From: Gemmatimonadaceae bacterium
Lineage (GTDB): Bacteria > Gemmatimonadota > Gemmatimonadetes > Gemmatimonadales > Gemmatimonadaceae
Assembly: GCA_019186945.1 (NCBI GenBank)
Contig: JABAQJ010000006.1
Location: 248,001-312,000 of the forward strand
Length of the DNA: 64,000 nucleotides
Reading direction: 5' to 3'
In this document: positions 1 through 64,000 of the stretch, piece after piece
Layout of the letters: every line of letters starts with the position of its first letter
How positions within the stretch are numbered: the first letter of the stretch is position 1
Program-made: the position numbers and the translations under genes
Notes under the pieces: model-generated
What the model was told of the DNA's origin: nothing
What the model saw: the letters and a program-made list of their open reading frames with translations, nothing else
The model's database searches: none

Positions 1-1
1 C

Positions 2-235
2 ACGATGGATCGGGTAGAGGTGCCGCTGTCCAATCTGATGGCATTCGAAGCCACGGCGCGCGGGAACTGGGGCGCCGATCCACTCGTGTACGGCGACATG
101 TTGCAGTGGATTGGCGCCGGCCGCCTAACGCTGAAGCCGTTCGTGGAACGGCACGCGCTGCGCGAGATCAACGCCGTATTCGAGGATGCGCACCACGGCC
201 GACTCCTGAAACGAGCGGTGATGGTACCCGACTGA
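2..235 (+). CDS. Zinc-dependent alcohol dehydrogenase (MDR family), C-terminal end only
   Basis: Only the last 76-77 codons are inside the window; the frame is open to the left edge, so the ATG at position 5 is an internal methionine and not a proven start. The 'LSNLMAFEATARGNWG' segment followed by 'GRLTLKPFVERHALREINAVFEDAHHG' style text is typical of the C-terminus of zinc-containing medium-chain dehydrogenases, particularly those annotated as 6-hydroxycyclohex-1-ene-1-carbonyl-CoA dehydrogenase-like. The Rossmann and zinc-binding parts lie outside the window, so substrate cannot be judged. It converges on the hemerythrin gene. Confidence 0.6.
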   Translation, partial: TMDRVEVPLSNLMAFEATARGNWGADPLVYGDMLQWIGAGRLTLKPFVERHALREINAVFEDAHHGRLLKRAVMVPD

Positions 236-308
236 CCTGCGGTGGCCGCAGAATGTAGAGTGGCGTACCGGCGGCCGTGCGCAGCGTTTCGAGCAAGGCG
301 TGAGCTCG

Positions 309-872
309 TCAGGCGCGGAACGTCCGAGCTTCTGCCTCCAGTTGCCCCGCGAGCGCAATGAATCGCCCGGTGGAGAGGTCGCACGACGAGGCCTCAGCCA
401 CCCGCGCGTAGTCGCGCAGCACGTTGGCCTCCTGTGATGGCGAGATCAGTTGTTCCGCCATGGGAAACAATACGTCGTCCTCCTTCTGGATATGGTCGCG
501 AAGGAGCGCGACGTACCCACGTGCATTCGTCGACAGGATACGTTGGCCCTCGGCGTCGCCATCCTGCCAGCGTTTCACGCCGTCCCGCAGGCCGCGGGTG
601 AACCGGCGTCCCTGCTCGTGCTCCTCCAGCATCATGCCGATCGGTCCGTCGCTGAGCGGCATGCCAGCGGCGACGATGGCTTCGAAGAGCACACCTTCTT
701 CCTTACGGTGGTGGCAGCCATCGGCGAAGCCGGCAATAAAGTCGGCGGAGTCGAGGAAGAATCCGGGGCGGACGGCGACGCCGCGCTCGAGTGCGTCGGT
801 CGCTGCTTCGAGGGCGTCGAGCACGCGTTCGATGACGCGGTGCTCGTTCATCAGGATGTCGGTGGCGTCCAT
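309..872 (-). CDS. Hemerythrin HHE domain protein
   Basis: A 187-residue soluble protein with the ligand pattern of a hemerythrin-like four-helix bundle: H11 in 'NEHRVI', H54-H55 with E58 in 'HHRKEE', H85 in 'EEHEQG', and H127 with E131 in 'DHIQKEDDVLF'. These residues are expected to hold a non-haem di-iron centre that binds oxygen or nitric oxide; many such proteins act in oxygen/NO sensing or iron-sulfur repair. No signal peptide or membrane segment is seen, so it is cytoplasmic. It stands alone, converging with the alcohol dehydrogenase tail and facing no obvious partner, so the precise role stays open. Confidence 0.85.
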   Translation of the reverse strand: MDATDILMNEHRVIERVLDALEAATDALERGVAVRPGFFLDSADFIAGFADGCHHRKEEGVLFEAIVAAGMPLSDGPIGMMLEEHEQGRRFTRGLRDGVKRWQDGDAEGQRILSTNARGYVALLRDHIQKEDDVLFPMAEQLISPSQEANVLRDYARVAEASSCDLSTGRFIALAGQLEAEARTFRA

Positions 873-963
873 CGGTGCGCGAGTGGGTAGCGGAAGCCGC
901 AGGGTCCGGTCTGGTGGCTGTGTGCGGCCGACGCAGGAAGATACTTGTGCGTTGTGCCGCGCA

Positions 964-1488
964 TCAGCGCGTCGGTAATGCTCGCAGAATGCTGCCGACC
1001 GTACTCCATCTCCGGGTGGTTGCCCGAACGCCGAAGAGCGTGTCGACCTTTCCCAGCGAGACGATCGTCCTCATGTGCCGCCGGTACTCGCCGAAGACGA
1101 ATCGGCCCGCCGACGCAATCAGCTGCACATGCCAGTCATCGCCCGCCGGCAGTCGTACGGGCAGCGATGGGCCATTGCGACTCCGCTTCGCCAGAAAGCT
1201 CACGAAGCGAACTCGCTCGGGCTCCTCAGGTTCCGGTCCAAACGGATGCAGGGTCTCGATGCGACGGATTTCCCCGCTGTCGAAGAACAACGTCACGGCG
1301 GTGATGGGGAGGACACGAGACAAGGCGACCCGGAAGAGTCGGCGAGACTGGGGACGCAACACGACGAAGGTGCCGGCCGCGCCGATATTCACAACCTCGA
1401 ACCGGCGAAGTTCGTGCGCCACGCGGCTGGGGCGGAACGTCCGATGGCCGCCGACGTTAACACCGCGAAGGAGGACTACGAGCGCCAT
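964..1488 (-). CDS. DUF1697 family protein
   Basis: A 174-residue protein whose opening 'MALVVLLRGVNVGGHRTFRPS' and closing 'ATTRRWSTVGSILRAL' are the hallmark ends of DUF1697, a family of about 175-180 residues with a ferredoxin-like fold and no established biochemical function. The length matches a full-length member. It begins with ATG at 1488 and lies just downstream of the D-Ala-D-Ala carboxypeptidase on the same strand (33 bases between), so it may be read through from that gene. Confidence 0.85.
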   Translation of the reverse strand: MALVVLLRGVNVGGHRTFRPSRVAHELRRFEVVNIGAAGTFVVLRPQSRRLFRVALSRVLPITAVTLFFDSGEIRRIETLHPFGPEPEEPERVRFVSFLAKRSRNGPSLPVRLPAGDDWHVQLIASAGRFVFGEYRRHMRTIVSLGKVDTLFGVRATTRRWSTVGSILRALPTR

Positions 1489-1521
1489 CCGTGTAGTGTC
1501 TGGCGAAGCCCGGAAGGGTCG

Positions 1522-3207
1522 TTAGCGCGCGAACGCCGCCAAGGTGCCGCCCATAGCGTCGATCGTCTCGCGAGCCGGGGCACGGTCGTGCCCGTTGTAC
1601 AGGAACGAGAAGGCCAGCAGCTCGCCGTTGCTGGCGTTGACGTATCCACCTAACGCGATGACCTCGTTCGTAGTTCCCGTCTTGGCGTGCAGGTTTCCGC
1701 GAGCGGGGGTGGCCGCCATCCGGTTACGGAGCATTTCGGAAGTCCCGGCGACCGGCAGCGAAGCATGGAACTCGCGCGACCAGGGTGCGCGGTCGGCGTA
1801 GGAGAGGAGCTGCACGAGCGCGCGGGGCGTGACTCGATCGAGCGTGGACAATCCGCTCCCATCGGCGGCGAACACTGCGTCGCGGCTGGCGCCAACACGA
1901 TTGGCCATCAGTTGCTGCAGCAATGCGTTGCCCGCGCTTGCGGAACCTATACCCTCCGGGTCGCCTGAGCGAGCAGCGTCACGGAAGATGAGTTCCGCGA
2001 AATGGTTCACGCTCTCGCGATTCATCACGTTGGCGAGCTGTGCCAGCGGTGGCGACGAGAGCGACGCGATACGGACAGCGTTGCCTGGCGATTCGCCGGT
2101 TCTCACCGTTCCGGACACCTCGATCCCCTCGTCCAGAAGCGCCTGTCGCAAAGCGCCGGTCGCGAACAGAGCCGGATCGTCCACGACCACCACGTACACG
2201 CGCGTCTGGGACTGCTCGCCGATCCAGCCGCGCACCAGTATCGACGCGTCCGGTCGCTTGGCCACCGTCAGCTTGGCGCGCCGGCTCTTTGCGACAGTCC
2301 TCGTCTCGTTGACGATCTTGAATGCCAGGGACGCAGGCTGGAGTACGACTCTTGGCTTCTCCGCTCCCTTTCCAGGTGCGATCGCGACGTGCAGCAGGTT
2401 CTCGTTCAACGAAAGCGCGGACACGCGCTGTGCGTACGACGCATCCAGATATCGGGCAAGCCATCCATCCGGCACCTTCTGTTGTTCGAATGCCGAGGCG
2501 TCACCGACGATGTCACCGTGCACGCGCGTGACACCGGCGGCCGCAACCTGCCGCGCGAGGGCACGCATCGGCGAATTCGGGTCACCCGGGATGAAACGGT
2601 TCGAGAGCCCCGGATCGCCTCCCCCCCGGAGGATCAGGTTGCCGGTCAACGTGCCGTCCGATCCGACTCCTCCGTCACGCAACACGTCCGTAGTGAACTG
2701 ATGCTCCGGGCCGAGCCGGTCGAAGGCCAGCGCGGTGGTGAACAGCTTCATGGTGGACGCCGGGAGCAGCCTGGTATCCGCGTTATGCGAGTAGAGCGTG
2801 TCGCCGCGCGTCAACGATACGACCAGGACACCCCACGTCCCACTCCGCACCCGAGCCGAAAGAAAGCCGGACAGATCGGATGCCAGGGAGTATTCGCCCT
2901 GGGGAGAGGCGTGACGGAGTGGCGGGAGGGCCTTTCGTCGGCTGCCTGACGAGCGCCGGGCCGTGCTCTTCTTCACGACTTTCCCGGCCGTTGCCTTCGC
3001 CGGCGTCTTCTCGCCCCCGGACGCCGAACTCCGCGCTCCGTCCGAGACCTGCGCATGGCCTGAGACGGGCGCAAGCGCGAGCACGGTAGCCGCGGAAAGG
3101 GCAGCGGCCAGGCGCTGGGTCTTCACTAACGAGGAAGTCCGACGGTCGGGACGGTCGTCGCGCATGTCGCGATGTGTACTCCTTGCTTCGATTGCCTCGT
3201 CAGGCAT
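1522..3207 (-). CDS. dacB: D-alanyl-D-alanine carboxypeptidase/endopeptidase, PBP4 type (peptidase S13)
   Basis: Trims or cross-link-edits peptidoglycan in the periplasm. The three active-site boxes of class C penicillin-binding proteins are visible: STMK (S151, K154), an SxN box in 'RESVNHF', and KTGT near the C-terminus in 'NLHAKTGTTNEV'. The N-terminus has an arginine-rich leader then a hydrophobic stretch ending 'APVSGHAQ', a probable signal peptide, followed by an unusual Lys/Ser/Ala-rich linker (about residues 60-100). Two starts are possible: ATG 3207, nine bases after the preceding stop, and ATG 3165, which gives a more normal signal peptide and has AAGGAG upstream. Follows the NagX-like gene on the same strand, suggesting one transcript for envelope functions. 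Confidence 0.9.
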   Translation of the reverse strand: MPDEAIEARSTHRDMRDDRPDRRTSSLVKTQRLAAALSAATVLALAPVSGHAQVSDGARSSASGGEKTPAKATAGKVVKKSTARRSSGSRRKALPPLRHASPQGEYSLASDLSGFLSARVRSGTWGVLVVSLTRGDTLYSHNADTRLLPASTMKLFTTALAFDRLGPEHQFTTDVLRDGGVGSDGTLTGNLILRGGGDPGLSNRFIPGDPNSPMRALARQVAAAGVTRVHGDIVGDASAFEQQKVPDGWLARYLDASYAQRVSALSLNENLLHVAIAPGKGAEKPRVVLQPASLAFKIVNETRTVAKSRRAKLTVAKRPDASILVRGWIGEQSQTRVYVVVVDDPALFATGALRQALLDEGIEVSGTVRTGESPGNAVRIASLSSPPLAQLANVMNRESVNHFAELIFRDAARSGDPEGIGSASAGNALLQQLMANRVGASRDAVFAADGSGLSTLDRVTPRALVQLLSYADRAPWSREFHASLPVAGTSEMLRNRMAATPARGNLHAKTGTTNEVIALGGYVNASNGELLAFSFLYNGHDRAPARETIDAMGGTLAAFAR

Positions 3208-3216
3208 GGCGAAGCG

Positions 3217-4551
3217 TCACACCTTGATGAAGATCCGCTTGCGGTATAATCCCCAAAGTAGAAGCGCCCACACAAAGACGAAAGTGATGGCGAACAGCAA
3301 CGACGCGTTCCGCGGATCCAGCCACGAGAGAAACACACGTTCGTAGATCAATCTCTGAATTGGAACTCGCTCACCGTCGACATCGATCTTGATCAGGGAA
3401 TAGATGCCGCGGGCCATCATCCCCGAACCGAGAAACGCCACCAACGGATTCATCCCGAAGACAACAGACGGGGTCGTCCACCGTCGCATGCCTAACACAT
3501 CGACTAGCCAGATACACGTGGCGAGCACGGTTGTCCCCATCCCGGCAGTGAACAGCACGTAGGAGGAAGTCCAGAGGCTCTTGTTGATCGGGAAGACCCA
3601 GTTCCACACTAGCCCCGCCATCATGCCCAACGCGCCGAGCGCGAACATCCCGACCAGACGGTCCATGATGTCCCGGCGTGTGCCGAGCCAACGACCGCAC
3701 AACACGCCAAGAACGACCGTTCCGACCGCTGGCACCGTGGTGAGCAGACCCTCCGGATCCCACGTCCGCGATGACGCCCACAGATGCGACCCGAAGATGG
3801 CGCGGTCCAGCCACGCCGACAGCGTGCCCGATGGGTCGTCCAGCGATGGCGGACCGGCAACGCCAGGCACCGGAATGAGCGTCTGCGCTCCCCAATAGCC
3901 GAAGAGGATCACAACCAGAATCGCGATCTGCTGTTTCCAGTCGGAGCGGAAGGTGAGCAGAGCGCCGCACAGATATGCCGCTCCGATGCGCTGCAGTACG
4001 CCCGGGAAGCGCAATTCGGTCACGCGCGATAGTGGCGTGTAGGGGAACGCCGCGAGCGCCAGACCGCAGAGAACGATCAGGATGCCCCGCTTTACGATCT
4101 GGACGACGAGATCCCGGTCGCTTGCCCCGCGGGCGCGGCGGCTGGTGAGAGACAGGTGTGTAGTGATGCCGACAATGAACAGGAAGAACGGGAAGATCAC
4201 GTCTGTGGGCGTCCAGCCGTGCCATTTCGCGTGCTCGAGTGGCGGATAGATGGCATCCCACGATCCGGGGTTGTTGACGAGCAGCATTCCGGCGACCGTG
4301 AGTCCGCGAAAGACATCGAGAGCGAGGAGGCGTTCCTTGTGTCCGTGCGGGCTGGTGCGCGGGTTCGGGATGTCGGGCGCGGGCGGCGTGCTACCGCGAA
4401 GGACGTCCTGTACGTCGGGCGGTGCGAGTATGGTTGCCGGCACGCAAGCCTCGCTGATGAGGGAGAAGGCAGCGGGCCGGGCCGATCGCTGCCTGCCTGT
4501 AACGTTTCTGCGCGATTCGCCGGTGGCAAGGCCGTGGGTGTGCGTGGCCAC
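3217..4551 (-). CDS. NagX/HGSNAT-like membrane acyltransferase (DUF5009 family)
   Basis: A polytopic membrane protein related to heparan-alpha-glucosaminide N-acetyltransferase and bacterial NagX. The diagnostic 'RLLALDVFRGLTVAGMLLVNNPGSW' opening, the 'WHGWTPTDVIFPFFLFIVG' segment and 'FPGVLQRIGAAYL' are all present, followed by about nine further hydrophobic helices and a 'NPLVAFLGSG' segment. Family members are thought to acetylate amino sugars across the membrane, but the bacterial substrate is poorly defined. The longest frame starts with GTG at 4551 and leaves about 70 poorly conserved residues before the first motif, so the true start may be further in. It is separated from the upstream oxidase operon by a strong terminator. 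Confidence 0.8.
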   Translation of the reverse strand: MATHTHGLATGESRRNVTGRQRSARPAAFSLISEACVPATILAPPDVQDVLRGSTPPAPDIPNPRTSPHGHKERLLALDVFRGLTVAGMLLVNNPGSWDAIYPPLEHAKWHGWTPTDVIFPFFLFIVGITTHLSLTSRRARGASDRDLVVQIVKRGILIVLCGLALAAFPYTPLSRVTELRFPGVLQRIGAAYLCGALLTFRSDWKQQIAILVVILFGYWGAQTLIPVPGVAGPPSLDDPSGTLSAWLDRAIFGSHLWASSRTWDPEGLLTTVPAVGTVVLGVLCGRWLGTRRDIMDRLVGMFALGALGMMAGLVWNWVFPINKSLWTSSYVLFTAGMGTTVLATCIWLVDVLGMRRWTTPSVVFGMNPLVAFLGSGMMARGIYSLIKIDVDGERVPIQRLIYERVFLSWLDPRNASLLFAITFVFVWALLLWGLYRKRIFIKV

Positions 4552-4582
4552 GGACGCTGGCAGCCGAAGGATCCGGAAAACG

Positions 4583-4613
4583 GAACGGGCGGTTCGCAGG
4601 GAACCGCCCGTTC
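4583..4613 (-). terminator. Rho-independent terminator of the cytochrome oxidase operon
   Basis: A perfect 13-bp inverted repeat (GAACGGGCGGTTC, loop GCAGG, GAACCGCCCGTTC) lies 25 bases past the stop of oxidase subunit IV. Read on the minus strand the hairpin is followed at once by GTTTTCCGG, a short U tract. It should end the ctaCDEF transcript before the NagX-like gene. Confidence 0.85.
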
Positions 4614-4638
4614 GAGGATTTCGGTGTTGTCGCGGCCG

Positions 4639-4956
4639 CTAACGGATCCAGGTCGCGAGCAGGAAGACGAGGGCCACCAGAGTGGCCGCGGCTACCACGA
4701 GTGGGCCGGTGAACAGGACGCGGAACAGCTTGTGATCGTACTTCAGGTGCATGTAGAACATGACGACGATCGCGAATTTCACCGCTGACATCAGCAGCAG
4801 CGAAGGGACGAACGCCGACGATGCCACGAACGCCGGGATGTAGTACGCCCAGACCTCGAGGATCGTAATGATCGTGAGAATCGCCGCTACCCACTTGTAC
4901 TGTTTCCACGTGGGGTGCTCGCGTACGTGGTCGGGGTTTACCGCGTGCTCGGCCAT
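4639..4956 (-). CDS. ctaF: Cytochrome c oxidase subunit IV (prokaryotic)
   Basis: A 105-residue protein with three hydrophobic helices ('WVAAILTIITILEVWAYYI', 'SLLLMSAVKFAIVVMFYMHL', 'GPLVVAAATLVALVFLLAT') and the family signature 'YMHLKYD'. It is the small subunit of caa3/aa3-type oxidases and is thought to assist assembly or stability of subunit I. The frame stays open far upstream into subunit III, but ATG 4956 gives the normal family length and sits 11 bases after the subunit III stop, so I chose that start. Last gene of the operon, directly before the terminator. Confidence 0.9.
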   Translation of the reverse strand: MAEHAVNPDHVREHPTWKQYKWVAAILTIITILEVWAYYIPAFVASSAFVPSLLLMSAVKFAIVVMFYMHLKYDHKLFRVLFTGPLVVAAATLVALVFLLATWIR

Positions 4957-4967
4957 AGCGCTCCGGG

Positions 4968-5654
4968 TTACTTGATCAGGTAGACGAGGGTGAAGATTGC
5001 AATCCAGACGACGTCGACGAAGTGCCAGTAGAGTGCCGCGATATCGACCATCAGGGTATCGCTGGGGCGAAGGCCGCGCTTGTAATCGATCGCCAGCAGC
5101 GAGCCTAGCCAGATCACTCCGACGGTTACGTGTGCGCCGTGAAAGCCGGTGAGCGTGAAGAACGACGAGCCGAACAGGTTCCGCCGGAGCGTCAGTCCCT
5201 CGTGAACGAACGAAGTGAACTCGAACGCCTGGAAGCCGAGGAAGGTCGCGCCCAGGATGCAGGTGCACCAGAGCCAGAGTTTCGACGATGCCAGCTGACG
5301 ATCCCACCAGCCGGCGTTCGCCGGAAGGGGCTTGTCCTTGTTCTCTACCGCCGCCAGTGCCAGCACCATGGCCAGCGACGACATGAGGAGAACGAATGTC
5401 GAGGCCGATGTGATGGGGATGTTCAGGATCGGCTTGAAGACAGCGCCCGTCGAGGGATCCGTCCACGTTTCGTGCGGCAGCGGTCCGACGACCGAGCGAC
5501 CCTTGTAGATCAGATACGTCGAGATGAGCGACGCGAAGAGCATGCACTCGGAGCCGATGAACGACCAGATGGCAACCTTGCGGTTGTCGAGTCCCGTCGT
5601 CGTGTAGTGATGCTCGTGCGCGTGGCCTTCGGCGGCAGCAGCGTGTGAAGTCAT
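4968..5654 (-). CDS. ctaE: Cytochrome c oxidase subunit III
   Basis: A 228-residue membrane protein of the COX3 family, with the typical 'RKVAIWSFIGSECMLFASLISTYLIY', 'FTLTGFHGAHVTVGVIWL' and C-terminal 'LYWHFVDVVWIAIFTLVYLI' segments. The H and E residues in 'GFHGAHV' and 'YWHFVDVVW' are conserved family positions. A histidine-rich amino end ('EGHAHEHHYTTTG') precedes the first helix. It works in the inner membrane next to subunit I. It lies between ctaD and ctaF with short spacers and is surely co-transcribed with them. Confidence 0.93.
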   Translation of the reverse strand: MTSHAAAAEGHAHEHHYTTTGLDNRKVAIWSFIGSECMLFASLISTYLIYKGRSVVGPLPHETWTDPSTGAVFKPILNIPITSASTFVLLMSSLAMVLALAAVENKDKPLPANAGWWDRQLASSKLWLWCTCILGATFLGFQAFEFTSFVHEGLTLRRNLFGSSFFTLTGFHGAHVTVGVIWLGSLLAIDYKRGLRPSDTLMVDIAALYWHFVDVVWIAIFTLVYLIK

Positions 5655-5691
5655 TCCGGAAACAGGATCGGGGAGCGGTGGAGGCTGTTGC

Positions 5692-7653
5692 CTAGTGCGC
5701 TTCTTCGAGCGGTGTCGTGAGCCAGTCGTAGAGCGAGTAGATCATCGTACCGGCGCCGATCGCCAGCAGGACAACGAACGCGCTGGTCTTTCCGGCGAAG
5801 AACGGGAGCAGGCTGGCGACCATGACGAGCATGCCTAACGCAACCAGGAGCGGTTTGATCGTGGGCGTAGGCATGGGGATATCAAGTTCGCTGGCTGTCT
5901 TCGCCGCCGTTTCGATGTGCGCGGGCGCCATGTCCGCCATATGTCCGCCGCCGGGAAGAATGTGCTCATCGCTCCGGTGCCTGGCCTCGTCCCAGCCTTT
6001 CGTCGAGTGGGGGATCTCGGCGGTGCGCTCGGGGTGGGTGATATCCCACATCGGGTAGCGTGATGTCACCATCGGGATCTGCGCGAAGTTGTATTCCGGG
6101 GGTGGCGACGGAATCGACCACTCGAGCGTTGGCGCGTCCCACGGGTTGTCACCAGCGACCTCGCCGTGTTTCTTCGACTTGAAGAAATTGTAGAGGAAGA
6201 CGAGCATTGCCGGCGCCATCAGGAACGCCCCGATCGACGAGATCAGGTTGAACGTCTCCCACCCCTGGCCGGCGTCGTAGGTATAGATCCGCCGCGGCAT
6301 CCCCAGCATGCCGGAGAAGTGCATCGGGAAGAACGTCAGGTTCAACGCGATGAAGTTGAGCCAGAAGTGCAGATTACCCAGGCCCTCGTCCATCTTCCTG
6401 CCGTACATCTTCGGGAAGTAGTGGTAGATGCCGGAGAAGATGCCCATGATCGCGCCACCGAAAAGCACGTAGTGGAAGTGAGCGACGATGTAGTAGGTGT
6501 CCGTCTGCTGCAGGTCGGACGGGGGGGACGCGTGCGTAATACCGGAAATGCCGCCGATCGTGAACATGCCGATCAACGCAATCGCGTACTTCATGGCGGT
6601 ATTGAACCGGAGCGAACCTCCCCACATGGTGAAGATCCAGTTGAAGATCTTCACGCCCGTCGGAATGGCGATGAGCATGGTGGTCACCCCGAATACCGTG
6701 TCAGCCATCGGCCCCATCCCGACGGCGAACATGTGATGCGCCCACACGCCGAAGCCCAGGAAGCCGATGAGGATTCCGGAGTAGGCCATGACCGGGTATC
6801 CGAACAGTGGCTTTTTCGAGTTGGTCGGCAGAACCTCTGACACGAGGCCGAAGGCTGGGAGAATCAGGATGTAGACTTCCGGGTGGCCGAAGATCCAGAA
6901 CAGGTGCTGCCAGAGCAGCGGATCCGCGCCGGCGGTCACGGTATAGAAGTTCGTCCCGAAGAATCGGTCGAACTGCAGGAAGAACAGCGCGACGGTGATC
7001 ACCGGGAACGCGAGGATGATCAGCCACTGCACCACGAACGACATCCAGGTGAACATCGGCATGCGCATCAGGTTCATGCCCGGCGCGCGCATGTTGATGA
7101 TCGTGGTGGCGAAATTGAAGGCAGCGGCTAGCGACGATACGCCGAGGATCTGCACGCCAAGAACCCAGAAGTTCATGTTCTGGGTTGGCGAGTACGTGCG
7201 CGTGGTGAGTGGCGCGTACGCGAACCATCCGCCATCCGGCGCCAGGCCGAACAGGATCGGCAGCGTGATGAACACGCCACCCAGCAAGTAGACCCAGTAG
7301 CTGAACGCATTCAGCCGCGGAAATGCAACGTCGCGGGCCCCGATTTGCAGCGGGATCAGGAAGTTGAAGAACGCAGCCGACAGCGGCATGATGACGAGGA
7401 ACACCATCGTCGTGCCGTGCATCGTGAAGAGCTGGTTGAACGTCTCCGCGGACACGGCCTGCATGTTCGGTCTCATCAACTGGTAGCGCATGATGATCGC
7501 TTCCAGTCCGCCGACGACGAAGAAGAAGAGCGACGTATGGAGATAGAGGATCCCGATACGCTTGTGATCGACCGTGGTGAGCCAACTCATCAGCCCGGTC
7601 GCGCCGTGGCTCTCGCTGCTGGTGTATGCCGGGGCGGTTGCTGCTGTGGCCAT
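5692..7653 (-). CDS. ctaD: Cytochrome c oxidase subunit I, A1-type
   Basis: The catalytic subunit holding low-spin haem a, haem a3 and CuB; it reduces oxygen to water and pumps protons. Diagnostic residues are present: 'TMHGTTMVF' (low-spin haem ligand), 'FGHPEVYILILPAFG' with the GHPEVY motif whose glutamate marks the A1 subclass and whose H/Y form the crosslinked CuB ligand, 'WAHHMF' (CuB ligands), and 'VAHFHYVLFGG' (haem ligands). At 653 residues it is longer than the 530-560 core, because two further C-terminal hydrophobic helices follow a His/Met-rich hydrophilic stretch; such extensions are common in caa3 oxidases. Second gene in the operon. Confidence 0.96.
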   Translation of the reverse strand: MATAATAPAYTSSESHGATGLMSWLTTVDHKRIGILYLHTSLFFFVVGGLEAIIMRYQLMRPNMQAVSAETFNQLFTMHGTTMVFLVIMPLSAAFFNFLIPLQIGARDVAFPRLNAFSYWVYLLGGVFITLPILFGLAPDGGWFAYAPLTTRTYSPTQNMNFWVLGVQILGVSSLAAAFNFATTIINMRAPGMNLMRMPMFTWMSFVVQWLIILAFPVITVALFFLQFDRFFGTNFYTVTAGADPLLWQHLFWIFGHPEVYILILPAFGLVSEVLPTNSKKPLFGYPVMAYSGILIGFLGFGVWAHHMFAVGMGPMADTVFGVTTMLIAIPTGVKIFNWIFTMWGGSLRFNTAMKYAIALIGMFTIGGISGITHASPPSDLQQTDTYYIVAHFHYVLFGGAIMGIFSGIYHYFPKMYGRKMDEGLGNLHFWLNFIALNLTFFPMHFSGMLGMPRRIYTYDAGQGWETFNLISSIGAFLMAPAMLVFLYNFFKSKKHGEVAGDNPWDAPTLEWSIPSPPPEYNFAQIPMVTSRYPMWDITHPERTAEIPHSTKGWDEARHRSDEHILPGGGHMADMAPAHIETAAKTASELDIPMPTPTIKPLLVALGMLVMVASLLPFFAGKTSAFVVLLAIGAGTMIYSLYDWLTTPLEEAH

Positions 7654-7710
7654 GGGGATGGGTGCTGGGATCGAGGGAGCGGTTCGGTGTCGCGCTGGTG
7701 AGGTGGCCGC

Positions 7711-8943
7711 CTACTTCAACATCTGCAGGTAGGCGGCGATGTCGGCGATCTCCTGGTCAGTCAGACCACCCACCGTGACCGTCATCTTGAGGATCGGGTC
7801 GAACTCACCCTTTCCGAGGGAGTTCATGGTGACGCCTGGCTTCATCTTGCGTGCGTTCTTGATCCAGAGCTGCATGTGCCGCGTATCGTTCGGGAACAGA
7901 CCGCCGGCGATCGTGGCACGGGACGCGATGTGCGTCAGGTTGGGCCCGATGATCCCGATGGACATCGGGTTGCCGTCGATCTTGTGGCAGCCGATGCAGG
8001 CGCTTCGCGAGTAGATGGCGAGACCGCGCTGCGGATCTCCGGTCAGCCCTTCGGTAAAGGTGTTGCCGGCGGGGATCGGTGTCGCCGGTACGACGTGGGC
8101 GGGGCGCTGCGCGGCCGGGAACACATACCCTTCGGCGATCGCTGCAGGCGCGGGCGCCGGTGCAGCCGCCACCTGTCGCACGGCCACCGTGTCCGGGGCG
8201 GGCGGTGGGTAGACGGCCTTCGCCTTCTGATGGTTGGCCCACGAATCGAAGTCGGCTGGGGCCACGGTGAACACACGGAAGCGCATGTTCGCGTGCGATG
8301 CGCCGCAGTACTCGTTGCAGCTGCCGATCCATCCGGTGACGCCGACCGAATCCGGCGTATACCACAGATGGTTCACCTGGTTTGAGACGGCGTCCCGCTT
8401 GCCGCCCAATCCCGGGATCCAGAAGGAATGGATGACGTCCGCCGATCGCAGCGTGAAATTGACCGTCCGTCCCACGGGAAGGTAGATCTCGTTCGCGGTG
8501 GTGATCCCGTGTTCAGGATACTTGAACTCCCACCACCATTGGTGCCCGATGACCTCGATCTGCAGAGAGCCGTTAGGCGCCGGCGTCTGGTACTTCCAGA
8601 TGGAACGAACCGTGGGCACGGCGATGATCGCGAGGATCAGCGCCGGCGCCACGGTCCACGAGATCTCCATCAGAGCGTTCCCGTGCACGTGCCGGGGCTC
8701 CGGCGAATCGGGGCGGCGCCGGAACCGGACGATCACGTAGACGAGAAGAGTCTCGACGATCACGAAGACGGCCAGCCCCCACCACATCATCTGGTTCCAG
8801 AGCGACGTCAGGTCGCGGTTGAACTCCGTGGTATGCTGAAATGTGGAGTTCGGATAGTTGCCAGAGCACGCCGCAAACAGCAGCGGAAGCGTGGCCACGG
8901 ACAAAACCGGCACAAGCTGACGCGGGCGGAAAAACCGAGTCAT
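7711..8943 (-). CDS. ctaC: Cytochrome c oxidase subunit II fused to cytochrome c (caa3-type)
   Basis: Accepts electrons and passes them to subunit I. The 410-residue protein begins with a hydrophobic leader ending 'FAAC' (C26, a plausible lipoprotein cysteine), has two transmembrane helices, then a cupredoxin domain with the CuA ligands: H in 'DVIHSFWIPGLGGKRDAV' and the C-x3-C-x3-H-x2-M set in 'CNEYCGASHANM'. A Pro/Ala-rich linker leads to a C-terminal class I cytochrome c domain with the haem site CIGCH and a Met ligand candidate in 'RKMKPGVTM'. The fusion defines a caa3-type enzyme that needs no separate soluble cytochrome c for the last step. First gene of the operon; a promoter should lie in 8944-9105. 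Confidence 0.95.
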   Translation of the reverse strand: MTRFFRPRQLVPVLSVATLPLLFAACSGNYPNSTFQHTTEFNRDLTSLWNQMMWWGLAVFVIVETLLVYVIVRFRRRPDSPEPRHVHGNALMEISWTVAPALILAIIAVPTVRSIWKYQTPAPNGSLQIEVIGHQWWWEFKYPEHGITTANEIYLPVGRTVNFTLRSADVIHSFWIPGLGGKRDAVSNQVNHLWYTPDSVGVTGWIGSCNEYCGASHANMRFRVFTVAPADFDSWANHQKAKAVYPPPAPDTVAVRQVAAAPAPAPAAIAEGYVFPAAQRPAHVVPATPIPAGNTFTEGLTGDPQRGLAIYSRSACIGCHKIDGNPMSIGIIGPNLTHIASRATIAGGLFPNDTRHMQLWIKNARKMKPGVTMNSLGKGEFDPILKMTVTVGGLTDQEIADIAAYLQMLK

Positions 8944-9105
8944 CGCTTTCCTTGGAGAAAAGCCTGCGTGGGGTGGTCACCCGGGCGGAGGGGCCGGGTG
9001 GCGGAATTGACCGCGACAAACTACGACTTTGCGACCTGAGGGGGCAAGGCTGCGTATCGACAAAAAAACTGCCTCCCGCAGCGCGGTAATTCTCTCGCGC
9101 GCGAG

Positions 9106-9480
9106 CTACTCGGCTCTCGAATCCGTCGAAGGAACAGTGTGACGCTCCTTGACCTTCGCGGCCGCGATATCCAGCTGCGCTCTCAACTGCGCGACTGCTT
9201 CGCGCAGCGCACGCAGCTTCGCCTGATCCGTGCCGGCGCGCGTCGTTACCAGGATCAGGGCGCTCACCTGGTCGGCGATCGCGCCGAACTGCGGCTTGAG
9301 CAGTCCGACGAGCGGCGTCGCCATGCGCTGCAGCGGCAAGCGGAAGCCGCCCGTGTTGTGCCCCGTCCGAACGGCAACCGCGAAGCGCTCGACGGTCGCA
9401 TGCAGGCGCTGGATGGTTGCCAGCGCTTCGTCCAGCGTGGCCATCTTGCTCTGCCCGGCCCCGTCGAGGTTCGATGCCAT
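9106..9480 (-). CDS. Conserved-looking hypothetical protein, helical
   Basis: A 124-residue soluble protein I cannot place. It is rich in Ala, Leu, Gln and Arg and looks all-helical, with a first helix around 'LDEALATIQRLHATVERFAVAV' and a probable coiled coil around 'DQAKLRALREAVAQLRAQLD'. No signal peptide, membrane span or metal motif is seen. It lies 56 bases downstream of the aspartase fusion on the same strand and upstream of the oxidase operon, so it may ride on the aspartase transcript. Codon use looks genuine. Confidence 0.6.
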   Translation of the reverse strand: MASNLDGAGQSKMATLDEALATIQRLHATVERFAVAVRTGHNTGGFRLPLQRMATPLVGLLKPQFGAIADQVSALILVTTRAGTDQAKLRALREAVAQLRAQLDIAAAKVKERHTVPSTDSRAE

Positions 9481-9536
9481 GCGCGCAGTCCCAGCGAAGC
9501 GTTAGGCGGTTGCCGCGGCCGCTGCTCGAAGCCGGC

Positions 9537-11417
9537 TCATGCCTCTCCGCTCCGTGACGGCACTCCGGCCATCGTCGCCGGGTTCAACAGCATGTCCATT
9601 TCCGCGCGCGTCAGCAGTCCGCGATCGAGAACGATCTCGTACACGCCCTTCCCGCTTTCCAGCGCTTCGCGGGCGATGCCTGTGCAGACACTGTACCCAA
9701 GTCGCGGTACGAGCGCGGTCAGCACGCCGATCGACGTTTCCACCAGGCGCCGCATTCGGTCCGGGTTGGCGGTAATCCCCTCGATACAGCGCGTCCGCAG
9801 TACGTCGCAACCGCGCATCAGCGACTCGATGCTCCGCAACAGCCGGAAGACGATGATCGGCTCGAAGGCGTTCAGCTGAAACTGTCCCGCCTCGGCAGCC
9901 ATGGTGACAGTCATGTCGCCGCCGATGATGTCGAAGCAGATCTGGTTGACCACTTCCGGAATGACCGGATTCACCTTTCCCGGCATGATCGACGATCCGG
10001 GCTGCATCGCCGGCAGGTTGATCTCCCCAAGCCCGGCGCGCGGACCGGAACTCAGCAACCGAAGGTCGTTGCAGATCTTCGAGATCTTGACGGCACACCG
10101 CTTGAGCACGCCCGACAGCTGAACGAAGGCGCCGGTGTCGGACGTGGCTTCGATCAGATCCGGCGACGTCACGAGGTCGATTCCCGTCAACTCCGCCAGG
10201 TGCCGCCTCACGACCTCGGCGAAGCCCCCCGGTGCGGCGATCCCGGTGCCGATCGCCGTCGCTCCCATGTTGATCTCCCTGAGCAGCGACAGTGCCTCGC
10301 CCAGACGGTCGATATCCTCCTGAACGGTGTGTCCGAACGCCGCGAACTCCTGGCCCAGAGTCATCGGGACCGCGTCCTGCAGTTGCGTTCGCCCCATCTT
10401 GAGGTGCGGCGAGAACTCGTCGCCCTTCCGCAGCAACGAGGCGACGAGCTCGCCCATGCTGACACGCAGTCGCTCTATCTGTCCGTACAGCGCGAGGCGG
10501 ACGGCAGTGGGATACACGTCGTTTGTCGATTGCGAGAGGTTGACGTGCTCGTTCGGGTGCACCCGGCTGTAGTTTCCGCGCCGGTCGCCTAACAGTTCGA
10601 GAGCGCGGTTGGCGATTACCTCGTTGGCGTTCATGTTGGTGGACGTGCCCGCCCCGCCCTGGACCATGTCGACGAGGAACTGCTCGTGGTGCCGGCCCTC
10701 GCGGATCTCGTCGGCGGCGCGCACGATGGCGTCCGCGGTCTCCGAATCGAGGAGTCCGAGTTCGCGGTTGGCGAGCGTGGAGGCGGCCTTCACGGCCGCC
10801 AGCGCGTCGATCAGCGAAGGGAACTCGCGGAGGACGGTACCGGTGATGGGGAAGTTCTCCATCGCCCGCAGCGTCTGCACTCCGTAGAGCGCGTCGTCAG
10901 GCACTTCGCGCTCGCCGAGCAGGTCCTTTTCCATTCGGGTGCGTGCGCCGCCGAATCCAAGGACACGTCCCCGGCCGACGATGGTGGCGTCGGTGGCGGC
11001 GAGTCGCTGGGAGATCGACCGCGCTGCCCTGCCGACGAGGGCGGCGTACAGCACGGGGTTCTCTCGCACCAGCGTCGCCACCGTCTCGCCGGATAGAACG
11101 AGCACTTCCGTCTGCTGCAACGCCCGGGCGCTGGTTCCGTGGGCGGTGTCGTCGAGGAGGAGTCCTTCCCCAACGGCTTCTCCCACACCGAGCGTGACCA
11201 GTCGCACCTGGCGGCCACTGAGTTCCTTCTCGATCGCGACGGCGCCAGAGACGATCAGTGCCATCAGCCGTCGCGGCTCGCCTTGCCGGAAGAGCAGATC
11301 GTTCCCGGCGAAGGTCGTGGGGGTCACGAGGCGGGCGAGCTGGTGGATCGCGGTGTCGGTGACACCGTCCAGGAAGCGGGGCGCGGGGAGTTGTTCGCGA
11401 AGGGCGGCGTTGGGCAT
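9537..11417 (-). CDS. aspA: Aspartate ammonia-lyase with N-terminal cyclic-nucleotide-binding domain
   Basis: Residues about 10-140 form a CRP/cNMP-binding-type beta-roll ('FAGNDLLFRQGEPRRLMALIVSGAV', 'GEAVGEGLLLDD'), and residues 162-626 are a complete aspartase/fumarase-superfamily lyase of about 465 residues. The lyase signature GSSIMPGKVNP is intact, as are 'GGAGTSTNMNANEV' and 'HPNEHVNLSQSTND', which favour aspartase (aspartate to fumarate plus ammonia) over fumarase. The cNMP part lacks an HTH, so it is presumably allosteric, not DNA-binding. A Met at 162 could allow a separate lyase from an internal start, but the frame is one piece. Whether it binds cAMP is unknown; the usual phosphate-binding Arg-Ala pair is not obvious. 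Confidence 0.88.
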   Translation of the reverse strand: MPNAALREQLPAPRFLDGVTDTAIHQLARLVTPTTFAGNDLLFRQGEPRRLMALIVSGAVAIEKELSGRQVRLVTLGVGEAVGEGLLLDDTAHGTSARALQQTEVLVLSGETVATLVRENPVLYAALVGRAARSISQRLAATDATIVGRGRVLGFGGARTRMEKDLLGEREVPDDALYGVQTLRAMENFPITGTVLREFPSLIDALAAVKAASTLANRELGLLDSETADAIVRAADEIREGRHHEQFLVDMVQGGAGTSTNMNANEVIANRALELLGDRRGNYSRVHPNEHVNLSQSTNDVYPTAVRLALYGQIERLRVSMGELVASLLRKGDEFSPHLKMGRTQLQDAVPMTLGQEFAAFGHTVQEDIDRLGEALSLLREINMGATAIGTGIAAPGGFAEVVRRHLAELTGIDLVTSPDLIEATSDTGAFVQLSGVLKRCAVKISKICNDLRLLSSGPRAGLGEINLPAMQPGSSIMPGKVNPVIPEVVNQICFDIIGGDMTVTMAAEAGQFQLNAFEPIIVFRLLRSIESLMRGCDVLRTRCIEGITANPDRMRRLVETSIGVLTALVPRLGYSVCTGIAREALESGKGVYEIVLDRGLLTRAEMDMLLNPATMAGVPSRSGEA

Positions 11418-11534
11418 GATCCGTGGTGGCGGCGGTGTGTGGGTCCGAACGGTGCGAAGCGGGCGCGAGGGGTTGCTTGCGGTCGCATCCCCGCTGCCGC
11501 GCCTCGACTGGCACGCGGCAGCGGGGCGAGCGGT

Positions 11535-13616
11535 TCACTGCATGACCTTGGGACGATCGCCTAACGTGTACTTCGCGAGCCACTCGTATTCGCGCTTCAC
11601 CTTGTCGATCTGGTGGTAGTATTCGCCAAGGCCGTGGCCTTCGCGCGGGTAGAACACGAGTTCCACGGTCTTGCCACGATCCTTGAGGTTTCGGAAGTAT
11701 TCCATCGGCTGTCCGATCGGGACGCGTTCGTCGTTCCCGCCATGGAGCATGAGCAGGGGCGTGGTCACCTTGTCGCTGTAGGTGATCGCCGAGCGCGAGC
11801 GATAGAAGTCGAGCGACTTGTTGGTCAGGCTGCCATCGAGCTGTGGCATGCCGTCGTAGAACGTCCCGATGTAGCCGGGGATGTCGGTCGTGCCGTACAT
11901 GCTCACCATGTTGGAGAGTCCCGCGCCCATCATTGCCGCCTTGAACCGGCCAGTCTGTGAGACGACCCATCCCGTCATGTAGCCACCGTAGCTCCAGCCG
12001 GTGACGGCAAGGCGCGTCGAATCGGCGATACCGCGCCTGACGAGTTCATCGACGCCGGTCATGATATCCCGGTAATCGCCGCCGCCCCAATCCTTGATGT
12101 TGCCGCGCATGAACTTCTCTCCGTATCCGGTGCTGCCGCGCGGGTTGGGGTAGAGCACGGCCCAGCCCGAACCGGCGTACACCTGGCCGGGCGATCCCCA
12201 GCTGGCCTTGAACCCGTTCGTGTGGGCGCCCGTCGGGCCGCCGTGGATGTCGACGAGGAGCGGCACGCGCTGGCCGGGCTGGTAGCCCGCCGGCTTGAGC
12301 AGCACGCCCTCGACCTGCCAGCCGTCGGCGCTCTTCCAGGTGACGACTTCGGACTCACCTAACGAGAGCGTCGCGACCTGCGGGTTCACGGTGGTGAGCT
12401 TGCGCCGGTTGGCGAGCGTCGCATCGCTTACGTAGACATCCGCCGGGCTCGCGGGGGAGTCCATGGCAAACGACACCGCCGATTCGTCCTTCGACCATGA
12501 AAGGCCGCGGATCAGGAGATCCCTGGTGAGTCGCGAATATTCGCCGCTGGCGACATCGAAAGAAAAGACCGAGCTGTACACGCGGTCCTGCGCCGTGAAC
12601 ACGATTCGCCTGCCGTCCGCCGACCAGCGCAACTGTCCCACCGAGTTGTCGAACTGCGGGCTTGACCGGTCGCGGGCCTGCTTCGCGGCGACGTCGTAGG
12701 TGACGAGCACGGTGTTCTTCAGCGACCGCGGGTACATACCGTCCGCGTTAGGCCGGAACGTTTCGACCATGGCGCCGAACGCCAGCGTCCGCCCGTCCGG
12801 CGACCACACCGGCGTGCCCTGGATGGTCATGTCGGGACCGGGGACGATCCGCTCCCTGTCGTTCGATCCGAGCGTCACTATCCATCCTTCGCGCCGCTCG
12901 TCCCGGATGAGCGTCGTCGGCGATGTCAGCAACGCGAGGCGCGTTCCGTCCGGCGACCACGCGGGAGCGCCGCGCACCGTGAACTCGCCGTTCGTGACTT
13001 TGTTCGCATGCTTAGACGACACGTCGATGACCCAGGCGTGGGCGAGCCGGAGGTCGCCTTCGAACTCCTTCGCGTCGTCGCGTCGCCGTACCTTCGCTTC
13101 GCCTTCCCGCGACAGCGAATCGGTCGTGAGGTATGCAATGCGCGATCCGTCCGGCGACCACGCATATCCCGACACGCCGTCGCGCGCGGTCGTCAGCTGC
13201 CACGCTTCGCCGCCGTTTGCCGGAAGGATCCAGATCTGGGGCCGCGGCCCTTCCTCGCCGCCGGCACCGCGCGCGGATACGAAACTGATCCACTTCCCGT
13301 CGGGCGACCATTGCGGCGCTGTTTCCCCGCGCTCGCTGAAGGTCAGTTGCCTCGCGGCGCTCCCGTCGGTCCCCACCATCCAGACGTGGGAACGCATATC
13401 GTGCTTGTCGCCCTTGCTGGTATCCCGGGCGGCCGGATGTTCCCATGCCGAAACGGTGTAGAGTACGGATTTCCCGTCAGGCGCCATGGCGACCGCGCCG
13501 ACCGACTTGAGTTCCATGATGTCGTTCACGGTCATGGCGCGCCGTTGGGCGGACGCACCGAACACGGGGATTGCCAGGAACGGGATCGTGCGACGAACGA
13601 TGTACGCGACTCGCAT
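11535..13616 (-). CDS. S9 family prolyl oligopeptidase-type peptidase, secreted
   Basis: A dipeptidyl/acylaminoacyl-peptidase-like serine peptidase. The N-terminal two-thirds carry WD40/TolB-type propeller repeats, many with the 'WSPDG' pattern; the C-terminal alpha/beta hydrolase domain shows the nucleophile in 'GWSYGGYM', the acid in 'HGGNDERVP' and the histidine in 'REGHGLGEYY'. I chose ATG 13616 because it is preceded by TGAGGT and opens a good signal peptide ('RVAYIVRRTIPFLAIPVFGASAQ'); the frame stays open further upstream but without family similarity. It is 693 residues, normal for the family. It is divergent from the kinase gene. Confidence 0.9.
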   Translation of the reverse strand: MRVAYIVRRTIPFLAIPVFGASAQRRAMTVNDIMELKSVGAVAMAPDGKSVLYTVSAWEHPAARDTSKGDKHDMRSHVWMVGTDGSAARQLTFSERGETAPQWSPDGKWISFVSARGAGGEEGPRPQIWILPANGGEAWQLTTARDGVSGYAWSPDGSRIAYLTTDSLSREGEAKVRRRDDAKEFEGDLRLAHAWVIDVSSKHANKVTNGEFTVRGAPAWSPDGTRLALLTSPTTLIRDERREGWIVTLGSNDRERIVPGPDMTIQGTPVWSPDGRTLAFGAMVETFRPNADGMYPRSLKNTVLVTYDVAAKQARDRSSPQFDNSVGQLRWSADGRRIVFTAQDRVYSSVFSFDVASGEYSRLTRDLLIRGLSWSKDESAVSFAMDSPASPADVYVSDATLANRRKLTTVNPQVATLSLGESEVVTWKSADGWQVEGVLLKPAGYQPGQRVPLLVDIHGGPTGAHTNGFKASWGSPGQVYAGSGWAVLYPNPRGSTGYGEKFMRGNIKDWGGGDYRDIMTGVDELVRRGIADSTRLAVTGWSYGGYMTGWVVSQTGRFKAAMMGAGLSNMVSMYGTTDIPGYIGTFYDGMPQLDGSLTNKSLDFYRSRSAITYSDKVTTPLLMLHGGNDERVPIGQPMEYFRNLKDRGKTVELVFYPREGHGLGEYYHQIDKVKREYEWLAKYTLGDRPKVMQ

Positions 13617-13845
13617 GCAGACCTCAGGCAGGGGATGCCCGAACATTGCACTCCGCGCCCGGAAAACGCACGGTGCGACGGCAGAATGGGGTGCGCGGGT
13701 CCTCGTGGGATACTCCGCGCCTTGGTGCTTACAGCCAGTCAACGGCAGTCGCACCGGCGATCGTGGCTCAGCGGACGCTGCATCGGCCGACTGGCGGCTG
13801 CTGTTGGGCGACCGCATCTTCGTGACGTATCCGGACTGGACGGGG

Positions 13846-16272
13846 ATGGAATCCACGCGCGAAGTCCTGCAGGGTGCGGTCGGTCACGTGTACGACCTCG
13901 AACGTGAGCTCGGCGGCGGTGGCATGTCGCGCGTCTGGCTGGCACGCGACAAGTCGTTAGGTCGGGACGTGGTCATCAAGGTATTGGACCCGCAAGTCGC
14001 GGCGGCGGTCAGCATGGCGCGCTTTCGCCGCGAGATCGAACTGTGCGCCCGGCTCCAGCACCCGCAGATCGTGCCGCTCCTTTCGGCGGGCGATGCGGGA
14101 GGCGTCCCGTACTACACGATGCCCTTCGTGGAGGGGGAGTCGCTCCGTCAGGCAATGAACAGGGGCGCGACGCTGTCGCCCTCGCAGGTGATTCATGTCC
14201 TTGGCGACGTCGCCCTCGCGCTCGACTACGCGCATCGGCATGGCGTGGTGCATCGCGATATCAAGCCGGAGAACATCCTGCTCGTCGGGCGCAGCGCCAT
14301 GGTCACCGATTTCGGGATCGCGAAGGCGCTGTCGGAAGCGACCGACGAGTCGGGAATCGGCCTCACGACGACTGGTGTGTCGCCGGGAACGCCGGCATAC
14401 ATGGCGCCCGAGCAGCATTCGGCGGACCGTATCGATCAGCGAGCCGACTTGTACGCCTGGGGCGTGGTCGCGTACGAGCTGATACATGGTGCGCACCCGT
14501 TCGCTCAGTGCAAGCACCCGCAGGAGTTCCTCCGCGCGCACCTGACGGAGATTCCTCGTCCGTTGGTGGAGTCGTCCCCGGATATTGCTCCGAGCCTCGA
14601 CGCCGTGGTGATGCGATGTCTGGCGAAGGCGCCGGAGGCGCGTCCGGGGTCGGCGCTCGACATCGTCAAGGTTCTCGAATCGCTGCGCGGCATGAATGGG
14701 GAGGCGCCCATGCGATCGGGACGGAGGGTGCCGCGTGCGGTGCGGGCAGCGCTGGCCGTGCTGATCGTTGCAGCCGCCGGTGCGGCTGTGTGGCGTGCAT
14801 GGCGAGGGTCCGAGACGGCGGCGGTGACATCGATAGCGGTCATCCCGTTCGCCAACGTCAGCCGGGACACGGCGCAGGACTATTTCGCTGACGGAATGGC
14901 GGACGAGCTGTCCACGGAGCTTGGCCGGGTCCCGGGCGTTCGTGTTGCGTCGCGGACGGCAGCGTATCGGTTCAAGGGGCGCCGGGATCTCGACGTTCGC
15001 GACGTGCGCCAGGAGCTGGGCGTGGACGCCGTCGTTCAGGGGACTATCCGACGCGTGTCGAATCGCTGGCGGGTTTCTGCCCAGCTGACCAGCGCCGCCA
15101 CGGGAGAGGAGATCTGGTCCGACCGCTTCGACCGCGAGGCCCGCGACGTTCTCGCGGTGCAGGATGAGATCAGTGCGGCGGTGGCGAATGCGCTCCGTGC
15201 GCGCCTCCTGGCCAGTGATACGGATGCCGCGATCCTGCAGGAAGGCGACTCCGGCTCATCGCCGGCGGTACCTCCTCATGGGACGCGCGACCCGGTGGCG
15301 TACGATCTGTACCTGCGAGGGCGGTATCTGCTCGAACGACGCGGCCCGACGGTCCGGCGAGCGGTCGAGCTTTTCGACCAGGCGATCGGCGCGGACTCGC
15401 TGTTCGCACGGGCTCATGCCTCGCGCGCCCTCGCCCTCCTGCTCGTGCCGTTCTACGCCGAGGCAACGATCCCGGCCGTGTTGCAGCAGGCGGAGACATC
15501 GGCACGCCGGGCGTTGGAACTGGACGCAAGGCTTGCCGATGGACACTTGGCGCTGGCGGGCGTCTACCGCGTCGAATGGCGCTGGGCGGAGGCGCTCGAC
15601 CAGTTTCGTATCGCGCTCGACCTGGACCCGCAGAACGTTCCAGCCCGCCTCAACTATTCCCAGATGCTCTATGCCGTCGGCGATCCCGACAGGAGTCTCG
15701 AACAGGCCAGACAGGCGAAGGCGCTGGATCCGAGGTCGGCGCTGGCGCTGTTAGGCGAAGCGCGCGTCCTCACGCTCGCCGGGCGGCACCGGGAAGTCGT
15801 TTCGCTGATCGAGCGCGCGATCGAGTTCGACCCGCTCCTGCCGCAAACGCGCGTCTATCTCGCGATGGCGCTGCTGCGTGCGGGCGATTCGACGAGGGCA
15901 CTTGCGACGATCGACAGCGCCGCGACTATCCCGTCAGGTGTCGCGGAAGCGGCCTACGTGATCGCGGCCGCGGCCGGCCGAGCGCGAGTCGAGGCGCTCA
16001 TGCGGCAGGTGCACGCGCAAGCGAGGCCCACGCCGTTTCAGTTCACGACCATTGCTCTGACTTACCTTGCCATCTCCGACACGCTGCGGGCACTGGACGC
16101 GTTCGAGGTGGCGGCCCGGAACCGCGAACTCATCCCGCTCAACCTGGGTTTCGTGGATCCGATCTACGATCCCATCCGTGCGAGCAGTCGGTTCGCCGCA
16201 GTCGTCAGCTCATACGGTCTCGATCCGCGCCGCTTCGTCAACGTCGTGCGCCCACGCCGAGTCACGGGTTGA
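13846..16272 (+). CDS. Membrane Ser/Thr protein kinase with FlgO/TolB-like domain and TPR repeats
   Basis: An 808-residue one-protein signalling system. The N-terminal Hanks-type kinase has a Gly-rich loop 'LGGGGMSRVW', K45 in 'VVIKVL', the catalytic HRD (H136, D138) with K140, and DFG (D155). After a Pro/Arg linker comes one transmembrane helix (about 299-319), then a domain beginning 'SIAVIPFANVSRDTAQDYFADGMADEL' of the FlgO/TolB-N type seen behind many such kinases, then TPR-like helical repeats to the end. Kinase inside, sensor outside is inferred. ATG 13846 was chosen because the open frame further upstream overlaps the promoter side of the divergent peptidase. Its 3' end overlaps the converging DUF5916 gene by 11 bases. 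Confidence 0.9.
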   Translation: MESTREVLQGAVGHVYDLERELGGGGMSRVWLARDKSLGRDVVIKVLDPQVAAAVSMARFRREIELCARLQHPQIVPLLSAGDAGGVPYYTMPFVEGESLRQAMNRGATLSPSQVIHVLGDVALALDYAHRHGVVHRDIKPENILLVGRSAMVTDFGIAKALSEATDESGIGLTTTGVSPGTPAYMAPEQHSADRIDQRADLYAWGVVAYELIHGAHPFAQCKHPQEFLRAHLTEIPRPLVESSPDIAPSLDAVVMRCLAKAPEARPGSALDIVKVLESLRGMNGEAPMRSGRRVPRAVRAALAVLIVAAAGAAVWRAWRGSETAAVTSIAVIPFANVSRDTAQDYFADGMADELSTELGRVPGVRVASRTAAYRFKGRRDLDVRDVRQELGVDAVVQGTIRRVSNRWRVSAQLTSAATGEEIWSDRFDREARDVLAVQDEISAAVANALRARLLASDTDAAILQEGDSGSSPAVPPHGTRDPVAYDLYLRGRYLLERRGPTVRRAVELFDQAIGADSLFARAHASRALALLLVPFYAEATIPAVLQQAETSARRALELDARLADGHLALAGVYRVEWRWAEALDQFRIALDLDPQNVPARLNYSQMLYAVGDPDRSLEQARQAKALDPRSALALLGEARVLTLAGRHREVVSLIERAIEFDPLLPQTRVYLAMALLRAGDSTRALATIDSAATIPSGVAEAAYVIAAAAGRARVEALMRQVHAQARPTPFQFTTIALTYLAISDTLRALDAFEVAARNRELIPLNLGFVDPIYDPIRASSRFAAVVSSYGLDPRRFVNVVRPRRVTG

Positions 16273-18821
16273 ACCACCGATTGACCTTGATGACGACAAT
16301 GTTGTCCGGCCTGGTCCGGAACAGCGCACCGCGATCCCGGCCGAAATCGAAGTCGCCATAAGGCGCCATGTCGCTTCGCAACTGCTGCCAGGCAACGTAG
16401 AGCGTCGAGCCCTGGCTCCATTCCCACCGTAGCACCGCGTTCCCGCGAAGCGACCGCAGGTTGAAATCCAGGTTGGGAACCTGGCCGGAGTAGGGTACGA
16501 AATCGAAGGTCTGCGGGGCAACGAACTGGCGGGCCGCACCGTAATCCTGGCTCGACAGCAGCGGCTGCACGTAGGTCTCGAGCGATAGACGCGGCGTGAA
16601 AGTGGCGTTGAATCTGGTCTCGAGCGAGACGCTCGTCTGATGCAGCGGCGCGAACACGTATCGACGACCGAAGGTCTGGTTGTAGGACGGATCGGTTACG
16701 CTCGTCACGAATTGCGCTGGGGCATACAGCCGGGAGACGTTTGGCCCGACGGTGAGGTTCCAGCGGGACGACGTCTTGATCCCGATTGTCGTGCTGGCGC
16801 CCCAGGACCATCCACCGTAGTCGAATGCCTCCGATTCGAGTCCGACGAGGAGCGTAACCGGTTTGCGACCGTCGGAGACGACGCGCATGGAGGTCTGCCA
16901 CCACGCAGGCCGGATTGCCAGCGGACCGCCCCGGGTGAGACGGTCGTCGCGGGCCTCGAAGTACCTCGTGGCGTTGAGAGCGACAGACCAGTAGCCGAGT
17001 GTAGTCGCCCTGGGAGTTGATGCCCGTGAACGTCAGGATCGGTTGCCAGTCGTAATTGTGCTCGGATCGGCCGATGCCGGTAATCGACCAGCGTCTCCAG
17101 ACACGTCCCGGTGCATTCTCGACATAGGTCAGCATCATCTGTCCGTCCTTGCGGTCGGTACGCATGGCGAAGCCCAGATCGTTCACCTCGTAGGAGGGGC
17201 TGGTGAGCGCCGCGCCAATCTGTCCTCGCCAGTGCGTTCCACCCTGACGCGCAACCGCCAGGTTCATCGCGTAGCCGGTCAACGACGTCGCACTCGAATC
17301 GACAGCGAGATGATCGGCATCGGGACGCTGGAAGAAGTGATTGGAACGGCGCTGCGTCGCGATCATGGCGCTCGTCGACCCAGCCACTCGGCTCAATTCG
17401 ACATCCCCGAACGCAACCCATGCGCGCTGCCCCCACTCGTGCCGGAAATCGATGCCGCCAGCGTATGCCGACCGGTGCAACGCGGTCTCCAGGGCGTCGG
17501 TGGAAAGATCGCGGTTTACACCCGTCAGGACGGCGCCGATGAACGTCTGTCCGCCTCTCGACTCTCGACGAGCACGGCCGACGACGTAGTTGGAGAGCGG
17601 TTCGACGACGAACCTGTCGGTACTCCCGGTCGTAGTCCTGAAACGCGACGTCTCGCGCGCGGTCACAGCTTCGAGCACGCCGACCGACCATCCGCCAACG
17701 CGTCCGGACAGCTTCCCGGAGCCGATGATCGTGGTCGCGTCGGGAAGGTCGCTTTGCGGGGTCGGTGCACGGAGCGATGGAGCGCGGCCGATCCGCCGCG
17801 AGTAAAACAACTGCCCGCCGCTCGTGCTGTTCGCGCCAAACGCGAAGATGTCGCTCCCTTCTATGAACAGCGGCCGCTTCTCCTCGAAGAACGTCTCGTA
17901 GACTCCCAGGTTCACTACGGCCGGATCTACCTCGACCTGTCCGAAATCCGGGTTGAACGCGGCGTTCAATGTGAGGTTGGAACTGAGTCGGTACACGAGA
18001 TCGAGGCCCCCGGTAGTCGCGTAGTCCGGATTCCTGCGGAATGGATTGAGGCCGGGGTCCGCGTACGTGCCGCGCTGAACGACGTACGGCAGTAGTTCGA
18101 GCCGCTTGCCGGCGCGCAGACCGGTCAGTCCTTCCAGATGCCCGTACTTGGGAACGCCGCCCACTTCGGACCTGGGCATCGGTGTCGAGGTCGCGTACTC
18201 GTGCCGCCGGCCGATGATGCGCTCGAACTGAATCCCCCACGTCTGCTCGTGAGCGCCCGAAAAGCGCAACTGGCTGAACGGGATACGGTACTCGGCGGTC
18301 CATCCACCGCTATCAACGGATGTCGCCACGTCCCAGACCGGATCCCACGAGTTGTCGTCGGCGTTGATGATCTTGACCTCGTCCCGCCTAACGCCGAGTG
18401 GGTTGACGTCGAAGCCGAAGGCAGTTCGGTGGTCATGGTAGCTGTCGATCATCACGCCGAACCAGTCGGAGTCGCCCAGGTCCATGTCTCGGCGACCCAA
18501 ACGGCCGATCACCGGCCCCGTGTCGTGAAGGCGGACTCCGACGTACAGGTACTCGTCGTCGTAGAGCACGCGGACATCCGTAGGCTGCGAGGCGGGTGTG
18601 CCCTCATCCGGTTCGACCTGGGTGAACGCGTTCGTCACCGGGGCGGCCTGCCACGCCGCCTCGTCCAGCCTGCCATCGATGCGGATTTGCTCCGAAGTTC
18701 GCCTTGCAGTGGAAACCGGCAGGACGGCGCTGGCGACCCTCGGGGATGCCGGAGCCTGGGGTGAGGTGAGCGAAGGAGCGAGCAGGAAGCAGAAAATCGT
18801 GCTGAACTGGCGAATTGTCAT
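16262..18821 (-). pseudogene. DUF5916 / CBM9-like outer-membrane-type protein, interrupted by a single frameshift
   Basis: The N-terminal part has a signal-like leader then a family 9 carbohydrate-binding-like domain ('IRIDGRLDEAAWQAAPVTNAF', 'YDDEYLYVGVRLHD'), followed by the DUF5916 beta-barrel region ('NAAFNPDFGQVEVDPAVVNL', 'EKRPLFIEGSDIF', 'FYSRRIGR'). Reading breaks near 16993-16998: upstream the frame runs '...FTGINSQGDYTRL', after which the family-like text 'YWSVALNATRYFEARDDRLTRGG' continues in another frame through to 'IVVIKVNRWFNP', the normal end. Joined, the protein would be about 853 residues, a usual size. Both halves are undecayed, so a recent indel or a sequencing error is more likely than an old pseudogene. 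Confidence 0.85.
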
Positions 18822-19273
18822 GTGAGCGGATCGCGTTGTCGGGAGTCAGCGTCGTCATTCGTACGCACACTGGCAGGGCATTCCGGCAGAGTTGCAGAGC
18901 GTGAGCAGGCGTGATCACCGTGGGTGCGGACCCGGATCGACTCCGCACGCTTGTCAGACAGCGGCACTGGCTGGCTGGTTTGCGATGCCGGCTGCTGCCT
19001 GGAAGATAGTGCCGACAGGTTCATGCTCACGGTGCTCGACCGTCAGGCGCTGGCCGGTGTCGTCGGCGCTGTCTGCCGCCATCGGCGTCCGGCACGGCAC
19101 CGATTCCGCGATCCAGGCGGCGCGCTCGCGGCAGGGGAGACACCGTCCCTCCGCAAGCCCAGTGGTTGCACTCTGGCGATGTCGAAGCGCAAAATAGCCA
19201 TCAGGCGCTCTTGTAACGCTTCGCCGAACGGCGACGTTGCGCCGTCAGTGTCGATTCCTTCGCCAGTCTGTCC
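18822..19273. other. Intergenic region between divergent DUF5916 and glycosylasparaginase genes
   Basis: About 450 bases without a recognisable gene. Short open frames exist on both strands but none has family-like sequence or a convincing ribosome binding site. The region must contain promoters for both flanking genes; I see no clear -35/-10 pair, repeat or RNA structure that I would stand by. Confidence 0.5.
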
Positions 19274-20347
19274 ATGACTATCTCCCGACGAGAGTTCATT
19301 TCCGCCGGCGCCACCGCCGCCGCAGGTATTGCCGTTGCCAGTTCGGCGTCGGCGCACACGCTGGTCCCGTCCGCGCCCGTCGTTCCAGCAGCCCCGGCCG
19401 CCCGACCCGTGGTGATTGCGTCCGCCAATGGCATTCGCGGGGTGAAGACCGCATACGAGATGATCGTCCAGGGGGCAGACACCCTCGATGCCATCATCGC
19501 CGGTGTGAACATCCAGGAACTCGATCCCGAGGACCAGTCGGTTGGGCTTGGAGGGTTACCTAACGAGAACGGTGTGGTGCAGCTGGACGCGTCGTGCATG
19601 CATGGGCCGACGAAGCGAGCCGGCGCGGTAGGATGCCTGGAGGACATCGCGACCCCGTCGCTGGTGGCGAAGGCGGTCATGGACTACACCAACCACATCA
19701 TGCTTGTTGGAGCTGATGCACGAAAGTTCGCCATCGACATGGGGTTCAAGCCGCAGAACCTGTTGACCGAGAAGAGCCGGCAGGACTGGTTGCGCTGGAA
19801 GGCGCGTCAGAACGCCAACGACAACTGGCTGGATCACGATGACGACATCCGGATCAAGTTCACGACCGGGACGATCAACATGAACGCGATCAACGCCCAA
19901 GGCGACATCAGCTCGGTGACGACGACTAGCGGGATCGCCTGGAAGGTGCCTGGGCGTGTCGGTGATTCGCCGATCGTCGGCGCAGGCCAGTACACGGACA
20001 ACGAAGTTGGAGCTGCCGGCAGCACCGGACGTGGGGAGTCCAACATCATGGTGTGCGGTGCGTTCCTGGCCGTCGAGTTCATGCGGCAGGGGAAATCGCC
20101 TGAAGAGGCGCTCATGCTGGTGATGAAGCGCGTAATCGAACACTCGGAGAAGCGGCTCCTCGATCCGAACGGGCGTCCGCTCTTTGGGCTGACGTTCTAT
20201 GCCATCAACAAGAAGGGTGAGTACGCGGGGGCGTGCGCATACGAGGGCGACATGTTCGCGGTGTGCGATGCAAGGGGGGCGCGGGTAGAGCCGTGCGCGT
20301 ACCTCTATAGAAAGGAAGAGCGACCCCGGATGCCGAACGACGCCTGA
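19274..20347 (+). CDS. N4-(beta-N-acetylglucosaminyl)-L-asparaginase (glycosylasparaginase family), Tat-exported
   Basis: An Ntn-hydrolase of the asparaginase-2/isoaspartyl peptidase superfamily, which self-cleaves to expose an N-terminal threonine. The likely nucleophile is T200 in 'FTTGTINMNA'; downstream 'GRVGDSPIVGAGQYTDNEVGAAGSTGRGE' is the substrate-pocket region characteristic of glycosylasparaginases. The usual D/G-T-I/V-G at the cleavage site is here G-T-I-N, a small departure. The N-terminus 'ISRREFISAGATAAAG' is a twin-arginine signal, so the enzyme should be folded before export. Full length at 357 residues. It converges with the BTAD regulator gene. Confidence 0.88.
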   Translation: MTISRREFISAGATAAAGIAVASSASAHTLVPSAPVVPAAPAARPVVIASANGIRGVKTAYEMIVQGADTLDAIIAGVNIQELDPEDQSVGLGGLPNENGVVQLDASCMHGPTKRAGAVGCLEDIATPSLVAKAVMDYTNHIMLVGADARKFAIDMGFKPQNLLTEKSRQDWLRWKARQNANDNWLDHDDDIRIKFTTGTINMNAINAQGDISSVTTTSGIAWKVPGRVGDSPIVGAGQYTDNEVGAAGSTGRGESNIMVCGAFLAVEFMRQGKSPEEALMLVMKRVIEHSEKRLLDPNGRPLFGLTFYAINKKGEYAGACAYEGDMFAVCDARGARVEPCAYLYRKEERPRMPNDA

Positions 20348-20482
20348 CGCCTGTTCGGGGCTACGTCCGGCAGGTACCCGACGCCATCAACAGCGCCTGC
20401 CGGCGGCAGGGCGGTGACTTGGCGCAGCCTGCATTCGCGTGTGGAAGGGCAGGAGGCGTGCGGTGCCAGGCACACCCCCGGC

Positions 20483-23400
20483 CTAACGTATTCGCGACTC
20501 GGGGAGACGTGACCAGTCGATGTCGTCAGGGACACCGCGACGCACACGCACCCGACCGACCAGCACCAGCGTCTTGTACGAATTCCCTCCGATCATGATG
20601 TGGGCTCTCGGAAACCAGGGCCCCGGAACGGACGCAACGCCCAATGGCCGTCCGTTGATGGCAACGCCGCATCGGCCATCCGGAAATAGCTGCACACGCA
20701 GGCGCAGCCACTGCCCGGACACCAAGGATTCCTCGATCTGCCTCTCGTGCAGCCCATTGTCACTTCCGTATGCCAGCACTCGGTACTGCCCGCCACCGTC
20801 GGTACGCTCCGCAGGAAAGCCAACGGAGCATACCACGCTCGCTGCTTCTCGAAATGGTAGCGTGTTGTGGCCCGCGGCGCTGGCGTATCGGCTCGGGTCT
20901 TTCGGACCGATCAGGTCAATCAGCATGTTTTGCCATTGCCGCAGCGCAGCCGGAACGGAAACGGTCATATCGAGCGCCACTCCGGTTGTCGTTTCCACTG
21001 CTTCGCGAGAGAACACAGCGCTGAAGAACGAACCCTCTCCGTTGTTGTGAAACACGTGGCGACCGTTCGGCATCGCGATCACGTGTGGAAGGGGCCGGCC
21101 GACACGATACCAGCGGGAAAGAGACGTGTCGCTCCAGTCTTCGAGCATCCACTCCACGACACGCCGTGGCCCGGTGTTGAGCTGCACGCTGTCGCCAACC
21201 CCGTTGGCGGACGTCGCGCGAACGGTGAGGAGGCCCTCGGCCGTCGACAGGAGATTCCCGTGAAGCGAGTCGATCGCTGCGGTGCTGCCGGTAACCGACC
21301 ACATGAGCGGCGCAACTGCGAGCACCCGGCCGAGTGAATCGGTTACCTGTGCCGACATCTGGTGCGCCACTCCAACCGTGAGGTGCGACCAGCCGGAGTC
21401 GATTCGAACCGCGCGGGCGAGTGCGACTCGCGCCCAGCCAAGCCAGATCGGTATGACCCCGGTGCCGACACTCTTGTCGAGTGTACGCCAGCGCCGCGGA
21501 CGATCGGCAGGGAAGACAAGTGACTGCGCCTCGCCCGTTCGCTCCACAACACACTGGCAGTAGACCCATCGCCCATCCGGACTGACCGACAGCGCTCGTA
21601 CGTGCCAGGGGATGTCGTAGGCGCTCTCCTCGCCAGTCTCGACGTTGACGGACACCGCCCTCGACTTCCCCAGCGAGTCCTTGACGATCAGAACGTGACT
21701 GGCATCGAGCCATCCGGCAACGGTCCTGAGGAGATCGCTTGCCCAGCAGATTGGCCTCTCCGCCTCCGGTGACAGGATGCACAGCGCATTCTTCCGGCTT
21801 TCCCATCCACGACGCCCGAAGGCGATCCGCGTTCCGTCTGGAGCCCAGCGTGAATCGAGGTCCCCGTCATCGCCCGATGTCAGTTGGCGCACCGCACCGG
21901 TCGAGAGGTCCATCAGCGCCAGATCGTAATGCATGAGTTCGTTCCAGCGCGCCGTGCTGAAGACGACCTCGCGTCCATCGGGACTGAGCGCAGGCGCAAT
22001 GTCGTCGCCACGCGCATACGTGATTCGGCGCGGCGCATGATCCGGCTCGAGCTGGAACAGGTCGATCACCCCCGAGTCATCGACAGCGAGGGACACGATC
22101 GCCCCGTGGCCGCTGGGGGATGCCGTGCCGCTGGCGCTGTTCAGATCAAGTCCGGCTGCCAGAAGCGGCGCGATCGTGCCAGCGATGGGGACCGGGACCG
22201 AGTCATGCCAGTCCTGGTCGCGCAGCTCGACGCTCCGAATCGTGAATCCACCGGAGTCAGTCGGCACGGCGGCGCCGAGCACCGCGTCCGGTTGGCCGGG
22301 TGATGCTGCGGCGAAACGGAAGGCGGCAGCGGTGGCTCCGAGGCCCATGGTCGCCAGGAGGATCGCGCCAACCGCGGCAGTCCGCGCGCCCGACACCAGG
22401 CCGAGCCGCCAGCGGATTGGCGATGCCCGCACAAGCTGGCGGACCTGACGATCGGGCGCCGAACTCCCGAGCAGCTCCCTCGCGAGCGTGACAATCCTGC
22501 GACGGTCGCCCCTGCGGAAGGCGTCGGACGCGTAGCGCCTGAAGAGCACGGCAAGTTCGTCTGGTGCGCCTGCGGAACTCAGCAGGGTTGCGGCAATGCG
22601 CGCATCGCGTTCGTCCCCGGACCAGGATCGCGCCAGCACGCCCCCGACGGCGCCGTGTGCCGCCTGTCGCCCGTCCGCACCCGCGGCATCGAGCGCCGCG
22701 TCGGCGATCTCGTCGTGTGCCACGAGCCACGCATCCTCACTCCTCAGCAGGAATCCGCGTTGCTCCAGCTCCAACAGATCCTCTCGGACCTCGCCTTCGG
22801 CCCGACCGGCCGCCTCGCCGAACTGTCGCAACGTGAGGCCCCGGCTTACCGCACTCGCCAGGGTCAGCAGCCAGCTCTGGGCCCGCGACAGCCGCCGGAT
22901 GCGCTGGCTGGTCGGGCTGCCCAGTCGCAGCGCATCGAAGAGAGCGGCCGGGTCGTGGCACCTCCAGGTGTCGTCGGCACGGTGCAGCAGCGCGCGATCC
23001 ATGAGATGCTGAATGGTCTCCACGACGAGCAACGGTGATCCTTCGGTGGAACGGGAGAGCTGGCGCGGAAACGCGCGAGCCCATTCCTCGTTCGGAAGGG
23101 ACGCCAGGCCCTCGACAAGTTGAAGGACGTCGGACTCGACCAGTGGCGGAAGCTCGATGGCGGTGGTGCGCCCCTGGTCCGTGGACGTCGCGAATCGGCC
23201 ATCGGGGCGAGAGGCAACCACCATCAGCAGACGCGCCGAGGTGGACTCGCTGGCCAGCGACGACAGGAGGCTCCGGGACGGGTCGTCGCACCAGTGCAAG
23301 TCGTCCACGAAGAGGGCCAGCGGATGCTCCTCGCACACGGCCAGCAGCAGTTCCTGCACGGCGAGCGCGCGCAGCCGAAAGCCGTCGTCGCCATCGACCG

Positions 23401-24553
23401 CAACAGCCGGCGCGCTGAAATAGGAGGAGAGCGTGGGGTTGAGACCGACGAGAACCGACGCCGACCGCGGAGAGATGCTGCGTGCGCCGGGCAGCGCGGC
23501 CAGGGCCGCTGCCAGTTCGCTCGCCCGCGAATAGGGGATCTCGCGCAGGCTCAGCGCCGCGCGTACGGTGACCACGCGGCCACGCGCGGCGCGGATGCGC
23601 GTCCCCACGTCGCGGAGAAGGCGGGACTTGCCCAACCCTGGCTTGGCGACCACATGGAATCGATGTGGCGATCCACGCCGCGCGTCCTCCCAGGCGGCGA
23701 GAATGCGCTTGAACTCCGATTCGCGTCCGACCAGAGCAGCCTCCAGATGCGCCGGGACAGACCGTTCCGTGCCTGGTGCAGCCGTGGCGGTTGCCGGTGC
23801 ACGTTCAGCCGCTTTGACGGTGCGCAGCAGCGCCTGAGTGCTGCCCTCCAGCTCGAACTCCTCGCGGGAAGCCAGGTCCTCCAGCGCGTTGGCCTCCAGG
23901 CGGGCACTGAGCTGGTCTCCGGAGGCGAGGAGGGACTCGAGCAGAAGGCGCCACGATGCTTCGGAGTCCGGGTGCGTGTCGCGAAGTCGTCGCGCCAGCG
24001 CCTGCGCCTCGCGGAACCGGCCCTGATTCAGCTGCTGCCGGGCGAGGTGATCGGCTGACGCCGCGAACGTCTGCACCAGGCGCCTGCGCTCCACGTCCGC
24101 CCACTGCTCGAACGCCGCGCACCCCGGGGCGGCGAAGTCAGGGAAGAACTCGCCCAGATAGAGCGTTACGACGCGGTGGTGATCGCCTTCCTGCGCGGCG
24201 TCGATGAGCGCGGCACGGTCGAACGCGAGCTGTTTGGCCAGGCGTATGGAATCAGGCGAGGCCGAGAGCAGGCCGCCGTCGACTCGGCGTCGGATATACC
24301 AGAGCGTTTGGCGAAGGGCGTGGCGGGCCGCATCGGGGTCCAGGTCAGCCCACAGGAGGTCGAGGAGCCGCGCCCGGGATGCCTCCCGGCCAGGCGCACT
24401 CGCGAGGTATGCAATGAGTGCGAGCGGTTTACCCGTGCCGAGGAGTTCGACCGGCTCGGGCCCGTCGCTCAGGGTGACGAGTCGCGCTACGCCTAACGTG
24501 CGGAGAGTCAGGCGGGCGTCAGAAGCGGGATGTCGTTCGCTGTCGATGGCCAT
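20483..24553 (-). CDS. Giant transmembrane BTAD/AAA regulator with C-terminal beta-propeller and lectin-like region
   Basis: In numbering from the upstream GTG (24616): residues 35-110 form an OmpR-like winged helix and 110-270 a bacterial transcriptional activator domain with TPRs, as in SARP regulators. A STAND-type ATPase follows, Walker A 'AKPGLGKS' (324-331) and Walker B 'LALFVDDLHW' (433-442). A single transmembrane helix lies near 745-767. Beyond it are TolB/WD40-like blades ('PALSPDGREVVFS', 'RWAPDGTRIAFGRRG'), a Big-like segment, and a jelly-roll-like C-terminal region from about 1200. This implies DNA binding inside and sensing outside the membrane. I use ATG 24553; GTG 24616 is an alternative, and neither has a good Shine-Dalgarno. 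Divergent from the subtilisin-kelch gene. Confidence 0.85.
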   Translation of the reverse strand: MAIDSERHPASDARLTLRTLGVARLVTLSDGPEPVELLGTGKPLALIAYLASAPGREASRARLLDLLWADLDPDAARHALRQTLWYIRRRVDGGLLSASPDSIRLAKQLAFDRAALIDAAQEGDHHRVVTLYLGEFFPDFAAPGCAAFEQWADVERRRLVQTFAASADHLARQQLNQGRFREAQALARRLRDTHPDSEASWRLLLESLLASGDQLSARLEANALEDLASREEFELEGSTQALLRTVKAAERAPATATAAPGTERSVPAHLEAALVGRESEFKRILAAWEDARRGSPHRFHVVAKPGLGKSRLLRDVGTRIRAARGRVVTVRAALSLREIPYSRASELAAALAALPGARSISPRSASVLVGLNPTLSSYFSAPAVAVDGDDGFRLRALAVQELLLAVCEEHPLALFVDDLHWCDDPSRSLLSSLASESTSARLLMVVASRPDGRFATSTDQGRTTAIELPPLVESDVLQLVEGLASLPNEEWARAFPRQLSRSTEGSPLLVVETIQHLMDRALLHRADDTWRCHDPAALFDALRLGSPTSQRIRRLSRAQSWLLTLASAVSRGLTLRQFGEAAGRAEGEVREDLLELEQRGFLLRSEDAWLVAHDEIADAALDAAGADGRQAAHGAVGGVLARSWSGDERDARIAATLLSSAGAPDELAVLFRRYASDAFRRGDRRRIVTLARELLGSSAPDRQVRQLVRASPIRWRLGLVSGARTAAVGAILLATMGLGATAAAFRFAAASPGQPDAVLGAAVPTDSGGFTIRSVELRDQDWHDSVPVPIAGTIAPLLAAGLDLNSASGTASPSGHGAIVSLAVDDSGVIDLFQLEPDHAPRRITYARGDDIAPALSPDGREVVFSTARWNELMHYDLALMDLSTGAVRQLTSGDDGDLDSRWAPDGTRIAFGRRGWESRKNALCILSPEAERPICWASDLLRTVAGWLDASHVLIVKDSLGKSRAVSVNVETGEESAYDIPWHVRALSVSPDGRWVYCQCVVERTGEAQSLVFPADRPRRWRTLDKSVGTGVIPIWLGWARVALARAVRIDSGWSHLTVGVAHQMSAQVTDSLGRVLAVAPLMWSVTGSTAAIDSLHGNLLSTAEGLLTVRATSANGVGDSVQLNTGPRRVVEWMLEDWSDTSLSRWYRVGRPLPHVIAMPNGRHVFHNNGEGSFFSAVFSREAVETTTGVALDMTVSVPAALRQWQNMLIDLIGPKDPSRYASAAGHNTLPFREAASVVCSVGFPAERTDGGGQYRVLAYGSDNGLHERQIEESLVSGQWLRLRVQLFPDGRCGVAINGRPLGVASVPGPWFPRAHIMIGGNSYKTLVLVGRVRVRRGVPDDIDWSRLPESRIR

Positions 24554-24738
24554 CTGACGCAAGGGAGACGCTGCGGGTGAACGTTGCGGACCGTTGTCCG
24601 TTCGACCCTCGGTCACCGCCCGTCAGTGGGACTTCTCGGTTGGCGCTGAGAAGGTAGGGATGGGCCTTCTTGCCTGGCAAGGAGGGGGCGGTGGTCGCAG
24701 GGGACTCACTGTCAGATCGAGGGCTCCACCATGAAGCG

Positions 24739-26700
24739 ATGGCCGCAGAGTCTTCTGCCCCCCAAGGGGACCGGACAGTGGCTGGACGCCGACACATCGT
24801 GGTCTTTAAGCGCGGCACCGGGAACGTCGCGCGGACGGCACGACAGGTCGCCGCGATGGGTGGCGCGCGCCTGGTCTGGGTCTACGATGCCGTCATAGGG
24901 GGCTTTGCCGCCGTCTTCCCTTCTCAGTCTGCGATCTCAGCAGTAGCAGCCAACCCCTTGGTCGATTTCGTTGAAGAGGATAGCCCGACACACGGTGGTA
25001 CGCTTCAGGTGTCGCTGCCCTCCTGGGGACTTGATCGCATCGATCAGAGGTCGCTGCCGCTCGAAGGCTTCTACAGTTACGTCCGCGACGGAAGCGGCGT
25101 AACCGTGTACGTCGTTGACACCGGCCTGAACATGTCGCACTGGGACTTCGGTGGTCGAGCGGCGGCGGACTTCGACTACGACCCGAACAACCCGAACGGC
25201 ATGGGTGCCGATTGCAATGGACATGGGACGTTTGTCGGAGGCATTGCGGGGGGCGCGCTCTTTGGTGTGGCTAAAGGCGTGGCTTTACGATCCGTCCGTG
25301 TACTCGGGTGCACGAACACGGGGTTGGTCTCAGACATGATCGCGGGGATCAACTGGGTGGCACTGCATCACCAGCCGCCTTCCGTGGCCAACTTCAGCAT
25401 AACGAGCGACGCGCCGAGTCCATCACTCGACATGGCGATTTCCAACCTGGTTACCTTTGGCGTCCCCGCTGTGGTGATAGCCGGTAATGGGACGGCCAAT
25501 GACGGAATCGCTACGGACGCCTGCAACATTTCCCCGGCCCGGGTGAAATCGGCCTTCACCGTTGGCTCGACCGACAGTCAAGACGCAAAGGCCAGCACCT
25601 CAAACTATGGCACCTGTGTCGACCTGTTTGCTCCAGGCGATGCCGTACAGTCTGACTGCCTCGACAGCAATGTGCCGGCCTGCCCCGGGTCAGGGACGTC
25701 GTTCGCGGCTCCGCATGTCGCGGGGGCCATCGCGCTTTATCTCGCCCAGAAACCCTTGGCGACGCCGGGGCAGATTGTGAGCGCCTTCACGAACAGCGCC
25801 ACGAAGGGGAAGCTGACGAACGTTGGTGCAGGATCGCCAAACTCGCTTCTGAGCACTCTGTTCCTCGCGCGCGGTGTGTGGACGCAGGCGGCGCCGCTTG
25901 TCGCGCCTTCTTATGGCTCCGGCGCGTCAGTTCTACTGAACGGAACCCTCTATCACATTGGAAACAGTTACAATCAGACGTTCGCACCTGCCCTGAACTA
26001 TTGGGATCTGGCCCAGTCGCCTCCAATTCCGTTGTGTTATCACAGCCCCGCAGCAATCAACGGAAAAATCTATGTGCACGGCAACGCGTGCGCCGGGGGG
26101 GATAGCGCGCTCTATTCGTACGATCCGGCTACCGACCTATGGTCGCAGCGAGCCGCGGCACCAGTACAGCAGTACTCCGGAGCGATGGTGGCAATTGCCG
26201 GCAAACTCTATCTCCTAGCGGGCTTCAACCCAGGTGGAACGAACCTCGGGTCGCTCTATCGTTACGATCCAACGACTAACTCATGGACGCAGCTTGCGAA
26301 CGCGCCGCATCCTCACGCAGCCGCAGCCTATGGCGTTATCAACGGAAAGTTGTATATCGCTGGCGGAGTCGGTAGCTCTGGATATTCCGACAAGCTGGAC
26401 GTGTATGACCCGGGCACCAACTCCTGGACTACCAAGGCCTCGATGCCGACAGGGCGAGGATATGCCGCGTACGGCGTAGTGGGGTCGAAGCTCGTGGTCT
26501 TGGGGGGCATACTTGGGACTGGGAACATGGCTGCTAGTATCGAGTCCTACGATGCAACGACAGACGTCTGGACATACCATCCGCCGTTGCCGTCCCCCCT
26601 TCGTAATGCGAGTGGAGCGTTCATAGGGAACCTGTTCTTCCTCGTTGGCGGCTGCTATACTAGTTGTCTGAACTCGACCCAATACGTCACGGTCTTCTAG
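24739..26700 (+). CDS. Subtilisin-family serine protease (S8) with C-terminal kelch repeats
   Basis: Residues about 17-85 resemble an inhibitor I9 propeptide ('HIVVFKRGTGNVARTARQ'), followed by a proteinase K-like S8 domain with D127 in 'VVDTGLN', H162 in 'NGHGTFVGG', oxyanion N250 in 'IAGNGT' and S321 in 'GTSFAAPHVAG'. From about residue 380 there are four or five kelch blades ('YSYDPATDLWSQRAAAP', 'YRYDPTTNSWTQLANAP', 'DVYDPGTNSWTTKASMP') forming a propeller. No hydrophobic signal peptide is visible from ATG 24739, or from the TTG at 24670, which is odd for a propeptide-bearing subtilase. The kelch part is less GC-rich than its neighbours and uses ordinary TTA/ATA-type codons more freely, a hint of transfer. 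Confidence 0.88.
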   Translation: MAAESSAPQGDRTVAGRRHIVVFKRGTGNVARTARQVAAMGGARLVWVYDAVIGGFAAVFPSQSAISAVAANPLVDFVEEDSPTHGGTLQVSLPSWGLDRIDQRSLPLEGFYSYVRDGSGVTVYVVDTGLNMSHWDFGGRAAADFDYDPNNPNGMGADCNGHGTFVGGIAGGALFGVAKGVALRSVRVLGCTNTGLVSDMIAGINWVALHHQPPSVANFSITSDAPSPSLDMAISNLVTFGVPAVVIAGNGTANDGIATDACNISPARVKSAFTVGSTDSQDAKASTSNYGTCVDLFAPGDAVQSDCLDSNVPACPGSGTSFAAPHVAGAIALYLAQKPLATPGQIVSAFTNSATKGKLTNVGAGSPNSLLSTLFLARGVWTQAAPLVAPSYGSGASVLLNGTLYHIGNSYNQTFAPALNYWDLAQSPPIPLCYHSPAAINGKIYVHGNACAGGDSALYSYDPATDLWSQRAAAPVQQYSGAMVAIAGKLYLLAGFNPGGTNLGSLYRYDPTTNSWTQLANAPHPHAAAAYGVINGKLYIAGGVGSSGYSDKLDVYDPGTNSWTTKASMPTGRGYAAYGVVGSKLVVLGGILGTGNMAASIESYDATTDVWTYHPPLPSPLRNASGAFIGNLFFLVGGCYTSCLNSTQYVTVF

Positions 26701-26970
26701 CCAGCGCGTGTCCGGCAGCGGCGATGCACAGTGCGCGATAAGCGGTCGGCAGCAGTTCCTCGATGCCCGGCGCAGAAGACACGATTCCTCCCGAGATGGC
26801 CGGCTAGATGCTGTTCGTCCGGGGCAACGAGATCGGCGTCCTCTAGGGAGGATCGATGAGCACGGTGCCGTTCTAATCCTTACCAAGCGAGTTCCGAAGG
26901 GAGGGACCAGCTAGCCACGCTGCGACGGCCGACGCTAACAGCACGGCGTAAACCGGCAGCAGAAAAACGG
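26701..26970. other. Non-coding stretch after the subtilisin-kelch gene
   Basis: About 270 bases between the protease stop and the terminator. I see no gene, repeat or RNA structure here. The composition is less biased than the flanking genes and short frames in it look random, so it may be degraded sequence next to the two gene remnants downstream. Confidence 0.4.
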
Positions 26971-26998
26971 GGCCCCCGGGTACAAGTCCCCGGGGGCC
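26971..26998 (-). terminator. Rho-independent terminator
   Basis: GGCCCCCGGG, an 8-base loop, then CCCGGGGGCC: a perfect 10-bp stem. On the minus strand it is followed by CCGTTTTTCTG, a good U tract. It would end a transcript of the truncated S9 peptidase remnant, 19 bases beyond that stop, and is probably left over from the once intact gene. Confidence 0.8.
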
Positions 26999-27016
26999 AT
27001 TCACCTTCCCGCACAC

Positions 27017-27387
27017 CTACCGCGACGAGGTCGCCGCGCTGGCCGCCTTGGTCGCGTACTTGTCGAACCAGCTCCTGAGATAGAGCTGCGTGCGCAGAAA
27101 GTTGGACGGCGTGCTCGTCGTCCCGTGATACTCGTTGTTCATCCGCACCATCACGGTGGGCACGCCCCGCTTCCTGAGCGCCCGGTAAAACTCCTCGCTC
27201 TGCGGAATCGGTGTGCGCAAATCGAGCACACCGGTCATCAGCATGGTCGGCGTCTTCACGTGCCCGACGTACATGATCGGCGAGCGCCGCAGATGCTCGC
27301 TGGGATCCTCCCAGAACGGCTTCTCGAAGTTCTCGTACCAGCCGGCACCATCGATTTCCCCACGAAACTCATCCAGTTGATCACCGG
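27017..27387 (-). pseudogene. C-terminal remnant of an S9 prolyl oligopeptidase-family peptidase
   Basis: The segment 'GWYENFEKPFWEDPSEHLRRSP' through 'TPTMLMTGVLDLRTPIPQSEEFYRAL' to 'FLRTQLYLRSWFDKY' is the well-conserved end of secreted S9 peptidases, containing the catalytic Asp region ('GVLDLRTP') and His ('NEYHGT'). The domain bearing the nucleophile serine is missing. Just upstream the family text 'PVINWMSFVG' can be read in a different frame (about 27360-27387), so there is a frameshift as well as truncation. Beyond 27387 similarity stops abruptly where a plus-strand remnant begins. An open frame continues to 27595 but its first 70 residues are unlike the family. Confidence 0.75.
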
Positions 27388-27649
27388 ACAGAGCGAGGCC
27401 GCTGCCGCGAAGCGAGCCGATTTCGATCGTCTCCTGCGGTATGAAGCCGGAGACTACAACTTCGGTTGTGGGTTGGGGCGATGCGCAGGCGCTTGGTACG
27501 CACCTAACGAAATTGTGCTTGCGCGGCACTACAAGCATGAGAGGCTCGTCGTACAGCATGAGATGATGCATGCGCTGCTGCGAGCCCCTGGGCATCCTTC
27601 TCCTCCGTTTGGAGGGGACTGCGACGGGTCACCACGGCGTCAAAGCTAA
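27388..27649 (+). pseudogene. C-terminal remnant of a small HExxH metallopeptidase-like protein
   Basis: In the plus-strand frame ending at TAA 27647-27649 the text 'YEAGDYNFGCGLGRCAGAWYAPNEIVLARHYK', then 'LVVQHEMMHALLRAPGHPSPPF' and a final Cys looks like real protein, with a zinc-protease-type HEMMH motif at 27557-27571. No start, signal peptide or N-terminal half precedes it: upstream in this frame lies the antisense of the S9 remnant. I infer that a secreted or lipoprotein-type metallopeptidase lost its 5' half at a recombination junction near 27387. The stop overlaps the chemoreceptor stop by two bases. Confidence 0.5.
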
Positions 27650-29040
27650 GCCGAGACGGGGCGATGCAGCGCAGCACGGCCGTCCATCGTTTCGCGCGCT
27701 TGGCTTCCATTCGCTCGTGGCGGTCGCGCGGCCCCCAGTTCGTTCCCGCCAGCAGCAACCGACGTCCTCCACGCCTGCCTCGCCAACACCGACCCAGCCG
27801 TCGCCATCTCCAGCGCCGTCTCCCGATACGCGCGCACGCTATCGTCCATCTCGCGCACCGCGACAAGGACAGCATGCGCTCCCCGCACGGCCTCATCCAA
27901 ACTACCGACCACCAATGCGCCTGACGCAGGCGGAGCCGTGCTGCCGTCCAGCGCACCGTCCGCATGCCCCAGTTCCGCACCGATCAGCCGCAACGACGAC
28001 TGACCGCGCTCTGCCGACTCCAACGCATCGCGCACGCTCTCGCGGACCGCCTCGCTCGCCGCCAACACCGCATTCACCCGCGCGACCATCACCGTCAGCA
28101 GTGCCTCCGTCCGCTCGGCCGCCTCGGTCGAACTCTGCGCCAGGCGACGCACCTCGCCAGCCACAACGGCGAACCCGCTACCCTGCTCCCCGGCACGCGC
28201 CGCTTCCATCGCCGCGTTCAACGCCAGCAGCTTCGACTGGCGCGCCATCTTCCTTGCCTGCAGGACGAAGGTTCTGATTTCTGCCGTCGTCCCCGCCAGT
28301 GCCGTCAGCTCCTCCGTGCTCGCCTGTGCTCGTGCAACTATCTCGCGCAACGACGCCACCGCCTCTTCCAGCCGCGTCGCGCTCTCACTCGCCAGTTGCG
28401 AGATCTCGGACTGTCGCGCGTCGAGTAACGTCATCCGCTGCGCGGCCCCGACGCCGCATTCCGCCAGTTCCGATGCACGTTCGTGAGCCCTCTCGGTAAC
28501 GTCCACCAGCTCCTGCACCAGGTGGACGGCAGTCGCAGTCTGCTCGATCGCCCCGATCGTCGAGGACGCCAGCGCAGCGCAATGCGCACCGAGTTCCTGC
28601 GCTCGAGCCGAGTTCTCGCGCGCTGCACCGCGCAGCTCCAACACTTCGTCACGCACACGCGCTAGCGACGTCGCAAGGACGGACGAGACGCGAGCTGGAA
28701 TGAGCGCAAATGGGGCAGGATGCTCGGCGCGCGAGATGTCGCCAGCGGCGACGCGCATCAGGGCCTCCTCCATCGCGGCGGAGTCGCGGCGCAACGTCGG
28801 CAGCACTACGGCGGCGACTACAGCCGCCCCGATTACTAGTCCCGCACCCGCGGCCAGCCCGGCCAGACCGAGCACGTGAACGGCAGTGGTGCCGCCAAGC
28901 ATGTCCCGCAATAGCCAGAACGCGGTGGCGAGCAGTGCCACACCCATCGCACCAAGCACGACCAGCATCGTGTGCACGGGAGACGACTCGCGCTCGGACG
29001 CGTGCTTGTGTGCCTTCTCCGCTCCGCTAGATTGCCTCAA
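27646..29040 (-). CDS. Methyl-accepting chemotaxis protein lacking a periplasmic sensor
   Basis: A 464-residue chemoreceptor. Two closely spaced hydrophobic helices ('[20 protein letters not shown]' and '[20 protein letters not shown]') are joined by a loop of only about a dozen residues, so there is no ligand-binding domain outside the membrane. The cytoplasmic coiled coil contains the conserved signalling tip '[20 protein letters not shown]' and '[13 protein letters not shown]'. I choose the TTG start at 29040 because AGGAGG stands six bases before it; other candidates are ATG 28968 and TTG 29088, the latter almost touching the divergent leuS start. No che genes are nearby. No C-terminal CheR/CheB tether is seen. 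Confidence 0.88.
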
Positions 29041-29097
29041 ACGACTCCTCCTGACGCCGGGCGCTTGCTCGTAACTTGCTGCGCCCAATCGACTTCC

Positions 29098-31575
29098 ATG
29101 ACAACCCCACCCTCCCGAATGAGCGGCGACGCCGCCTCATCGCAGCACCCGCCGGCGCCGCCCGCCTACGACCCCGCCGCCATCGAAACCAAGTGGCAGC
29201 AGATCTGGCGCGACCAGGGCACGAACCACACCGACCTGAAGGGAGGAAAGAACCCGTTCTACGCCCTCATGATGTTCCCGTACCCGTCCGCGGAGGGGCT
29301 CCATGTCGGTAACCTCTTCGCGTTCACTGGCAACGACATCTATGGACGATTTCATCGCCTGCGCGGGCACACGGTGTTCGAGCCACTGGGCTACGATGCC
29401 TTCGGCATCCACTCGGAGAACTACGCGATCAAGGTCGGCGAGCATCCGATGCGCCTCATCCCGAGGAACATCGCGAACTTCCGCCGTCAGTTGGAACGCG
29501 CCGGACTGATGGTGGACTGGCGGTATGCGGTCGACACGACGGACCCATCGTACTACAAGTGGACGCAGTGGGTCTTCATCCAGCTGTTGAAGAAGGGGCT
29601 TGCCTACAAAAAGAAGGCGGCGGTCAACTGGTGCCCCAGTTGCAAGACGGTGCTGGCCAACGAGCAGGTCGTCGCGGGCGAGTGCGAGCGCTGCGCCACC
29701 AGGGTCGAGCAGCGGCAGCTCGAACAGTGGTTCTTCCGCATCTCCGAGTACGCCCCCCGCCTGCTCGCCAACCTAGAGAAGCTGGATTGGTCGCACACCA
29801 CGCTCACCGCTCAACGGAACTGGATCGGCAAGAGCGAGGGGGCCGAGCTGAGGTTTGGAATCAGGGAAGCGCCGGCCGCCGAGCCGATCACCGTCTTCAC
29901 GACACGCCCGGACACGATCTTCGGCGCGACGTACATGGTGCTCGCTCCCGAGCATCCGATCGTTGACGTCATCACGTTGCCGGAGCATCGCGGTGCCGTA
30001 GACGCCTACCGCGAGCGCACGGCGTCGCAGGATGTCGTCGCTCGAAAGGTGAACAAGGACAAGACCGGCGTTTTCACCGGCGCCCACGCGGTGAATCCGG
30101 CCACCGGGCAGGCGATCCCGATTTGGATAGCCGACTACGTCCTGATGGAGTACGGGACGGGCGCTATCATGGCCGTTCCGGGCCACGACGAGCGTGACTT
30201 CGCATTCGCCACGACGTTCTCGTTGCCGATTGTGCGCGTCGTTGCGGCCGCCGGCGAGACCGCGCAGACGCCGCTGATCGAAGCCTGCCACCAGGACCGC
30301 GACGGCCGACTGGTCAACTCGGCCCAGTTCGACGGGCTGAGTGTAGCTGACGGCATGCGAGAGATCGTTGCCTGGCTCGCCGGGAAGGGGGCAGGGAAGG
30401 CGGTGGTGAACTACAGACTGCACGACTGGTGCATCTCGCGGCAGCGGTACTGGGGGCCGCCGATCCCGGTCATCTACTGCGACGCATGCGGACCGCAGGC
30501 GGTCCCGGAGAAGGACCTACCGGTGATCCTCCCGGACATCTCCGACTTCCGGCCGGACGATTCCGGCATTTCCCCGCTCGCGCGTCACGAGAGCTGGTAT
30601 CACGCGCCCTGTCCCGCGTGCGGGAAGCAGGGGCGGCGCGAAACGGATGTGAGCGACACGTTCCTCGACAGCGGCTGGTACTTCCTCCGCTACCCGTCCG
30701 CCGATCGCAGCGATGTGCCGTTCGATCCCGCGCTCACGAAGAAGTGGCTTCCGGTCACGTCCTACATCGGTGGAAACGAACACGCCGTGTTGCATCTGTT
30801 GTACTCGCGCTTTCTGACGATGGTGCTGCACGATCTGGGGCTGGTCGACTTCGAGGAGCCGTTCGCGAAGTTCCGGGCCCACGGCCTCATCATCAAGGAA
30901 GGGGCCAAGATGTCGAAGACGAAAGGGAACGTCGTGGTGCCCGACCGGCTCATCGACGAGTGGGGCGCGGATGCGTTCCGGACATACCTGATGTTCCTTG
31001 GGCCTTATGAGGAAGGTGGCGACTTCCGCGACCAGGGCATGTCCGGTGTGAGGCGCTTCCTCGACCGATTGTGGCTGGCGGCGCACGATGCCAGCACGGA
31101 TGGCAAGCCGGACCCGATCGTTATCCGCAAGCTCCACCAGACGATCCGGAAAGTCACGGAAGACATTCCGGCGCTGAGCTACAACACGGCGATCGCCGCG
31201 ATGATGGAATACATGAATACGCTGCGCAAGGGCGAACGCGCGGTCCAGCGCGCGGAGGTCGAGCCGCTCGTGCAACTGGTGTCGCCGTTTGCGCCGCACA
31301 TCGCTGAGGAGCTGTGGTCGCTTTTCGGACACTCCGAAAGCGTATTCGATGCCGGATGGCCATCGTGGGATGCCGCGTTGGTCCGGGAGGATACGGTGCA
31401 GCTGGCGGTCCAGGTGAACGGGAAGCTGCGCGGCACGCTCGCTGTCAGTCCTGACGTATCGCAGGACGACGCACTGACGCTGGCGCTGGCCGAGCCGTCG
31501 ATCGCGAAGTTCGTGACGGAGGGGCCGCGCAAGGTGGTGTTCGTACGGGGACGCCTGTTGAATCTGGTGGTGTGA
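29098..31575 (+). CDS. leuS: Leucyl-tRNA synthetase
   Basis: Charges tRNA-Leu. The class I signatures are present: the HIGH equivalent '[20 protein letters not shown]' and KMSKTKGN near the C-terminal third. The CP1 editing domain is recognisable ('[20 protein letters not shown]', '[20 protein letters not shown]'), and zinc-finger-like Cys pairs ('[21 protein letters not shown]' and 'CDACGPQ') occur in the expected places. ATG 29098 gives 825 residues, a normal bacterial length; the frame runs open to 28972 but that part overlaps the divergent chemoreceptor. The gene stands alone. Confidence 0.96.
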
Positions 31576-31620
31576 CCCACCCGCACTGCGTCAGGCAAGT
31601 GGCCGCCGCGACAGCGGGAG

Positions 31621-31658
31621 AATGAGGGCAGCCCCGCAACCGGAGAGCTGCCCTCGTT
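31621..31658. terminator. Possible bidirectional terminator hairpin
   Basis: GAGGGCAGC (31624-31632) pairs perfectly with GCTGCCCTC, with three more pairs outside including one G-U and a 14-base loop. It lies between the converging leuS and lipoprotein genes, where a shared terminator is expected. There is no good U tract on either side. Confidence 0.45.
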
Positions 31659-31672
31659 GCGTCTGGCGATCG

Positions 31673-32521
31673 TCAGTTCACTGTGAATGGCAGGACCATC
31701 CCATGCTCCAGGTGCGGCTTTCCATCCTTGACGTCAGGCAGGAAGCAGAGCAACACGTACGACCCGGACGTCAGACCGACCGGCACGTATTCCGTGGTCC
31801 CCGGCATGAATCCGGAGGTGCCGCCCAGGGCCGATGCAGGCGGAGGACCCTGATACGTTGCGGCCCACCGGGCCAGATCCTCTGCGGTCTTGCCGGAATC
31901 GAGCTTGGCGATGAACACCTCGTGATGCTGTGTGCCCACGTTCTCTACCTTGATCACGTGCGATCCCTGCGTCGGCGGAGTGGAGAACGCGAACGAATAG
32001 TCGTTCAAGGTGAGCGTGATGTCGGAGACGGGCACCGCCGCGGCCACGGACGGCCCGGACGTTACCGTGAGCGCCTTCGCCATCCCCTTGGCGACGTGCG
32101 GCACCCGGTCCGGCAAGTCGACGAAACAGACGATGGCGTAATTGCCGGGCTCGATATTCAGGATCGCCGCCGACTCCGCGCCGGGATTGGGCGGATTCAC
32201 ACCGCCAGCCTCAATCGCCCACGACGGTGGCGCGTCCGTAGGCTTCATGGACTTCATTAGCGCCGCGAGATCGTCGAACGTCTTCCCTTCCGTGAGGCGG
32301 ATCAGCTGGATATGGTGCAAGGTATTCCCGGCGTTCTTCAACACCAGCTTCGTCCAACCGCCGGGAATCGTGTCCGGACCATCGAACGAGAAGTCCTTCG
32401 TCGTAATCGCGACCACGTTCGGATCCGGCGCAGCCGTCGCCGTGCTGTCGACCTGCGCCTCGGGCGTGGCACAGCCAGCAACAGCGAGCAACACCGCGAC
32501 TGCCAAGGGGCGATATTGCAT
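31673..32521 (-). CDS. Lipoprotein with two tandem cupredoxin-like domains
   Basis: Begins at ATG 32521 (GGGAG at a good distance) with a type II signal: hydrophobic 'YRPLAVAVLLAVAGC', cysteine followed by Ala-Thr-Pro. The mature part holds two related copies. Copy one runs 'AITTKDFSFDGPDTIPGGWTKLVLKNAGNTLHHIQLIRL' then 'GKTFDDLAALMK'; copy two runs 'LTLNDYSFAFSTPPTQGSHVIKVENVGTQHHEVFIAKL' then 'GKTAEDLARWAA'. Each ends with a 'G.Y...CF/C.....PH...GM' pattern typical of beta-sandwich cupredoxins, but the classical copper Cys-His-Met set is only partly there (HH, C, H, M). Copper binding is possible but unproven. About 282 residues; envelope location. Confidence 0.75.
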   Translation of the reverse strand: MQYRPLAVAVLLAVAGCATPEAQVDSTATAAPDPNVVAITTKDFSFDGPDTIPGGWTKLVLKNAGNTLHHIQLIRLTEGKTFDDLAALMKSMKPTDAPPSWAIEAGGVNPPNPGAESAAILNIEPGNYAIVCFVDLPDRVPHVAKGMAKALTVTSGPSVAAAVPVSDITLTLNDYSFAFSTPPTQGSHVIKVENVGTQHHEVFIAKLDSGKTAEDLARWAATYQGPPPASALGGTSGFMPGTTEYVPVGLTSGSYVLLCFLPDVKDGKPHLEHGMVLPFTVN

Positions 32522-32679
32522 CTTGAACTCCCGTAAAAAGGTTGAGCACAAAGACAGCTTTTCTTTCGCGGACAACATTTCGCTCGATGCGTGACTAGTC
32601 AACTCCCTTACCGCCAACTCCTGACCCGACCGCGGCCATATCCTGCCCTAGCCCCGGTCAGCCGGAAGGCATCGCACCA

Positions 32680-33750
32680 ATGACGTATTTGTCAGCTCTC
32701 CCGGAGCCCATGCCAGGCTCCGCCAATCGCACGCTCATACTCTCGGACCTGGACGTCACACGGCTCCTGCCAATGGCGGCTTGCATCGATGTCATGGAGC
32801 ATGCACTTCGAGCTTTGGCGGCCGGTGACGCCGTGCTCCCGCTCCGCACAGTGCTCCGACTACCAGGTTCATCCGACGCTTTCGCCCTGATGCCGTCGCT
32901 CCTGACTACGGGAACGGATCACGCAAAGCGTACCTCCGCGCTAGGCGCGAAGGTCATCACGGTTTTTCCGGGGAACGATCTCACTCCGCTGGATTCGCAT
33001 ATCGGCGTGGTCCTGCTGTTCGATGGCCAACAGGGACGACTGCGCGCGATCATGGACGCCTCGTCGATCACGGCCATTCGCACCGCCGCCGTTTCCGGGC
33101 TTGCCACGCGCCTGTTGGCGCGACCTGACGCCACCGACCTGGCGATCCTGGGGTCGGGGGCGCAGGCCATGACCCACTTGGACGCCATGCGATGTGTGCG
33201 GAATGTCCAGCGAGTGCGCGTCTGGAGCCGCACTCCGTCACGCGCAGCACGTTTCGCGGCTCGGGCGAGCGCCAGGTTTCAGTGCCCCGTCGAACCCTGT
33301 TTCACCGCACGAGAGGCGGTAACGGACGCTCACATCGTCTGCACGGTGACGTCAGCCCGCGAACCCGTGCTCGAGGGCGAGTGGATCGCGCCTGGAACGC
33401 ACATCAATGCCGTCGGCGCCTCGTTCTCGACAACGCGTGAGCTCGATACAGCGGCCGTTCGTCGTGCGGTCGTGTACGTCGACCGGGTGGAATCCGCCTT
33501 GGCGGAAGCTGGCGACCTGTTGATCCCGATTGTCGAAGGTGCCATCGAGCGGGATCATATTCGCGGCGAGATCGGCGCACTCCTGCGTGGGGATGTCGCA
33601 GGCCCTGATGCAGCCGACGACGTCACGTTGTTCAAGTCGCTGGGCCTTGCCGTGGAGGACTTGGCGGCCGCCCAGTACCTGTATGCGCGTGCTCTGGCGA
33701 CCGAGACCGGCACGAGTGTGTTCATTGGCGGGGTCAGACACGATATGTAG
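32680..33750 (+). CDS. Ornithine cyclodeaminase / mu-crystallin family protein
   Basis: A 356-residue NAD(P)-dependent enzyme of the OCD family. Visible landmarks are the substrate-domain 'LGAKVITVFPGN' lysine, the 'ASSITAIRTAAVSGLATRLLAR' helix, and the Rossmann glycine motif 'LAILGSGAQAMTHLDAM', followed by 'VWSRTPSRAARFAA'. The acidic end 'DDVTLFKSLGLAVEDLAAAQYLY' is also characteristic. Members act as ornithine cyclodeaminase, alanine dehydrogenase, ketimine reductase or opine-type enzymes, and sequence alone does not separate these. ATG 32680 is used; a second Met at residue 11 is possible. No biosynthetic neighbour reveals the pathway. Confidence 0.88.
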   Translation: MTYLSALPEPMPGSANRTLILSDLDVTRLLPMAACIDVMEHALRALAAGDAVLPLRTVLRLPGSSDAFALMPSLLTTGTDHAKRTSALGAKVITVFPGNDLTPLDSHIGVVLLFDGQQGRLRAIMDASSITAIRTAAVSGLATRLLARPDATDLAILGSGAQAMTHLDAMRCVRNVQRVRVWSRTPSRAARFAARASARFQCPVEPCFTAREAVTDAHIVCTVTSAREPVLEGEWIAPGTHINAVGASFSTTRELDTAAVRRAVVYVDRVESALAEAGDLLIPIVEGAIERDHIRGEIGALLRGDVAGPDAADDVTLFKSLGLAVEDLAAAQYLYARALATETGTSVFIGGVRHDM

Positions 33751-33865
33751 CCTGGAGATTCGCCCGCGTTACCCTTGGTCGAGACCACTGGCTGCGGATC
33801 TCGTCATACGCGCTCACGCCGTCGCGGAGTAAGCGTCGACCCACGCGACTCGCCAGGTTCCTCGC

Positions 33866-35035
33866 CTAGCCGGAGAAGAGCCAGGCGCTGATCCAGTTCC
33901 CAGCCAGGTAGCCAGCGAGGGCGACGCCGAGCCCGACGACGAACATGTCGAACCCGGAACGCAGCACTCCTCGGCCGGTGAAGACCGATCGGGCCGCGCC
34001 GACGAGGAAATGCGCCGCCATCGCCAGCGAAAACGAAATGGCGATCGCAGGCGTCCCGCGCCACACGAAGAAGGGCATTACTGGAATCAGGGCGCCGACC
34101 GCCGTTGCCAGTCCGGTGATCCATCCTTCGCGAAGGGGCGACGCGCCCGATTCGCCGATGCCCAGTTCCGATTGAACCTTCTCTCTGAGCATCTGCTCCG
34201 GGTTCTTCATGACCTCAGTAGCGAGTGCATGGGCCGCTTCGGCACGCATGCCCTTTGCTTCGTAAATCAGCGCCAGTTCGTCGCGCTCGACGTCCGGCAT
34301 GATCGCGATCTCGTCGCGTTCCATCGCGATCTCGTGCGCGTAGACTTCCTGTTCGCTCTTGGCGGCGAGGTATCCGCTCGCACCCATGGAGAGCGCGTCG
34401 GCGACAAGGCCGGCGACGCCGGCGACCACGACTGCCTCATGCTGCGCTGCCGATGCGGCTCCAAGGACGCCAGCGACCAATCCGAAGTTGGCGGTAAGGC
34501 CATCGTTGAATCCGTAGACCACGTTTCTCAGGAAACCTCCCGACTCGGCGCGATGCCATGGTTCGGCGAGGCCCGACTTGCCCGACAGACCGGCGAGTTC
34601 CGTGGCGTGTTCTGCGCTCTCGCGCGCGAGCGTGAGGGACTCTGCGCCGCCAGCTGCACCTCTCGGCGTCTGGCGGTGCATGTCGAGGTAGGCCTTGACC
34701 TCACGTCCTTCTTCGCGGAGCAGCATGGGAAGCAGCGCGCCGGTCCCGAAGCGCCTGCCGATCGTCGCCATCAGCCGAGCGCGAGCGGATGGGTGGAAGG
34801 TGGGTGGCGCCTTTCCGTGCTGTCGGAGCAGATCCGCCCAGATCGTCACGTGCCGCTGTTCGACTTCGACCAGGTGCAGGAAGACCGCCCGCCTTTTGGG
34901 GTCAGACTCCATTTCGGCGAGCACGGCGTACAGGAAGGCGGCATCGCCTTCGTCCTGCCAATGCTCGCGGAACGCCTCGATGTTCGGTGGCGACGTACCG
35001 GGCGGCGATGCAGGAGGAACAGTCGCAGCAGACAT
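33866..35035 (-). CDS. mbfA: MbfA-like fusion of ferritin-like domain and VIT1/CCC1 iron transporter
   Basis: Residues about 20-150 form a rubrerythrin/ferritin-like four-helix region with E/H iron ligands ('FREHWQDEGDAAFLY', 'LAEMESDP', 'LVEVEQRHVTIWADLL'). From about 165 on the protein is a VIT1 family transporter: 'NVVYGFNDGLTANFGLVAGVLGAA', 'SMGASGYLAAKSEQEVYAHEIAMERDEI', then three more hydrophobic helices. The same architecture in alpha-proteobacterial MbfA exports iron and protects against iron and peroxide stress; that role is inferred here. 389 residues is full length. It is transcribed divergently from the PDZ gene; I see no convincing Irr/Fur box in the 110 bases between. Confidence 0.88.
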   Translation of the reverse strand: MSAATVPPASPPGTSPPNIEAFREHWQDEGDAAFLYAVLAEMESDPKRRAVFLHLVEVEQRHVTIWADLLRQHGKAPPTFHPSARARLMATIGRRFGTGALLPMLLREEGREVKAYLDMHRQTPRGAAGGAESLTLARESAEHATELAGLSGKSGLAEPWHRAESGGFLRNVVYGFNDGLTANFGLVAGVLGAASAAQHEAVVVAGVAGLVADALSMGASGYLAAKSEQEVYAHEIAMERDEIAIMPDVERDELALIYEAKGMRAEAAHALATEVMKNPEQMLREKVQSELGIGESGASPLREGWITGLATAVGALIPVMPFFVWRGTPAIAISFSLAMAAHFLVGAARSVFTGRGVLRSGFDMFVVGLGVALAGYLAGNWISAWLFSG

Positions 35036-35145
35036 GATGGAGAATATGGCGGGGCCGACTCTCGCTCGTCAGCGGCTGGGCCGGCGGCAACCATCCCCGG
35101 TCGGCGTCGTGTCACAGAGGTGGACCATTCCGATGGCGATGACAT

Positions 35146-36333
35146 ATGCGAAACCAAATGATGACGTTGACACTGCTAACGATCGCGGAGGCCTTCACCA
35201 CATCCGCGGGCGCACAGGTGCGGACGGAGCGGCACGAGCGAGAGCCGCGAGAGCGAATGACGTGGCTTGCAGGCGCCAGCGACCGCCCGCGGCTGGGCGT
35301 CTCGATTTCGGCGGGAACGCGCCGCGATACTCTCGGTCTACTCGTAACCGGTGTTACGGAAGGCGGAGCAGCGGCCAAAGCCGGTATCGAGGAGGGTGAT
35401 CGACTCGCCTCGATCGGCAGTGTCAGTTTGCGCCTGTCGCCGGAGGATGCGGGAGAGGAGGACATGGCGGGCGTGGCGCAGCGCCGCTTGATCCGTGAAC
35501 TCGACAGGCACGAGGCTGGCGACGAGGTTGAACTGCGGGTCTACTCGAACGGCCAGTGGAAGACGCTGAAGGCGACGTTGACAGCGCCGGCCGAATCCGC
35601 CTTCGGAGAGACTGTCCTCGGCGCGCTGCGCGAATCGCGTTCGAACCGCGCGGTACTCGGACTGAGTTTCGGCATGTCGGGCAGCAGGCGCGACACGTTA
35701 GGCATCATGGTATCGTCGGTTACCGACGACGGCCCCGCAGACAAGGCAGGGATCGAGGAAGGAGACCGGATCGTCGCGATCAACGGTGTCGATCTCCGTG
35801 TTCCGAAGGAGGATGCAGGAGACTGGTCGGCGAGCAGCCTTCGTGCGCGACGAGTCACTCGAGAACTGGAGAAGGTGAAGGTCGGCGATGCCGTGGACCT
35901 GCGTGTCTACCGAGACGGGCAGATCCGGACCGTGAGCGTTACGACGATCAAGGCGGCGGATCTGCCTGACGCGGACCGAAGCTTCTTTTTCGGCGATGGC
36001 ATGGAAGGATTGACGCTGCCGAGGATCGCGCGTCCGCCGGAAGCTCCGTATCCGCCAGAAGCACCTGGGATTCCGCGCACGCCGCGACGTCCGATGATGT
36101 TCCGGTGGGACGACGATGGCGAGGTGCGGCTGCGCCTGGATCCGCAGTTGCGCTCGGATATCGAGGACGGCATGCGTGGGCTGGAGCGTGGGATGATCGA
36201 ACTCCGTCGTGCCATTCCACGCGTTCGGGTCAGGGTGTACCGCGACATCGACGAGTCCGTCGGCTCGCCCGTCCCGGAGCCGCGCCTGCGCAGCGCACCG
36301 GCGTTCGCCGGCGCGGTTGTATCTGCCGGCTAG
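35146..36333 (+). CDS. Secreted protein with two PDZ domains
   Basis: A 395-residue protein with a short hydrophobic leader ending 'TTSAGAQ'. Two closely similar PDZ repeats follow: 'PRLGVSISAGTRRDTLGLLVTGVTEGGAAAKAGIEEGDRLASIG' and 'AVLGLSFGMSGSRRDTLGIMVSSVTDDGPADKAGIEEGDRIVAIN', each about 120 residues. There is no protease domain, so it is presumably a periplasmic binding or adaptor protein recognising C-terminal or unfolded peptides. The C-terminal 100 residues are Pro/Arg-rich and probably loosely structured ('PPEAPYPPEAPGIPRTPRRP'). Its TAG stop interlocks with the stop of the converging kup gene. Confidence 0.82.
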   Translation: MRNQMMTLTLLTIAEAFTTSAGAQVRTERHEREPRERMTWLAGASDRPRLGVSISAGTRRDTLGLLVTGVTEGGAAAKAGIEEGDRLASIGSVSLRLSPEDAGEEDMAGVAQRRLIRELDRHEAGDEVELRVYSNGQWKTLKATLTAPAESAFGETVLGALRESRSNRAVLGLSFGMSGSRRDTLGIMVSSVTDDGPADKAGIEEGDRIVAINGVDLRVPKEDAGDWSASSLRARRVTRELEKVKVGDAVDLRVYRDGQIRTVSVTTIKAADLPDADRSFFFGDGMEGLTLPRIARPPEAPYPPEAPGIPRTPRRPMMFRWDDDGEVRLRLDPQLRSDIEDGMRGLERGMIELRRAIPRVRVRVYRDIDESVGSPVPEPRLRSAPAFAGAVVSAG

Positions 36334-38318
36334 AACTCGATCTGGGCTCCGAGTTCGACGACGCGGTTCGGTGGAATGCCGAAGAACTCCGTTGCCGAAC
36401 GCGAGTTGCGCGCCATGAGGGCGAAGAGTTTCTTCCGCCATCGCTGCATTCCGCCGCCGCTCTTGGGGATGAGCTGCTCGCGTCCCAGATAGTACGTGGT
36501 GTCCAGCCGTCGTGTCTTGATGCCGGCTTCGGCACACCGGTACCGCAGAAGCTCGACGTTCGGTGTCTCCATGAAGCCGTAGTAGGCCTTCACGCGCCAG
36601 AAGCCAAGCGGCAGCTTCTCGATACTGACGCGGTCCGCTGGAGACACCTCCGGGACTTCCTTGCCGATGATCGAGAGCAGGAGAACCTGTTCGTGCAGCA
36701 CCTTGTTGTGTTTGAGGTGATGCAGCAATACCACCGGCGTTCCTTCGGACTCTGAAGTCAGGAACACGGCGGTTCCGGGAACGCGCACCGTCTTCCCCTG
36801 CTCGAGGCTGGCGACGAGATCCTCGAACGGGAGCGATCGCTCCGTCAGGATGTCGCGCAGGAGCATGCGGCCGCGCTTCCACGTGCTCATCATGACCAGC
36901 ACGGCGGCTGCGATCGCGAGTGGAACCCACCCGCCGCTTTCCGCCTTGCGCAGGTTCGCCAGAAACAACGACAGGTCGATCACGGAGAAGAACGCGAGGA
37001 ACGCGCCGGCCTGGAATGCGCTCCAACCGAAGCGCTGACGCGCGATCGTGAAGAACAGGAGATTGGTGATCGCCATCGTCCCGGTTACCGCCACACCGTA
37101 CATCTGGCCTAACGCGGTGGAGTCCTTGTAGATCAGGACGAGCATCAGCGTGCCGACCGCAAGGGCGACGTTGACCTCCGGGATATAAATCTGCCCTGCC
37201 TCGGTCTTCGACGTGTGGACGATGGTGACACGCGGTGAGTAGCCCAGCTGGACCGCCTGTTGCGTGAGCGAAAACGCACCGGAAATGAGCGCTTGCGATG
37301 CCACGACCGCCGCGAGTGTGGAGATCACGAGCTGCGGCATGACCCACCAGCTGGGGGCGAGCAGGTAGAACGGGTTCTCGATCGCTGTCGGTTGCGCCAG
37401 GAGCAAGGCACCCTGGCCGAAGTAGTTGAGGAGCAGGGAAGGGAGGACGAGCGCGAACCAGGCGACGCGTATCGGACGGCGACCGAAGTGCCCCATGTCC
37501 GCATACAGCGCTTCCCCGCCAGTGACAACCAGCACGACCGCGCCGAGGACCGCGAACGACTTGACCGGGTGAGCGGCGAAGAACGTGAACCCGTGCAAGG
37601 GGTTCATCGATGCGAGAATGTCCGGATGCAGCAGGATGCCACGTATGCCGAGGACAGCAATGCTGAAGAACCATGCCAGCATGATCCACGCGAACGTGCC
37701 GCCGATGCGCGCCGTCCCGTGGTGCTGGAAATAAAAGAGCAAGGCGATGATCCCGAACGAGATCGGTACCACATAATTCCGGAGATCCGCCCGGTAAATC
37801 TCGAGCCCCTCGATGGCGCCCAACACGGAAATTGCCGGAGTAATGATCCCGTCACCGTAGAGAAACGCGCCGCCGAACAGGCCGAGCAGGATCAACACAC
37901 CACGCCACCGACTGGGGCGGTCCACTCGCCGGCCCGACTCGATGATCAGCGCGAGCAGCGCATAGACGCCGCCTGCGCCGCGGTTGTCGGCGCGCAGGAT
38001 AAACCCGACGTACTTCACGGACACGATCAGGATCAGCGCCCAGAAGACGAGTGAAAGAAGTCCGAAAATGTTCTGCGGGTCAGGGGCGAGCCCGTACGAG
38101 GACTTGAACGCGTCCTTGATCGAGTAGAGTGTGCTGGTCCCGATATCGCCGAACACGACCCCGAGGGCCGTCAGCGTCAGAATCGCGAGACGTTTCCCTT
38201 CGGGATGCTCCTCGACGTGGGGTCGCTGGAGTGGCGCCGGTATCTCCGATGTCGTAGTTACCGACATCGCGCTTTTCGAGGGTTCGCCTTCTCCTGGTGG
38301 GACCGGAGTGGCGGTCAT
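36330..38318 (-). CDS. kup: Potassium uptake protein, Kup family
   Basis: A 662-residue K+/H+ symporter with about twelve transmembrane helices and a cytoplasmic C-terminal domain. Family text is clear: 'LGVVFGDIGTSTLYSIKDAFKSSYG', 'NRGAGGVYALLALI', 'DGIITPAISVLGAIEGLEIY', 'GGEALYADMGHFGRRPIRVAW', 'NYFGQGALLL' and 'YYGFMETPNVELLRY'. ATG 38318 is used; ATG 38267 would drop 17 poorly conserved residues. The gene lies downstream of the PadR regulator on the same strand but a terminator separates them, so it probably has its own promoter. Confidence 0.95.
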   Translation of the reverse strand: MTATPVPPGEGEPSKSAMSVTTTSEIPAPLQRPHVEEHPEGKRLAILTLTALGVVFGDIGTSTLYSIKDAFKSSYGLAPDPQNIFGLLSLVFWALILIVSVKYVGFILRADNRGAGGVYALLALIIESGRRVDRPSRWRGVLILLGLFGGAFLYGDGIITPAISVLGAIEGLEIYRADLRNYVVPISFGIIALLFYFQHHGTARIGGTFAWIMLAWFFSIAVLGIRGILLHPDILASMNPLHGFTFFAAHPVKSFAVLGAVVLVVTGGEALYADMGHFGRRPIRVAWFALVLPSLLLNYFGQGALLLAQPTAIENPFYLLAPSWWVMPQLVISTLAAVVASQALISGAFSLTQQAVQLGYSPRVTIVHTSKTEAGQIYIPEVNVALAVGTLMLVLIYKDSTALGQMYGVAVTGTMAITNLLFFTIARQRFGWSAFQAGAFLAFFSVIDLSLFLANLRKAESGGWVPLAIAAAVLVMMSTWKRGRMLLRDILTERSLPFEDLVASLEQGKTVRVPGTAVFLTSESEGTPVVLLHHLKHNKVLHEQVLLLSIIGKEVPEVSPADRVSIEKLPLGFWRVKAYYGFMETPNVELLRYRCAEAGIKTRRLDTTYYLGREQLIPKSGGGMQRWRKKLFALMARNSRSATEFFGIPPNRVVELGAQIEF

Positions 38319-38376
38319 GCTTCAAGGGGTGCGGGACGCACCAAAGGAATCGTCTCTACTGAGGTACGGGAAAACA

Positions 38377-38410
38377 AGGCGGGTAGCCGGACATGGCCAG
38401 CAACCCGCCT
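38377..38410 (-). terminator. Rho-independent terminator of the PadR gene
   Basis: AGGCGGGT and ACCCGCCT form a perfect 8-bp stem around an 18-base loop that can itself pair weakly. On the minus strand the hairpin is followed by TTGTTTTCCC. It lies about 40 bases beyond the padR stop and before kup. Confidence 0.7.
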
Positions 38411-38448
38411 GAATCTATTGCGACACAGTGACGCGTAAAGCTCACTCG

Positions 38449-39063
38449 CTAGGCAGTACCGCCGGTCGAACTGCGCCGCTCCACCGCCTCACGTACCTCC
38501 CTGACCGCGCGCTGGATGATCTCCCTCACGCTGCCTGCCAGTTCAGCATCCTTGTAATAGCTGCGAACCGGCCCGTACGTGGCAGCTGCCAAGTCGCGGA
38601 GCGCTCGGTTGATCTCCATCACCTCATCCGAAAGGATGCTCTTCCCGAGTTCCGCAAACCGATCGAACACCTCCTCCACTGCGGGCTTGTTCTGTTGCAG
38701 GTATGACCGACCGGCCTCCGTAATGGAGTAGACTTTCCGGCCGCCTTCCTCGAGCTGTACCGAGGCGAAGCCCATGTCTTCCAGCATCTGCAGCGTTGGG
38801 TACACGGTTCCCGCGCTCGGCGCGTATGCGCCACCCGATTTCTCCTCCAACTCCTTCATGATGTCATAGCCGTGTCGCGGCTTCTCGTCCAGGAGCTTGA
38901 GGATCACGTACTTGAGATCCCCTTGTTCGAACATTCGACCGCCCCGGAATCCACGCCGCCGTCCGCCGCTGCCCCACCAGGATCCAAAAGCCTCCGGATT
39001 GAACGACCAACCCCCACGACCGCTGCCACGGTGCGGGCCACAACCTTGTTCTCCTCCAAACAT
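38449..39063 (-). CDS. PadR family transcriptional regulator
   Basis: From ATG 39063 (GGAGGACGGAG directly upstream) the protein has 204 residues. An N-terminal tail of about 45 residues rich in Gly, Arg and Trp precedes the winged helix 'GDLKYVILKLLDEKPRHGYDIMKELEEKS', 'APSAGTVYPTLQMLEDMGFAS', 'KVYSITEAGRSYL'. The C-terminal helices 'VEEVFDRFAELGKSI' probably make the dimer. The Gly-rich tail is typical of one PadR subgroup in soil bacteria. A perfect inverted repeat just upstream of the start is a likely autoregulatory operator. Its ligand is not predictable; it may control itself or an unlinked transporter. Confidence 0.9.
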   Translation of the reverse strand: MFGGEQGCGPHRGSGRGGWSFNPEAFGSWWGSGGRRRGFRGGRMFEQGDLKYVILKLLDEKPRHGYDIMKELEEKSGGAYAPSAGTVYPTLQMLEDMGFASVQLEEGGRKVYSITEAGRSYLQQNKPAVEEVFDRFAELGKSILSDEVMEINRALRDLAAATYGPVRSYYKDAELAGSVREIIQRAVREVREAVERRSSTGGTA

Positions 39064-39094
39064 CTCCGTCCTCCAGCGAATCTCGACTGCACAA

Positions 39095-39119
39095 GATATA
39101 TCGTAACTCGCGATATATC
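39095..39119. promoter_or_regulatory. Putative PadR operator (ATATATCG-N7-CGATATAT)
   Basis: A perfect inverted repeat, GATATATCG, 7-base spacer TAACTCG, CGATATATC, centred about 43 bases upstream of the padR ATG. It is a striking AT-rich island in GC-rich surroundings, as expected of a promoter region, and its position suggests that the PadR dimer binds here to repress its own gene. Confidence 0.7.
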
Positions 39120-39181
39120 GCAATCCCTGGAGCCGCATTTCCTGTCGCGGGACTACTCAGGAGACCACCCGCGTTCCGTCG

Positions 39182-39373
39182 ACCTGGTCGCGGGTTGAGC
39201 AACTGGCCGAGGCCTTGTCGGAACGCCACCCTGTCAGGAGAGACTCCCGTCCCGCCGACAGTTGGTACCTCCAAGTCGCCGCCCAGCACCAGCGTCTTCC
39301 GTCGCAGGATGTGTGAGGCGACGAGCGCGGTCGATTCCTGCGCCAGGTGAACCCGCGCGGGATCACCTCGGAG
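39182..39373 (-). pseudogene. Probable fragment of an endonuclease/exonuclease/phosphatase-type protein
   Basis: The minus-strand frame reads 'GDPARVHLAQESTALVASHIL', then 'RRKTLVLGGDLEVPTVGGTGVSPDRVAFRQGLGQLL'. The pattern 'VHL....S.....I...LVLGGDLEVP' resembles the central part of EEP phosphatases, where 'GDLN' carries catalytic residues; here the Asn is Glu. A stop closes the frame upstream and no start or family-like end is seen, so this would be a decayed piece. The rest of 39120-39493 shows nothing beyond the terminator at its right end. Low confidence. Confidence 0.3.
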
Positions 39374-39450
39374 TCAGGCAATGAGAAGCTACGTCTCGAA
39401 GGGCAGCAACGCGGGATCGACCCGCCAGCGGCCAACGGGAAAAACGAAGG

Positions 39451-39469
39451 GCCGCTCCGTGCGGCCCCT
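39451..39469 (-). terminator. Rho-independent terminator of the ECF sigma operon
   Basis: GGGCCGC, loop TCCGT, GCGGCCC; followed on the minus strand by TTCGTTTTTCCCG. It lies 25 bases past the stop of the Spy-like gene, the last gene of the sigma/anti-sigma operon. Confidence 0.8.
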
Positions 39470-39493
39470 CAGCAGACTCACACCCGCGCTTCG

Positions 39494-39871
39494 TCAGTCT
39501 TCGTCGCGGTTCTTTGTTGAATCGCTCATTTCGGCGATGAATTCGTCGAAGGCTCGAGATTGGTCGCTGTTGAGCAGCAGTCGGATCTGGGCGCGTGAGT
39601 GCATCTTGATCGAGTCGACCCGGCCCTGGATCGTGGCCATCACCGAGTCGTACTGGCGGTTCCGTTCGTCAAGGAGAGCATCGACCTTCCGCTCCTGATC
39701 AGCCGTCAGGCTCAATCGTTCGGCAAACCGTTTACGCGCGTCCGTCTTACCGGCGGCGGTCGAACAGATTCGATCCTGAATCATCATCCGATCGGCCGTG
39801 AAGCCGAGTGCGCCGCCCACGAGCAAAGCGCCGAGCAGGAACATCAGGGCCTGCTGCTTGGACCGAGTCAT
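39494..39871 (-). CDS. Spy/CpxP-like periplasmic stress protein
   Basis: A 125-residue protein with one N-terminal hydrophobic helix ('ALMFLLGALLVGGALGFTAD') that anchors it or is cleaved, then a helical domain with the family-type pattern 'RFAERLSLTADQERKVDALLDERNRQYD' and a second 'QIRLLLNSDQSRAFDEFI'. The L-T-x-x-Q and D-Q repeats are typical of the Spy/CpxP/heavy-metal-resistance (CnrX, ZraP) group of chaperone-like sensors. Third in an operon with an ECF sigma factor and a membrane anti-sigma protein, it may sense the envelope stress that releases the sigma factor. Confidence 0.75.
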   Translation of the reverse strand: MTRSKQQALMFLLGALLVGGALGFTADRMMIQDRICSTAAGKTDARKRFAERLSLTADQERKVDALLDERNRQYDSVMATIQGRVDSIKMHSRAQIRLLLNSDQSRAFDEFIAEMSDSTKNRDED

Positions 39872-39883
39872 CGTCGTCTCGCT

Positions 39884-40270
39884 TTACTGGGAAAGCAGGT
39901 ATCGGAGCGTCGCCTCGCGTTTCGCTCCAGTGGTGTCGTTCCCCATTGTTTCCGTCAGGATCGGAAGCGTCGACGGCGAACCGAGCAGCTCTTCATAGGC
40001 AACGCGATCGCGCGCCTCGCGCGTGCGCCATGCCGCGACGCCCGCAATCGTGGCCGCGGCGATCCCGGCAGCGATGCCGATCCGCACCCAGCCACGAAAG
40101 TACGACCACCACTCCCGCGTGGTGGCTCCCTCCGAAAGTACTCGTGCCATGACCCTCCGTTCGAGGGCAGCCCAGTAGCCCTCGTCCGTGGGTGGCGCGT
40201 AGTGCGCCTGCAGTGTCGCGCGGACCTCGTCGTCGCTGAAGTCGCGACCGTCTCCCCGAATGAGTCTCAT
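39884..40270 (-). CDS. Probable membrane anti-sigma factor
   Basis: A 128-residue protein with a short cytoplasmic N-terminal part ('GDGRDFSDDEVRATLQAHYAPPTDEGYWAALERRVM'), one transmembrane helix ('GWVRIGIAAGIAAATIAGVAAW') and a small outer tail. It starts four bases inside the end of the sigma gene (ATGA overlap at 40267-40270), the usual coupling of ECF sigma and anti-sigma pairs. No zinc-binding HxxxCxxC motif is present, so it is not a ZAS-type anti-sigma. Function is inferred from architecture and context. Confidence 0.65.
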   Translation of the reverse strand: MRLIRGDGRDFSDDEVRATLQAHYAPPTDEGYWAALERRVMARVLSEGATTREWWSYFRGWVRIGIAAGIAAATIAGVAAWRTREARDRVAYEELLGSPSTLPILTETMGNDTTGAKREATLRYLLSQ

Positions 40271-40821
40271 AGCTGACTCCGTAGACTGCTCAACACGAGA
40301 CGCAGGCGCGCTCGTGCGTGATGAAGGTCGGATCGAGCGGTCCCCTCTGGAATCCCCAGTATCTTCCCGATCTCCGAATGCTTGAACCCTTCCACATCGT
40401 GCAAGACGATCACGGCCCGCTGTCGTTCACCAAGCGTTTCCAGCGCTCCGGAGAGCCTGCGGCGGAGTTCGTCCGATTCGGCCGGATCCCTGAAGGGCGA
40501 AGCGATCGTCTCCGCCAGGGTGTCCGCATCCCGGACCTTCTTCCGCCGAGTGATGTCCAGCGCAGCGTTTGCAACGATCCGGTGAAGCCACGCCGCGAAT
40601 GCCTGATCTGGCAGGAATCGATCCAGCGCTCGGAAGGCGTGCAGGAAGCCCTCCTGAACCGCATCCTCCGCATCCTCGTGGGTCAGCACGATCGAACGCG
40701 CGACTGCATATGCGCGACGCTGGTGCATGCGCACGAGTTCCGCGAAGGCGTCGGCGTCGCCAGCCTGGGCTGCGACGACCAGTCTGTGCTCGCGTTCGCG
40801 TTCTGGTCGATCAACAGACAT
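40267..40821 (-). CDS. ECF RNA polymerase sigma factor
   Basis: A 184-residue sigma-70 family factor with only regions 2 and 4. Region 2: 'AFAELVRMHQRRAYAVARSI', 'EDAEDAVQEGFLHAFRALDRF', 'FAAWLHRIVANAALDITRRKK'. Region 4: 'LETLGERQRAVIVLHDVEGFKHSEIGKILGIPEGTARSDLHHARARLRL'. ATG 40821 is preferred for length; GTG 40890 adds 23 non-conserved residues. Heads the operon with the membrane anti-sigma and Spy-like genes, a layout that points to envelope or metal stress. Confidence 0.92.
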   Translation of the reverse strand: MSVDRPEREREHRLVVAAQAGDADAFAELVRMHQRRAYAVARSIVLTHEDAEDAVQEGFLHAFRALDRFLPDQAFAAWLHRIVANAALDITRRKKVRDADTLAETIASPFRDPAESDELRRRLSGALETLGERQRAVIVLHDVEGFKHSEIGKILGIPEGTARSDLHHARARLRLVLSSLRSQL

Positions 40822-40949
40822 GCGTCGAGGGAAACGGCGCACATCTCGATGGTCGCCCGCGACTGGCAGGGGCGCTACTGCTGTACTCACGCGTCAGGGG
40901 GCTGAGGGCACTCATGTAACGCGTCCGCCGCGGGCAGTGTTGAAACATC

Positions 40950-41561
40950 TCAGGTGGTGCCGCCCAGGCCGAGAAGCTCGGCGCGCGCTTTCATGGCCTC
41001 GACCACGAACTGTATGTGCTCATCGAGATCGACTCCCAGTTCGCTCGCGCCGAGGAGCACGTCCTCGCGGCTGACGCCGCGTGCGAAGGCCTTGTCCTTC
41101 ATCTTCTTGCGAACGGAGCGTGCGTCCACTTCCAGAACGCTGCGGGTCGGACGGACCAGCGCGGTCGCAGTTACCAGACCACTGAGTTCGTCGACGGCGA
41201 ACAGCGTCCGGGCCATGAGCGACTCGCGGATCACCTGGCAATACGTGGCGTGGCCAAGGATGGCCTGGAGAATGTCTTCCGGATAGCCAAGTTGGCGCAG
41301 GATCCGGACGCCCTCGGCGGGGTGTTCGCGGTCGGGTGCGTGCTCCGCGTTAGGCCAGCGTTCGTAATCGAAGTCGTGGATCAATCCGCAAATGCCCCAC
41401 CGCTCCACGTCTTCGCCGAACTTCTCCGCGTAGGCGCGCATGATGCCTTCGACTCCGAGCATGTGTTTCCGGAGCGAATCGCTCTGTGTGTACTCCTGCA
41501 TGAGCGCGAGGGCAGCGTCTCGCGACGGAATGGAGGACGGCGACACGGAAGGAGCTGTCAT
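40950..41561 (-). CDS. HD domain protein (HDIG-type phosphohydrolase)
   Basis: A 203-residue soluble protein with the HD metal-binding pattern: 'LRKHMLGVEGIMRAYAEKFG' (first His), 'WGICGLIHDFDYERWP' (HD pair), 'HPAEGVRILRQLGYP' and 'LAVDELSGLVTATAL'-like 'FAVDELSGLVTA' (distal Asp). This is the usual arrangement of the small HDIG group often annotated as hydrolases of unknown substrate. I choose ATG 41561; GTG 41591 is an alternative. Last in the run of genes behind the TetR/TolC/HlyD/MFS cluster, 54 bases after the HAD gene. Confidence 0.88.
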   Translation of the reverse strand: MTAPSVSPSSIPSRDAALALMQEYTQSDSLRKHMLGVEGIMRAYAEKFGEDVERWGICGLIHDFDYERWPNAEHAPDREHPAEGVRILRQLGYPEDILQAILGHATYCQVIRESLMARTLFAVDELSGLVTATALVRPTRSVLEVDARSVRKKMKDKAFARGVSREDVLLGASELGVDLDEHIQFVVEAMKARAELLGLGGTT

Positions 41562-41615
41562 GGAGTGTTCTCTCGTCGGCTTGAGCGTCACGCGAGCGAT
41601 CGTGACGCGCGGCGC

Positions 41616-42167
41616 TCATGTGTGGTCGAAAATGCGACCGATCGTGCTCACATCCGCCACCTGGTGGTGAAGCGCGCGGTCTGGTGCAACAAGATACGCG
41701 ATTCTCGCGGTGGCGAAGATGGGAAGGTCGGCACGGGAGTCGCCGATGTAGTCGAACGGCGCGCGGTCGCCGAGGAGCTGTCGGATTGCCCGGATCTTGG
41801 CCTCTCCCTTGGCGTTCGTGATGCCGTCAGAGGCAATCACGTCGCTGAAGCAGGCCAGGAAGGAAGCGACGGCGTCGGCGATGCGACGGTCGGCCGCGGT
41901 GGCCAGAATGACCCGCCTGCCGCTGGCGTGTTCGGCTCGAACGAAGGCAACCACTTCATTCCGCCATGGCATGGCTTGCGGGTCGGGGATTGCGGCGTCG
42001 GAGACCGTGCGCTTGAACGCGGCTCGGCCGCGGAACAGGGCCAGCGCGACGGCGGCGAGCTTCAACGGCATTCGCGTCGCGATCTGGCGGAGCGAGAGCA
42101 CCAACGTGTCGCCGGCGATCAGCGTCCCGTCGAGGTCTACGCACAACGGTGTCCCGTCTGTCATCAT
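41616..42167 (-). CDS. HAD-superfamily phosphatase (stand-alone relative of the UbiA-fused HAD domain)
   Basis: A 183-residue phosphatase with motif I 'LCVDLDGTLIAGDTL', motif II/III region 'GRRVILATAADRRIADAVASFL' and motif IV 'FDYIGDSRADLPIF'. The opening and the 'QIATRMPLKLAAVALALFRGRAAFK' stretch are very like the HAD half of HAD-UbiA prenyltransferase fusions, but here no UbiA part follows. Its ATG overlaps the stop of the MFS gene (TGATG at 42165-42169), so it is translationally coupled to the efflux operon. Substrate unknown. Confidence 0.82.
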   Translation of the reverse strand: MMTDGTPLCVDLDGTLIAGDTLVLSLRQIATRMPLKLAAVALALFRGRAAFKRTVSDAAIPDPQAMPWRNEVVAFVRAEHASGRRVILATAADRRIADAVASFLACFSDVIASDGITNAKGEAKIRAIRQLLGDRAPFDYIGDSRADLPIFATARIAYLVAPDRALHHQVADVSTIGRIFDHT

Positions 42168-43717
42168 CAGTGGTCGGTTGCCGGCCCGGTGGTTCTCCCC
42201 TTCCCGGTTCTCCAGAAGAGGAGCAGCGGAAGCGAGCAGACGAGGAGGATGCCGTTGAGCAGGTAAATACGAGCGAAGGCAATCACGCTGGATTGGGCTG
42301 CAACTTGTCGATCGAGAATGGCGAGCGCCTGCTGTTTCGCGACGAGGAGGTTCACGCCGCGAGCGGCGAGACCCTGGGCGAGAATATCGACGCGGGCGCG
42401 GGTGGCAATGTCGATGGCGCCCATGTGCTCGGTAAGAATCGCCCTATTGCCCTCGGTGAACCGACCGAGGAGCGTCGCCATGATCGCAATTCCTAACGAT
42501 CCGCCGAGCTGGCGCATGAGGTTGTAGAGGGCTGTCGCCTGGGGAAGGTCCCGAAACGATGTATCCGCCATGGCAGCGGCAGTTAGCGGAACGAAGATCA
42601 GGCCCAGGCCCAGACCGCGATAGATCAGCGGAAGGAAGGTTTCCTCGGCGCCGCTCTGGAGCGTCATGCGCGACAGCAGGATCTGCGAGTAGAGGAAGAG
42701 AAAGGATCCGACGACGATCGACGGCCGCGCGTCGAACTTTCCCCGAAATCGACCGGTCGCAGCCATCACTAGCGCGGATGCGACAGCGCCGGGCAGAAGC
42801 GCCATGCCCGTCTGTTGCGCAGAGAGTCCGTGCAGCGATTGGAGAAATATCGGCAGGACGAAGACGCCACCGAAAACCGATAGTCCGAGCATTCCGGCGA
42901 AAATGACTGCGGTGGTCAGTTGGCGACTGCGGAGCACACGGAAGTCGATGATCGGTTCGTCTATGGTGAGTTCGCGCCAGATCAGGAGCACGGTGGAGAG
43001 GACGAAAGTGGCGAACAATCCGGTGACAAAGCGCGAATCGAACCAGTCGAAGCGTTCGCCGCGTTCGAGCATCCACTGCAGGGAGCCGATGGCGACGGCC
43101 AGCAGCGCGATTCCGAGGAAATCGACCGTCTTCGCCCTGACCTGGTGCACGGAATCGCGCACGTAGGTCACGACCATGAGGAATGCGACGATGCCGATAG
43201 GGACGTTGATGAAGAAGATCCAGGGCCAGTTGTAGTTGTCGGTAATCCATCCGCCCAGCGTGGGCCCGAACGTCGGGCCGGCCATGACGCCGATCCCGAA
43301 CATGGCCTGGCCGATGGCGACTTCGTCCGGGGGAAAAGCCTCGAACAGCGTGGCCTGGGACGTGGAGAGGAGGGCGCCGCCGCCAGTGCCCTGGACGACG
43401 CGCCAGAAGACCAGCGAACCTAACGAGTCAGCCGTCCCACAGAAGAACGAAGCGACGACGAATAGCGCGATCGAGGCCGACAGGTACCGTTTGCGCCCGA
43501 AAAACGCGGACAGCCAACTGGACATCGGGATGACGATGACGTTGGCGATGATGTAGCCGACGGATACCCAGGTGATCTCGTCGATCGTGGCACCCAGGTT
43601 TCCCATCATGTGCGGGATGGCGACGTTGACGATCGACGTATCGATGATTTCGAGGACCGTCGCCAGCGTAACCGCGATGGCTATCGCGTACTTGTGGGCG
43701 TAGCGCGGGTCGCTCAC
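42167..43717 (-). CDS. DHA2 family MFS drug efflux transporter (EmrB-like)
   Basis: A 516-residue transporter with about fourteen hydrophobic helices. It opens 'KYAIAIAVTLATVLEIIDTSIVNVAIPHMMGNLG', the DHA2 signature, followed by 'WVSVGYIIANVIVIPMSSWLSAFFGRKRYL' (motif A) and 'RVVQGTGGGALLSTSQATLFEAFPPDE' (motif C region). I start it at GTG 43717, which overlaps the stop of the HlyD gene as GTGA; the open frame further upstream is out of register with the family and overlaps that gene. With HlyD and TolC it should form a three-part pump spanning both membranes. Confidence 0.93.
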   Translation of the reverse strand: MSDPRYAHKYAIAIAVTLATVLEIIDTSIVNVAIPHMMGNLGATIDEITWVSVGYIIANVIVIPMSSWLSAFFGRKRYLSASIALFVVASFFCGTADSLGSLVFWRVVQGTGGGALLSTSQATLFEAFPPDEVAIGQAMFGIGVMAGPTFGPTLGGWITDNYNWPWIFFINVPIGIVAFLMVVTYVRDSVHQVRAKTVDFLGIALLAVAIGSLQWMLERGERFDWFDSRFVTGLFATFVLSTVLLIWRELTIDEPIIDFRVLRSRQLTTAVIFAGMLGLSVFGGVFVLPIFLQSLHGLSAQQTGMALLPGAVASALVMAATGRFRGKFDARPSIVVGSFLFLYSQILLSRMTLQSGAEETFLPLIYRGLGLGLIFVPLTAAAMADTSFRDLPQATALYNLMRQLGGSLGIAIMATLLGRFTEGNRAILTEHMGAIDIATRARVDILAQGLAARGVNLLVAKQQALAILDRQVAAQSSVIAFARIYLLNGILLVCSLPLLLFWRTGKGRTTGPATDH

Positions 43718-44820
43718 GAGGTTACGACGTGGGCGACGAGGCTCATGCCGGGGCGCAACGGGCGCTCGACTCCGCAGGCTTCCGTGATGCGAATGCGGAC
43801 GGGAACGCGTTGCACGACCTTTGTAAAGTTGCCGGTCGCGTTGTCCGGTGGCAGAAGTGCGAATCGGGCTCCGGTAGCTGCGCTCAGGCTTTCGACGGTG
43901 CCTCTGGCGACGCATCCCTCATAGGCGTCGATGTCCAGGTCGACGCTCTGGCCGACGCGGATCCTGGAGAGTTGGGTCTCCTTGAAGTTGGCGGTGACCC
44001 AGATGTCACGGTCATCGACGATGGTCAGCAGAGGCTGGCCGGGCTGGACGAGCTGGCCGGGTTCGATCTGGCGGCGGGCGACGATACCGGCCCGTGGGGC
44101 GACGATGGTCGTGTACGAGAGCTGCAGCCGGGCGTTGTCCAGTGCCGCGCCGGCGGCGCGGAGTCTGGCCTGTGCAAGCCGCTCGCCCGCCTGCGCGCCG
44201 GCGATCCCGGCGGTCGCACCGGCCGTCTGTCGCTCGGCCCCCTCGAGAACCGCGGCGCTGTTGGTCACGGCCCACTGTGCCGCATCCAGCTGTTGGCGCG
44301 AGACCACGTGCTTGTCCGCCAGTTCCGCGAGCCGTGCCAAGTCCGCCTTCGCCTTCTCGTAGGTCGCTCGGGCGGCGGCAATCTGCGACTCGAGCACCGC
44401 CCGCTGGCTGGTCGCGGACTCGATCTGCGCCTGCGACTGGCCGGCCAGACCTCGTCCGCCAGCAACAACGCGCGCGGCCTCGAAGTCGGCTTCTGCGGAG
44501 GCCAGCCGGGCGCGATACTCGGAGTCCTCGATCACCACAAGCGTATCCCCGGCCCGAACCCTGGCGTTGTCGTCAGGCCCCGCCAGCTTCACGTACCCGC
44601 CCACGCGCGACAGGATTGGCATGATGTGCCCGTCGATCTGCGCGTTGTCGGTGGAGGCATGGCGCTGTCCGTAACTCCACGTCCGGTACGCGTAGGCGCT
44701 CGCGACGACGACGGCAACGGCTACAACGGCGAGCAGGATGGGTCGGCGCGACCGCCGATCGGTCGGCGCTGCCGCGGGCGTCGACGAAGGGAGCGGAGTA
44801 GATGGAGCGGACGAAGCCAT
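43714..44820 (-). CDS. HlyD/EmrA-family membrane fusion protein
   Basis: A 368-residue periplasmic adaptor. It has a Ser/Pro/Ala-rich cytoplasmic start, one transmembrane helix ('RPILLAVVAVAVVVASAYAY'), the biotinyl-lipoyl-like half 'TDNAQIDGHIMPILSRVGGYVKL', a long alpha-helical hairpin with Ala/Arg/Glu heptads, then the second lipoyl half 'TTIVAPRAGIVARRQIEPGQLVQPGQPLLTIVDD'. The 'STDNAQIDGHI' text is typical of EmrA. ATG 44820 is preferred; the upstream open frame adds 13 residues with no support. It is followed by the MFS pump with a four-base overlap. Confidence 0.92.
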   Translation of the reverse strand: MASSAPSTPLPSSTPAAAPTDRRSRRPILLAVVAVAVVVASAYAYRTWSYGQRHASTDNAQIDGHIMPILSRVGGYVKLAGPDDNARVRAGDTLVVIEDSEYRARLASAEADFEAARVVAGGRGLAGQSQAQIESATSQRAVLESQIAAARATYEKAKADLARLAELADKHVVSRQQLDAAQWAVTNSAAVLEGAERQTAGATAGIAGAQAGERLAQARLRAAGAALDNARLQLSYTTIVAPRAGIVARRQIEPGQLVQPGQPLLTIVDDRDIWVTANFKETQLSRIRVGQSVDLDIDAYEGCVARGTVESLSAATGARFALLPPDNATGNFTKVVQRVPVRIRITEACGVERPLRPGMSLVAHVVTS

Positions 44821-44884
44821 GAAGGATCCTGTTCTTGAGGTTCGGAAAGCCGGACGCATGCGGGCTGAAGCGGTCGAGTCGTCG

Positions 44885-46213
44885 TCACTTCACGTCGCGA
44901 GCGTTACCCCGGGCTCGTGCGAGTTCGATGCGTGCGGTCAGTTGCGCGGCGAGGGCGTCCACGAGCTGCGTTCGTGCCTGGCTGAGGGACAGGCTGGCGG
45001 TGATGACCTCGGCGTTGCCGACCACGCCGGCACGGAATCGGTCGCGCGCCTGCGACACCTCTTGCTCGGCGAGGGCCAGGCGTTCGCGCGCCGCGTCTCC
45101 CTGCTCGCGTGCCGTGTCGACGTCAAGGAGCGCGGTACGGACGTCGAAGTCTATCTGTCGTTCGGCGTCATGGGTTCGCAGATCCAGTTCCCGTCGCTGC
45201 GCGGACTGTTCGTCGAGGCGTCCTTCGCGTCGGAAGCCGTCGAAGATCGGAACGGCGAGCTGGATGCCAAACGAGTACGTCGGCAAGAAGGCACCGCCGG
45301 CTCCCTGGATCGGACCGTGGTCGCCGAACGCCGACAGGACCGGGAGGCGCTCCAGGCGCGTGGCGCGGATCTGTTCGTCGGCAGCGATCCGCTGCGCGGC
45401 GAGGCTGAGCAACTCCGGACGTCTGGCGCTGGTTGCTTCTTCCGCTCGCGGTTCACCAGCAGCCAGCGCCGACAGCGAATCCGTCAGATCTATCGAGGAA
45501 TCGGCGGGCAGGGAGAGCGCGCGCTGCAGGTCCAGATGGGCGCGGTCGCGTTCGCTGCGGGCGGCGATCAGCTGAGCCCGGACCGCCGCAAGCTGCGCTC
45601 TGGCACGTGTGACGTCGAGAGCGATGCCGGTGCCGGCCGCCAGCTGATCTTGTGCAATCCGGACAAGTTCGGCGGCCAGCGTCGAGTCGGAGGATCGAGC
45701 CCCGACCTGGGCATCGCCTCTGGCGGCTCCGACGTAGGCGAGCGCAGCAGCCGCCGCAGCCTCCTCGGCGACCACGTCGAGATCGATCTCCGCGACGTGC
45801 GCCGTCGATGCCACTGCCCGGATCCGCTGCCAGGCACCAGGGTCGAAGATGTTCAGGGAGGCGCGGGCTCGAATATCCACCGTATTGACCGGTCCCATGA
45901 CCATGCCACGCGGATCGAAGAACGGTTTGCCGTCGGGGCCGCGGAACTCGAAGCCTAACGTGGCGGTGTTGAACTGGCGCCCGGATCGGAGCGCGGCGGC
46001 GGCGATCGATGGCAGGAGGGCGCTGCGCTGCTGGCGGACACGCGCGTCAGCCTGCTGGACGCGGGTACGCGCCACCTGCGCCGCCGTTCCCTGGGTGACT
46101 GCGCGCCGAACGGCGTCGCCTAACGAAAGGCGCCGGACCGTCTGGGCCCCGGCGACGACAGGGATCAGAAGCAGCGCCGTGCCGGCCGCTGCGCGAGCGA
46201 GTGGGCGAGACAT
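44885..46213 (-). CDS. TolC family outer-membrane efflux protein
   Basis: A 442-residue outer-membrane channel. A signal peptide ('SRPLARAAAGTALLLIPVVAGAQ') is followed by two internally similar helical halves with the OEP pattern ('LSLGDAVRRAVTQGTAAQVARTRVQQADARVRQQRSALLPSI' and 'LVRIAQDQLAAGTGIALDVTRARAQLAAVRAQL'). The end 'AEVITASLSLSQARTQLVDALAAQLTARIELARARG' is also typical. ATG 46213 overlaps the TetR stop (TGATG), so regulator and channel are coupled. Works with the downstream HlyD and MFS proteins. Confidence 0.92.
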   Translation of the reverse strand: MSRPLARAAAGTALLLIPVVAGAQTVRRLSLGDAVRRAVTQGTAAQVARTRVQQADARVRQQRSALLPSIAAAALRSGRQFNTATLGFEFRGPDGKPFFDPRGMVMGPVNTVDIRARASLNIFDPGAWQRIRAVASTAHVAEIDLDVVAEEAAAAAALAYVGAARGDAQVGARSSDSTLAAELVRIAQDQLAAGTGIALDVTRARAQLAAVRAQLIAARSERDRAHLDLQRALSLPADSSIDLTDSLSALAAGEPRAEEATSARRPELLSLAAQRIAADEQIRATRLERLPVLSAFGDHGPIQGAGGAFLPTYSFGIQLAVPIFDGFRREGRLDEQSAQRRELDLRTHDAERQIDFDVRTALLDVDTAREQGDAARERLALAEQEVSQARDRFRAGVVGNAEVITASLSLSQARTQLVDALAAQLTARIELARARGNARDVK

Positions 46214-46944
46214 CAACGAGTGGCCACCGTGCCAGGGTTCGAGGCAGCGCTCGGGAGCGCAAGAGCCTGAAGAAAGAAGTCAACCAGCGAATCGCGCACG
46301 GAGTCCGAGGATTGTGTCGAAAACGTGCGGAACTGCTCGCGGCGCGTGAACCAGACAGCGTGCGAAATGAAAATGGCGGCGAAGATGCGGCCCGCGCTGA
46401 CGGGGTCGGTCCGTCGCAGTTCGCCCTTGTCCATCCCGCGCTGCAGGACGGTGGCGATCAGCTGGAGGCCTCGGCCGATCACTTCCTCTCCGTAGAAGCG
46501 CGAGAGGTCGGGGAAGCGCGTCAGTTCCGAGTTGACGATCTGGTAGATAGTCTGGAAAACCGGCGACGTCACGAACTCCCAGTGCCGCCGAGCGAAGTCG
46601 CGCAGGACTCCAGGGGAATCGGCGTGTGAGTGCGCCGTTCGCTCCGCGGCTTCGATGTGGGTGACGATCTTTGAGCGGATGACTTCGCGGAACAGGGCTT
46701 CCCTGTTTTCGAAGTAGAGGTAAATGGTTCCCTTGGAGACACCCGCTTCCCTGGCGACGTCCTCGAGCCGGGTCATGGAGAGGCCTCGGGATCCGAAGAC
46801 TCGGAAGGCGGCTTCGATGATTTCGCGAGGTCGTTCGACCGGCCGCCGGCGCCATCGGGGAGAATGAGCCACGGACCTCGGCGCGGGTTCGTTCGTGTCT
46901 GCCGAGGCAGTGCTGCCTGGGTGGGGCGAGATGTCCTTGCTCAT
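46213..46944 (-). CDS. TetR/AcrR family regulator of the efflux operon
   Basis: A 243-residue regulator. After a 35-residue Ser/Pro-rich start comes the HTH domain 'PREIIEAAFRVFGSRGLSMTRLEDVAREAGVSKGTIYLYFENREALFREVI', then a helical ligand domain whose C-terminal part resembles TetR_C subfamilies found with RND/MFS pumps ('SPVFQTIYQIVNSELTRFPDLSRFYGEEVIGRGLQLI'). It is the first gene of the tetR-tolC-hlyD-MFS-HAD-HD run, so it probably represses its own operon until an effector binds. Confidence 0.92.
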   Translation of the reverse strand: MSKDISPHPGSTASADTNEPAPRSVAHSPRWRRRPVERPREIIEAAFRVFGSRGLSMTRLEDVAREAGVSKGTIYLYFENREALFREVIRSKIVTHIEAAERTAHSHADSPGVLRDFARRHWEFVTSPVFQTIYQIVNSELTRFPDLSRFYGEEVIGRGLQLIATVLQRGMDKGELRRTDPVSAGRIFAAIFISHAVWFTRREQFRTFSTQSSDSVRDSLVDFFLQALALPSAASNPGTVATR

Positions 46945-47265
46945 TCTTTGATAACTTACCGGTCAGTAATTAGACAACCGCGCGAGCTGGTTGCAAGGGG
47001 AAACGCTTACATGCCGGACGATTTCCTGGTTTGTCCGTCTGGCAGACCGCTTCGACTCTGACCGCCGATGGCGACACATGCGGTAGCCAGGCGACTGAGA
47101 GGAGAGAGAGCAGCACTCGCCTCAAACGAAGGGACGCGGTGCGCTGTCGAAACCTTGCACCGGACCGGCCGTACGCTCGATCACGCGGCTCCTTCTCGGA
47201 GCGTCACGAAGCTGCGTCGCACACTGCTGCGCGGCGCTGCCGGGCCATCCATCGAGATCCCAACC
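46945..47265. other. Intergenic region between the TetR efflux operon and the beta-helix gene
   Basis: About 320 bases between divergently transcribed genes. Apart from the putative TetR operator at its left end I see no gene, repeat or structured RNA. The plus-strand frame of the beta-helix protein is open from 47068, but its first 66 codons encode no leader and the signal peptide begins at 47266. Confidence 0.5.
46956..46969. promoter_or_regulatory. Possible TetR operator (TTAC-N6-GTAA)
   Basis: TTACCGGTCAGTAA, 12 bases upstream of the TetR ATG, has inverted TTAC/GTAA arms around CGGTCA, similar to operators of TetR efflux regulators. The repeat is short and only its position supports it. 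Confidence 0.4.
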
Positions 47266-48339
47266 ATGCGAATTGCTCATCGCGCTGCGTTTCGCGGCAC
47301 TTTGGTATTGGCCAGCCTTCTTCCTGCCGCTTCGGCAGTGGCGCAGCGCTACACATTCGGCGGTCAGGATCTCTCCGTCTACAACCTGGTTGGAAGTATC
47401 CGAGTGCAAGGAGGAGCGGGCGCTGACATCGTCGTCAATGTCACGAGGCGCGGCCCGGATGCGTCGAAGCTGACGGTTGAGTCCGGGCGCTTACGAGGAC
47501 GGGATGCGCTGCGAGTGATCTATCCAGCAGAGCGAGTCGTGTTTCGCGATGGCGGTTCGCGGTGGGAGCGCACCAGGCTCTACGTCAACAAGGACGGTAC
47601 GTTCGGCGATGACGGCGAACGGAGGATGCGTTTCGGCTTCGGCGACGGACGCATCGAGATCGCGTCATCCGGGCGCGGTCTCGATGCCGCGGCCGACGTC
47701 GCGGTATCTCTTCCGCCCGGCCGTAGCCTGACGATCAACCTTGCCGCCGGTAAGGCAACGCTCGAAAACGTGGACGGCGATCTGCGCGTGAACGTGTGGG
47801 CCGCCGACGTGACGACTACGGGAACCAGGGGCCGGTTGGAGCTGGACACGGGTTCGGGAGATGTGCGCGTTTCCGACGCCGAGGGCGAGTTGACGCTCGA
47901 CTCGGGTTCGGGTGGAGTCACGCTGGCGGGGGTGAAGGGTCCCTCACTGACGATCGACTCCGGATCGGGACGCGTGCAGGCGGACGCCGTCCTCGTGGAC
48001 CGGCTCGATATCGACTCCGGGTCCGGAGCGATCGATCTGCGGTCGGTGCAGGCTCCGGACATCACTCTGGATTCCGGCAGCGGATCGGTGCGACTCGACC
48101 TCAAGGCCGACGTGAACCGCATGAGCATTGACGCTGGTTCCGGAGACGTCACGATCCATGTACCGGAATCGTTAGGTGCGGAACTGGAGGCGTCTACCGC
48201 CAGTGGCGGCGTCGAGTTCGACTTCCCGGTGCAGCTGTTGCGGAAAGCGAACGACTTCGTGCGCGCGCGGATCGGGGATGGCCAAGGCCGCATCTCGATC
48301 GACGCGGGTTCGGGAGCGATCCGCCTGCGCCGGAGCTGA
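47266..48339 (+). CDS. Secreted DUF4097-like beta-helix protein with DSGSG repeats
   Basis: A 357-residue protein with a signal peptide ('RIAHRAAFRGTLVLASLLPAASAVAQ') from ATG 47266. The first third is a beta-rich head ('YTFGGQDLSVYNLVGSIRVQGG'). From about residue 185 there are eight roughly 20-residue repeats built on D-[ST]-[GA]-S-G: DTGSGDVRV, DSGSGGVTL, DSGSGRVQA, DSGSGAIDL, DSGSGSVRL, DAGSGDVTI, TASGGVEF, DAGSGAIRL. Each would be one turn of a right-handed beta-helix, as in DUF4097 'putative adhesin' proteins. Function unknown; envelope or surface location is inferred. Confidence 0.82.
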   Translation: MRIAHRAAFRGTLVLASLLPAASAVAQRYTFGGQDLSVYNLVGSIRVQGGAGADIVVNVTRRGPDASKLTVESGRLRGRDALRVIYPAERVVFRDGGSRWERTRLYVNKDGTFGDDGERRMRFGFGDGRIEIASSGRGLDAAADVAVSLPPGRSLTINLAAGKATLENVDGDLRVNVWAADVTTTGTRGRLELDTGSGDVRVSDAEGELTLDSGSGGVTLAGVKGPSLTIDSGSGRVQADAVLVDRLDIDSGSGAIDLRSVQAPDITLDSGSGSVRLDLKADVNRMSIDAGSGDVTIHVPESLGAELEASTASGGVEFDFPVQLLRKANDFVRARIGDGQGRISIDAGSGAIRLRRS

Positions 48340-48408
48340 GTGGCCCGGCAGGCCCAGACACTGATGTTCCGGGTTGCTGGTTCAGCGCTCGGCGGGTGCT
48401 GTACGATG

Positions 48409-48441
48409 ACGTGGGGCGACATAGGCCATGTCGCCCCACGT
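48409..48441. terminator. Bidirectional terminator hairpin
   Basis: ACGTGGGGCGACAT, loop AGGCC, ATGTCGCCCCACGT: a perfect 14-bp stem between the converging beta-helix gene and the small membrane protein gene. On the plus strand it is followed by CGTTTCGG, so the U tract is weak, but the stem is strong. Confidence 0.75.
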
Positions 48442-48467
48442 CGTTTCGGCCTGGCGGTACGTCCTGG

Positions 48468-48620
48468 CTACTTGGTGGCTTCCGTGTGTTCGCTCGAAGC
48501 CCCAGCGTATTTCGCGTTGGTGAGCTTGACTATGGTGAACGCCATCAGGAAGAGCAGGACGGCGGTCACCACGAAGCCCGTCATGGCGGCCTTCTTGTCC
48601 GTGCCGTGATGCTGCGACAT
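48468..48620 (-). CDS. Small single-helix membrane protein (50 residues)
   Basis: ATG 48620, preceded by GGAG at seven bases, opens a 50-codon frame ending in TAG: a His/Lys-rich start ('SQHHGTDKKAA'), one hydrophobic helix ('MTGFVVTAVLLFLMAFTIV') and a short Ala/Ser/Glu tail ending 'SSEHTEATK'. The composition and charge pattern (positive inside) are those of a real small membrane protein. It lies 23 bases downstream of the cyclophilin gene on the same strand and is followed by a strong terminator, so the two are probably co-transcribed. I recognise no family. Confidence 0.7.
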   Translation of the reverse strand: MSQHHGTDKKAAMTGFVVTAVLLFLMAFTIVKLTNAKYAGASSEHTEATK

Positions 48621-48643
48621 GGAGGTGCTCCGGTGATTGCGAG

Positions 48644-49102
48644 TTAGCTGACGCGCGCGGACGTCATAACGTCATTCTGCTTGATCTTCGGCAGCACGTC
48701 GAGTCCTTCGGTGATCTTGCCGAAGACGGTGTGGACGCCGTCGAGGTGCCGGCAGTTGTCGGGGTTGAGCACAAGGAAGAACTGGCTACCGCCCGTGTCC
48801 TTCCCGGCATGCGCCATGGATATCGCCCCGAGATCGTGCTTATGCGGGTTTCCGGCAGTCTCGCATTTGATCCTGTGTCCGGGTCCGCCGGTGCCGACCG
48901 GGCCTTTGGCGTGCTCGCCACCTTTGGAGTAGGGATCGCCGCCCTGAACGACAAAGCCGGGAATGACACGATGGAACCTCGTTCCATCGTAAAAGCCCGA
49001 GTTGGCCAGTTTCTCGAAGTTCTCTACCGTCTTGGGCGCGTCGGTATCAAACAACTCGAGTTTGATCGTACCGTGGGCGGTCTCGAGACTCGCGGTCTTC
49101 AT
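48644..49102 (-). CDS. ppiB: Peptidyl-prolyl cis-trans isomerase, cyclophilin type
   Basis: A 152-residue cytoplasmic cyclophilin that speeds proline isomerisation in folding proteins. Core motifs are intact: '[40 protein letters not shown]' (active-site R and F), '[21 protein letters not shown]' (M, Q, F) and '[14 protein letters not shown]' (H). No signal peptide. The next gene upstream, nth, ends 101 bases away on the same strand. Confidence 0.95.
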
Positions 49103-49202
49103 TACGAAACGTTGGCGAAAGGGAACTGGTCCGATGGGTGGAACCAGAGAAGTTGGGTGAAGGGGCGCAGGGAATATATCGAGGAAGTCAGCGGGATGCG
49201 GT

Positions 49203-50156
49203 TCAGGCGATCAGCGATGAGGGGCAGATGTCGGCCAACGGACACTCAGGACAGCGAGGTCGTCTTGCCTCGCAGATGCGCCGTCCGTGCCAGATGAGCA
49301 AGTGGGCCAGCATGGTCCAGTCTTTCCTGGGGAACAGAACCATCAGATCCTGTTCGATCCGCAAGGGATCCTTCTGGAACGTCAGGCCAATGCGATGGCT
49401 GAGTCGTGCAACGTGGGTATCGACCACAACGCCGTCGTTGATGGCGAACGCATTGCCGAGTATGACGTTGGCGGTTTTGCGCCCAACACCGGGGAGGGTG
49501 ATGAGGTCGGCCATGCGGGGCGGCACCTCGCCGTGGTGGAGCGAATGGACGGCGCCGGCAAGTCCAATGATTGCCTTGGCCTTGTTACGAAAGAAGCCGG
49601 TGCTCTTTATGATCTCCTCGACGTGTGACTGCTGTGCTGCGGCCAGTGCAGCCGGTGTTGGATAGACTGCGAAAAGCGCCGGTGTGACGAGATTCACGCG
49701 CTTGTCCGTGCACTGAGCGGAGAGAACGGTAGCGACGATGAGCTGCCACGGTGATGTGTAGTCGAGTTCGCAGTATGCGTTTGGATAGAGGGTGTGCAGG
49801 CGGCGAAAGACTTCGGCGGCGTACTTTGCCAGGGGCCGCGACTCCCATGCACCAATCCCGCCCAACTGTTTGTGGTTGCGCTCAGAGGGTTTGGGCCGCC
49901 TTGGATTGATGACGGTGCTTGGGGTTCTGGGCGGTACCTTGTTTGTCGGGGGGGGGGCCCCGCGTTTGCCTCCGGCTCGTTCCGCACCCCGGATTGTGCC
50001 CTTGGTGCCTGCCGATCCTGCCAGCCTCTTTCGCAGCGTCCCGGGACGTTGCTGGGACAAGGGCTGGCGCGCTCCCTTGCAACCGCGACGCCCTCCGCCG
50101 CGGCTACCCCCTGTCTGGCCACGCGCACCACCGCCAGTCCGCCCACGCCCACTCAC
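49203..50156 (-). CDS. nth: Endonuclease III with a long basic N-terminal tail
   Basis: A DNA glycosylase/AP lyase for oxidised pyrimidines. The C-terminal 215 residues are a complete Nth: '[17 protein letters not shown]', the HhH '[19 protein letters not shown]' with the catalytic Lys in 'QCTDKRV' and Asp in '[15 protein letters not shown]', and the 4Fe-4S cysteines '[17 protein letters not shown]'. I start it at GTG 50156, which overlaps the polX stop as GTGA. That gives about 95 extra residues rich in Gly, Arg and Lys ('[16 protein letters not shown]' and onward), with no ATG anywhere in that stretch. A TTG at 49865 would give a conventional 220-residue enzyme but has no ribosome binding site. 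A run of ten Gs at 49948-49957 could hide a sequencing error. Confidence 0.85.
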
Positions 50157-51871
50157 TGGTCGCCTCTGGCCGATCCTCTGGTACGGCGACGCCTTGCGAA
50201 GGACAGCACGTCTGTCGCATTCCGGGTGTTCAGGACGTTGGTCGCTTCCAGCCACCCCTTTCGTGCGATGCCGATGCCGAACTCCATGTTGTCCAGACCG
50301 TCGACGGAGTGCGCATCGGGACCGATCTCGATCACGGTGCCGGCGTCTCGCGCTTCGCGCAGCCATCGCCAGTCGAGGTCAAGGCGATGCGGATCCGCGT
50401 TCAATTCCACGGCGACTCCCTCCCTAGCTGCTGCTGCCACGATGGCACGAACATCGATTGCGTAGGGTTCCCTCGTCAGCAGCAACCGCCCGGTCGGGTG
50501 CCCGAGGATCGTCACGTGCCGGTCCTCCAGCGCACGAAGCACGCGATCCGTCATTTGTGTCTCGTTCATTCCGTAGCGCGAGTGGACAGAGGCCACGACG
50601 TACTCGAACCGATCGAGGATGCCTTCGTCGTAGTCGACTCGTCCGTCGGCGAGGATGTCGGCCTCGATCCCCTTGAGGACACGGAAGTCGCTGTAGTCGT
50701 CATTCACGCGATCGATCTCCTCGTGCTGGCGCAGAATCGCTTCTGTCGTCAGTCCGCCCGCGTAGAACGACGACTGCGAGTGATCGGTAATGCCAAGGTA
50801 TTCCCAGCCGCGTTCGCGCGCCGCCGCTGCCAGCTCGGCGATGGTGCTCGTTCCATCGGAGTACGAGGAATGGCAGTGCAGGACACCCCGCACATCATTC
50901 GGCGTCACCAGTCGAGGCAGTGAGCGGTCCCGCGCTGAAGCAACCTCTCCGCGTCCTTCGCGCAATTCCGGCTCCACGCAGGACAAGCCGAGTGCAGCAT
51001 AGACAGCGGTTTCGTCCGTGAGCGAAATCGGCCGGTTCGATCCATCGCGCAGCTCGTTCCCTACGAGCGTGACGTGCGGCGCCGCCACCAGTGCATCGGC
51101 GCAGTGCTCGGCGCTCCCGGTCGCGCGCCAAAGTGCGACCGCGAAGTGCGCAGGATCGACGCAGTACACGTCCGCGCTCGTCCCATCCGTGAAACGCAGC
51201 GAGACGGAGCCCCGGTCGCCCGCAACGACGTCGCGTACGCCGCGGAGCGCAGCGAGTCGCGCGGCTACCTGCTCGGGATTGTCGGCAACCACGACGACGT
51301 CGATATCGCGAATCACTTCGCAGCGGCGGCGGAGCGATCCGGCTACCTCGACGCGCAGCACTCCCGAGACCGGGAGAATCGCTTCAGCCAGGCGCTGTGC
51401 TTCTGCGCGCGCATGCGGAAATAGAGTTGGTTCCCCGGATTCGCGCAGGAAAGCGATGCCCCGGCGGATTCGGTCCGCGGCGCGGGCGCCGAAACGAGGG
51501 AGTGCTTCCAGTCGGCCGTCGCTGGCCGCCCGATCGAGTTCGTACAACGTCTCGATGCCCAGTCCGGCGTGTATCTCCGCGATGCGTCGAGTCCCGAGGC
51601 CGGGCACACGCAGCATGTCGAGCAGACCCTCGGGTGTAGTTTCGCGAAGGAGGTGAAGGCGGTCCGAATCCCCAGTCCCGTCGACTTCACCCAGGACGGT
51701 CGCCGCATCGTCATCGAGTCGTGCGAGCACATCCGCCCACTCGTCGTTGGCGTGCGCCAGCACCGTCCTGGCCGCTGTTCGAAGCGTGCGCGCCCGGGAT
51801 GGCGTTTCGCCACGCAGTTCGAGGAGCGTGGCCATTTCGGAGAGCAGAGCTGCTGCGGCGCGCGGATCCAC
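50153..51871 (-). CDS. polX: PolX-type DNA polymerase with PHP domain
   Basis: A 572-residue family X DNA polymerase/exonuclease for gap-filling repair. The N-terminal part has helix-hairpin-helix regions ('MLRVPGLGTRRIAEI', 'LPRFGARAADRI'), then the nucleotidyltransferase palm 'VAGSLRRRCEVIRDIDVVVV' with GS and DxD and a third acid in 'TSADVYCVD'. The C-terminal PHP domain has the metal ligands in 'GVLHCHSSYSDG', 'LGITDHSQS', 'LKGIEADIL', 'VVASVHSRY', 'GHPTGRLL' and 'IGPDAHS'. The start is GTG 51871. The stop overlaps the predicted nth start, coupling two base-excision-repair genes. Confidence 0.93.
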   Translation of the reverse strand: MDPRAAAALLSEMATLLELRGETPSRARTLRTAARTVLAHANDEWADVLARLDDDAATVLGEVDGTGDSDRLHLLRETTPEGLLDMLRVPGLGTRRIAEIHAGLGIETLYELDRAASDGRLEALPRFGARAADRIRRGIAFLRESGEPTLFPHARAEAQRLAEAILPVSGVLRVEVAGSLRRRCEVIRDIDVVVVADNPEQVAARLAALRGVRDVVAGDRGSVSLRFTDGTSADVYCVDPAHFAVALWRATGSAEHCADALVAAPHVTLVGNELRDGSNRPISLTDETAVYAALGLSCVEPELREGRGEVASARDRSLPRLVTPNDVRGVLHCHSSYSDGTSTIAELAAAARERGWEYLGITDHSQSSFYAGGLTTEAILRQHEEIDRVNDDYSDFRVLKGIEADILADGRVDYDEGILDRFEYVVASVHSRYGMNETQMTDRVLRALEDRHVTILGHPTGRLLLTREPYAIDVRAIVAAAAREGVAVELNADPHRLDLDWRWLREARDAGTVIEIGPDAHSVDGLDNMEFGIGIARKGWLEATNVLNTRNATDVLSFARRRRTRGSARGDQ

Positions 51872-51914
51872 GCGCCCAATATAGCCGCCGGCGTGGGATC
51901 GGCGGGAACGCCGG

Positions 51915-52388
51915 CTATGCGGTGGCGACGCCGGCGAAGTGTCGCAGCTGACTGATCATCTCGTGCAGTCGCCGCTCCGTCTGCGCGATCTCCTCGGCGG
52001 CTTCATCCAGTTGGAGCAGTCCGGCGCGCATCGATGTCGCGACCTTGTTGAGGTGACGGATATCGCCAAGAACGTCTTCCGTGATCTTGCGCAGCCCGTA
52101 GTACTTCCGTCTGTCCGCGACTGCGCGGCGGTACCGCAGTCGAAGGTCGGATTCCGACAGCGCACGCACGGCCGACACGACGTCGTTAGGCGAACGACCC
52201 GGAAACACGCCATGATCGCGGACTCCTTCGTCCTCCGCCCACTCCGTATCCGTGAACCACAGCCGTCCGACGTGCTCGATGCCATCGTGCTCGACGGCCA
52301 GCGTTACATCGTACGTGCGACTGTCAACGTTGATCGTCGTTACGAACGTGTCTTGTGTGTCGGTGTCCGGTGTCATGCGCGAACCCAT
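51915..52388 (-). CDS. Hypothetical protein with C-terminal coiled coil
   Basis: A 157-residue protein that I do not recognise. The first 60 residues look beta-rich ('TFVTTINVDSRTYDVTLAVEHDGIEHVGRLWFTD'), with 'DHGVFPGRSPNDVVSAVRALSESDLRLRYRRA' in the middle and a heptad-rich helical end ('VLGDIRHLNKVATSMRAGLLQLDEAAEEIAQTERRLHEMI'). No export signal. Its ATG lies three bases after the stop of the hydrolase gene upstream, so they are co-translated; it sits 43 bases before polX on the same strand. An ATG at 52376 is also possible. Confidence 0.65.
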   Translation of the reverse strand: MGSRMTPDTDTQDTFVTTINVDSRTYDVTLAVEHDGIEHVGRLWFTDTEWAEDEGVRDHGVFPGRSPNDVVSAVRALSESDLRLRYRRAVADRRKYYGLRKITEDVLGDIRHLNKVATSMRAGLLQLDEAAEEIAQTERRLHEMISQLRHFAGVATA

Positions 52389-52391
52389 TCG

Positions 52392-53270
52392 TCAGGCCGT
52401 GTCGAGAAGAAACTGGGCGATGGTGGTGAACAGAGCATCCGGTTGTTCCACGTAGGGCACGTGGCCACTTGCTTCTAGGACGAGGAACCGGGCGTCCAAG
52501 GCACGCGCCGCGGTTTCCGATGACTCCAACGGGATGGGGTCACGGCGCCCGTGCACGACCAGCGACGGAATGCGCAGGTCGGCGAGCGAGGCCGACAGAT
52601 CGTACTCCCCCAGACTCTCCCAAACCGACTGCTGGACCTTGCCGGTGACGCGGAACGGCGTGAGGTCACGTGATCGCGCCGGATCCGCGAAATACCCCGA
52701 CACGCCCAGCTCGAACAAGCGCTGTCGGTACCGCGGCGGGTCCGAGTCCCGAAGGCCGGAGGCCAGCAGTGCCGCCCTCACGGCGGCGACAGCCGGTGCG
52801 GCCTGTCGTCGTTGAAACTCCTCCTCGAAAGCATCCCGGTAGCGGCGTGCGATCGGCGCCGGATCCACAAGCACCAATCGAGTTGGGGCCGGCAGGTCGT
52901 CGCGGCGTCGCGCTTCCAGCGAGTAGAGGAGAGCGAGCAGAGCGCCCCAGGAGTACCCGACCAGCGTGAGCGGCTGTACCGGAAGTTCCGTGGCGACCCG
53001 TCCCAGGTCGGCGACATGCGTGGTCCACGTGACGGCGGTCGAGTCGTCGCTCTTTGACCGCCCGCCACCGCGCTGATCGTAGAAGAAAGCGCGGTGCGTC
53101 TTCGAAAGCCGCAGAAACTGAGGCAGAAGGTAGTCGTGGTGTGCGCCGGGGCCACCGTGAAGCACGAGCAGCGGCAATGAGCGCGTGTCGCCGTAGGAGC
53201 ACCAGTACAAAGGTCGATCGGTGGTACTGGTGACTCCGGTCTGGTCGGGCGGTGGAACGGGAATGGGCAT
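52392..53270 (-). CDS. Alpha/beta hydrolase, proline iminopeptidase-like
   Basis: A 292-residue hydrolase with the S33 peptidase landmarks: oxyanion 'LVLHGGPGAHHDYLL', 'FFYDQRGGGRSKSDD', nucleophile 'LVGYSWGALLALLY', acid 'VVHGRRDPIP' and histidine 'EASGHVPYVEQP'. This set is typical of proline iminopeptidases and related tripeptidyl/epoxide-type hydrolases, so the substrate is not certain. ATG 53270 is used because upstream codons are unlike the family. No signal peptide. It heads a two- or three-gene run with the hypothetical gene and possibly polX. Confidence 0.85.
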   Translation of the reverse strand: MPIPVPPPDQTGVTSTTDRPLYWCSYGDTRSLPLLVLHGGPGAHHDYLLPQFLRLSKTHRAFFYDQRGGGRSKSDDSTAVTWTTHVADLGRVATELPVQPLTLVGYSWGALLALLYSLEARRRDDLPAPTRLVLVDPAPIARRYRDAFEEEFQRRQAAPAVAAVRAALLASGLRDSDPPRYRQRLFELGVSGYFADPARSRDLTPFRVTGKVQQSVWESLGEYDLSASLADLRIPSLVVHGRRDPIPLESSETAARALDARFLVLEASGHVPYVEQPDALFTTIAQFLLDTA

Positions 53271-53476
53271 GGTCAGTCCAGGTGTGCGATGTGTGGACGG
53301 TTGCGACAATGGGGCCTGACGAACGGCGCAGCTGGCCACAGGGAGCTGCGAGGCTTCAAGAGACTTGGCGTACCGGACCAGGCCGCCAGGGCACAGCTAG
53401 ACCTTGGGCCCCTGCCTCGCTATCCTGATTGCGTGGTCACCCATTTCACGAACGGTTCTCACGTGTGGAGGATTCG

Positions 53477-54145
53477 ATGAAGAAACTTGTAGTCACCGCG
53501 ACAGCGCTGCTGGTCCTGGCGCCGATGGTCGGCTTCGCTCAGAATGCCGATCCCGACAAGAACGTCGCCGGAGGCGTCCTGGTGAAGGGCTGGACCGGCC
53601 GAACGGACCGTGCGAACCAGTCGATAAGCAACGCCAAGTTCGCGGACATGGGGGGCGGCTTTCATGTGACCTCCGGCCCGGCCGCGATCTACTGGAATCC
53701 TGCCAACGTGGCCAAGGGGAATTACGCGGTAAAGGCGACGTTCGCGCAGACGAAGGCGCCGACGCATGCCGAAGCGTACGGACTGTTCATCGGCGGAGCG
53801 AACCTCTCGGGTGCGGATCAGAACTACCTCTATTGCATCGTGCGCGGCGATGGCAAGTACATGGTGAAGCATCGCAGCGGCAATGAGACGCACACCATGG
53901 CGGAATGGACTGACAACGCCGCGGTGAAGAAGCAGGACGCAACCGGGAAAGCGACGAACGAGCTTTCTCTGTGGGCATCGAAGGACAAGATAGGCTGCTC
54001 GGTGAACGGGACAGAGGTGTGGTCGATGAACCGCGTGGACGCAGTCGGCCCCGGGAAGCTGACGGCGAACGGCGACATCTACGGGATTCGCGTCAACCAC
54101 AATCTCGATGTACACATCTCGAACTTCGCGATGTCGAAGATGTAG
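53477..54145 (+). CDS. Secreted protein with LamG/DUF1080-like beta-sandwich
   Basis: Starts at ATG 53477 behind GGAGG, with a clear signal peptide ('KKLVVTATALLVLAPMVGFAQ'). The mature 200 residues look like a concanavalin-type jelly roll: 'FHVTSGPAAIYWNPANVAKGNYAVKATFAQTK', 'AEAYGLFIGGANLSGADQNYLYCIVRGDGKYMVKHR', 'NELSLWASKDKIGCSVNGTEVW', 'YGIRVNHNLDVHISNF'. This is the pattern of DUF1080 (3-keto-disaccharide hydrolase-like) and LamG proteins, but no catalytic residues stand out. Single gene with its own terminator. Extracytoplasmic binding role is an inference. Confidence 0.75.
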   Translation: MKKLVVTATALLVLAPMVGFAQNADPDKNVAGGVLVKGWTGRTDRANQSISNAKFADMGGGFHVTSGPAAIYWNPANVAKGNYAVKATFAQTKAPTHAEAYGLFIGGANLSGADQNYLYCIVRGDGKYMVKHRSGNETHTMAEWTDNAAVKKQDATGKATNELSLWASKDKIGCSVNGTEVWSMNRVDAVGPGKLTANGDIYGIRVNHNLDVHISNFAMSKM

Positions 54146-54173
54146 AACCCGGGTTGAAGCTGGCGAGTCGTTC

Positions 54174-54204
54174 GCGGGGGGGCGCCGTTCGGGCGCTCCC
54201 CCGC
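54174..54204 (+). terminator. Terminator hairpin after the secreted beta-sandwich gene
   Basis: A 13-bp GC-rich stem with one G-U pair and loop GTTCG, followed by TGCCGTTTGACC. It lies 28 bases past the stop codon. The U tract is weak. Confidence 0.65.
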
Positions 54205-54426
54205 TGCCGTTTGACCGGCAGCGACGAGGTTGTGGGTGCCGGTGGCCGCCAGCGTGTGCGGCACTGGTTGAGCGGGCCGTGCAGGCGACTCCGGCGTTCC
54301 CTGGAGCAGGGCGAAATCAGCGGCTCGTCGATCCGACGGTCCTCGGGTGCCTGGCGCCGCGGTTCGACGTTTCCTCAGGGCGTGCTCAGGAGTCCCTGAT
54401 AGCGAGTTCAATGCCCCAACGCCGTG

Positions 54427-56085
54427 ATGGAACATCCAGCGCCCTTTACCCGACACTACGCGCACCTGGTCTGGCTCCTTCTCACTCGGCCCGAGGATGT
54501 GGAGGACCAGAAGGCGGCCATGCGTCATGTGCTGGCGCATTCGCTGACACGCGCGCACGAGATTCGGCTCACGGAACTGAACATCGCCGTCTCCGAGTTG
54601 GCTCAGGCACGACCCGACGCTGTGGAACTGCGGTGGCTGGCGGAGCTCGCTTTCCGGATGGCGGGTCACTCGGTGCGCGTGATCGCATTCGAGACCGGTG
54701 CCTCCGCAACGGAGGCTCTTGGTCTGGCGCGGTCGCTGACGCTGGCGCCCGTTCAGGCCGATGAAGGCGCGGCATTCGACGCTCGCGTCGTGGAGATGGG
54801 CCTCAGGACCATTCATGTGCAATACTCTGGCGAGGGATTCGTGCGACGGGCCACGCCGCCGATCGGACAAGCCACGTCGTCCACACAGGTGACCGAGCGT
54901 CCGCCGTTAGGCGCGGGAACGGCTCGCCAGACTCCGGCTGGCGGGATGCCGGTCCGTGTGTACACGCCGGTGGCTCAGGCGCTGGCGTATGGGGTACCCG
55001 CTTTTCGGTCGCAGGAGGAGCAGCGGCCCGCGCAGGCGGTCGAGGTTCGGGATGAGAACGCGCGCATGATGGCGACCGCGCTCACGATCGGTCCGGATGT
55101 CCGCCAGCTCGATGCACTGTTCGAGCGCCTGGATGCGCCCATGACCTCGGCCGAAGCGGCGCGCCATTTCGAGGACATGGCACGGGCGGCGGAGGCTCGC
55201 GCGGGAGCCGGGCAATGGAGCGACGTCCTCGAACTCTACAAGCGGATCGTGTCGCGAGAGGCCACGGAGATGGACACCGGCGTCAAGCGTGCCGTGACGG
55301 TAGCGATCCGCCGACTGAACCAACCGGCCATGCTGAAAGGGGTCGCGCAGCTGTTGAGCCGGAAGGGCGAGCCGCCGGATGACGCGACCATGGTATTGTC
55401 ACGGTACGGGGACGTGGCAACCGATGTGTTGCTGGATCTGCTCGTGAGCGCGGGGTCTGTCCACGAGCGGCACGCCTACCGGGCAGCGCTGGCACAGTGT
55501 CCGTCGTCGATACCGGCGCTGACCCACATGCTCGGCGATACGCGCTGGTACGTGGTGCGGAACGTGGCGGAACTGCTGGGCGAGATGTGCGTGGCCGAAG
55601 CCGATCTGGATCTGGTGCACACACTGCGACACTCCGATGCGCGAGTTCGACGTGCGGCAGCGGCGGCCCTGGCACGGCTGGCGACACCGCGCTCGGTCCA
55701 CGCGCTCCAGCATGCCCTTGGCGATGCGTCCGCAGACGTGCGACTCCAGGCCGCGCTGGGACTGCTGGCGATCCGGAACCCTCGCTCGGTTCCTTCGCTC
55801 ATCGAGGCGCTGGACAAGGAGCAGGATCCCGAGGTGCAGCCAGCGCTGCTGTCGGCGTTAGGCAGCATTCCGACGCCGAGTGCGGTCGAACGCCTGAGAC
55901 GCGCGGCAGAGCCGGGGAGCCTGCTGAAGCGCAAGCCGGCCGGTATGCGGCTGCATGCGATGCAGGCGCTCGCAGACGCGGGCACGCAGGAGGCCATCGC
56001 TGCGCTGCGCGGCTTCGCCAATGACCGCGAACCGGCTATCCAGATGAAGATTGCCCAACTGCTCGCAGGGCGGGCGTCTGACTAG
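54427..56085 (+). CDS. HEAT-repeat protein
   Basis: A 552-residue soluble protein. The N-terminal 140 residues are helical and unassigned ('APFTRHYAHLVWLLLTRPEDVEDQKAAMRHVL'), then a Pro/Thr-rich linker, then about 330 residues of helical repeats, the last six or so clearly HEAT-like: 'SIPALTHMLGDTRWYVVRNVAELLG', 'DLVHTLRHSDARVRRAAAAALARLA', 'SVHALQHALGDASADVRLQAALGLLAI', 'SVPSLIEALDKEQDPEVQPALLSALG'. Such proteins are scaffolds for partners. GTG 54424 directly precedes ATG 54427; I use the ATG. The stop interlocks with that of the converging M42 gene. Confidence 0.82.
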   Translation: MEHPAPFTRHYAHLVWLLLTRPEDVEDQKAAMRHVLAHSLTRAHEIRLTELNIAVSELAQARPDAVELRWLAELAFRMAGHSVRVIAFETGASATEALGLARSLTLAPVQADEGAAFDARVVEMGLRTIHVQYSGEGFVRRATPPIGQATSSTQVTERPPLGAGTARQTPAGGMPVRVYTPVAQALAYGVPAFRSQEEQRPAQAVEVRDENARMMATALTIGPDVRQLDALFERLDAPMTSAEAARHFEDMARAAEARAGAGQWSDVLELYKRIVSREATEMDTGVKRAVTVAIRRLNQPAMLKGVAQLLSRKGEPPDDATMVLSRYGDVATDVLLDLLVSAGSVHERHAYRAALAQCPSSIPALTHMLGDTRWYVVRNVAELLGEMCVAEADLDLVHTLRHSDARVRRAAAAALARLATPRSVHALQHALGDASADVRLQAALGLLAIRNPRSVPSLIEALDKEQDPEVQPALLSALGSIPTPSAVERLRRAAEPGSLLKRKPAGMRLHAMQALADAGTQEAIAALRGFANDREPAIQMKIAQLLAGRASD

Positions 56086-57149
56086 CGGGCAGTGAAGTCC
56101 GTGTCCGACGTGACGGCACGGCATGCCTCGGCTATCAGGTCCGCGGCACGGTCGACGTCATCCAGCGACACCAACTCGTTCGGGGAGTGCATGTAGCGAT
56201 TCGGGATCGACACCAGGCCGGTGGCGACCCCTTCGCGCGCGAGATGAAGGAAGTCGGCGTCCGTTGACGTGCCCCTGCCGGCAGCATGAACCGTCACGGG
56301 AATGTCGAGTCGTGCGGCCGCGTCCCGGAGGACGGTGAACACCACCGGAGAAACGACCGACCCACGTGTGAGTACCGGTCCGCCACCGATCGCATGCTCG
56401 CCGACTTCCTTTTTCTCGATGGATGGGTGGTCAGTGGCGAACGTGACGTCGACGGCGATCGCCATGGTTGGCGCGACGCGCTGAGCGCCGACGAGGGCTC
56501 CACCGCCATGAAAGCCGATCTCCTCCTGCGTGGTGGCGACCGCCACGACCCGCGCCGTTCCCGGTCGCGCCGCGTAGCGGCGTAGGGCGTCGAGCACCAC
56601 GAAGGCGCCGATCCGATTGTCGATCGCGCGCGAAACGATACGGCGGTTCGGAAGGACGCGGACCGGCGCGTCGATGACCGCGGCATCGCCGACCGAGACG
56701 AGCTTCAAGGCATCCTCTCTCGATGTCGCGCCGATATCGACCCAGATGTCCGCCAGCTTCGACACTTTCTCGCGCTCGTCAGGCTTCATCAGGTGAATCG
56801 GTTTCTTCCCGATGACTCCATGCACATCGCCGTCACGGCCGAGAATACGCAATCGCTGGCCGATCAAGACTTGCGAGTCCCACCCTCCGATCGGTGCGAG
56901 GAAGAGGAAGCCATGATCGTCGATGTAAGTGACGATCACTCCGATCTCGTCGATGTGGCCGGCGAGGAGAATCGTCGGCGAGCCGCCCGGATTGACGGTT
57001 GCAATCGAGTTGCCGATTACGTCGCCCTCCACGGCAGCGAACGTGGCCGCTTCCGCCCGCCAGAGCCGAGCCGGTGCGGATTCGAACCCGGACGGTCCGG
57101 GACAGTCGAGCAAGGACTTCAGGAACGTGACCTGTGTTTCGTTGAGCAT
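56082..57149 (-). CDS. M42 family metallo-aminopeptidase
   Basis: A 355-residue di-metal aminopeptidase related to glutamyl aminopeptidase/deblocking aminopeptidase. Metal and catalytic residues are in place: 'LLAGHIDEIGVIVTYID' (His, catalytic Asp), 'SRAIDNRIGAFVVLDAL' (bridging Asp), 'ATTQEEIGFHGG' (catalytic Glu pair), 'AVDVTFATDHP' (Asp) and 'IPNRYMHSPNELV' (His). Cytoplasmic; members often form large oligomeric shells. ATG 57149 gives a standard length. Confidence 0.92.
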   Translation of the reverse strand: MLNETQVTFLKSLLDCPGPSGFESAPARLWRAEAATFAAVEGDVIGNSIATVNPGGSPTILLAGHIDEIGVIVTYIDDHGFLFLAPIGGWDSQVLIGQRLRILGRDGDVHGVIGKKPIHLMKPDEREKVSKLADIWVDIGATSREDALKLVSVGDAAVIDAPVRVLPNRRIVSRAIDNRIGAFVVLDALRRYAARPGTARVVAVATTQEEIGFHGGGALVGAQRVAPTMAIAVDVTFATDHPSIEKKEVGEHAIGGGPVLTRGSVVSPVVFTVLRDAAARLDIPVTVHAAGRGTSTDADFLHLAREGVATGLVSIPNRYMHSPNELVSLDDVDRAADLIAEACRAVTSDTDFTAR

Positions 57150-57210
57150 CTGACGTCAGGCATGGAGCGACAGCTGTGCGCGGATCGCACAGGCGGTCGG
57201 TCGGACAGAA

Positions 57211-57597
57211 TCAGGATCGCGGTGTGCGCCGGAGTGGCGGTTCTCCCATGAACGCGAAGAAGGACAGGACCATGAAGGCTACGCCCATCTGGTACCAGTA
57301 GGCACTCCCGGTGAGAAGATAGAAGACGCCGCCGTAGATCGCGGTTGCCTCGCACAGCGCCCAGCCGACGATGCTCAGGGATCGGTACTGCGATTCCGTC
57401 CTGACCTGCCGCAGGCGGACGAAGAGCACGAAACAACCGAGGACCGCGGCCCCCCAAACGAACTTGCCGATAGTCAGCAGCAACTCAGGGCCGACGGATG
57501 CGATCGGCGTCCCGCCGTTTCGCCGGAGCAGCCAGGTAGCTGCACCGAAGGCCAGAATGCCGGCGATCATCGAGAGCCGTATCGTGCGGAGCGGCAT
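57211..57597 (-). CDS. Small four-helix membrane protein, unknown
   Basis: A 128-residue protein with four hydrophobic helices ('IRLSMIAGILAFGAATWLL', 'LLTIGKFVWGAAVLGCFVLFV', 'IVGWALCEATAIYGGVFYLL', 'MGVAFMVLSFFAFMG') and a short basic tail. I do not recognise the family. Its ATG overlaps the stop of the amidohydrolase gene (TGATG at 57595-57599), so the two are translationally coupled, which might mean it serves that enzyme or simply shares its transcript. Confidence 0.7.
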   Translation of the reverse strand: MPLRTIRLSMIAGILAFGAATWLLRRNGGTPIASVGPELLLTIGKFVWGAAVLGCFVLFVRLRQVRTESQYRSLSIVGWALCEATAIYGGVFYLLTGSAYWYQMGVAFMVLSFFAFMGEPPLRRTPRS

Positions 57598-59276
57598 CAG
57601 GGTGTGGTCGGCCGCTGGAAGACAGGGCGTCCACCGACGTAGGTGGACAGGACTTGCGTCGCGAGGATCAGTTCCGGCGGCACCTGCATGATATCCCGAT
57701 CCAGCAGAACGAAGTCGGCGTACTTCCCCGGCTCGAGCGAACCGGTCTCCTTATCCATGAATGCCGCATAAGCCGCCCACAACGTCATCGACTTGAGCGC
57801 TTCCTCGCGCGTCATTCGTTGCTCCGGATACCAGCCGCCAGTCGGCCAGTTACGAGCATCCTGTCGCGAAACCGACGCATGGAAGGAGATCAACGGGTTC
57901 ACTTGCTCGACGGGAAAGTCCGACCCATTCGGGATTACCACGCCCGTATTGAGGAGCGTTCGCCAGGCATACGCGCCGAGCAGTCGCGCCGGCCCGATCC
58001 GGTTCGCGGCCCAGTACATGTCGCTCGTCTGGTGGCTGGCCTGCATCGATGGGATCACGCCAAGTTCGGCGAAACGTGGCAGGTCGTCCGGGTGAACGAT
58101 CTGCGCATGTTCGATGCGGAACCGATGCTCGACCGTCGGGACCTCTTTCAGCGCCTGTTCGAACTCATCGAGCACGGTGCGGTTGGCGCGATCGCCGATG
58201 GCGTGCACGTTGACCTGGAAACCGCGCCCGAGTGCCTTGACGGCGACGTCATGGACACGTCCGGCGGGAAGCGTCGCCAGCCCGCTGTTCGTGGCGTCAT
58301 CGCTGTACGGCTCCAACAGCGCGGCCCCTCGGCTGCCTAACGCTCCGTCCGCGGAGAGCTTGATCGAGCGAATCCAGAGCCGACCGTCGTAGAGGCCGTT
58401 CTGCGGGCCTCGCTGAAGGTAATGGGAGATCGTGCTGTCGTCTCCGGATACCATGACGTAGTTCCGCAGGTCGTACTTCCCTTCGCGCGCGAGTTCTTCG
58501 AAAACGTCGATGATGTCGCGAGGCACGCCTGCGTCGTGGATGCCCGTCAGCCCCCACCGGTTTGCTTCCTTGATCGCGGCCAGGATACCGTTCCGGACTT
58601 CCTCGCGTGACGGAGGCGGGATCACGCGCTCCACGAGCACCGAGGCGTTGTCGACGAACACCCCCGTGGGACGTCCATCCGCGGATCGCTCCAGACGCCC
58701 ACCGGCGGGATCACGCGTTGCGGCTGTGACGCCGGCGGCAGACATGGCCGCGGCGTTCGCGAGGATGGCGTGACCGTCGACGCGCTCGAGCACTACGGGA
58801 TGCCCCGGCAGGGCTCGACTCAATGCATCGTGCGTCGGGAAACGGGTGTCTGCCCAGTCGTTCTGGTCCCATCCGCGTCCCACGATCCACGTGCCGGCCG
58901 GGACTTCGCGGGCCCGCGCGGAAACTCGATCGACGATCTGCGCATACGATGTCGTTCCCACCAGGTCGACGGTTCGCAGGGCCCTGCCCAGTGTGGCGAG
59001 GTGAGCATGCGCATCCACCATGCCGGGAATGATCGTGCGCCCGTGTGCGTCCAGGACTCGCGTCTCGGGGCCCTTCATCGGCTCGATCAGCGTGCGCGGA
59101 CCGGTGGCGACGATCCGCCCGGCGCGGATGGCCATGGCCTCGACCACCGGACGATTGGCATCGACGGTATAGATACGCGCGTTCGTGACAACCAGGTCCG
59201 GCGCCTGCGCGATCGCAGCATTTCCGTGCGCGCAGATGGCGACGGCGACGAGAGGAACGTGACGAAGGAGGCGCAT
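57597..59276 (-). CDS. Exported amidohydrolase (YtcJ-like)
   Basis: A 559-residue metal-dependent hydrolase with a signal peptide ('RLLRHVPLVAVAICAHGNAAIAQ'). Amidohydrolase features are 'IPGMVDAHAHLATLG' (first His pair), 'GWDQNDWAD', 'VERVDGHAILAN', 'VNVHAIGDRANRTVLDEFE', 'RIEHAQIVHPDDLPRF' and 'IPNGSDFPVE' (late Asp). The order and the C-terminal 'GSLEPGKYADFVLLDRDI' match the YtcJ / N-substituted-formamide deformylase group, whose substrates are mostly unknown. Coupled to the four-helix membrane protein downstream. Confidence 0.9.
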   Translation of the reverse strand: MRLLRHVPLVAVAICAHGNAAIAQAPDLVVTNARIYTVDANRPVVEAMAIRAGRIVATGPRTLIEPMKGPETRVLDAHGRTIIPGMVDAHAHLATLGRALRTVDLVGTTSYAQIVDRVSARAREVPAGTWIVGRGWDQNDWADTRFPTHDALSRALPGHPVVLERVDGHAILANAAAMSAAGVTAATRDPAGGRLERSADGRPTGVFVDNASVLVERVIPPPSREEVRNGILAAIKEANRWGLTGIHDAGVPRDIIDVFEELAREGKYDLRNYVMVSGDDSTISHYLQRGPQNGLYDGRLWIRSIKLSADGALGSRGAALLEPYSDDATNSGLATLPAGRVHDVAVKALGRGFQVNVHAIGDRANRTVLDEFEQALKEVPTVEHRFRIEHAQIVHPDDLPRFAELGVIPSMQASHQTSDMYWAANRIGPARLLGAYAWRTLLNTGVVIPNGSDFPVEQVNPLISFHASVSRQDARNWPTGGWYPEQRMTREEALKSMTLWAAYAAFMDKETGSLEPGKYADFVLLDRDIMQVPPELILATQVLSTYVGGRPVFQRPTTP

Positions 59277-59585
59277 GAGTCTCGAGGTTGCGACCGGACG
59301 GATGGCGATGGGGGCTTGAAATCTGGCGACGTGTTCCCGCTGCGTCGAGCAGTCAGGTCCGGAGCCATGGACCGTCGAAGCGTCATCGAGGCGGAACGCG
59401 ATGCAGCCCGCGGCAAATGGTTAGGCGGGTGTTGACCGCACTGCCCCGGGATTCGCCTTCCGTTTCCGGGGAGTTTCATGCGCGCCACCGCCGGGCCCGC
59501 ACGGACTCTCGCAGCGGGTCGACGTCACGTTCGCCGGTTCTTAAGATCCACGCATGCCAGTTTGCCACCATGCAGCCATCACGGC
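59277..59585. other. Intergenic region between divergent amidohydrolase and sulfatase-like genes
   Basis: About 310 bases that must contain two promoters. Frames of the sulfatase-like protein are open from 59478 but the extra 36 codons do not look like protein start sequence. One CGTTAGG-type word (around 59420) lies here outside coding sequence. Nothing else stands out. Confidence 0.5.
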
Positions 59586-61415
59586 ATGAGCGAGATCGAG
59601 CCACGGACCGCGACGAATGCCGGCGACAGTCGACTGGCGCCATCGGATGTGTTGTGGCTGTCGGTGAGCCTCGGTGTCGGTGCGGGACTCGTTCACGCGA
59701 CGACCGCCGCAGTCCGGCAGCACCTGCTGCACCAGTTCGTCTGGCAGGGGCGCAACCTCGTCTGGATGTCGCCGCTTGGCTACCTCCTGATCATGGCGGT
59801 ACCGGCGTTGGTGCTCTCGCTGTTGGCGCTGCTGCGCTGGCGCGCGGCGACGTGGCGGTTGGCTGTGACGACCTTGGGCTTTCTCGCGTTCTTCGGTGTC
59901 GGATTGCTCGCCAGAGGCTTGCACTGGGCGGCTATCCTGTTGATTGCCGCCGGCGCGGCCTGGCGTTTTGGGGCGATGATTCGTGCCGATCCCTTGGAGT
60001 GGCGAAAGCGACTCTACACAGCGGCGCTCGTGCTGATTGCCGTTACCATCATCGGCGGTGCCGGCGCATCGGTCGTGCGCGCGAGGTTACCGGCTCGTCC
60101 GGCGCCTGCGGAAAACGCGCCTAACGTCCTTCTCATCATCCTCGACACGGTGCGGGCCGCCAGCATGAGCCTGTACGGATATGGGCGAGCGACCACGCCT
60201 TCGATCGACACCCTGGCGCAGTCGTCTGTGGTTTTCAACGACGCGATGGTGCCGGCACCCTGGACGCTTCCGTCACACGCGTCGATGTTCACCGGCCAGC
60301 TCCCGGAAGCACTTTCCGTCAGCTGGCGGCGCCCGCTCGACCGCGCTTTCCCCACCGTGGCCGAGTCGTTCCGCGACGCCGGATACGCCACGGGCGGATT
60401 CGTCGCGAATCCGTACTACACGGCTCACGAGTCGGGGCTTGGACGTGGATTCGATGTCTACTGCGACGAAGACTTTTCCCTGTCGCAGGTGTTCTGGAGC
60501 ACCACGATCGGCCAGACCCCGCTGATCGACGGTTTGATCTGGTCCCGGTCGTTCGAGCAGGCATGGCGGACGCTCGGCAAGTTCGATCTGACGGTGCCGA
60601 GGGAAGCGCGCTCGGATCGACGACTGTCGGAGGAAGTGATTCCCGAGTTTCTCCGCTGGCACGAATCGCTGGGTACCCGGCCGTTCTTCGCCTTCGTGAA
60701 TCTGTTCGATGCCCACGATCCGTACGAACCGCCCTTCCCATGGCGTCGCCAGTTCAGCCAGCGGCCGGACAAGCAGGCTCGCTACGACGGGGGCATCGCG
60801 TATATGGACAACGCCCTCGGTGCGCTGTTCGCCGAGCTTCGTCGCCGCAAGGTGCTGGATCGTACGATCGTGGTAATTACATCAGATCATGGGGAGCAGT
60901 TCGGCGAACACGACCTTCACAACCACGGCAACAGTCTGTACCTGCCGCTTCTCCACGTACCGCTGATCGTGCGATATCCGGCGCGCGTACCGGAGGGCCT
61001 GCGCATCGACGGCGCGATCACCACACGCGACCTTGCCGTTACCATGCTCGACCTGGCTGGTATCCCGAACCGCAACGGTCTCCCGGGCGCGTCGCTGCTG
61101 CGCATGTGGGACGATTCGGTCGCGAAGAACGCCAGTGCCGTCGTTGCCCAGACGGAGCGCACCGAGAACTCGACCGTCACCGGACCGTCCGATCGTGGAG
61201 ACATGGCGGCGATTCTTGACGGCAGACTGCATTTCATCCGGAATGGCGACGGTTCGTTCGAGCTGTACGATTATCGCGCTGACCCGCGAGAACTAAGCGA
61301 TCTGGCCCGCACGGCGAGCTGGTGCGACTCCGCGCGGGTTCTCGATGCGGCGCTTCGTGGCATGCTCGCGCGCCCGTCGACATCGCCCTATCCATCGAGC
61401 GGATGCCCGCAGTGA
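59586..61415 (+). CDS. Membrane-anchored sulfatase-superfamily hydrolase
   Basis: A 609-residue alkaline-phosphatase-fold enzyme. From ATG 59586 the first 180 residues hold about four or five transmembrane helices; the outer catalytic domain begins 'NVLLIILDTVRAASMSLYGYGRATTP' with metal ligand D187, and 'VVITSDHGEQFGEH' supplies D434/H435. The usual sulfatase formylglycine site C/S-x-P-x-R is missing; at the matching place is 'APWTLPSHASMFTG' with T227. A Thr nucleophile is used by phosphoglycerol- and phosphoethanolamine-transferases of this fold, so sulfate-ester cleavage is doubtful. It probably acts on envelope phospho-diesters or glycans outside the inner membrane. Confidence 0.85.
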   Translation: MSEIEPRTATNAGDSRLAPSDVLWLSVSLGVGAGLVHATTAAVRQHLLHQFVWQGRNLVWMSPLGYLLIMAVPALVLSLLALLRWRAATWRLAVTTLGFLAFFGVGLLARGLHWAAILLIAAGAAWRFGAMIRADPLEWRKRLYTAALVLIAVTIIGGAGASVVRARLPARPAPAENAPNVLLIILDTVRAASMSLYGYGRATTPSIDTLAQSSVVFNDAMVPAPWTLPSHASMFTGQLPEALSVSWRRPLDRAFPTVAESFRDAGYATGGFVANPYYTAHESGLGRGFDVYCDEDFSLSQVFWSTTIGQTPLIDGLIWSRSFEQAWRTLGKFDLTVPREARSDRRLSEEVIPEFLRWHESLGTRPFFAFVNLFDAHDPYEPPFPWRRQFSQRPDKQARYDGGIAYMDNALGALFAELRRRKVLDRTIVVITSDHGEQFGEHDLHNHGNSLYLPLLHVPLIVRYPARVPEGLRIDGAITTRDLAVTMLDLAGIPNRNGLPGASLLRMWDDSVAKNASAVVAQTERTENSTVTGPSDRGDMAAILDGRLHFIRNGDGSFELYDYRADPRELSDLARTASWCDSARVLDAALRGMLARPSTSPYPSSGCPQ

Positions 61416-61623
61416 AGTGAGCAGTGCCTACTTCGCCCGGCAGGATTTTGCGCGTATGACCTGCCGTGCGGAGGATCGCTCCACTGTTCAGGCTGCATCG
61501 AGTCGGATCGATCCTCCTGATCTGTGGCGTGGGTCCGGCAGATCTGGCGCTGACCGGATGCAACGGCGAGAATCGGGTCTTCAGCGGTGCTAGTGCAGAC
61601 TCGTTCATCGGGAGTCATCTCCA

Positions 61624-64000
61624 ATGGCCAGCAAGAAGAAGGGGGCGGTACGGAAGCGCGCAGTGCAGAGCCCAGCTGTGTCAGCAGGGAAGCGCGTTGG
61701 GAAGCGGGTGTCCAAGGCGAGTGCGGCCGGAGGGAAGTCCGTGCCCGCGGCGGCGACCAAACGAGCGAAGAAGGTTGCGTCGGGGACGCAGCCGGCAGCG
61801 GCAACGATGCCGGCGGCCCCCGAGGCAGCGGCGGAGGGCGCGCGGACCATCGTGTACGTGCACGGTATCGGGAACAAGCCGCCGGCCTCGGTGCTGAAGG
61901 CGCAATGGGACCAGGCATTGTTCGAGTTCGATCTGGGTGAGCGCAGCCGGCTGGCCTATTGGGTCGATCGTGATCGATACCCCGTTGCAGAGGCCGGCGT
62001 TGCGTCTGGCGGTGATTACGGCGATGACGACGGGACGGCACCGACGGGTTCGTTCAGCCCCAGAGCGATGAGGGAGTCGTGGGACGCGGCGCGCGAGATG
62101 CAGCTCCTGGATGAGGACATCGACGAGTTGCTCAACGTGTCGGGCAAGGCGTCGGCGGAATCGAAGACGGCTCAACGGATGCGGGATCTGGCGTCCACGC
62201 TGCTGAGCGAGAACCACCTGGTGAAGGACGCCGACTTCGAATCCCTGGCGGAGAAGCATCGCGGCCCGGATGGTGCTGCGGCACGACGGATTCAGGCACA
62301 ACGGTACGGGGCGGCTGCAGTCGAGGCGAAGGTGTTTGGCTTCCTGCCGCGGCCGATGCGGCAGTGGATGACAAGGAGCGTGACGCGGATGTTTCTCCGC
62401 GACGTCAACGACCTCTTCGTCGACAAGGCGAAGAGCGAACGGATGCGGAACTCGCTTCGCGAGCGCTTGCGCGTCGGCGGCGGACCGTTCGTCATCGTAG
62501 CCCACAGTCAGGGGACGATGATTGCGTATTGCGTGCTCATGGAGCCGGAGTTCGCAGGGCTCGACGTGCAGTTGTTCGTGACGATGGGATCGCCACTGGG
62601 CATCAGGGAGGTTCAGGATTTCATCAGGGAGATGACGAAGCAGACCGTGCTCAAGGTGCCGCCGCAGGTCAAGCGCTGGGTGAACGTCTGCGATCCGCTA
62701 GATCCGGTGGCACTGGACAAGAACCTGGAGGGGGACTACGCGCCGAACGCCGGGAAAGTGAAGGTCGACAACGCCGTCACGTTCAATCCGGACTCGCCAC
62801 GGCACCCGCATTCGGCGACCGGCTACCTTGGCTTGGCTCAGGTTCGCGAGCCTGTGCGCGGTGCCGTGGATACCGGACTCTTTCAGCCCGTCGCGCAGTT
62901 CAAGATGGCGCGCGACGTCGTTCGAGCGTATGCGGACGCCCGTTCCGACGAGCGCCATCGCATCCTGGTGCAGCTGGAAGACTTCGCGACCACGTCGAAG
63001 AACCGCGAAGACGCACTGGCCAGAATCTACGAGGTACTTGGCGCCGGGGACCCGAACTCAGAACAGCGGCAGCTGCTGGATCCGGAGCCGTTGCAGAGAT
63101 ATGTCGCGCTCAACCTCACGCGAGAACAGGCTGAGCGATTGGGGGCGAAAGCTGTTGGCGATGCGAAGATTCCCGTCGCCCGCATTTGGAAAAACAGCGC
63201 CAAGTGGGCCTACCTGGACCGATCGATCCACACCACGCAGGCCTTTCCGGCGCACAATAGCTATCACGCCGAGGGCGCGGACATTACGTGGGCCGTGCTC
63301 GACTCGGGCATTCACTGGTCGCACCCGCACTTCGGCGAGAACTCCAGGACGATCGATGCCGTGTACGACTGCACCGATCCGTTGCAGCGACGTCACGGCC
63401 TGACGCCCCTGGACCGGGCAGACGAGGATCAGAGGCGGAAGGCCGACGATCGCTATGGTCATGGCGCCCACGTCGCGGGGATCATCGCCGGCTGTCATGA
63501 GGTCACCGACAGGGACGGGAAGCGGCGCCGGATGTCGGGGATGGCGCCCCTGGCCAAGCTCGTGATCTACAAAGTGCTGGACAACAACGGATCGGGTGAG
63601 GACTCGTGGATCATCAAGGCGATCGACCATATCTACGAGACCAACGAGCGGGCCGGACGCATCGTGATCCACGGTGTGAATCTGAGTCTGGGCGGAGAGT
63701 TCGACGTCGAGGCGTTCAACTGCGGGTACACGCCGCTCTGCGTGGAACTGCGCCGACTCTGGCGTCAGGGCGTGGTAGTGGTGCTCGCGGCCGGCAACGA
63801 AGGCTTCGCGTCGTTGAGTGCTGCCAACGGCGACTCGATACAGGCCAACATGCCGATGTCGTTAGGTGACCCCGCGAACCTCGACGACGCCATTGTCGTG
63901 GGATCGGTGCACAAGGAGCGACCGCATACCTATGGCACCTCGTTCTTCTCGTCTCGGGGGCCGACCGCCGACGGCCGAATGAAGCCGGACTGTGTGGCAC
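61624..64000 (+). CDS. Fusion of alpha/beta hydrolase and subtilisin-type protease, 3' end beyond the window
   Basis: From ATG 61624 (GGAG nine bases upstream) the frame is open for 792 codons to the right edge. Residues 1-75 are a Lys/Ala/Arg-rich tail without a signal peptide. Then an alpha/beta hydrolase begins at 'IVYVHGIGNKPP' (H80), with the nucleophile elbow 'VIVAHSQGTMIAY' (S295) and plausible acid and histidine D357 ('NVCDPLDPVA') and H394/H396 ('RHPHSATGYLG'). After a helical linker, a subtilase domain starts near 545: D560 in 'AVLDSGIHWSHPHF', H613 in 'DDRYGHGAHVAGIIAG', oxyanion N725 in 'VLAAGNEGF'. The catalytic serine should lie just past the window. Cytoplasmic location is inferred. 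I know no named family with this layout. Confidence 0.85.
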   Translation, partial: MASKKKGAVRKRAVQSPAVSAGKRVGKRVSKASAAGGKSVPAAATKRAKKVASGTQPAAATMPAAPEAAAEGARTIVYVHGIGNKPPASVLKAQWDQALFEFDLGERSRLAYWVDRDRYPVAEAGVASGGDYGDDDGTAPTGSFSPRAMRESWDAAREMQLLDEDIDELLNVSGKASAESKTAQRMRDLASTLLSENHLVKDADFESLAEKHRGPDGAAARRIQAQRYGAAAVEAKVFGFLPRPMRQWMTRSVTRMFLRDVNDLFVDKAKSERMRNSLRERLRVGGGPFVIVAHSQGTMIAYCVLMEPEFAGLDVQLFVTMGSPLGIREVQDFIREMTKQTVLKVPPQVKRWVNVCDPLDPVALDKNLEGDYAPNAGKVKVDNAVTFNPDSPRHPHSATGYLGLAQVREPVRGAVDTGLFQPVAQFKMARDVVRAYADARSDERHRILVQLEDFATTSKNREDALARIYEVLGAGDPNSEQRQLLDPEPLQRYVALNLTREQAERLGAKAVGDAKIPVARIWKNSAKWAYLDRSIHTTQAFPAHNSYHAEGADITWAVLDSGIHWSHPHFGENSRTIDAVYDCTDPLQRRHGLTPLDRADEDQRRKADDRYGHGAHVAGIIAGCHEVTDRDGKRRRMSGMAPLAKLVIYKVLDNNGSGEDSWIIKAIDHIYETNERAGRIVIHGVNLSLGGEFDVEAFNCGYTPLCVELRRLWRQGVVVVLAAGNEGFASLSAANGDSIQANMPMSLGDPANLDDAIVVGSVHKERPHTYGTSFFSSRGPTADGRMKPDCVA

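Follow-up and report, generated by a model that had tools for sequence, protein, structure and literature searches.

The 64,000-nucleotide stretch of Gemmatimonadaceae DNA analyzed here (the window; G000:C3:248001-312000 of a 3.95 Mb genome) ends inside a gene that joins an alpha/beta hydrolase to a subtilisin-type (S8) protease in one polypeptide. This gene is genuine and intact, with both of its catalytic triads in place. Its protease belongs to a clade whose functional coupling to hydrolases can be stated with high confidence, and we lean slightly toward reading the fusion as a single-chain protease-effector module, in which the S8 domain would cleave the chain upon infection or damage and so release a hydrolase that is otherwise held inactive.

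From the ATG at 61624 the reading frame is uninterrupted up to the window edge over 792 codons (ORF listing), as a sequence-only reading of the window had stated, and in the parent contig it closes with a TGA after 882 codons, 90 codons beyond the window (Table 1). That reading had also called a K/A/R-rich N-terminal tail, an AHSQG hydrolase with an HGIG motif, and the Asp, His and Asn of an S8 protease in the proper order, and it had looked to the rightward extension of the contig for the S8 serine. All of these are borne out: residues 1-71 contain 16 K/R and 2 D/E, Ser295 is accompanied by an invariant Asp360 and His396, and D560, H613, N725 and S823 (the serine of GTSMAAPH) are invariant in the fused orthologues. 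The claimed absence of a signal peptide agrees with inspection of the fusion protein by eye, by which none was seen. The suggested C-terminal sensor is absent, as the S8 domain ends the protein and neither a further domain nor a recognizable sensor lies C-terminal of it in the 882 amino acids.

Table 1. Coordinates of the fusion gene and its parts (window positions unless given as G000:C3)
Feature	Position	Strand	Basis or remark
Hydrolase-S8 protease fusion gene, 882 aa	61624..64000	+	Runs on 272 bases outside the window, stop at G000:C3:312272; ORF listing, parent-contig translation, six full-length orthologues
Basic K/A/R-rich N-terminal tail, residues 1-71	61624..61836	+	Predicted disordered
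Alpha/beta hydrolase domain, residues 73-435	61840..62928	+	Triad invariant in alignments; homologues adjoin or fuse with caspase/trypsin
HGIG, residues 80-83	61861-61872	+	Hydrolase motif
Variable lid/insertion, about residues 124-249, between first strand and nucleophile	61993..62370	+	HG-to-HSxG spacing; low pLDDT
Nucleophile Ser295 (AHSQG)	62506-62508	+	Hydrolase motif
Hydrolase Asp360	62701-62703	+	Invariant in alignments
Hydrolase His396	62809-62811	+	Invariant in alignments
Interdomain linker, residues 436-545, possible I9-like propeptide	62929..63258	+	Pattern conserved in S8 clade; low AlphaFold confidence
Subtilisin (S8) protease domain, residues 553-882	63280..64000	+	Pfam PF00082; PADLOC; Foldseek
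S8 Asp560	63301-63303	+	Invariant in alignment
S8 His613	63460-63462	+	Invariant in alignment
S8 Asn725	63796-63798	+	Invariant in alignment
S8 Ser823 (GTSMAAPH), outside the window	G000:C3:312090-312092	+	Invariant in alignment

Retention of the domain order in homologues had been set as a test of the fusion, and the two domains are fused in all six close homologues. The full-length fusion is kept in four Gemmatimonadota and two prophage-type contigs, with both triads intact in six of six. Two public Gemmatimonadota MAGs (L023 and L024) carry orthologues that are 67-68% identical, a further genome from the window's family (G014) has a full-length fusion at 53% identity, and two prophage-type contigs from IMG/VR (L094 and L095) have full-length fusions at 45% identity. 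The latter two were matched when IMG/VR was searched by the S8-part profile (A3); the full-fusion profile (A1) gave no matches there. The closest pair, L094 and L095, gives dN/dS values of 0.052 in the hydrolase, 0.055 in the protease and 0.55 in the tail. Both domains are thus under purifying selection, and the tail conserves charge, not sequence. Since the six orthologues share the whole architecture and dN/dS is about 0.05 in both domains, comparison at the sequence level rules out a chance ORF, and a local fusion artefact is ruled out by the orthologues that carry the fusion. A tyrosine integrase adjoins the fusion gene in both prophage-type contigs, and the integrase DNA of L094 shares 74% identity with its counterpart in Stenotrophomonas phage S1. 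By this likeness, the host is probably a Stenotrophomonas-like bacterium, and the fusion has probably crossed from one phylum to another.

The catalytic residues of the hydrolase (S295, D360, H396) stand in the correct order and are invariant across fused and stand-alone members (alignments A2 and A4). Every Pfam model falls below its cut-off for this part of the protein, the best match being PGAP1 (E = 0.008). The domain is homologous to stand-alone hydrolases (E = 1e-7 to 1e-15), and its core in the AlphaFold model of the L024 orthologue has the expected order of strands and helices. The assignment to the alpha/beta hydrolases is based on this motif conservation, the stand-alone homologues and the AlphaFold core, and the enzyme is probably lipase- or esterase-like. 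The spacing from HG to HSxG is 214 amino acids in the window protein. Stand-alone hydrolases have 167-184 there, and the L094 fusion has 170; the lid is up to 44 residues longer in the Gemmatimonadota fusions than in stand-alone forms, and L094 does without the extra 44. In the L024 model, the domain cores are predicted well, the lid and linker are of low confidence, and the tail has a pLDDT of about 30. The tail carries a net charge of +14 (+7 to +18 across the orthologues, with its sequence poorly kept), and it could bind nucleic acid or an acidic membrane.

The S8 domain matches Pfam PF00082 over residues 553-871 (E = 2e-45), scores 215 bits against the PADLOC "subtilase" model and, in the L024 orthologue, superposes on subtilisin BPN' with a TM score of 0.87 (Foldseek). 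Its Asp-His-Ser triad and oxyanion Asn occur in the order and fold of subtilisin, as expected of family S8. The linker between the two domains shows a pattern that is conserved across the S8 clade and looks I9-like by eye only; searches against Pfam and PDB profiles returned no I9 propeptide or other match, and an I9-like propeptide is therefore given as a possible assignment. A second S8 domain was observed elsewhere in the window, at 25090-25812 within a 680-codon frame.

The nearest unfused relatives of the S8 domain are plasmid genes of Rhizobium, Sinorhizobium, Rhodococcus, Methylorubrum and Miltoncostaea. Among the plasmids of these five genera, a hydrolase is the next gene in seven of seven intact loci (three alpha/beta, four MBL), and two of the loci add a patatin or Tle1 phospholipase. 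One plasmid locus (L187) was excluded, having an IS6 element directly upstream of the S8 gene and no intact partner readable downstream. A profile of the S8 clade was then compared with 395 Gemmatimonadota genomes, the matches being picked on S8 score alone and their neighbors inspected afterwards. It gave 20 matches, all at 1e-135 or better, of which 3 are fusions and 17 are unfused; because three candidates per genome were scored at first look, members of the clade may be missing from this count. All 17 unfused members have a hydrolase directly downstream (14 alpha/beta, 3 MBL), and at three of these loci the hydrolase ORF nominally overlaps the S8 gene, but the matched domain begins 39-84 bases past the S8 stop. 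Taken together, 24 of 24 intact unfused members are followed by a hydrolase (17 alpha/beta, 7 MBL), compared with none among 78 other S8 loci taken from viral contigs, which are a convenient and not a matched control. The protease is thus invariably coupled to one effector gene, in the 24 unfused members as in the 6 fused ones. The more distant members, in which the hydrolase is a separate downstream gene, speak for a functional connection between the two enzymes rather than an artefact of this locus.

In a maximum-likelihood tree all 30 members (24 unfused and 6 fused) fall in one clade with support of 100/100. Within it, fused members, members with an alpha/beta partner and members with an MBL partner form separate groups (support 86/94 for the fused and 87/77 for the alpha/beta group), and partner type requires three changes, the minimum possible. 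The exchange of partners follows the protease tree. Additional genes were observed around some of the pairs. Two loci (L184:1790-6057 and L209:1061-5586) hold three-gene sets of patatin, S8 and MBL, in which a phospholipase is added to the protease-nuclease pair. On a Miltoncostaea oceani plasmid (L186:3449-7587), a gene for a Tle1-like phospholipase (Pfam, 9e-61) comes after the S8-MBL pair. A very large ORF of 1420 codons, open at the locus end and possibly a helicase-type defence protein by eye, lies near a two-gene S8-hydrolase pair at L211:10740-15000.

The MBL partners match the PADLOC LmuA model at 1e-46 to 1e-53 and the Avs1a and RTasMBL models at 1e-27 to 1e-33, and on these profile matches they are assigned to the LmuA/Avs1a pro-nuclease family. 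Tuck et al. 2025 (PMC12799240) showed that such nucleases are made as proenzymes, which a partner trypsin or caspase opens, the switch being thrown during phage attack, and they expected further classes of protease-activated enzymes. The S8-MBL pair of Methylorubrum adjoins a guanylate-cyclase-fold enzyme, a prokaryotic E2 and a cNMP-binding CAP12/Pycsar TIR protein, and a SIR2 gene lies near another S8-MBL pair. The LmuA-type partners and the Pycsar-like and SIR2 neighbors place one branch of the S8 clade squarely among immune genes.

Relatives of the fused hydrolase also keep company with proteases. They adjoin caspase genes in Agrobacterium, Bradyrhizobium, Rhizobium, Hymenobacter and five Gemmatimonadota genomes, trypsins in Agrobacterium and Sinorhizobium, and a VMAP-M2 protein or NACHT/AAA proteins in Streptomyces. 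Weaker alpha/beta hydrolase matches in Gemmatimonadota (below about 1e-25) are mostly without a protease partner and were taken as other families. Kaur et al. 2020 (PMC7159879) describe an alpha/beta hydrolase as always neighboring the caspases of VMAP systems. Judged by homology, a hydrolase family that elsewhere partners caspases or trypsins is here joined to an S8 protease. Homology of the fused hydrolase to the alpha/beta hydrolase that lies downstream in two-gene systems was also considered. This was rejected, as the nucleophile elbow alone aligns (hhalign probability 30), and the two are taken as separate recruitments. Three further arrangements of the family were recorded: a 589-aa protein in which a same-family hydrolase is fused to a C14 caspase domain, paralleling the S8 fusion (L020:1204-2973, G044); a trypsin fused to an alpha/beta hydrolase of the same kind, with an S8 protease gene just upstream, on a Streptomyces jietaisiensis plasmid (L060:704-4403); and a stand-alone family hydrolase that adjoins an M19 dipeptidase gene (L093:6661-8752, G073).

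These associations can be combined into a scheme in which the S8 clade would be a cytoplasmic protease with a hydrolytic effector as its obligate partner, in this case the alpha/beta hydrolase. Tethering, the linker, or the lid or insertion of the hydrolase would most likely keep that enzyme inactive. Once infection or damage is perceived, the S8 domain would cut the chain in cis or in trans, the lid (residues 124-249) and the linker being candidate cleavage sites, and the freed hydrolase would damage the cell's own membrane or metabolites and so stop the invader. Read in this way, the fusion probably serves cell suicide or defence as a self-contained unit. That the protease acts on the hydrolase is suggested by analogy with the MBL branch and by the invariable coupling; activation by proteolysis, the direction of control, substrate, trigger and antiphage role are what we infer. 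Evidence against the module comes from L094, where the extra lid residues are missing, so that they are not universal in the fused clade. The lack of any recognizable sensor domain, the low AlphaFold confidence for lid and linker, and the ordinary surroundings of most copies also count against it. The earlier suggestion of an effector or defence enzyme, one of whose activities switches the other, stands as the best-supported reading, without its C-terminal sensor.

In the window genome, L023 and L025, the fused gene is surrounded by neither a defence island nor a shared operon and sits among unrelated housekeeping-type genes. The window gene is next to a sulfatase and a transporter-like gene (named by eye), and most of the examined two-gene relatives in Gemmatimonadota likewise have ordinary neighbors. 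The homologues of this copy, for which residence in defence islands had been a proposed check, are not in recognizable ones. Such surroundings, with the common use of alpha/beta hydrolases and S8 proteases as nutrient enzymes, would fit a non-immune coupling, namely a housekeeping enzyme for two-step degradation or stress, whose hydrolase and protease share a lipoprotein or polymer substrate or attack cytoplasmic storage granules. We regard this as unlikely, however, given partners that alternate among chemically unrelated hydrolases, including an LmuA/Avs1a-type nuclease, a patchy distribution (20 of 395 genomes), and the plasmids, integrase neighbor, and TIR, SIR2 and Pycsar-like genes near some loci. 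Because of the ordinary neighbors of the fused and most two-gene copies, our confidence is high for the coupling and moderate for proteolytic control of the hydrolase by the S8 protease, and antiphage function has about an even chance.

A secreted or contact-delivered antibacterial toxin, with a hydrolase like the Tle-type phospholipases and a protease that processes it on delivery, would agree with a weak similarity to Tle3 (Pfam, E = 0.15-0.23) and with the Tle1-like gene after the Miltoncostaea S8-MBL pair, but it is quite improbable for a protein in which no signal peptide was seen, and beside whose gene no secretion marker, adaptor or immunity gene was seen. The reversed direction, in which a lipid or ester signal would be sensed or modified by the hydrolase, which then licenses the protease as an executioner that digests host or phage proteins, draws on the N-terminal position of the hydrolase, a common place for a regulatory domain, and on the equal conservation of the S8 catalytic residues, but it has a small chance of being right, as the MBL-branch partner is homologous to a nuclease that is targeted by its own protease (PMC12799240).

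If this reading holds, the S8 clade would extend proteolytic immune switching, shown in bacteria for a trypsin or caspase acting on an MBL nuclease (PMC12799240), to one more family of proteases (the third) and to two more effector chemistries (the second and third). More tentatively, and short of an even chance, the clade may represent an undescribed class of immune module in which the S8 protease is constant and the killing enzyme exchangeable (an MBL nuclease or either of two unrelated alpha/beta hydrolases, with phospholipases added). The window gene would then be a form in which a self-cleaving chain unites the protease with its pro-enzyme. The single-chain form is directly testable, with one gene, two catalytic serines and one possible cleavage.

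Several known systems resemble the fusion in part. In the gated pro-nuclease pairs of Tuck et al. (HamM-HamA, Avs1, Lamassu LmuA and Canu; PMC12799240), a protease is always paired with a hydrolytic effector, and the MBL family is common to them and to one branch of the S8 clade; the protease there is a trypsin or caspase, whereas here it is an S8 enzyme, the window effector is a fused alpha/beta hydrolase, and activation would be by analogy. The alpha/beta hydrolase-caspase pairs of vWA-MoxR/VMAP and related conflict systems (PMC7159879) have the same hydrolase family beside a caspase and near VMAP and NACHT-type proteins. The window locus differs in having its S8 protease in the same chain and no vWA, MoxR, VMAP, EAD or STAND component, and the gene is not assigned to these systems. 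IetAS (the S8 protease IetS with the ATPase IetA) likewise employs an S8 protease in defence, and weak matches to the IetS profile were obtained (3e-14). Membership was rejected, at 33 bits against an NCBIfam IetS cut-off of 900, and no IetA-type ATPase was seen as a neighbor of the fusion gene. In the fungal HET-Q1/HET-Q2 gasdermin-subtilase pair (reviewed in PMC10989679), a neighboring subtilase or caspase-type protease controls a self-killing effector, which is a pore-forming gasdermin there and an alpha/beta hydrolase here. Neither an S8 protease paired with an MBL or alpha/beta effector nor a single-chain form was found in the open-access literature, most subscription papers being outside that scope. 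The pairing of protease and effector is itself already known; an S8 protease in that role, and the single-chain form, would be additions to it.
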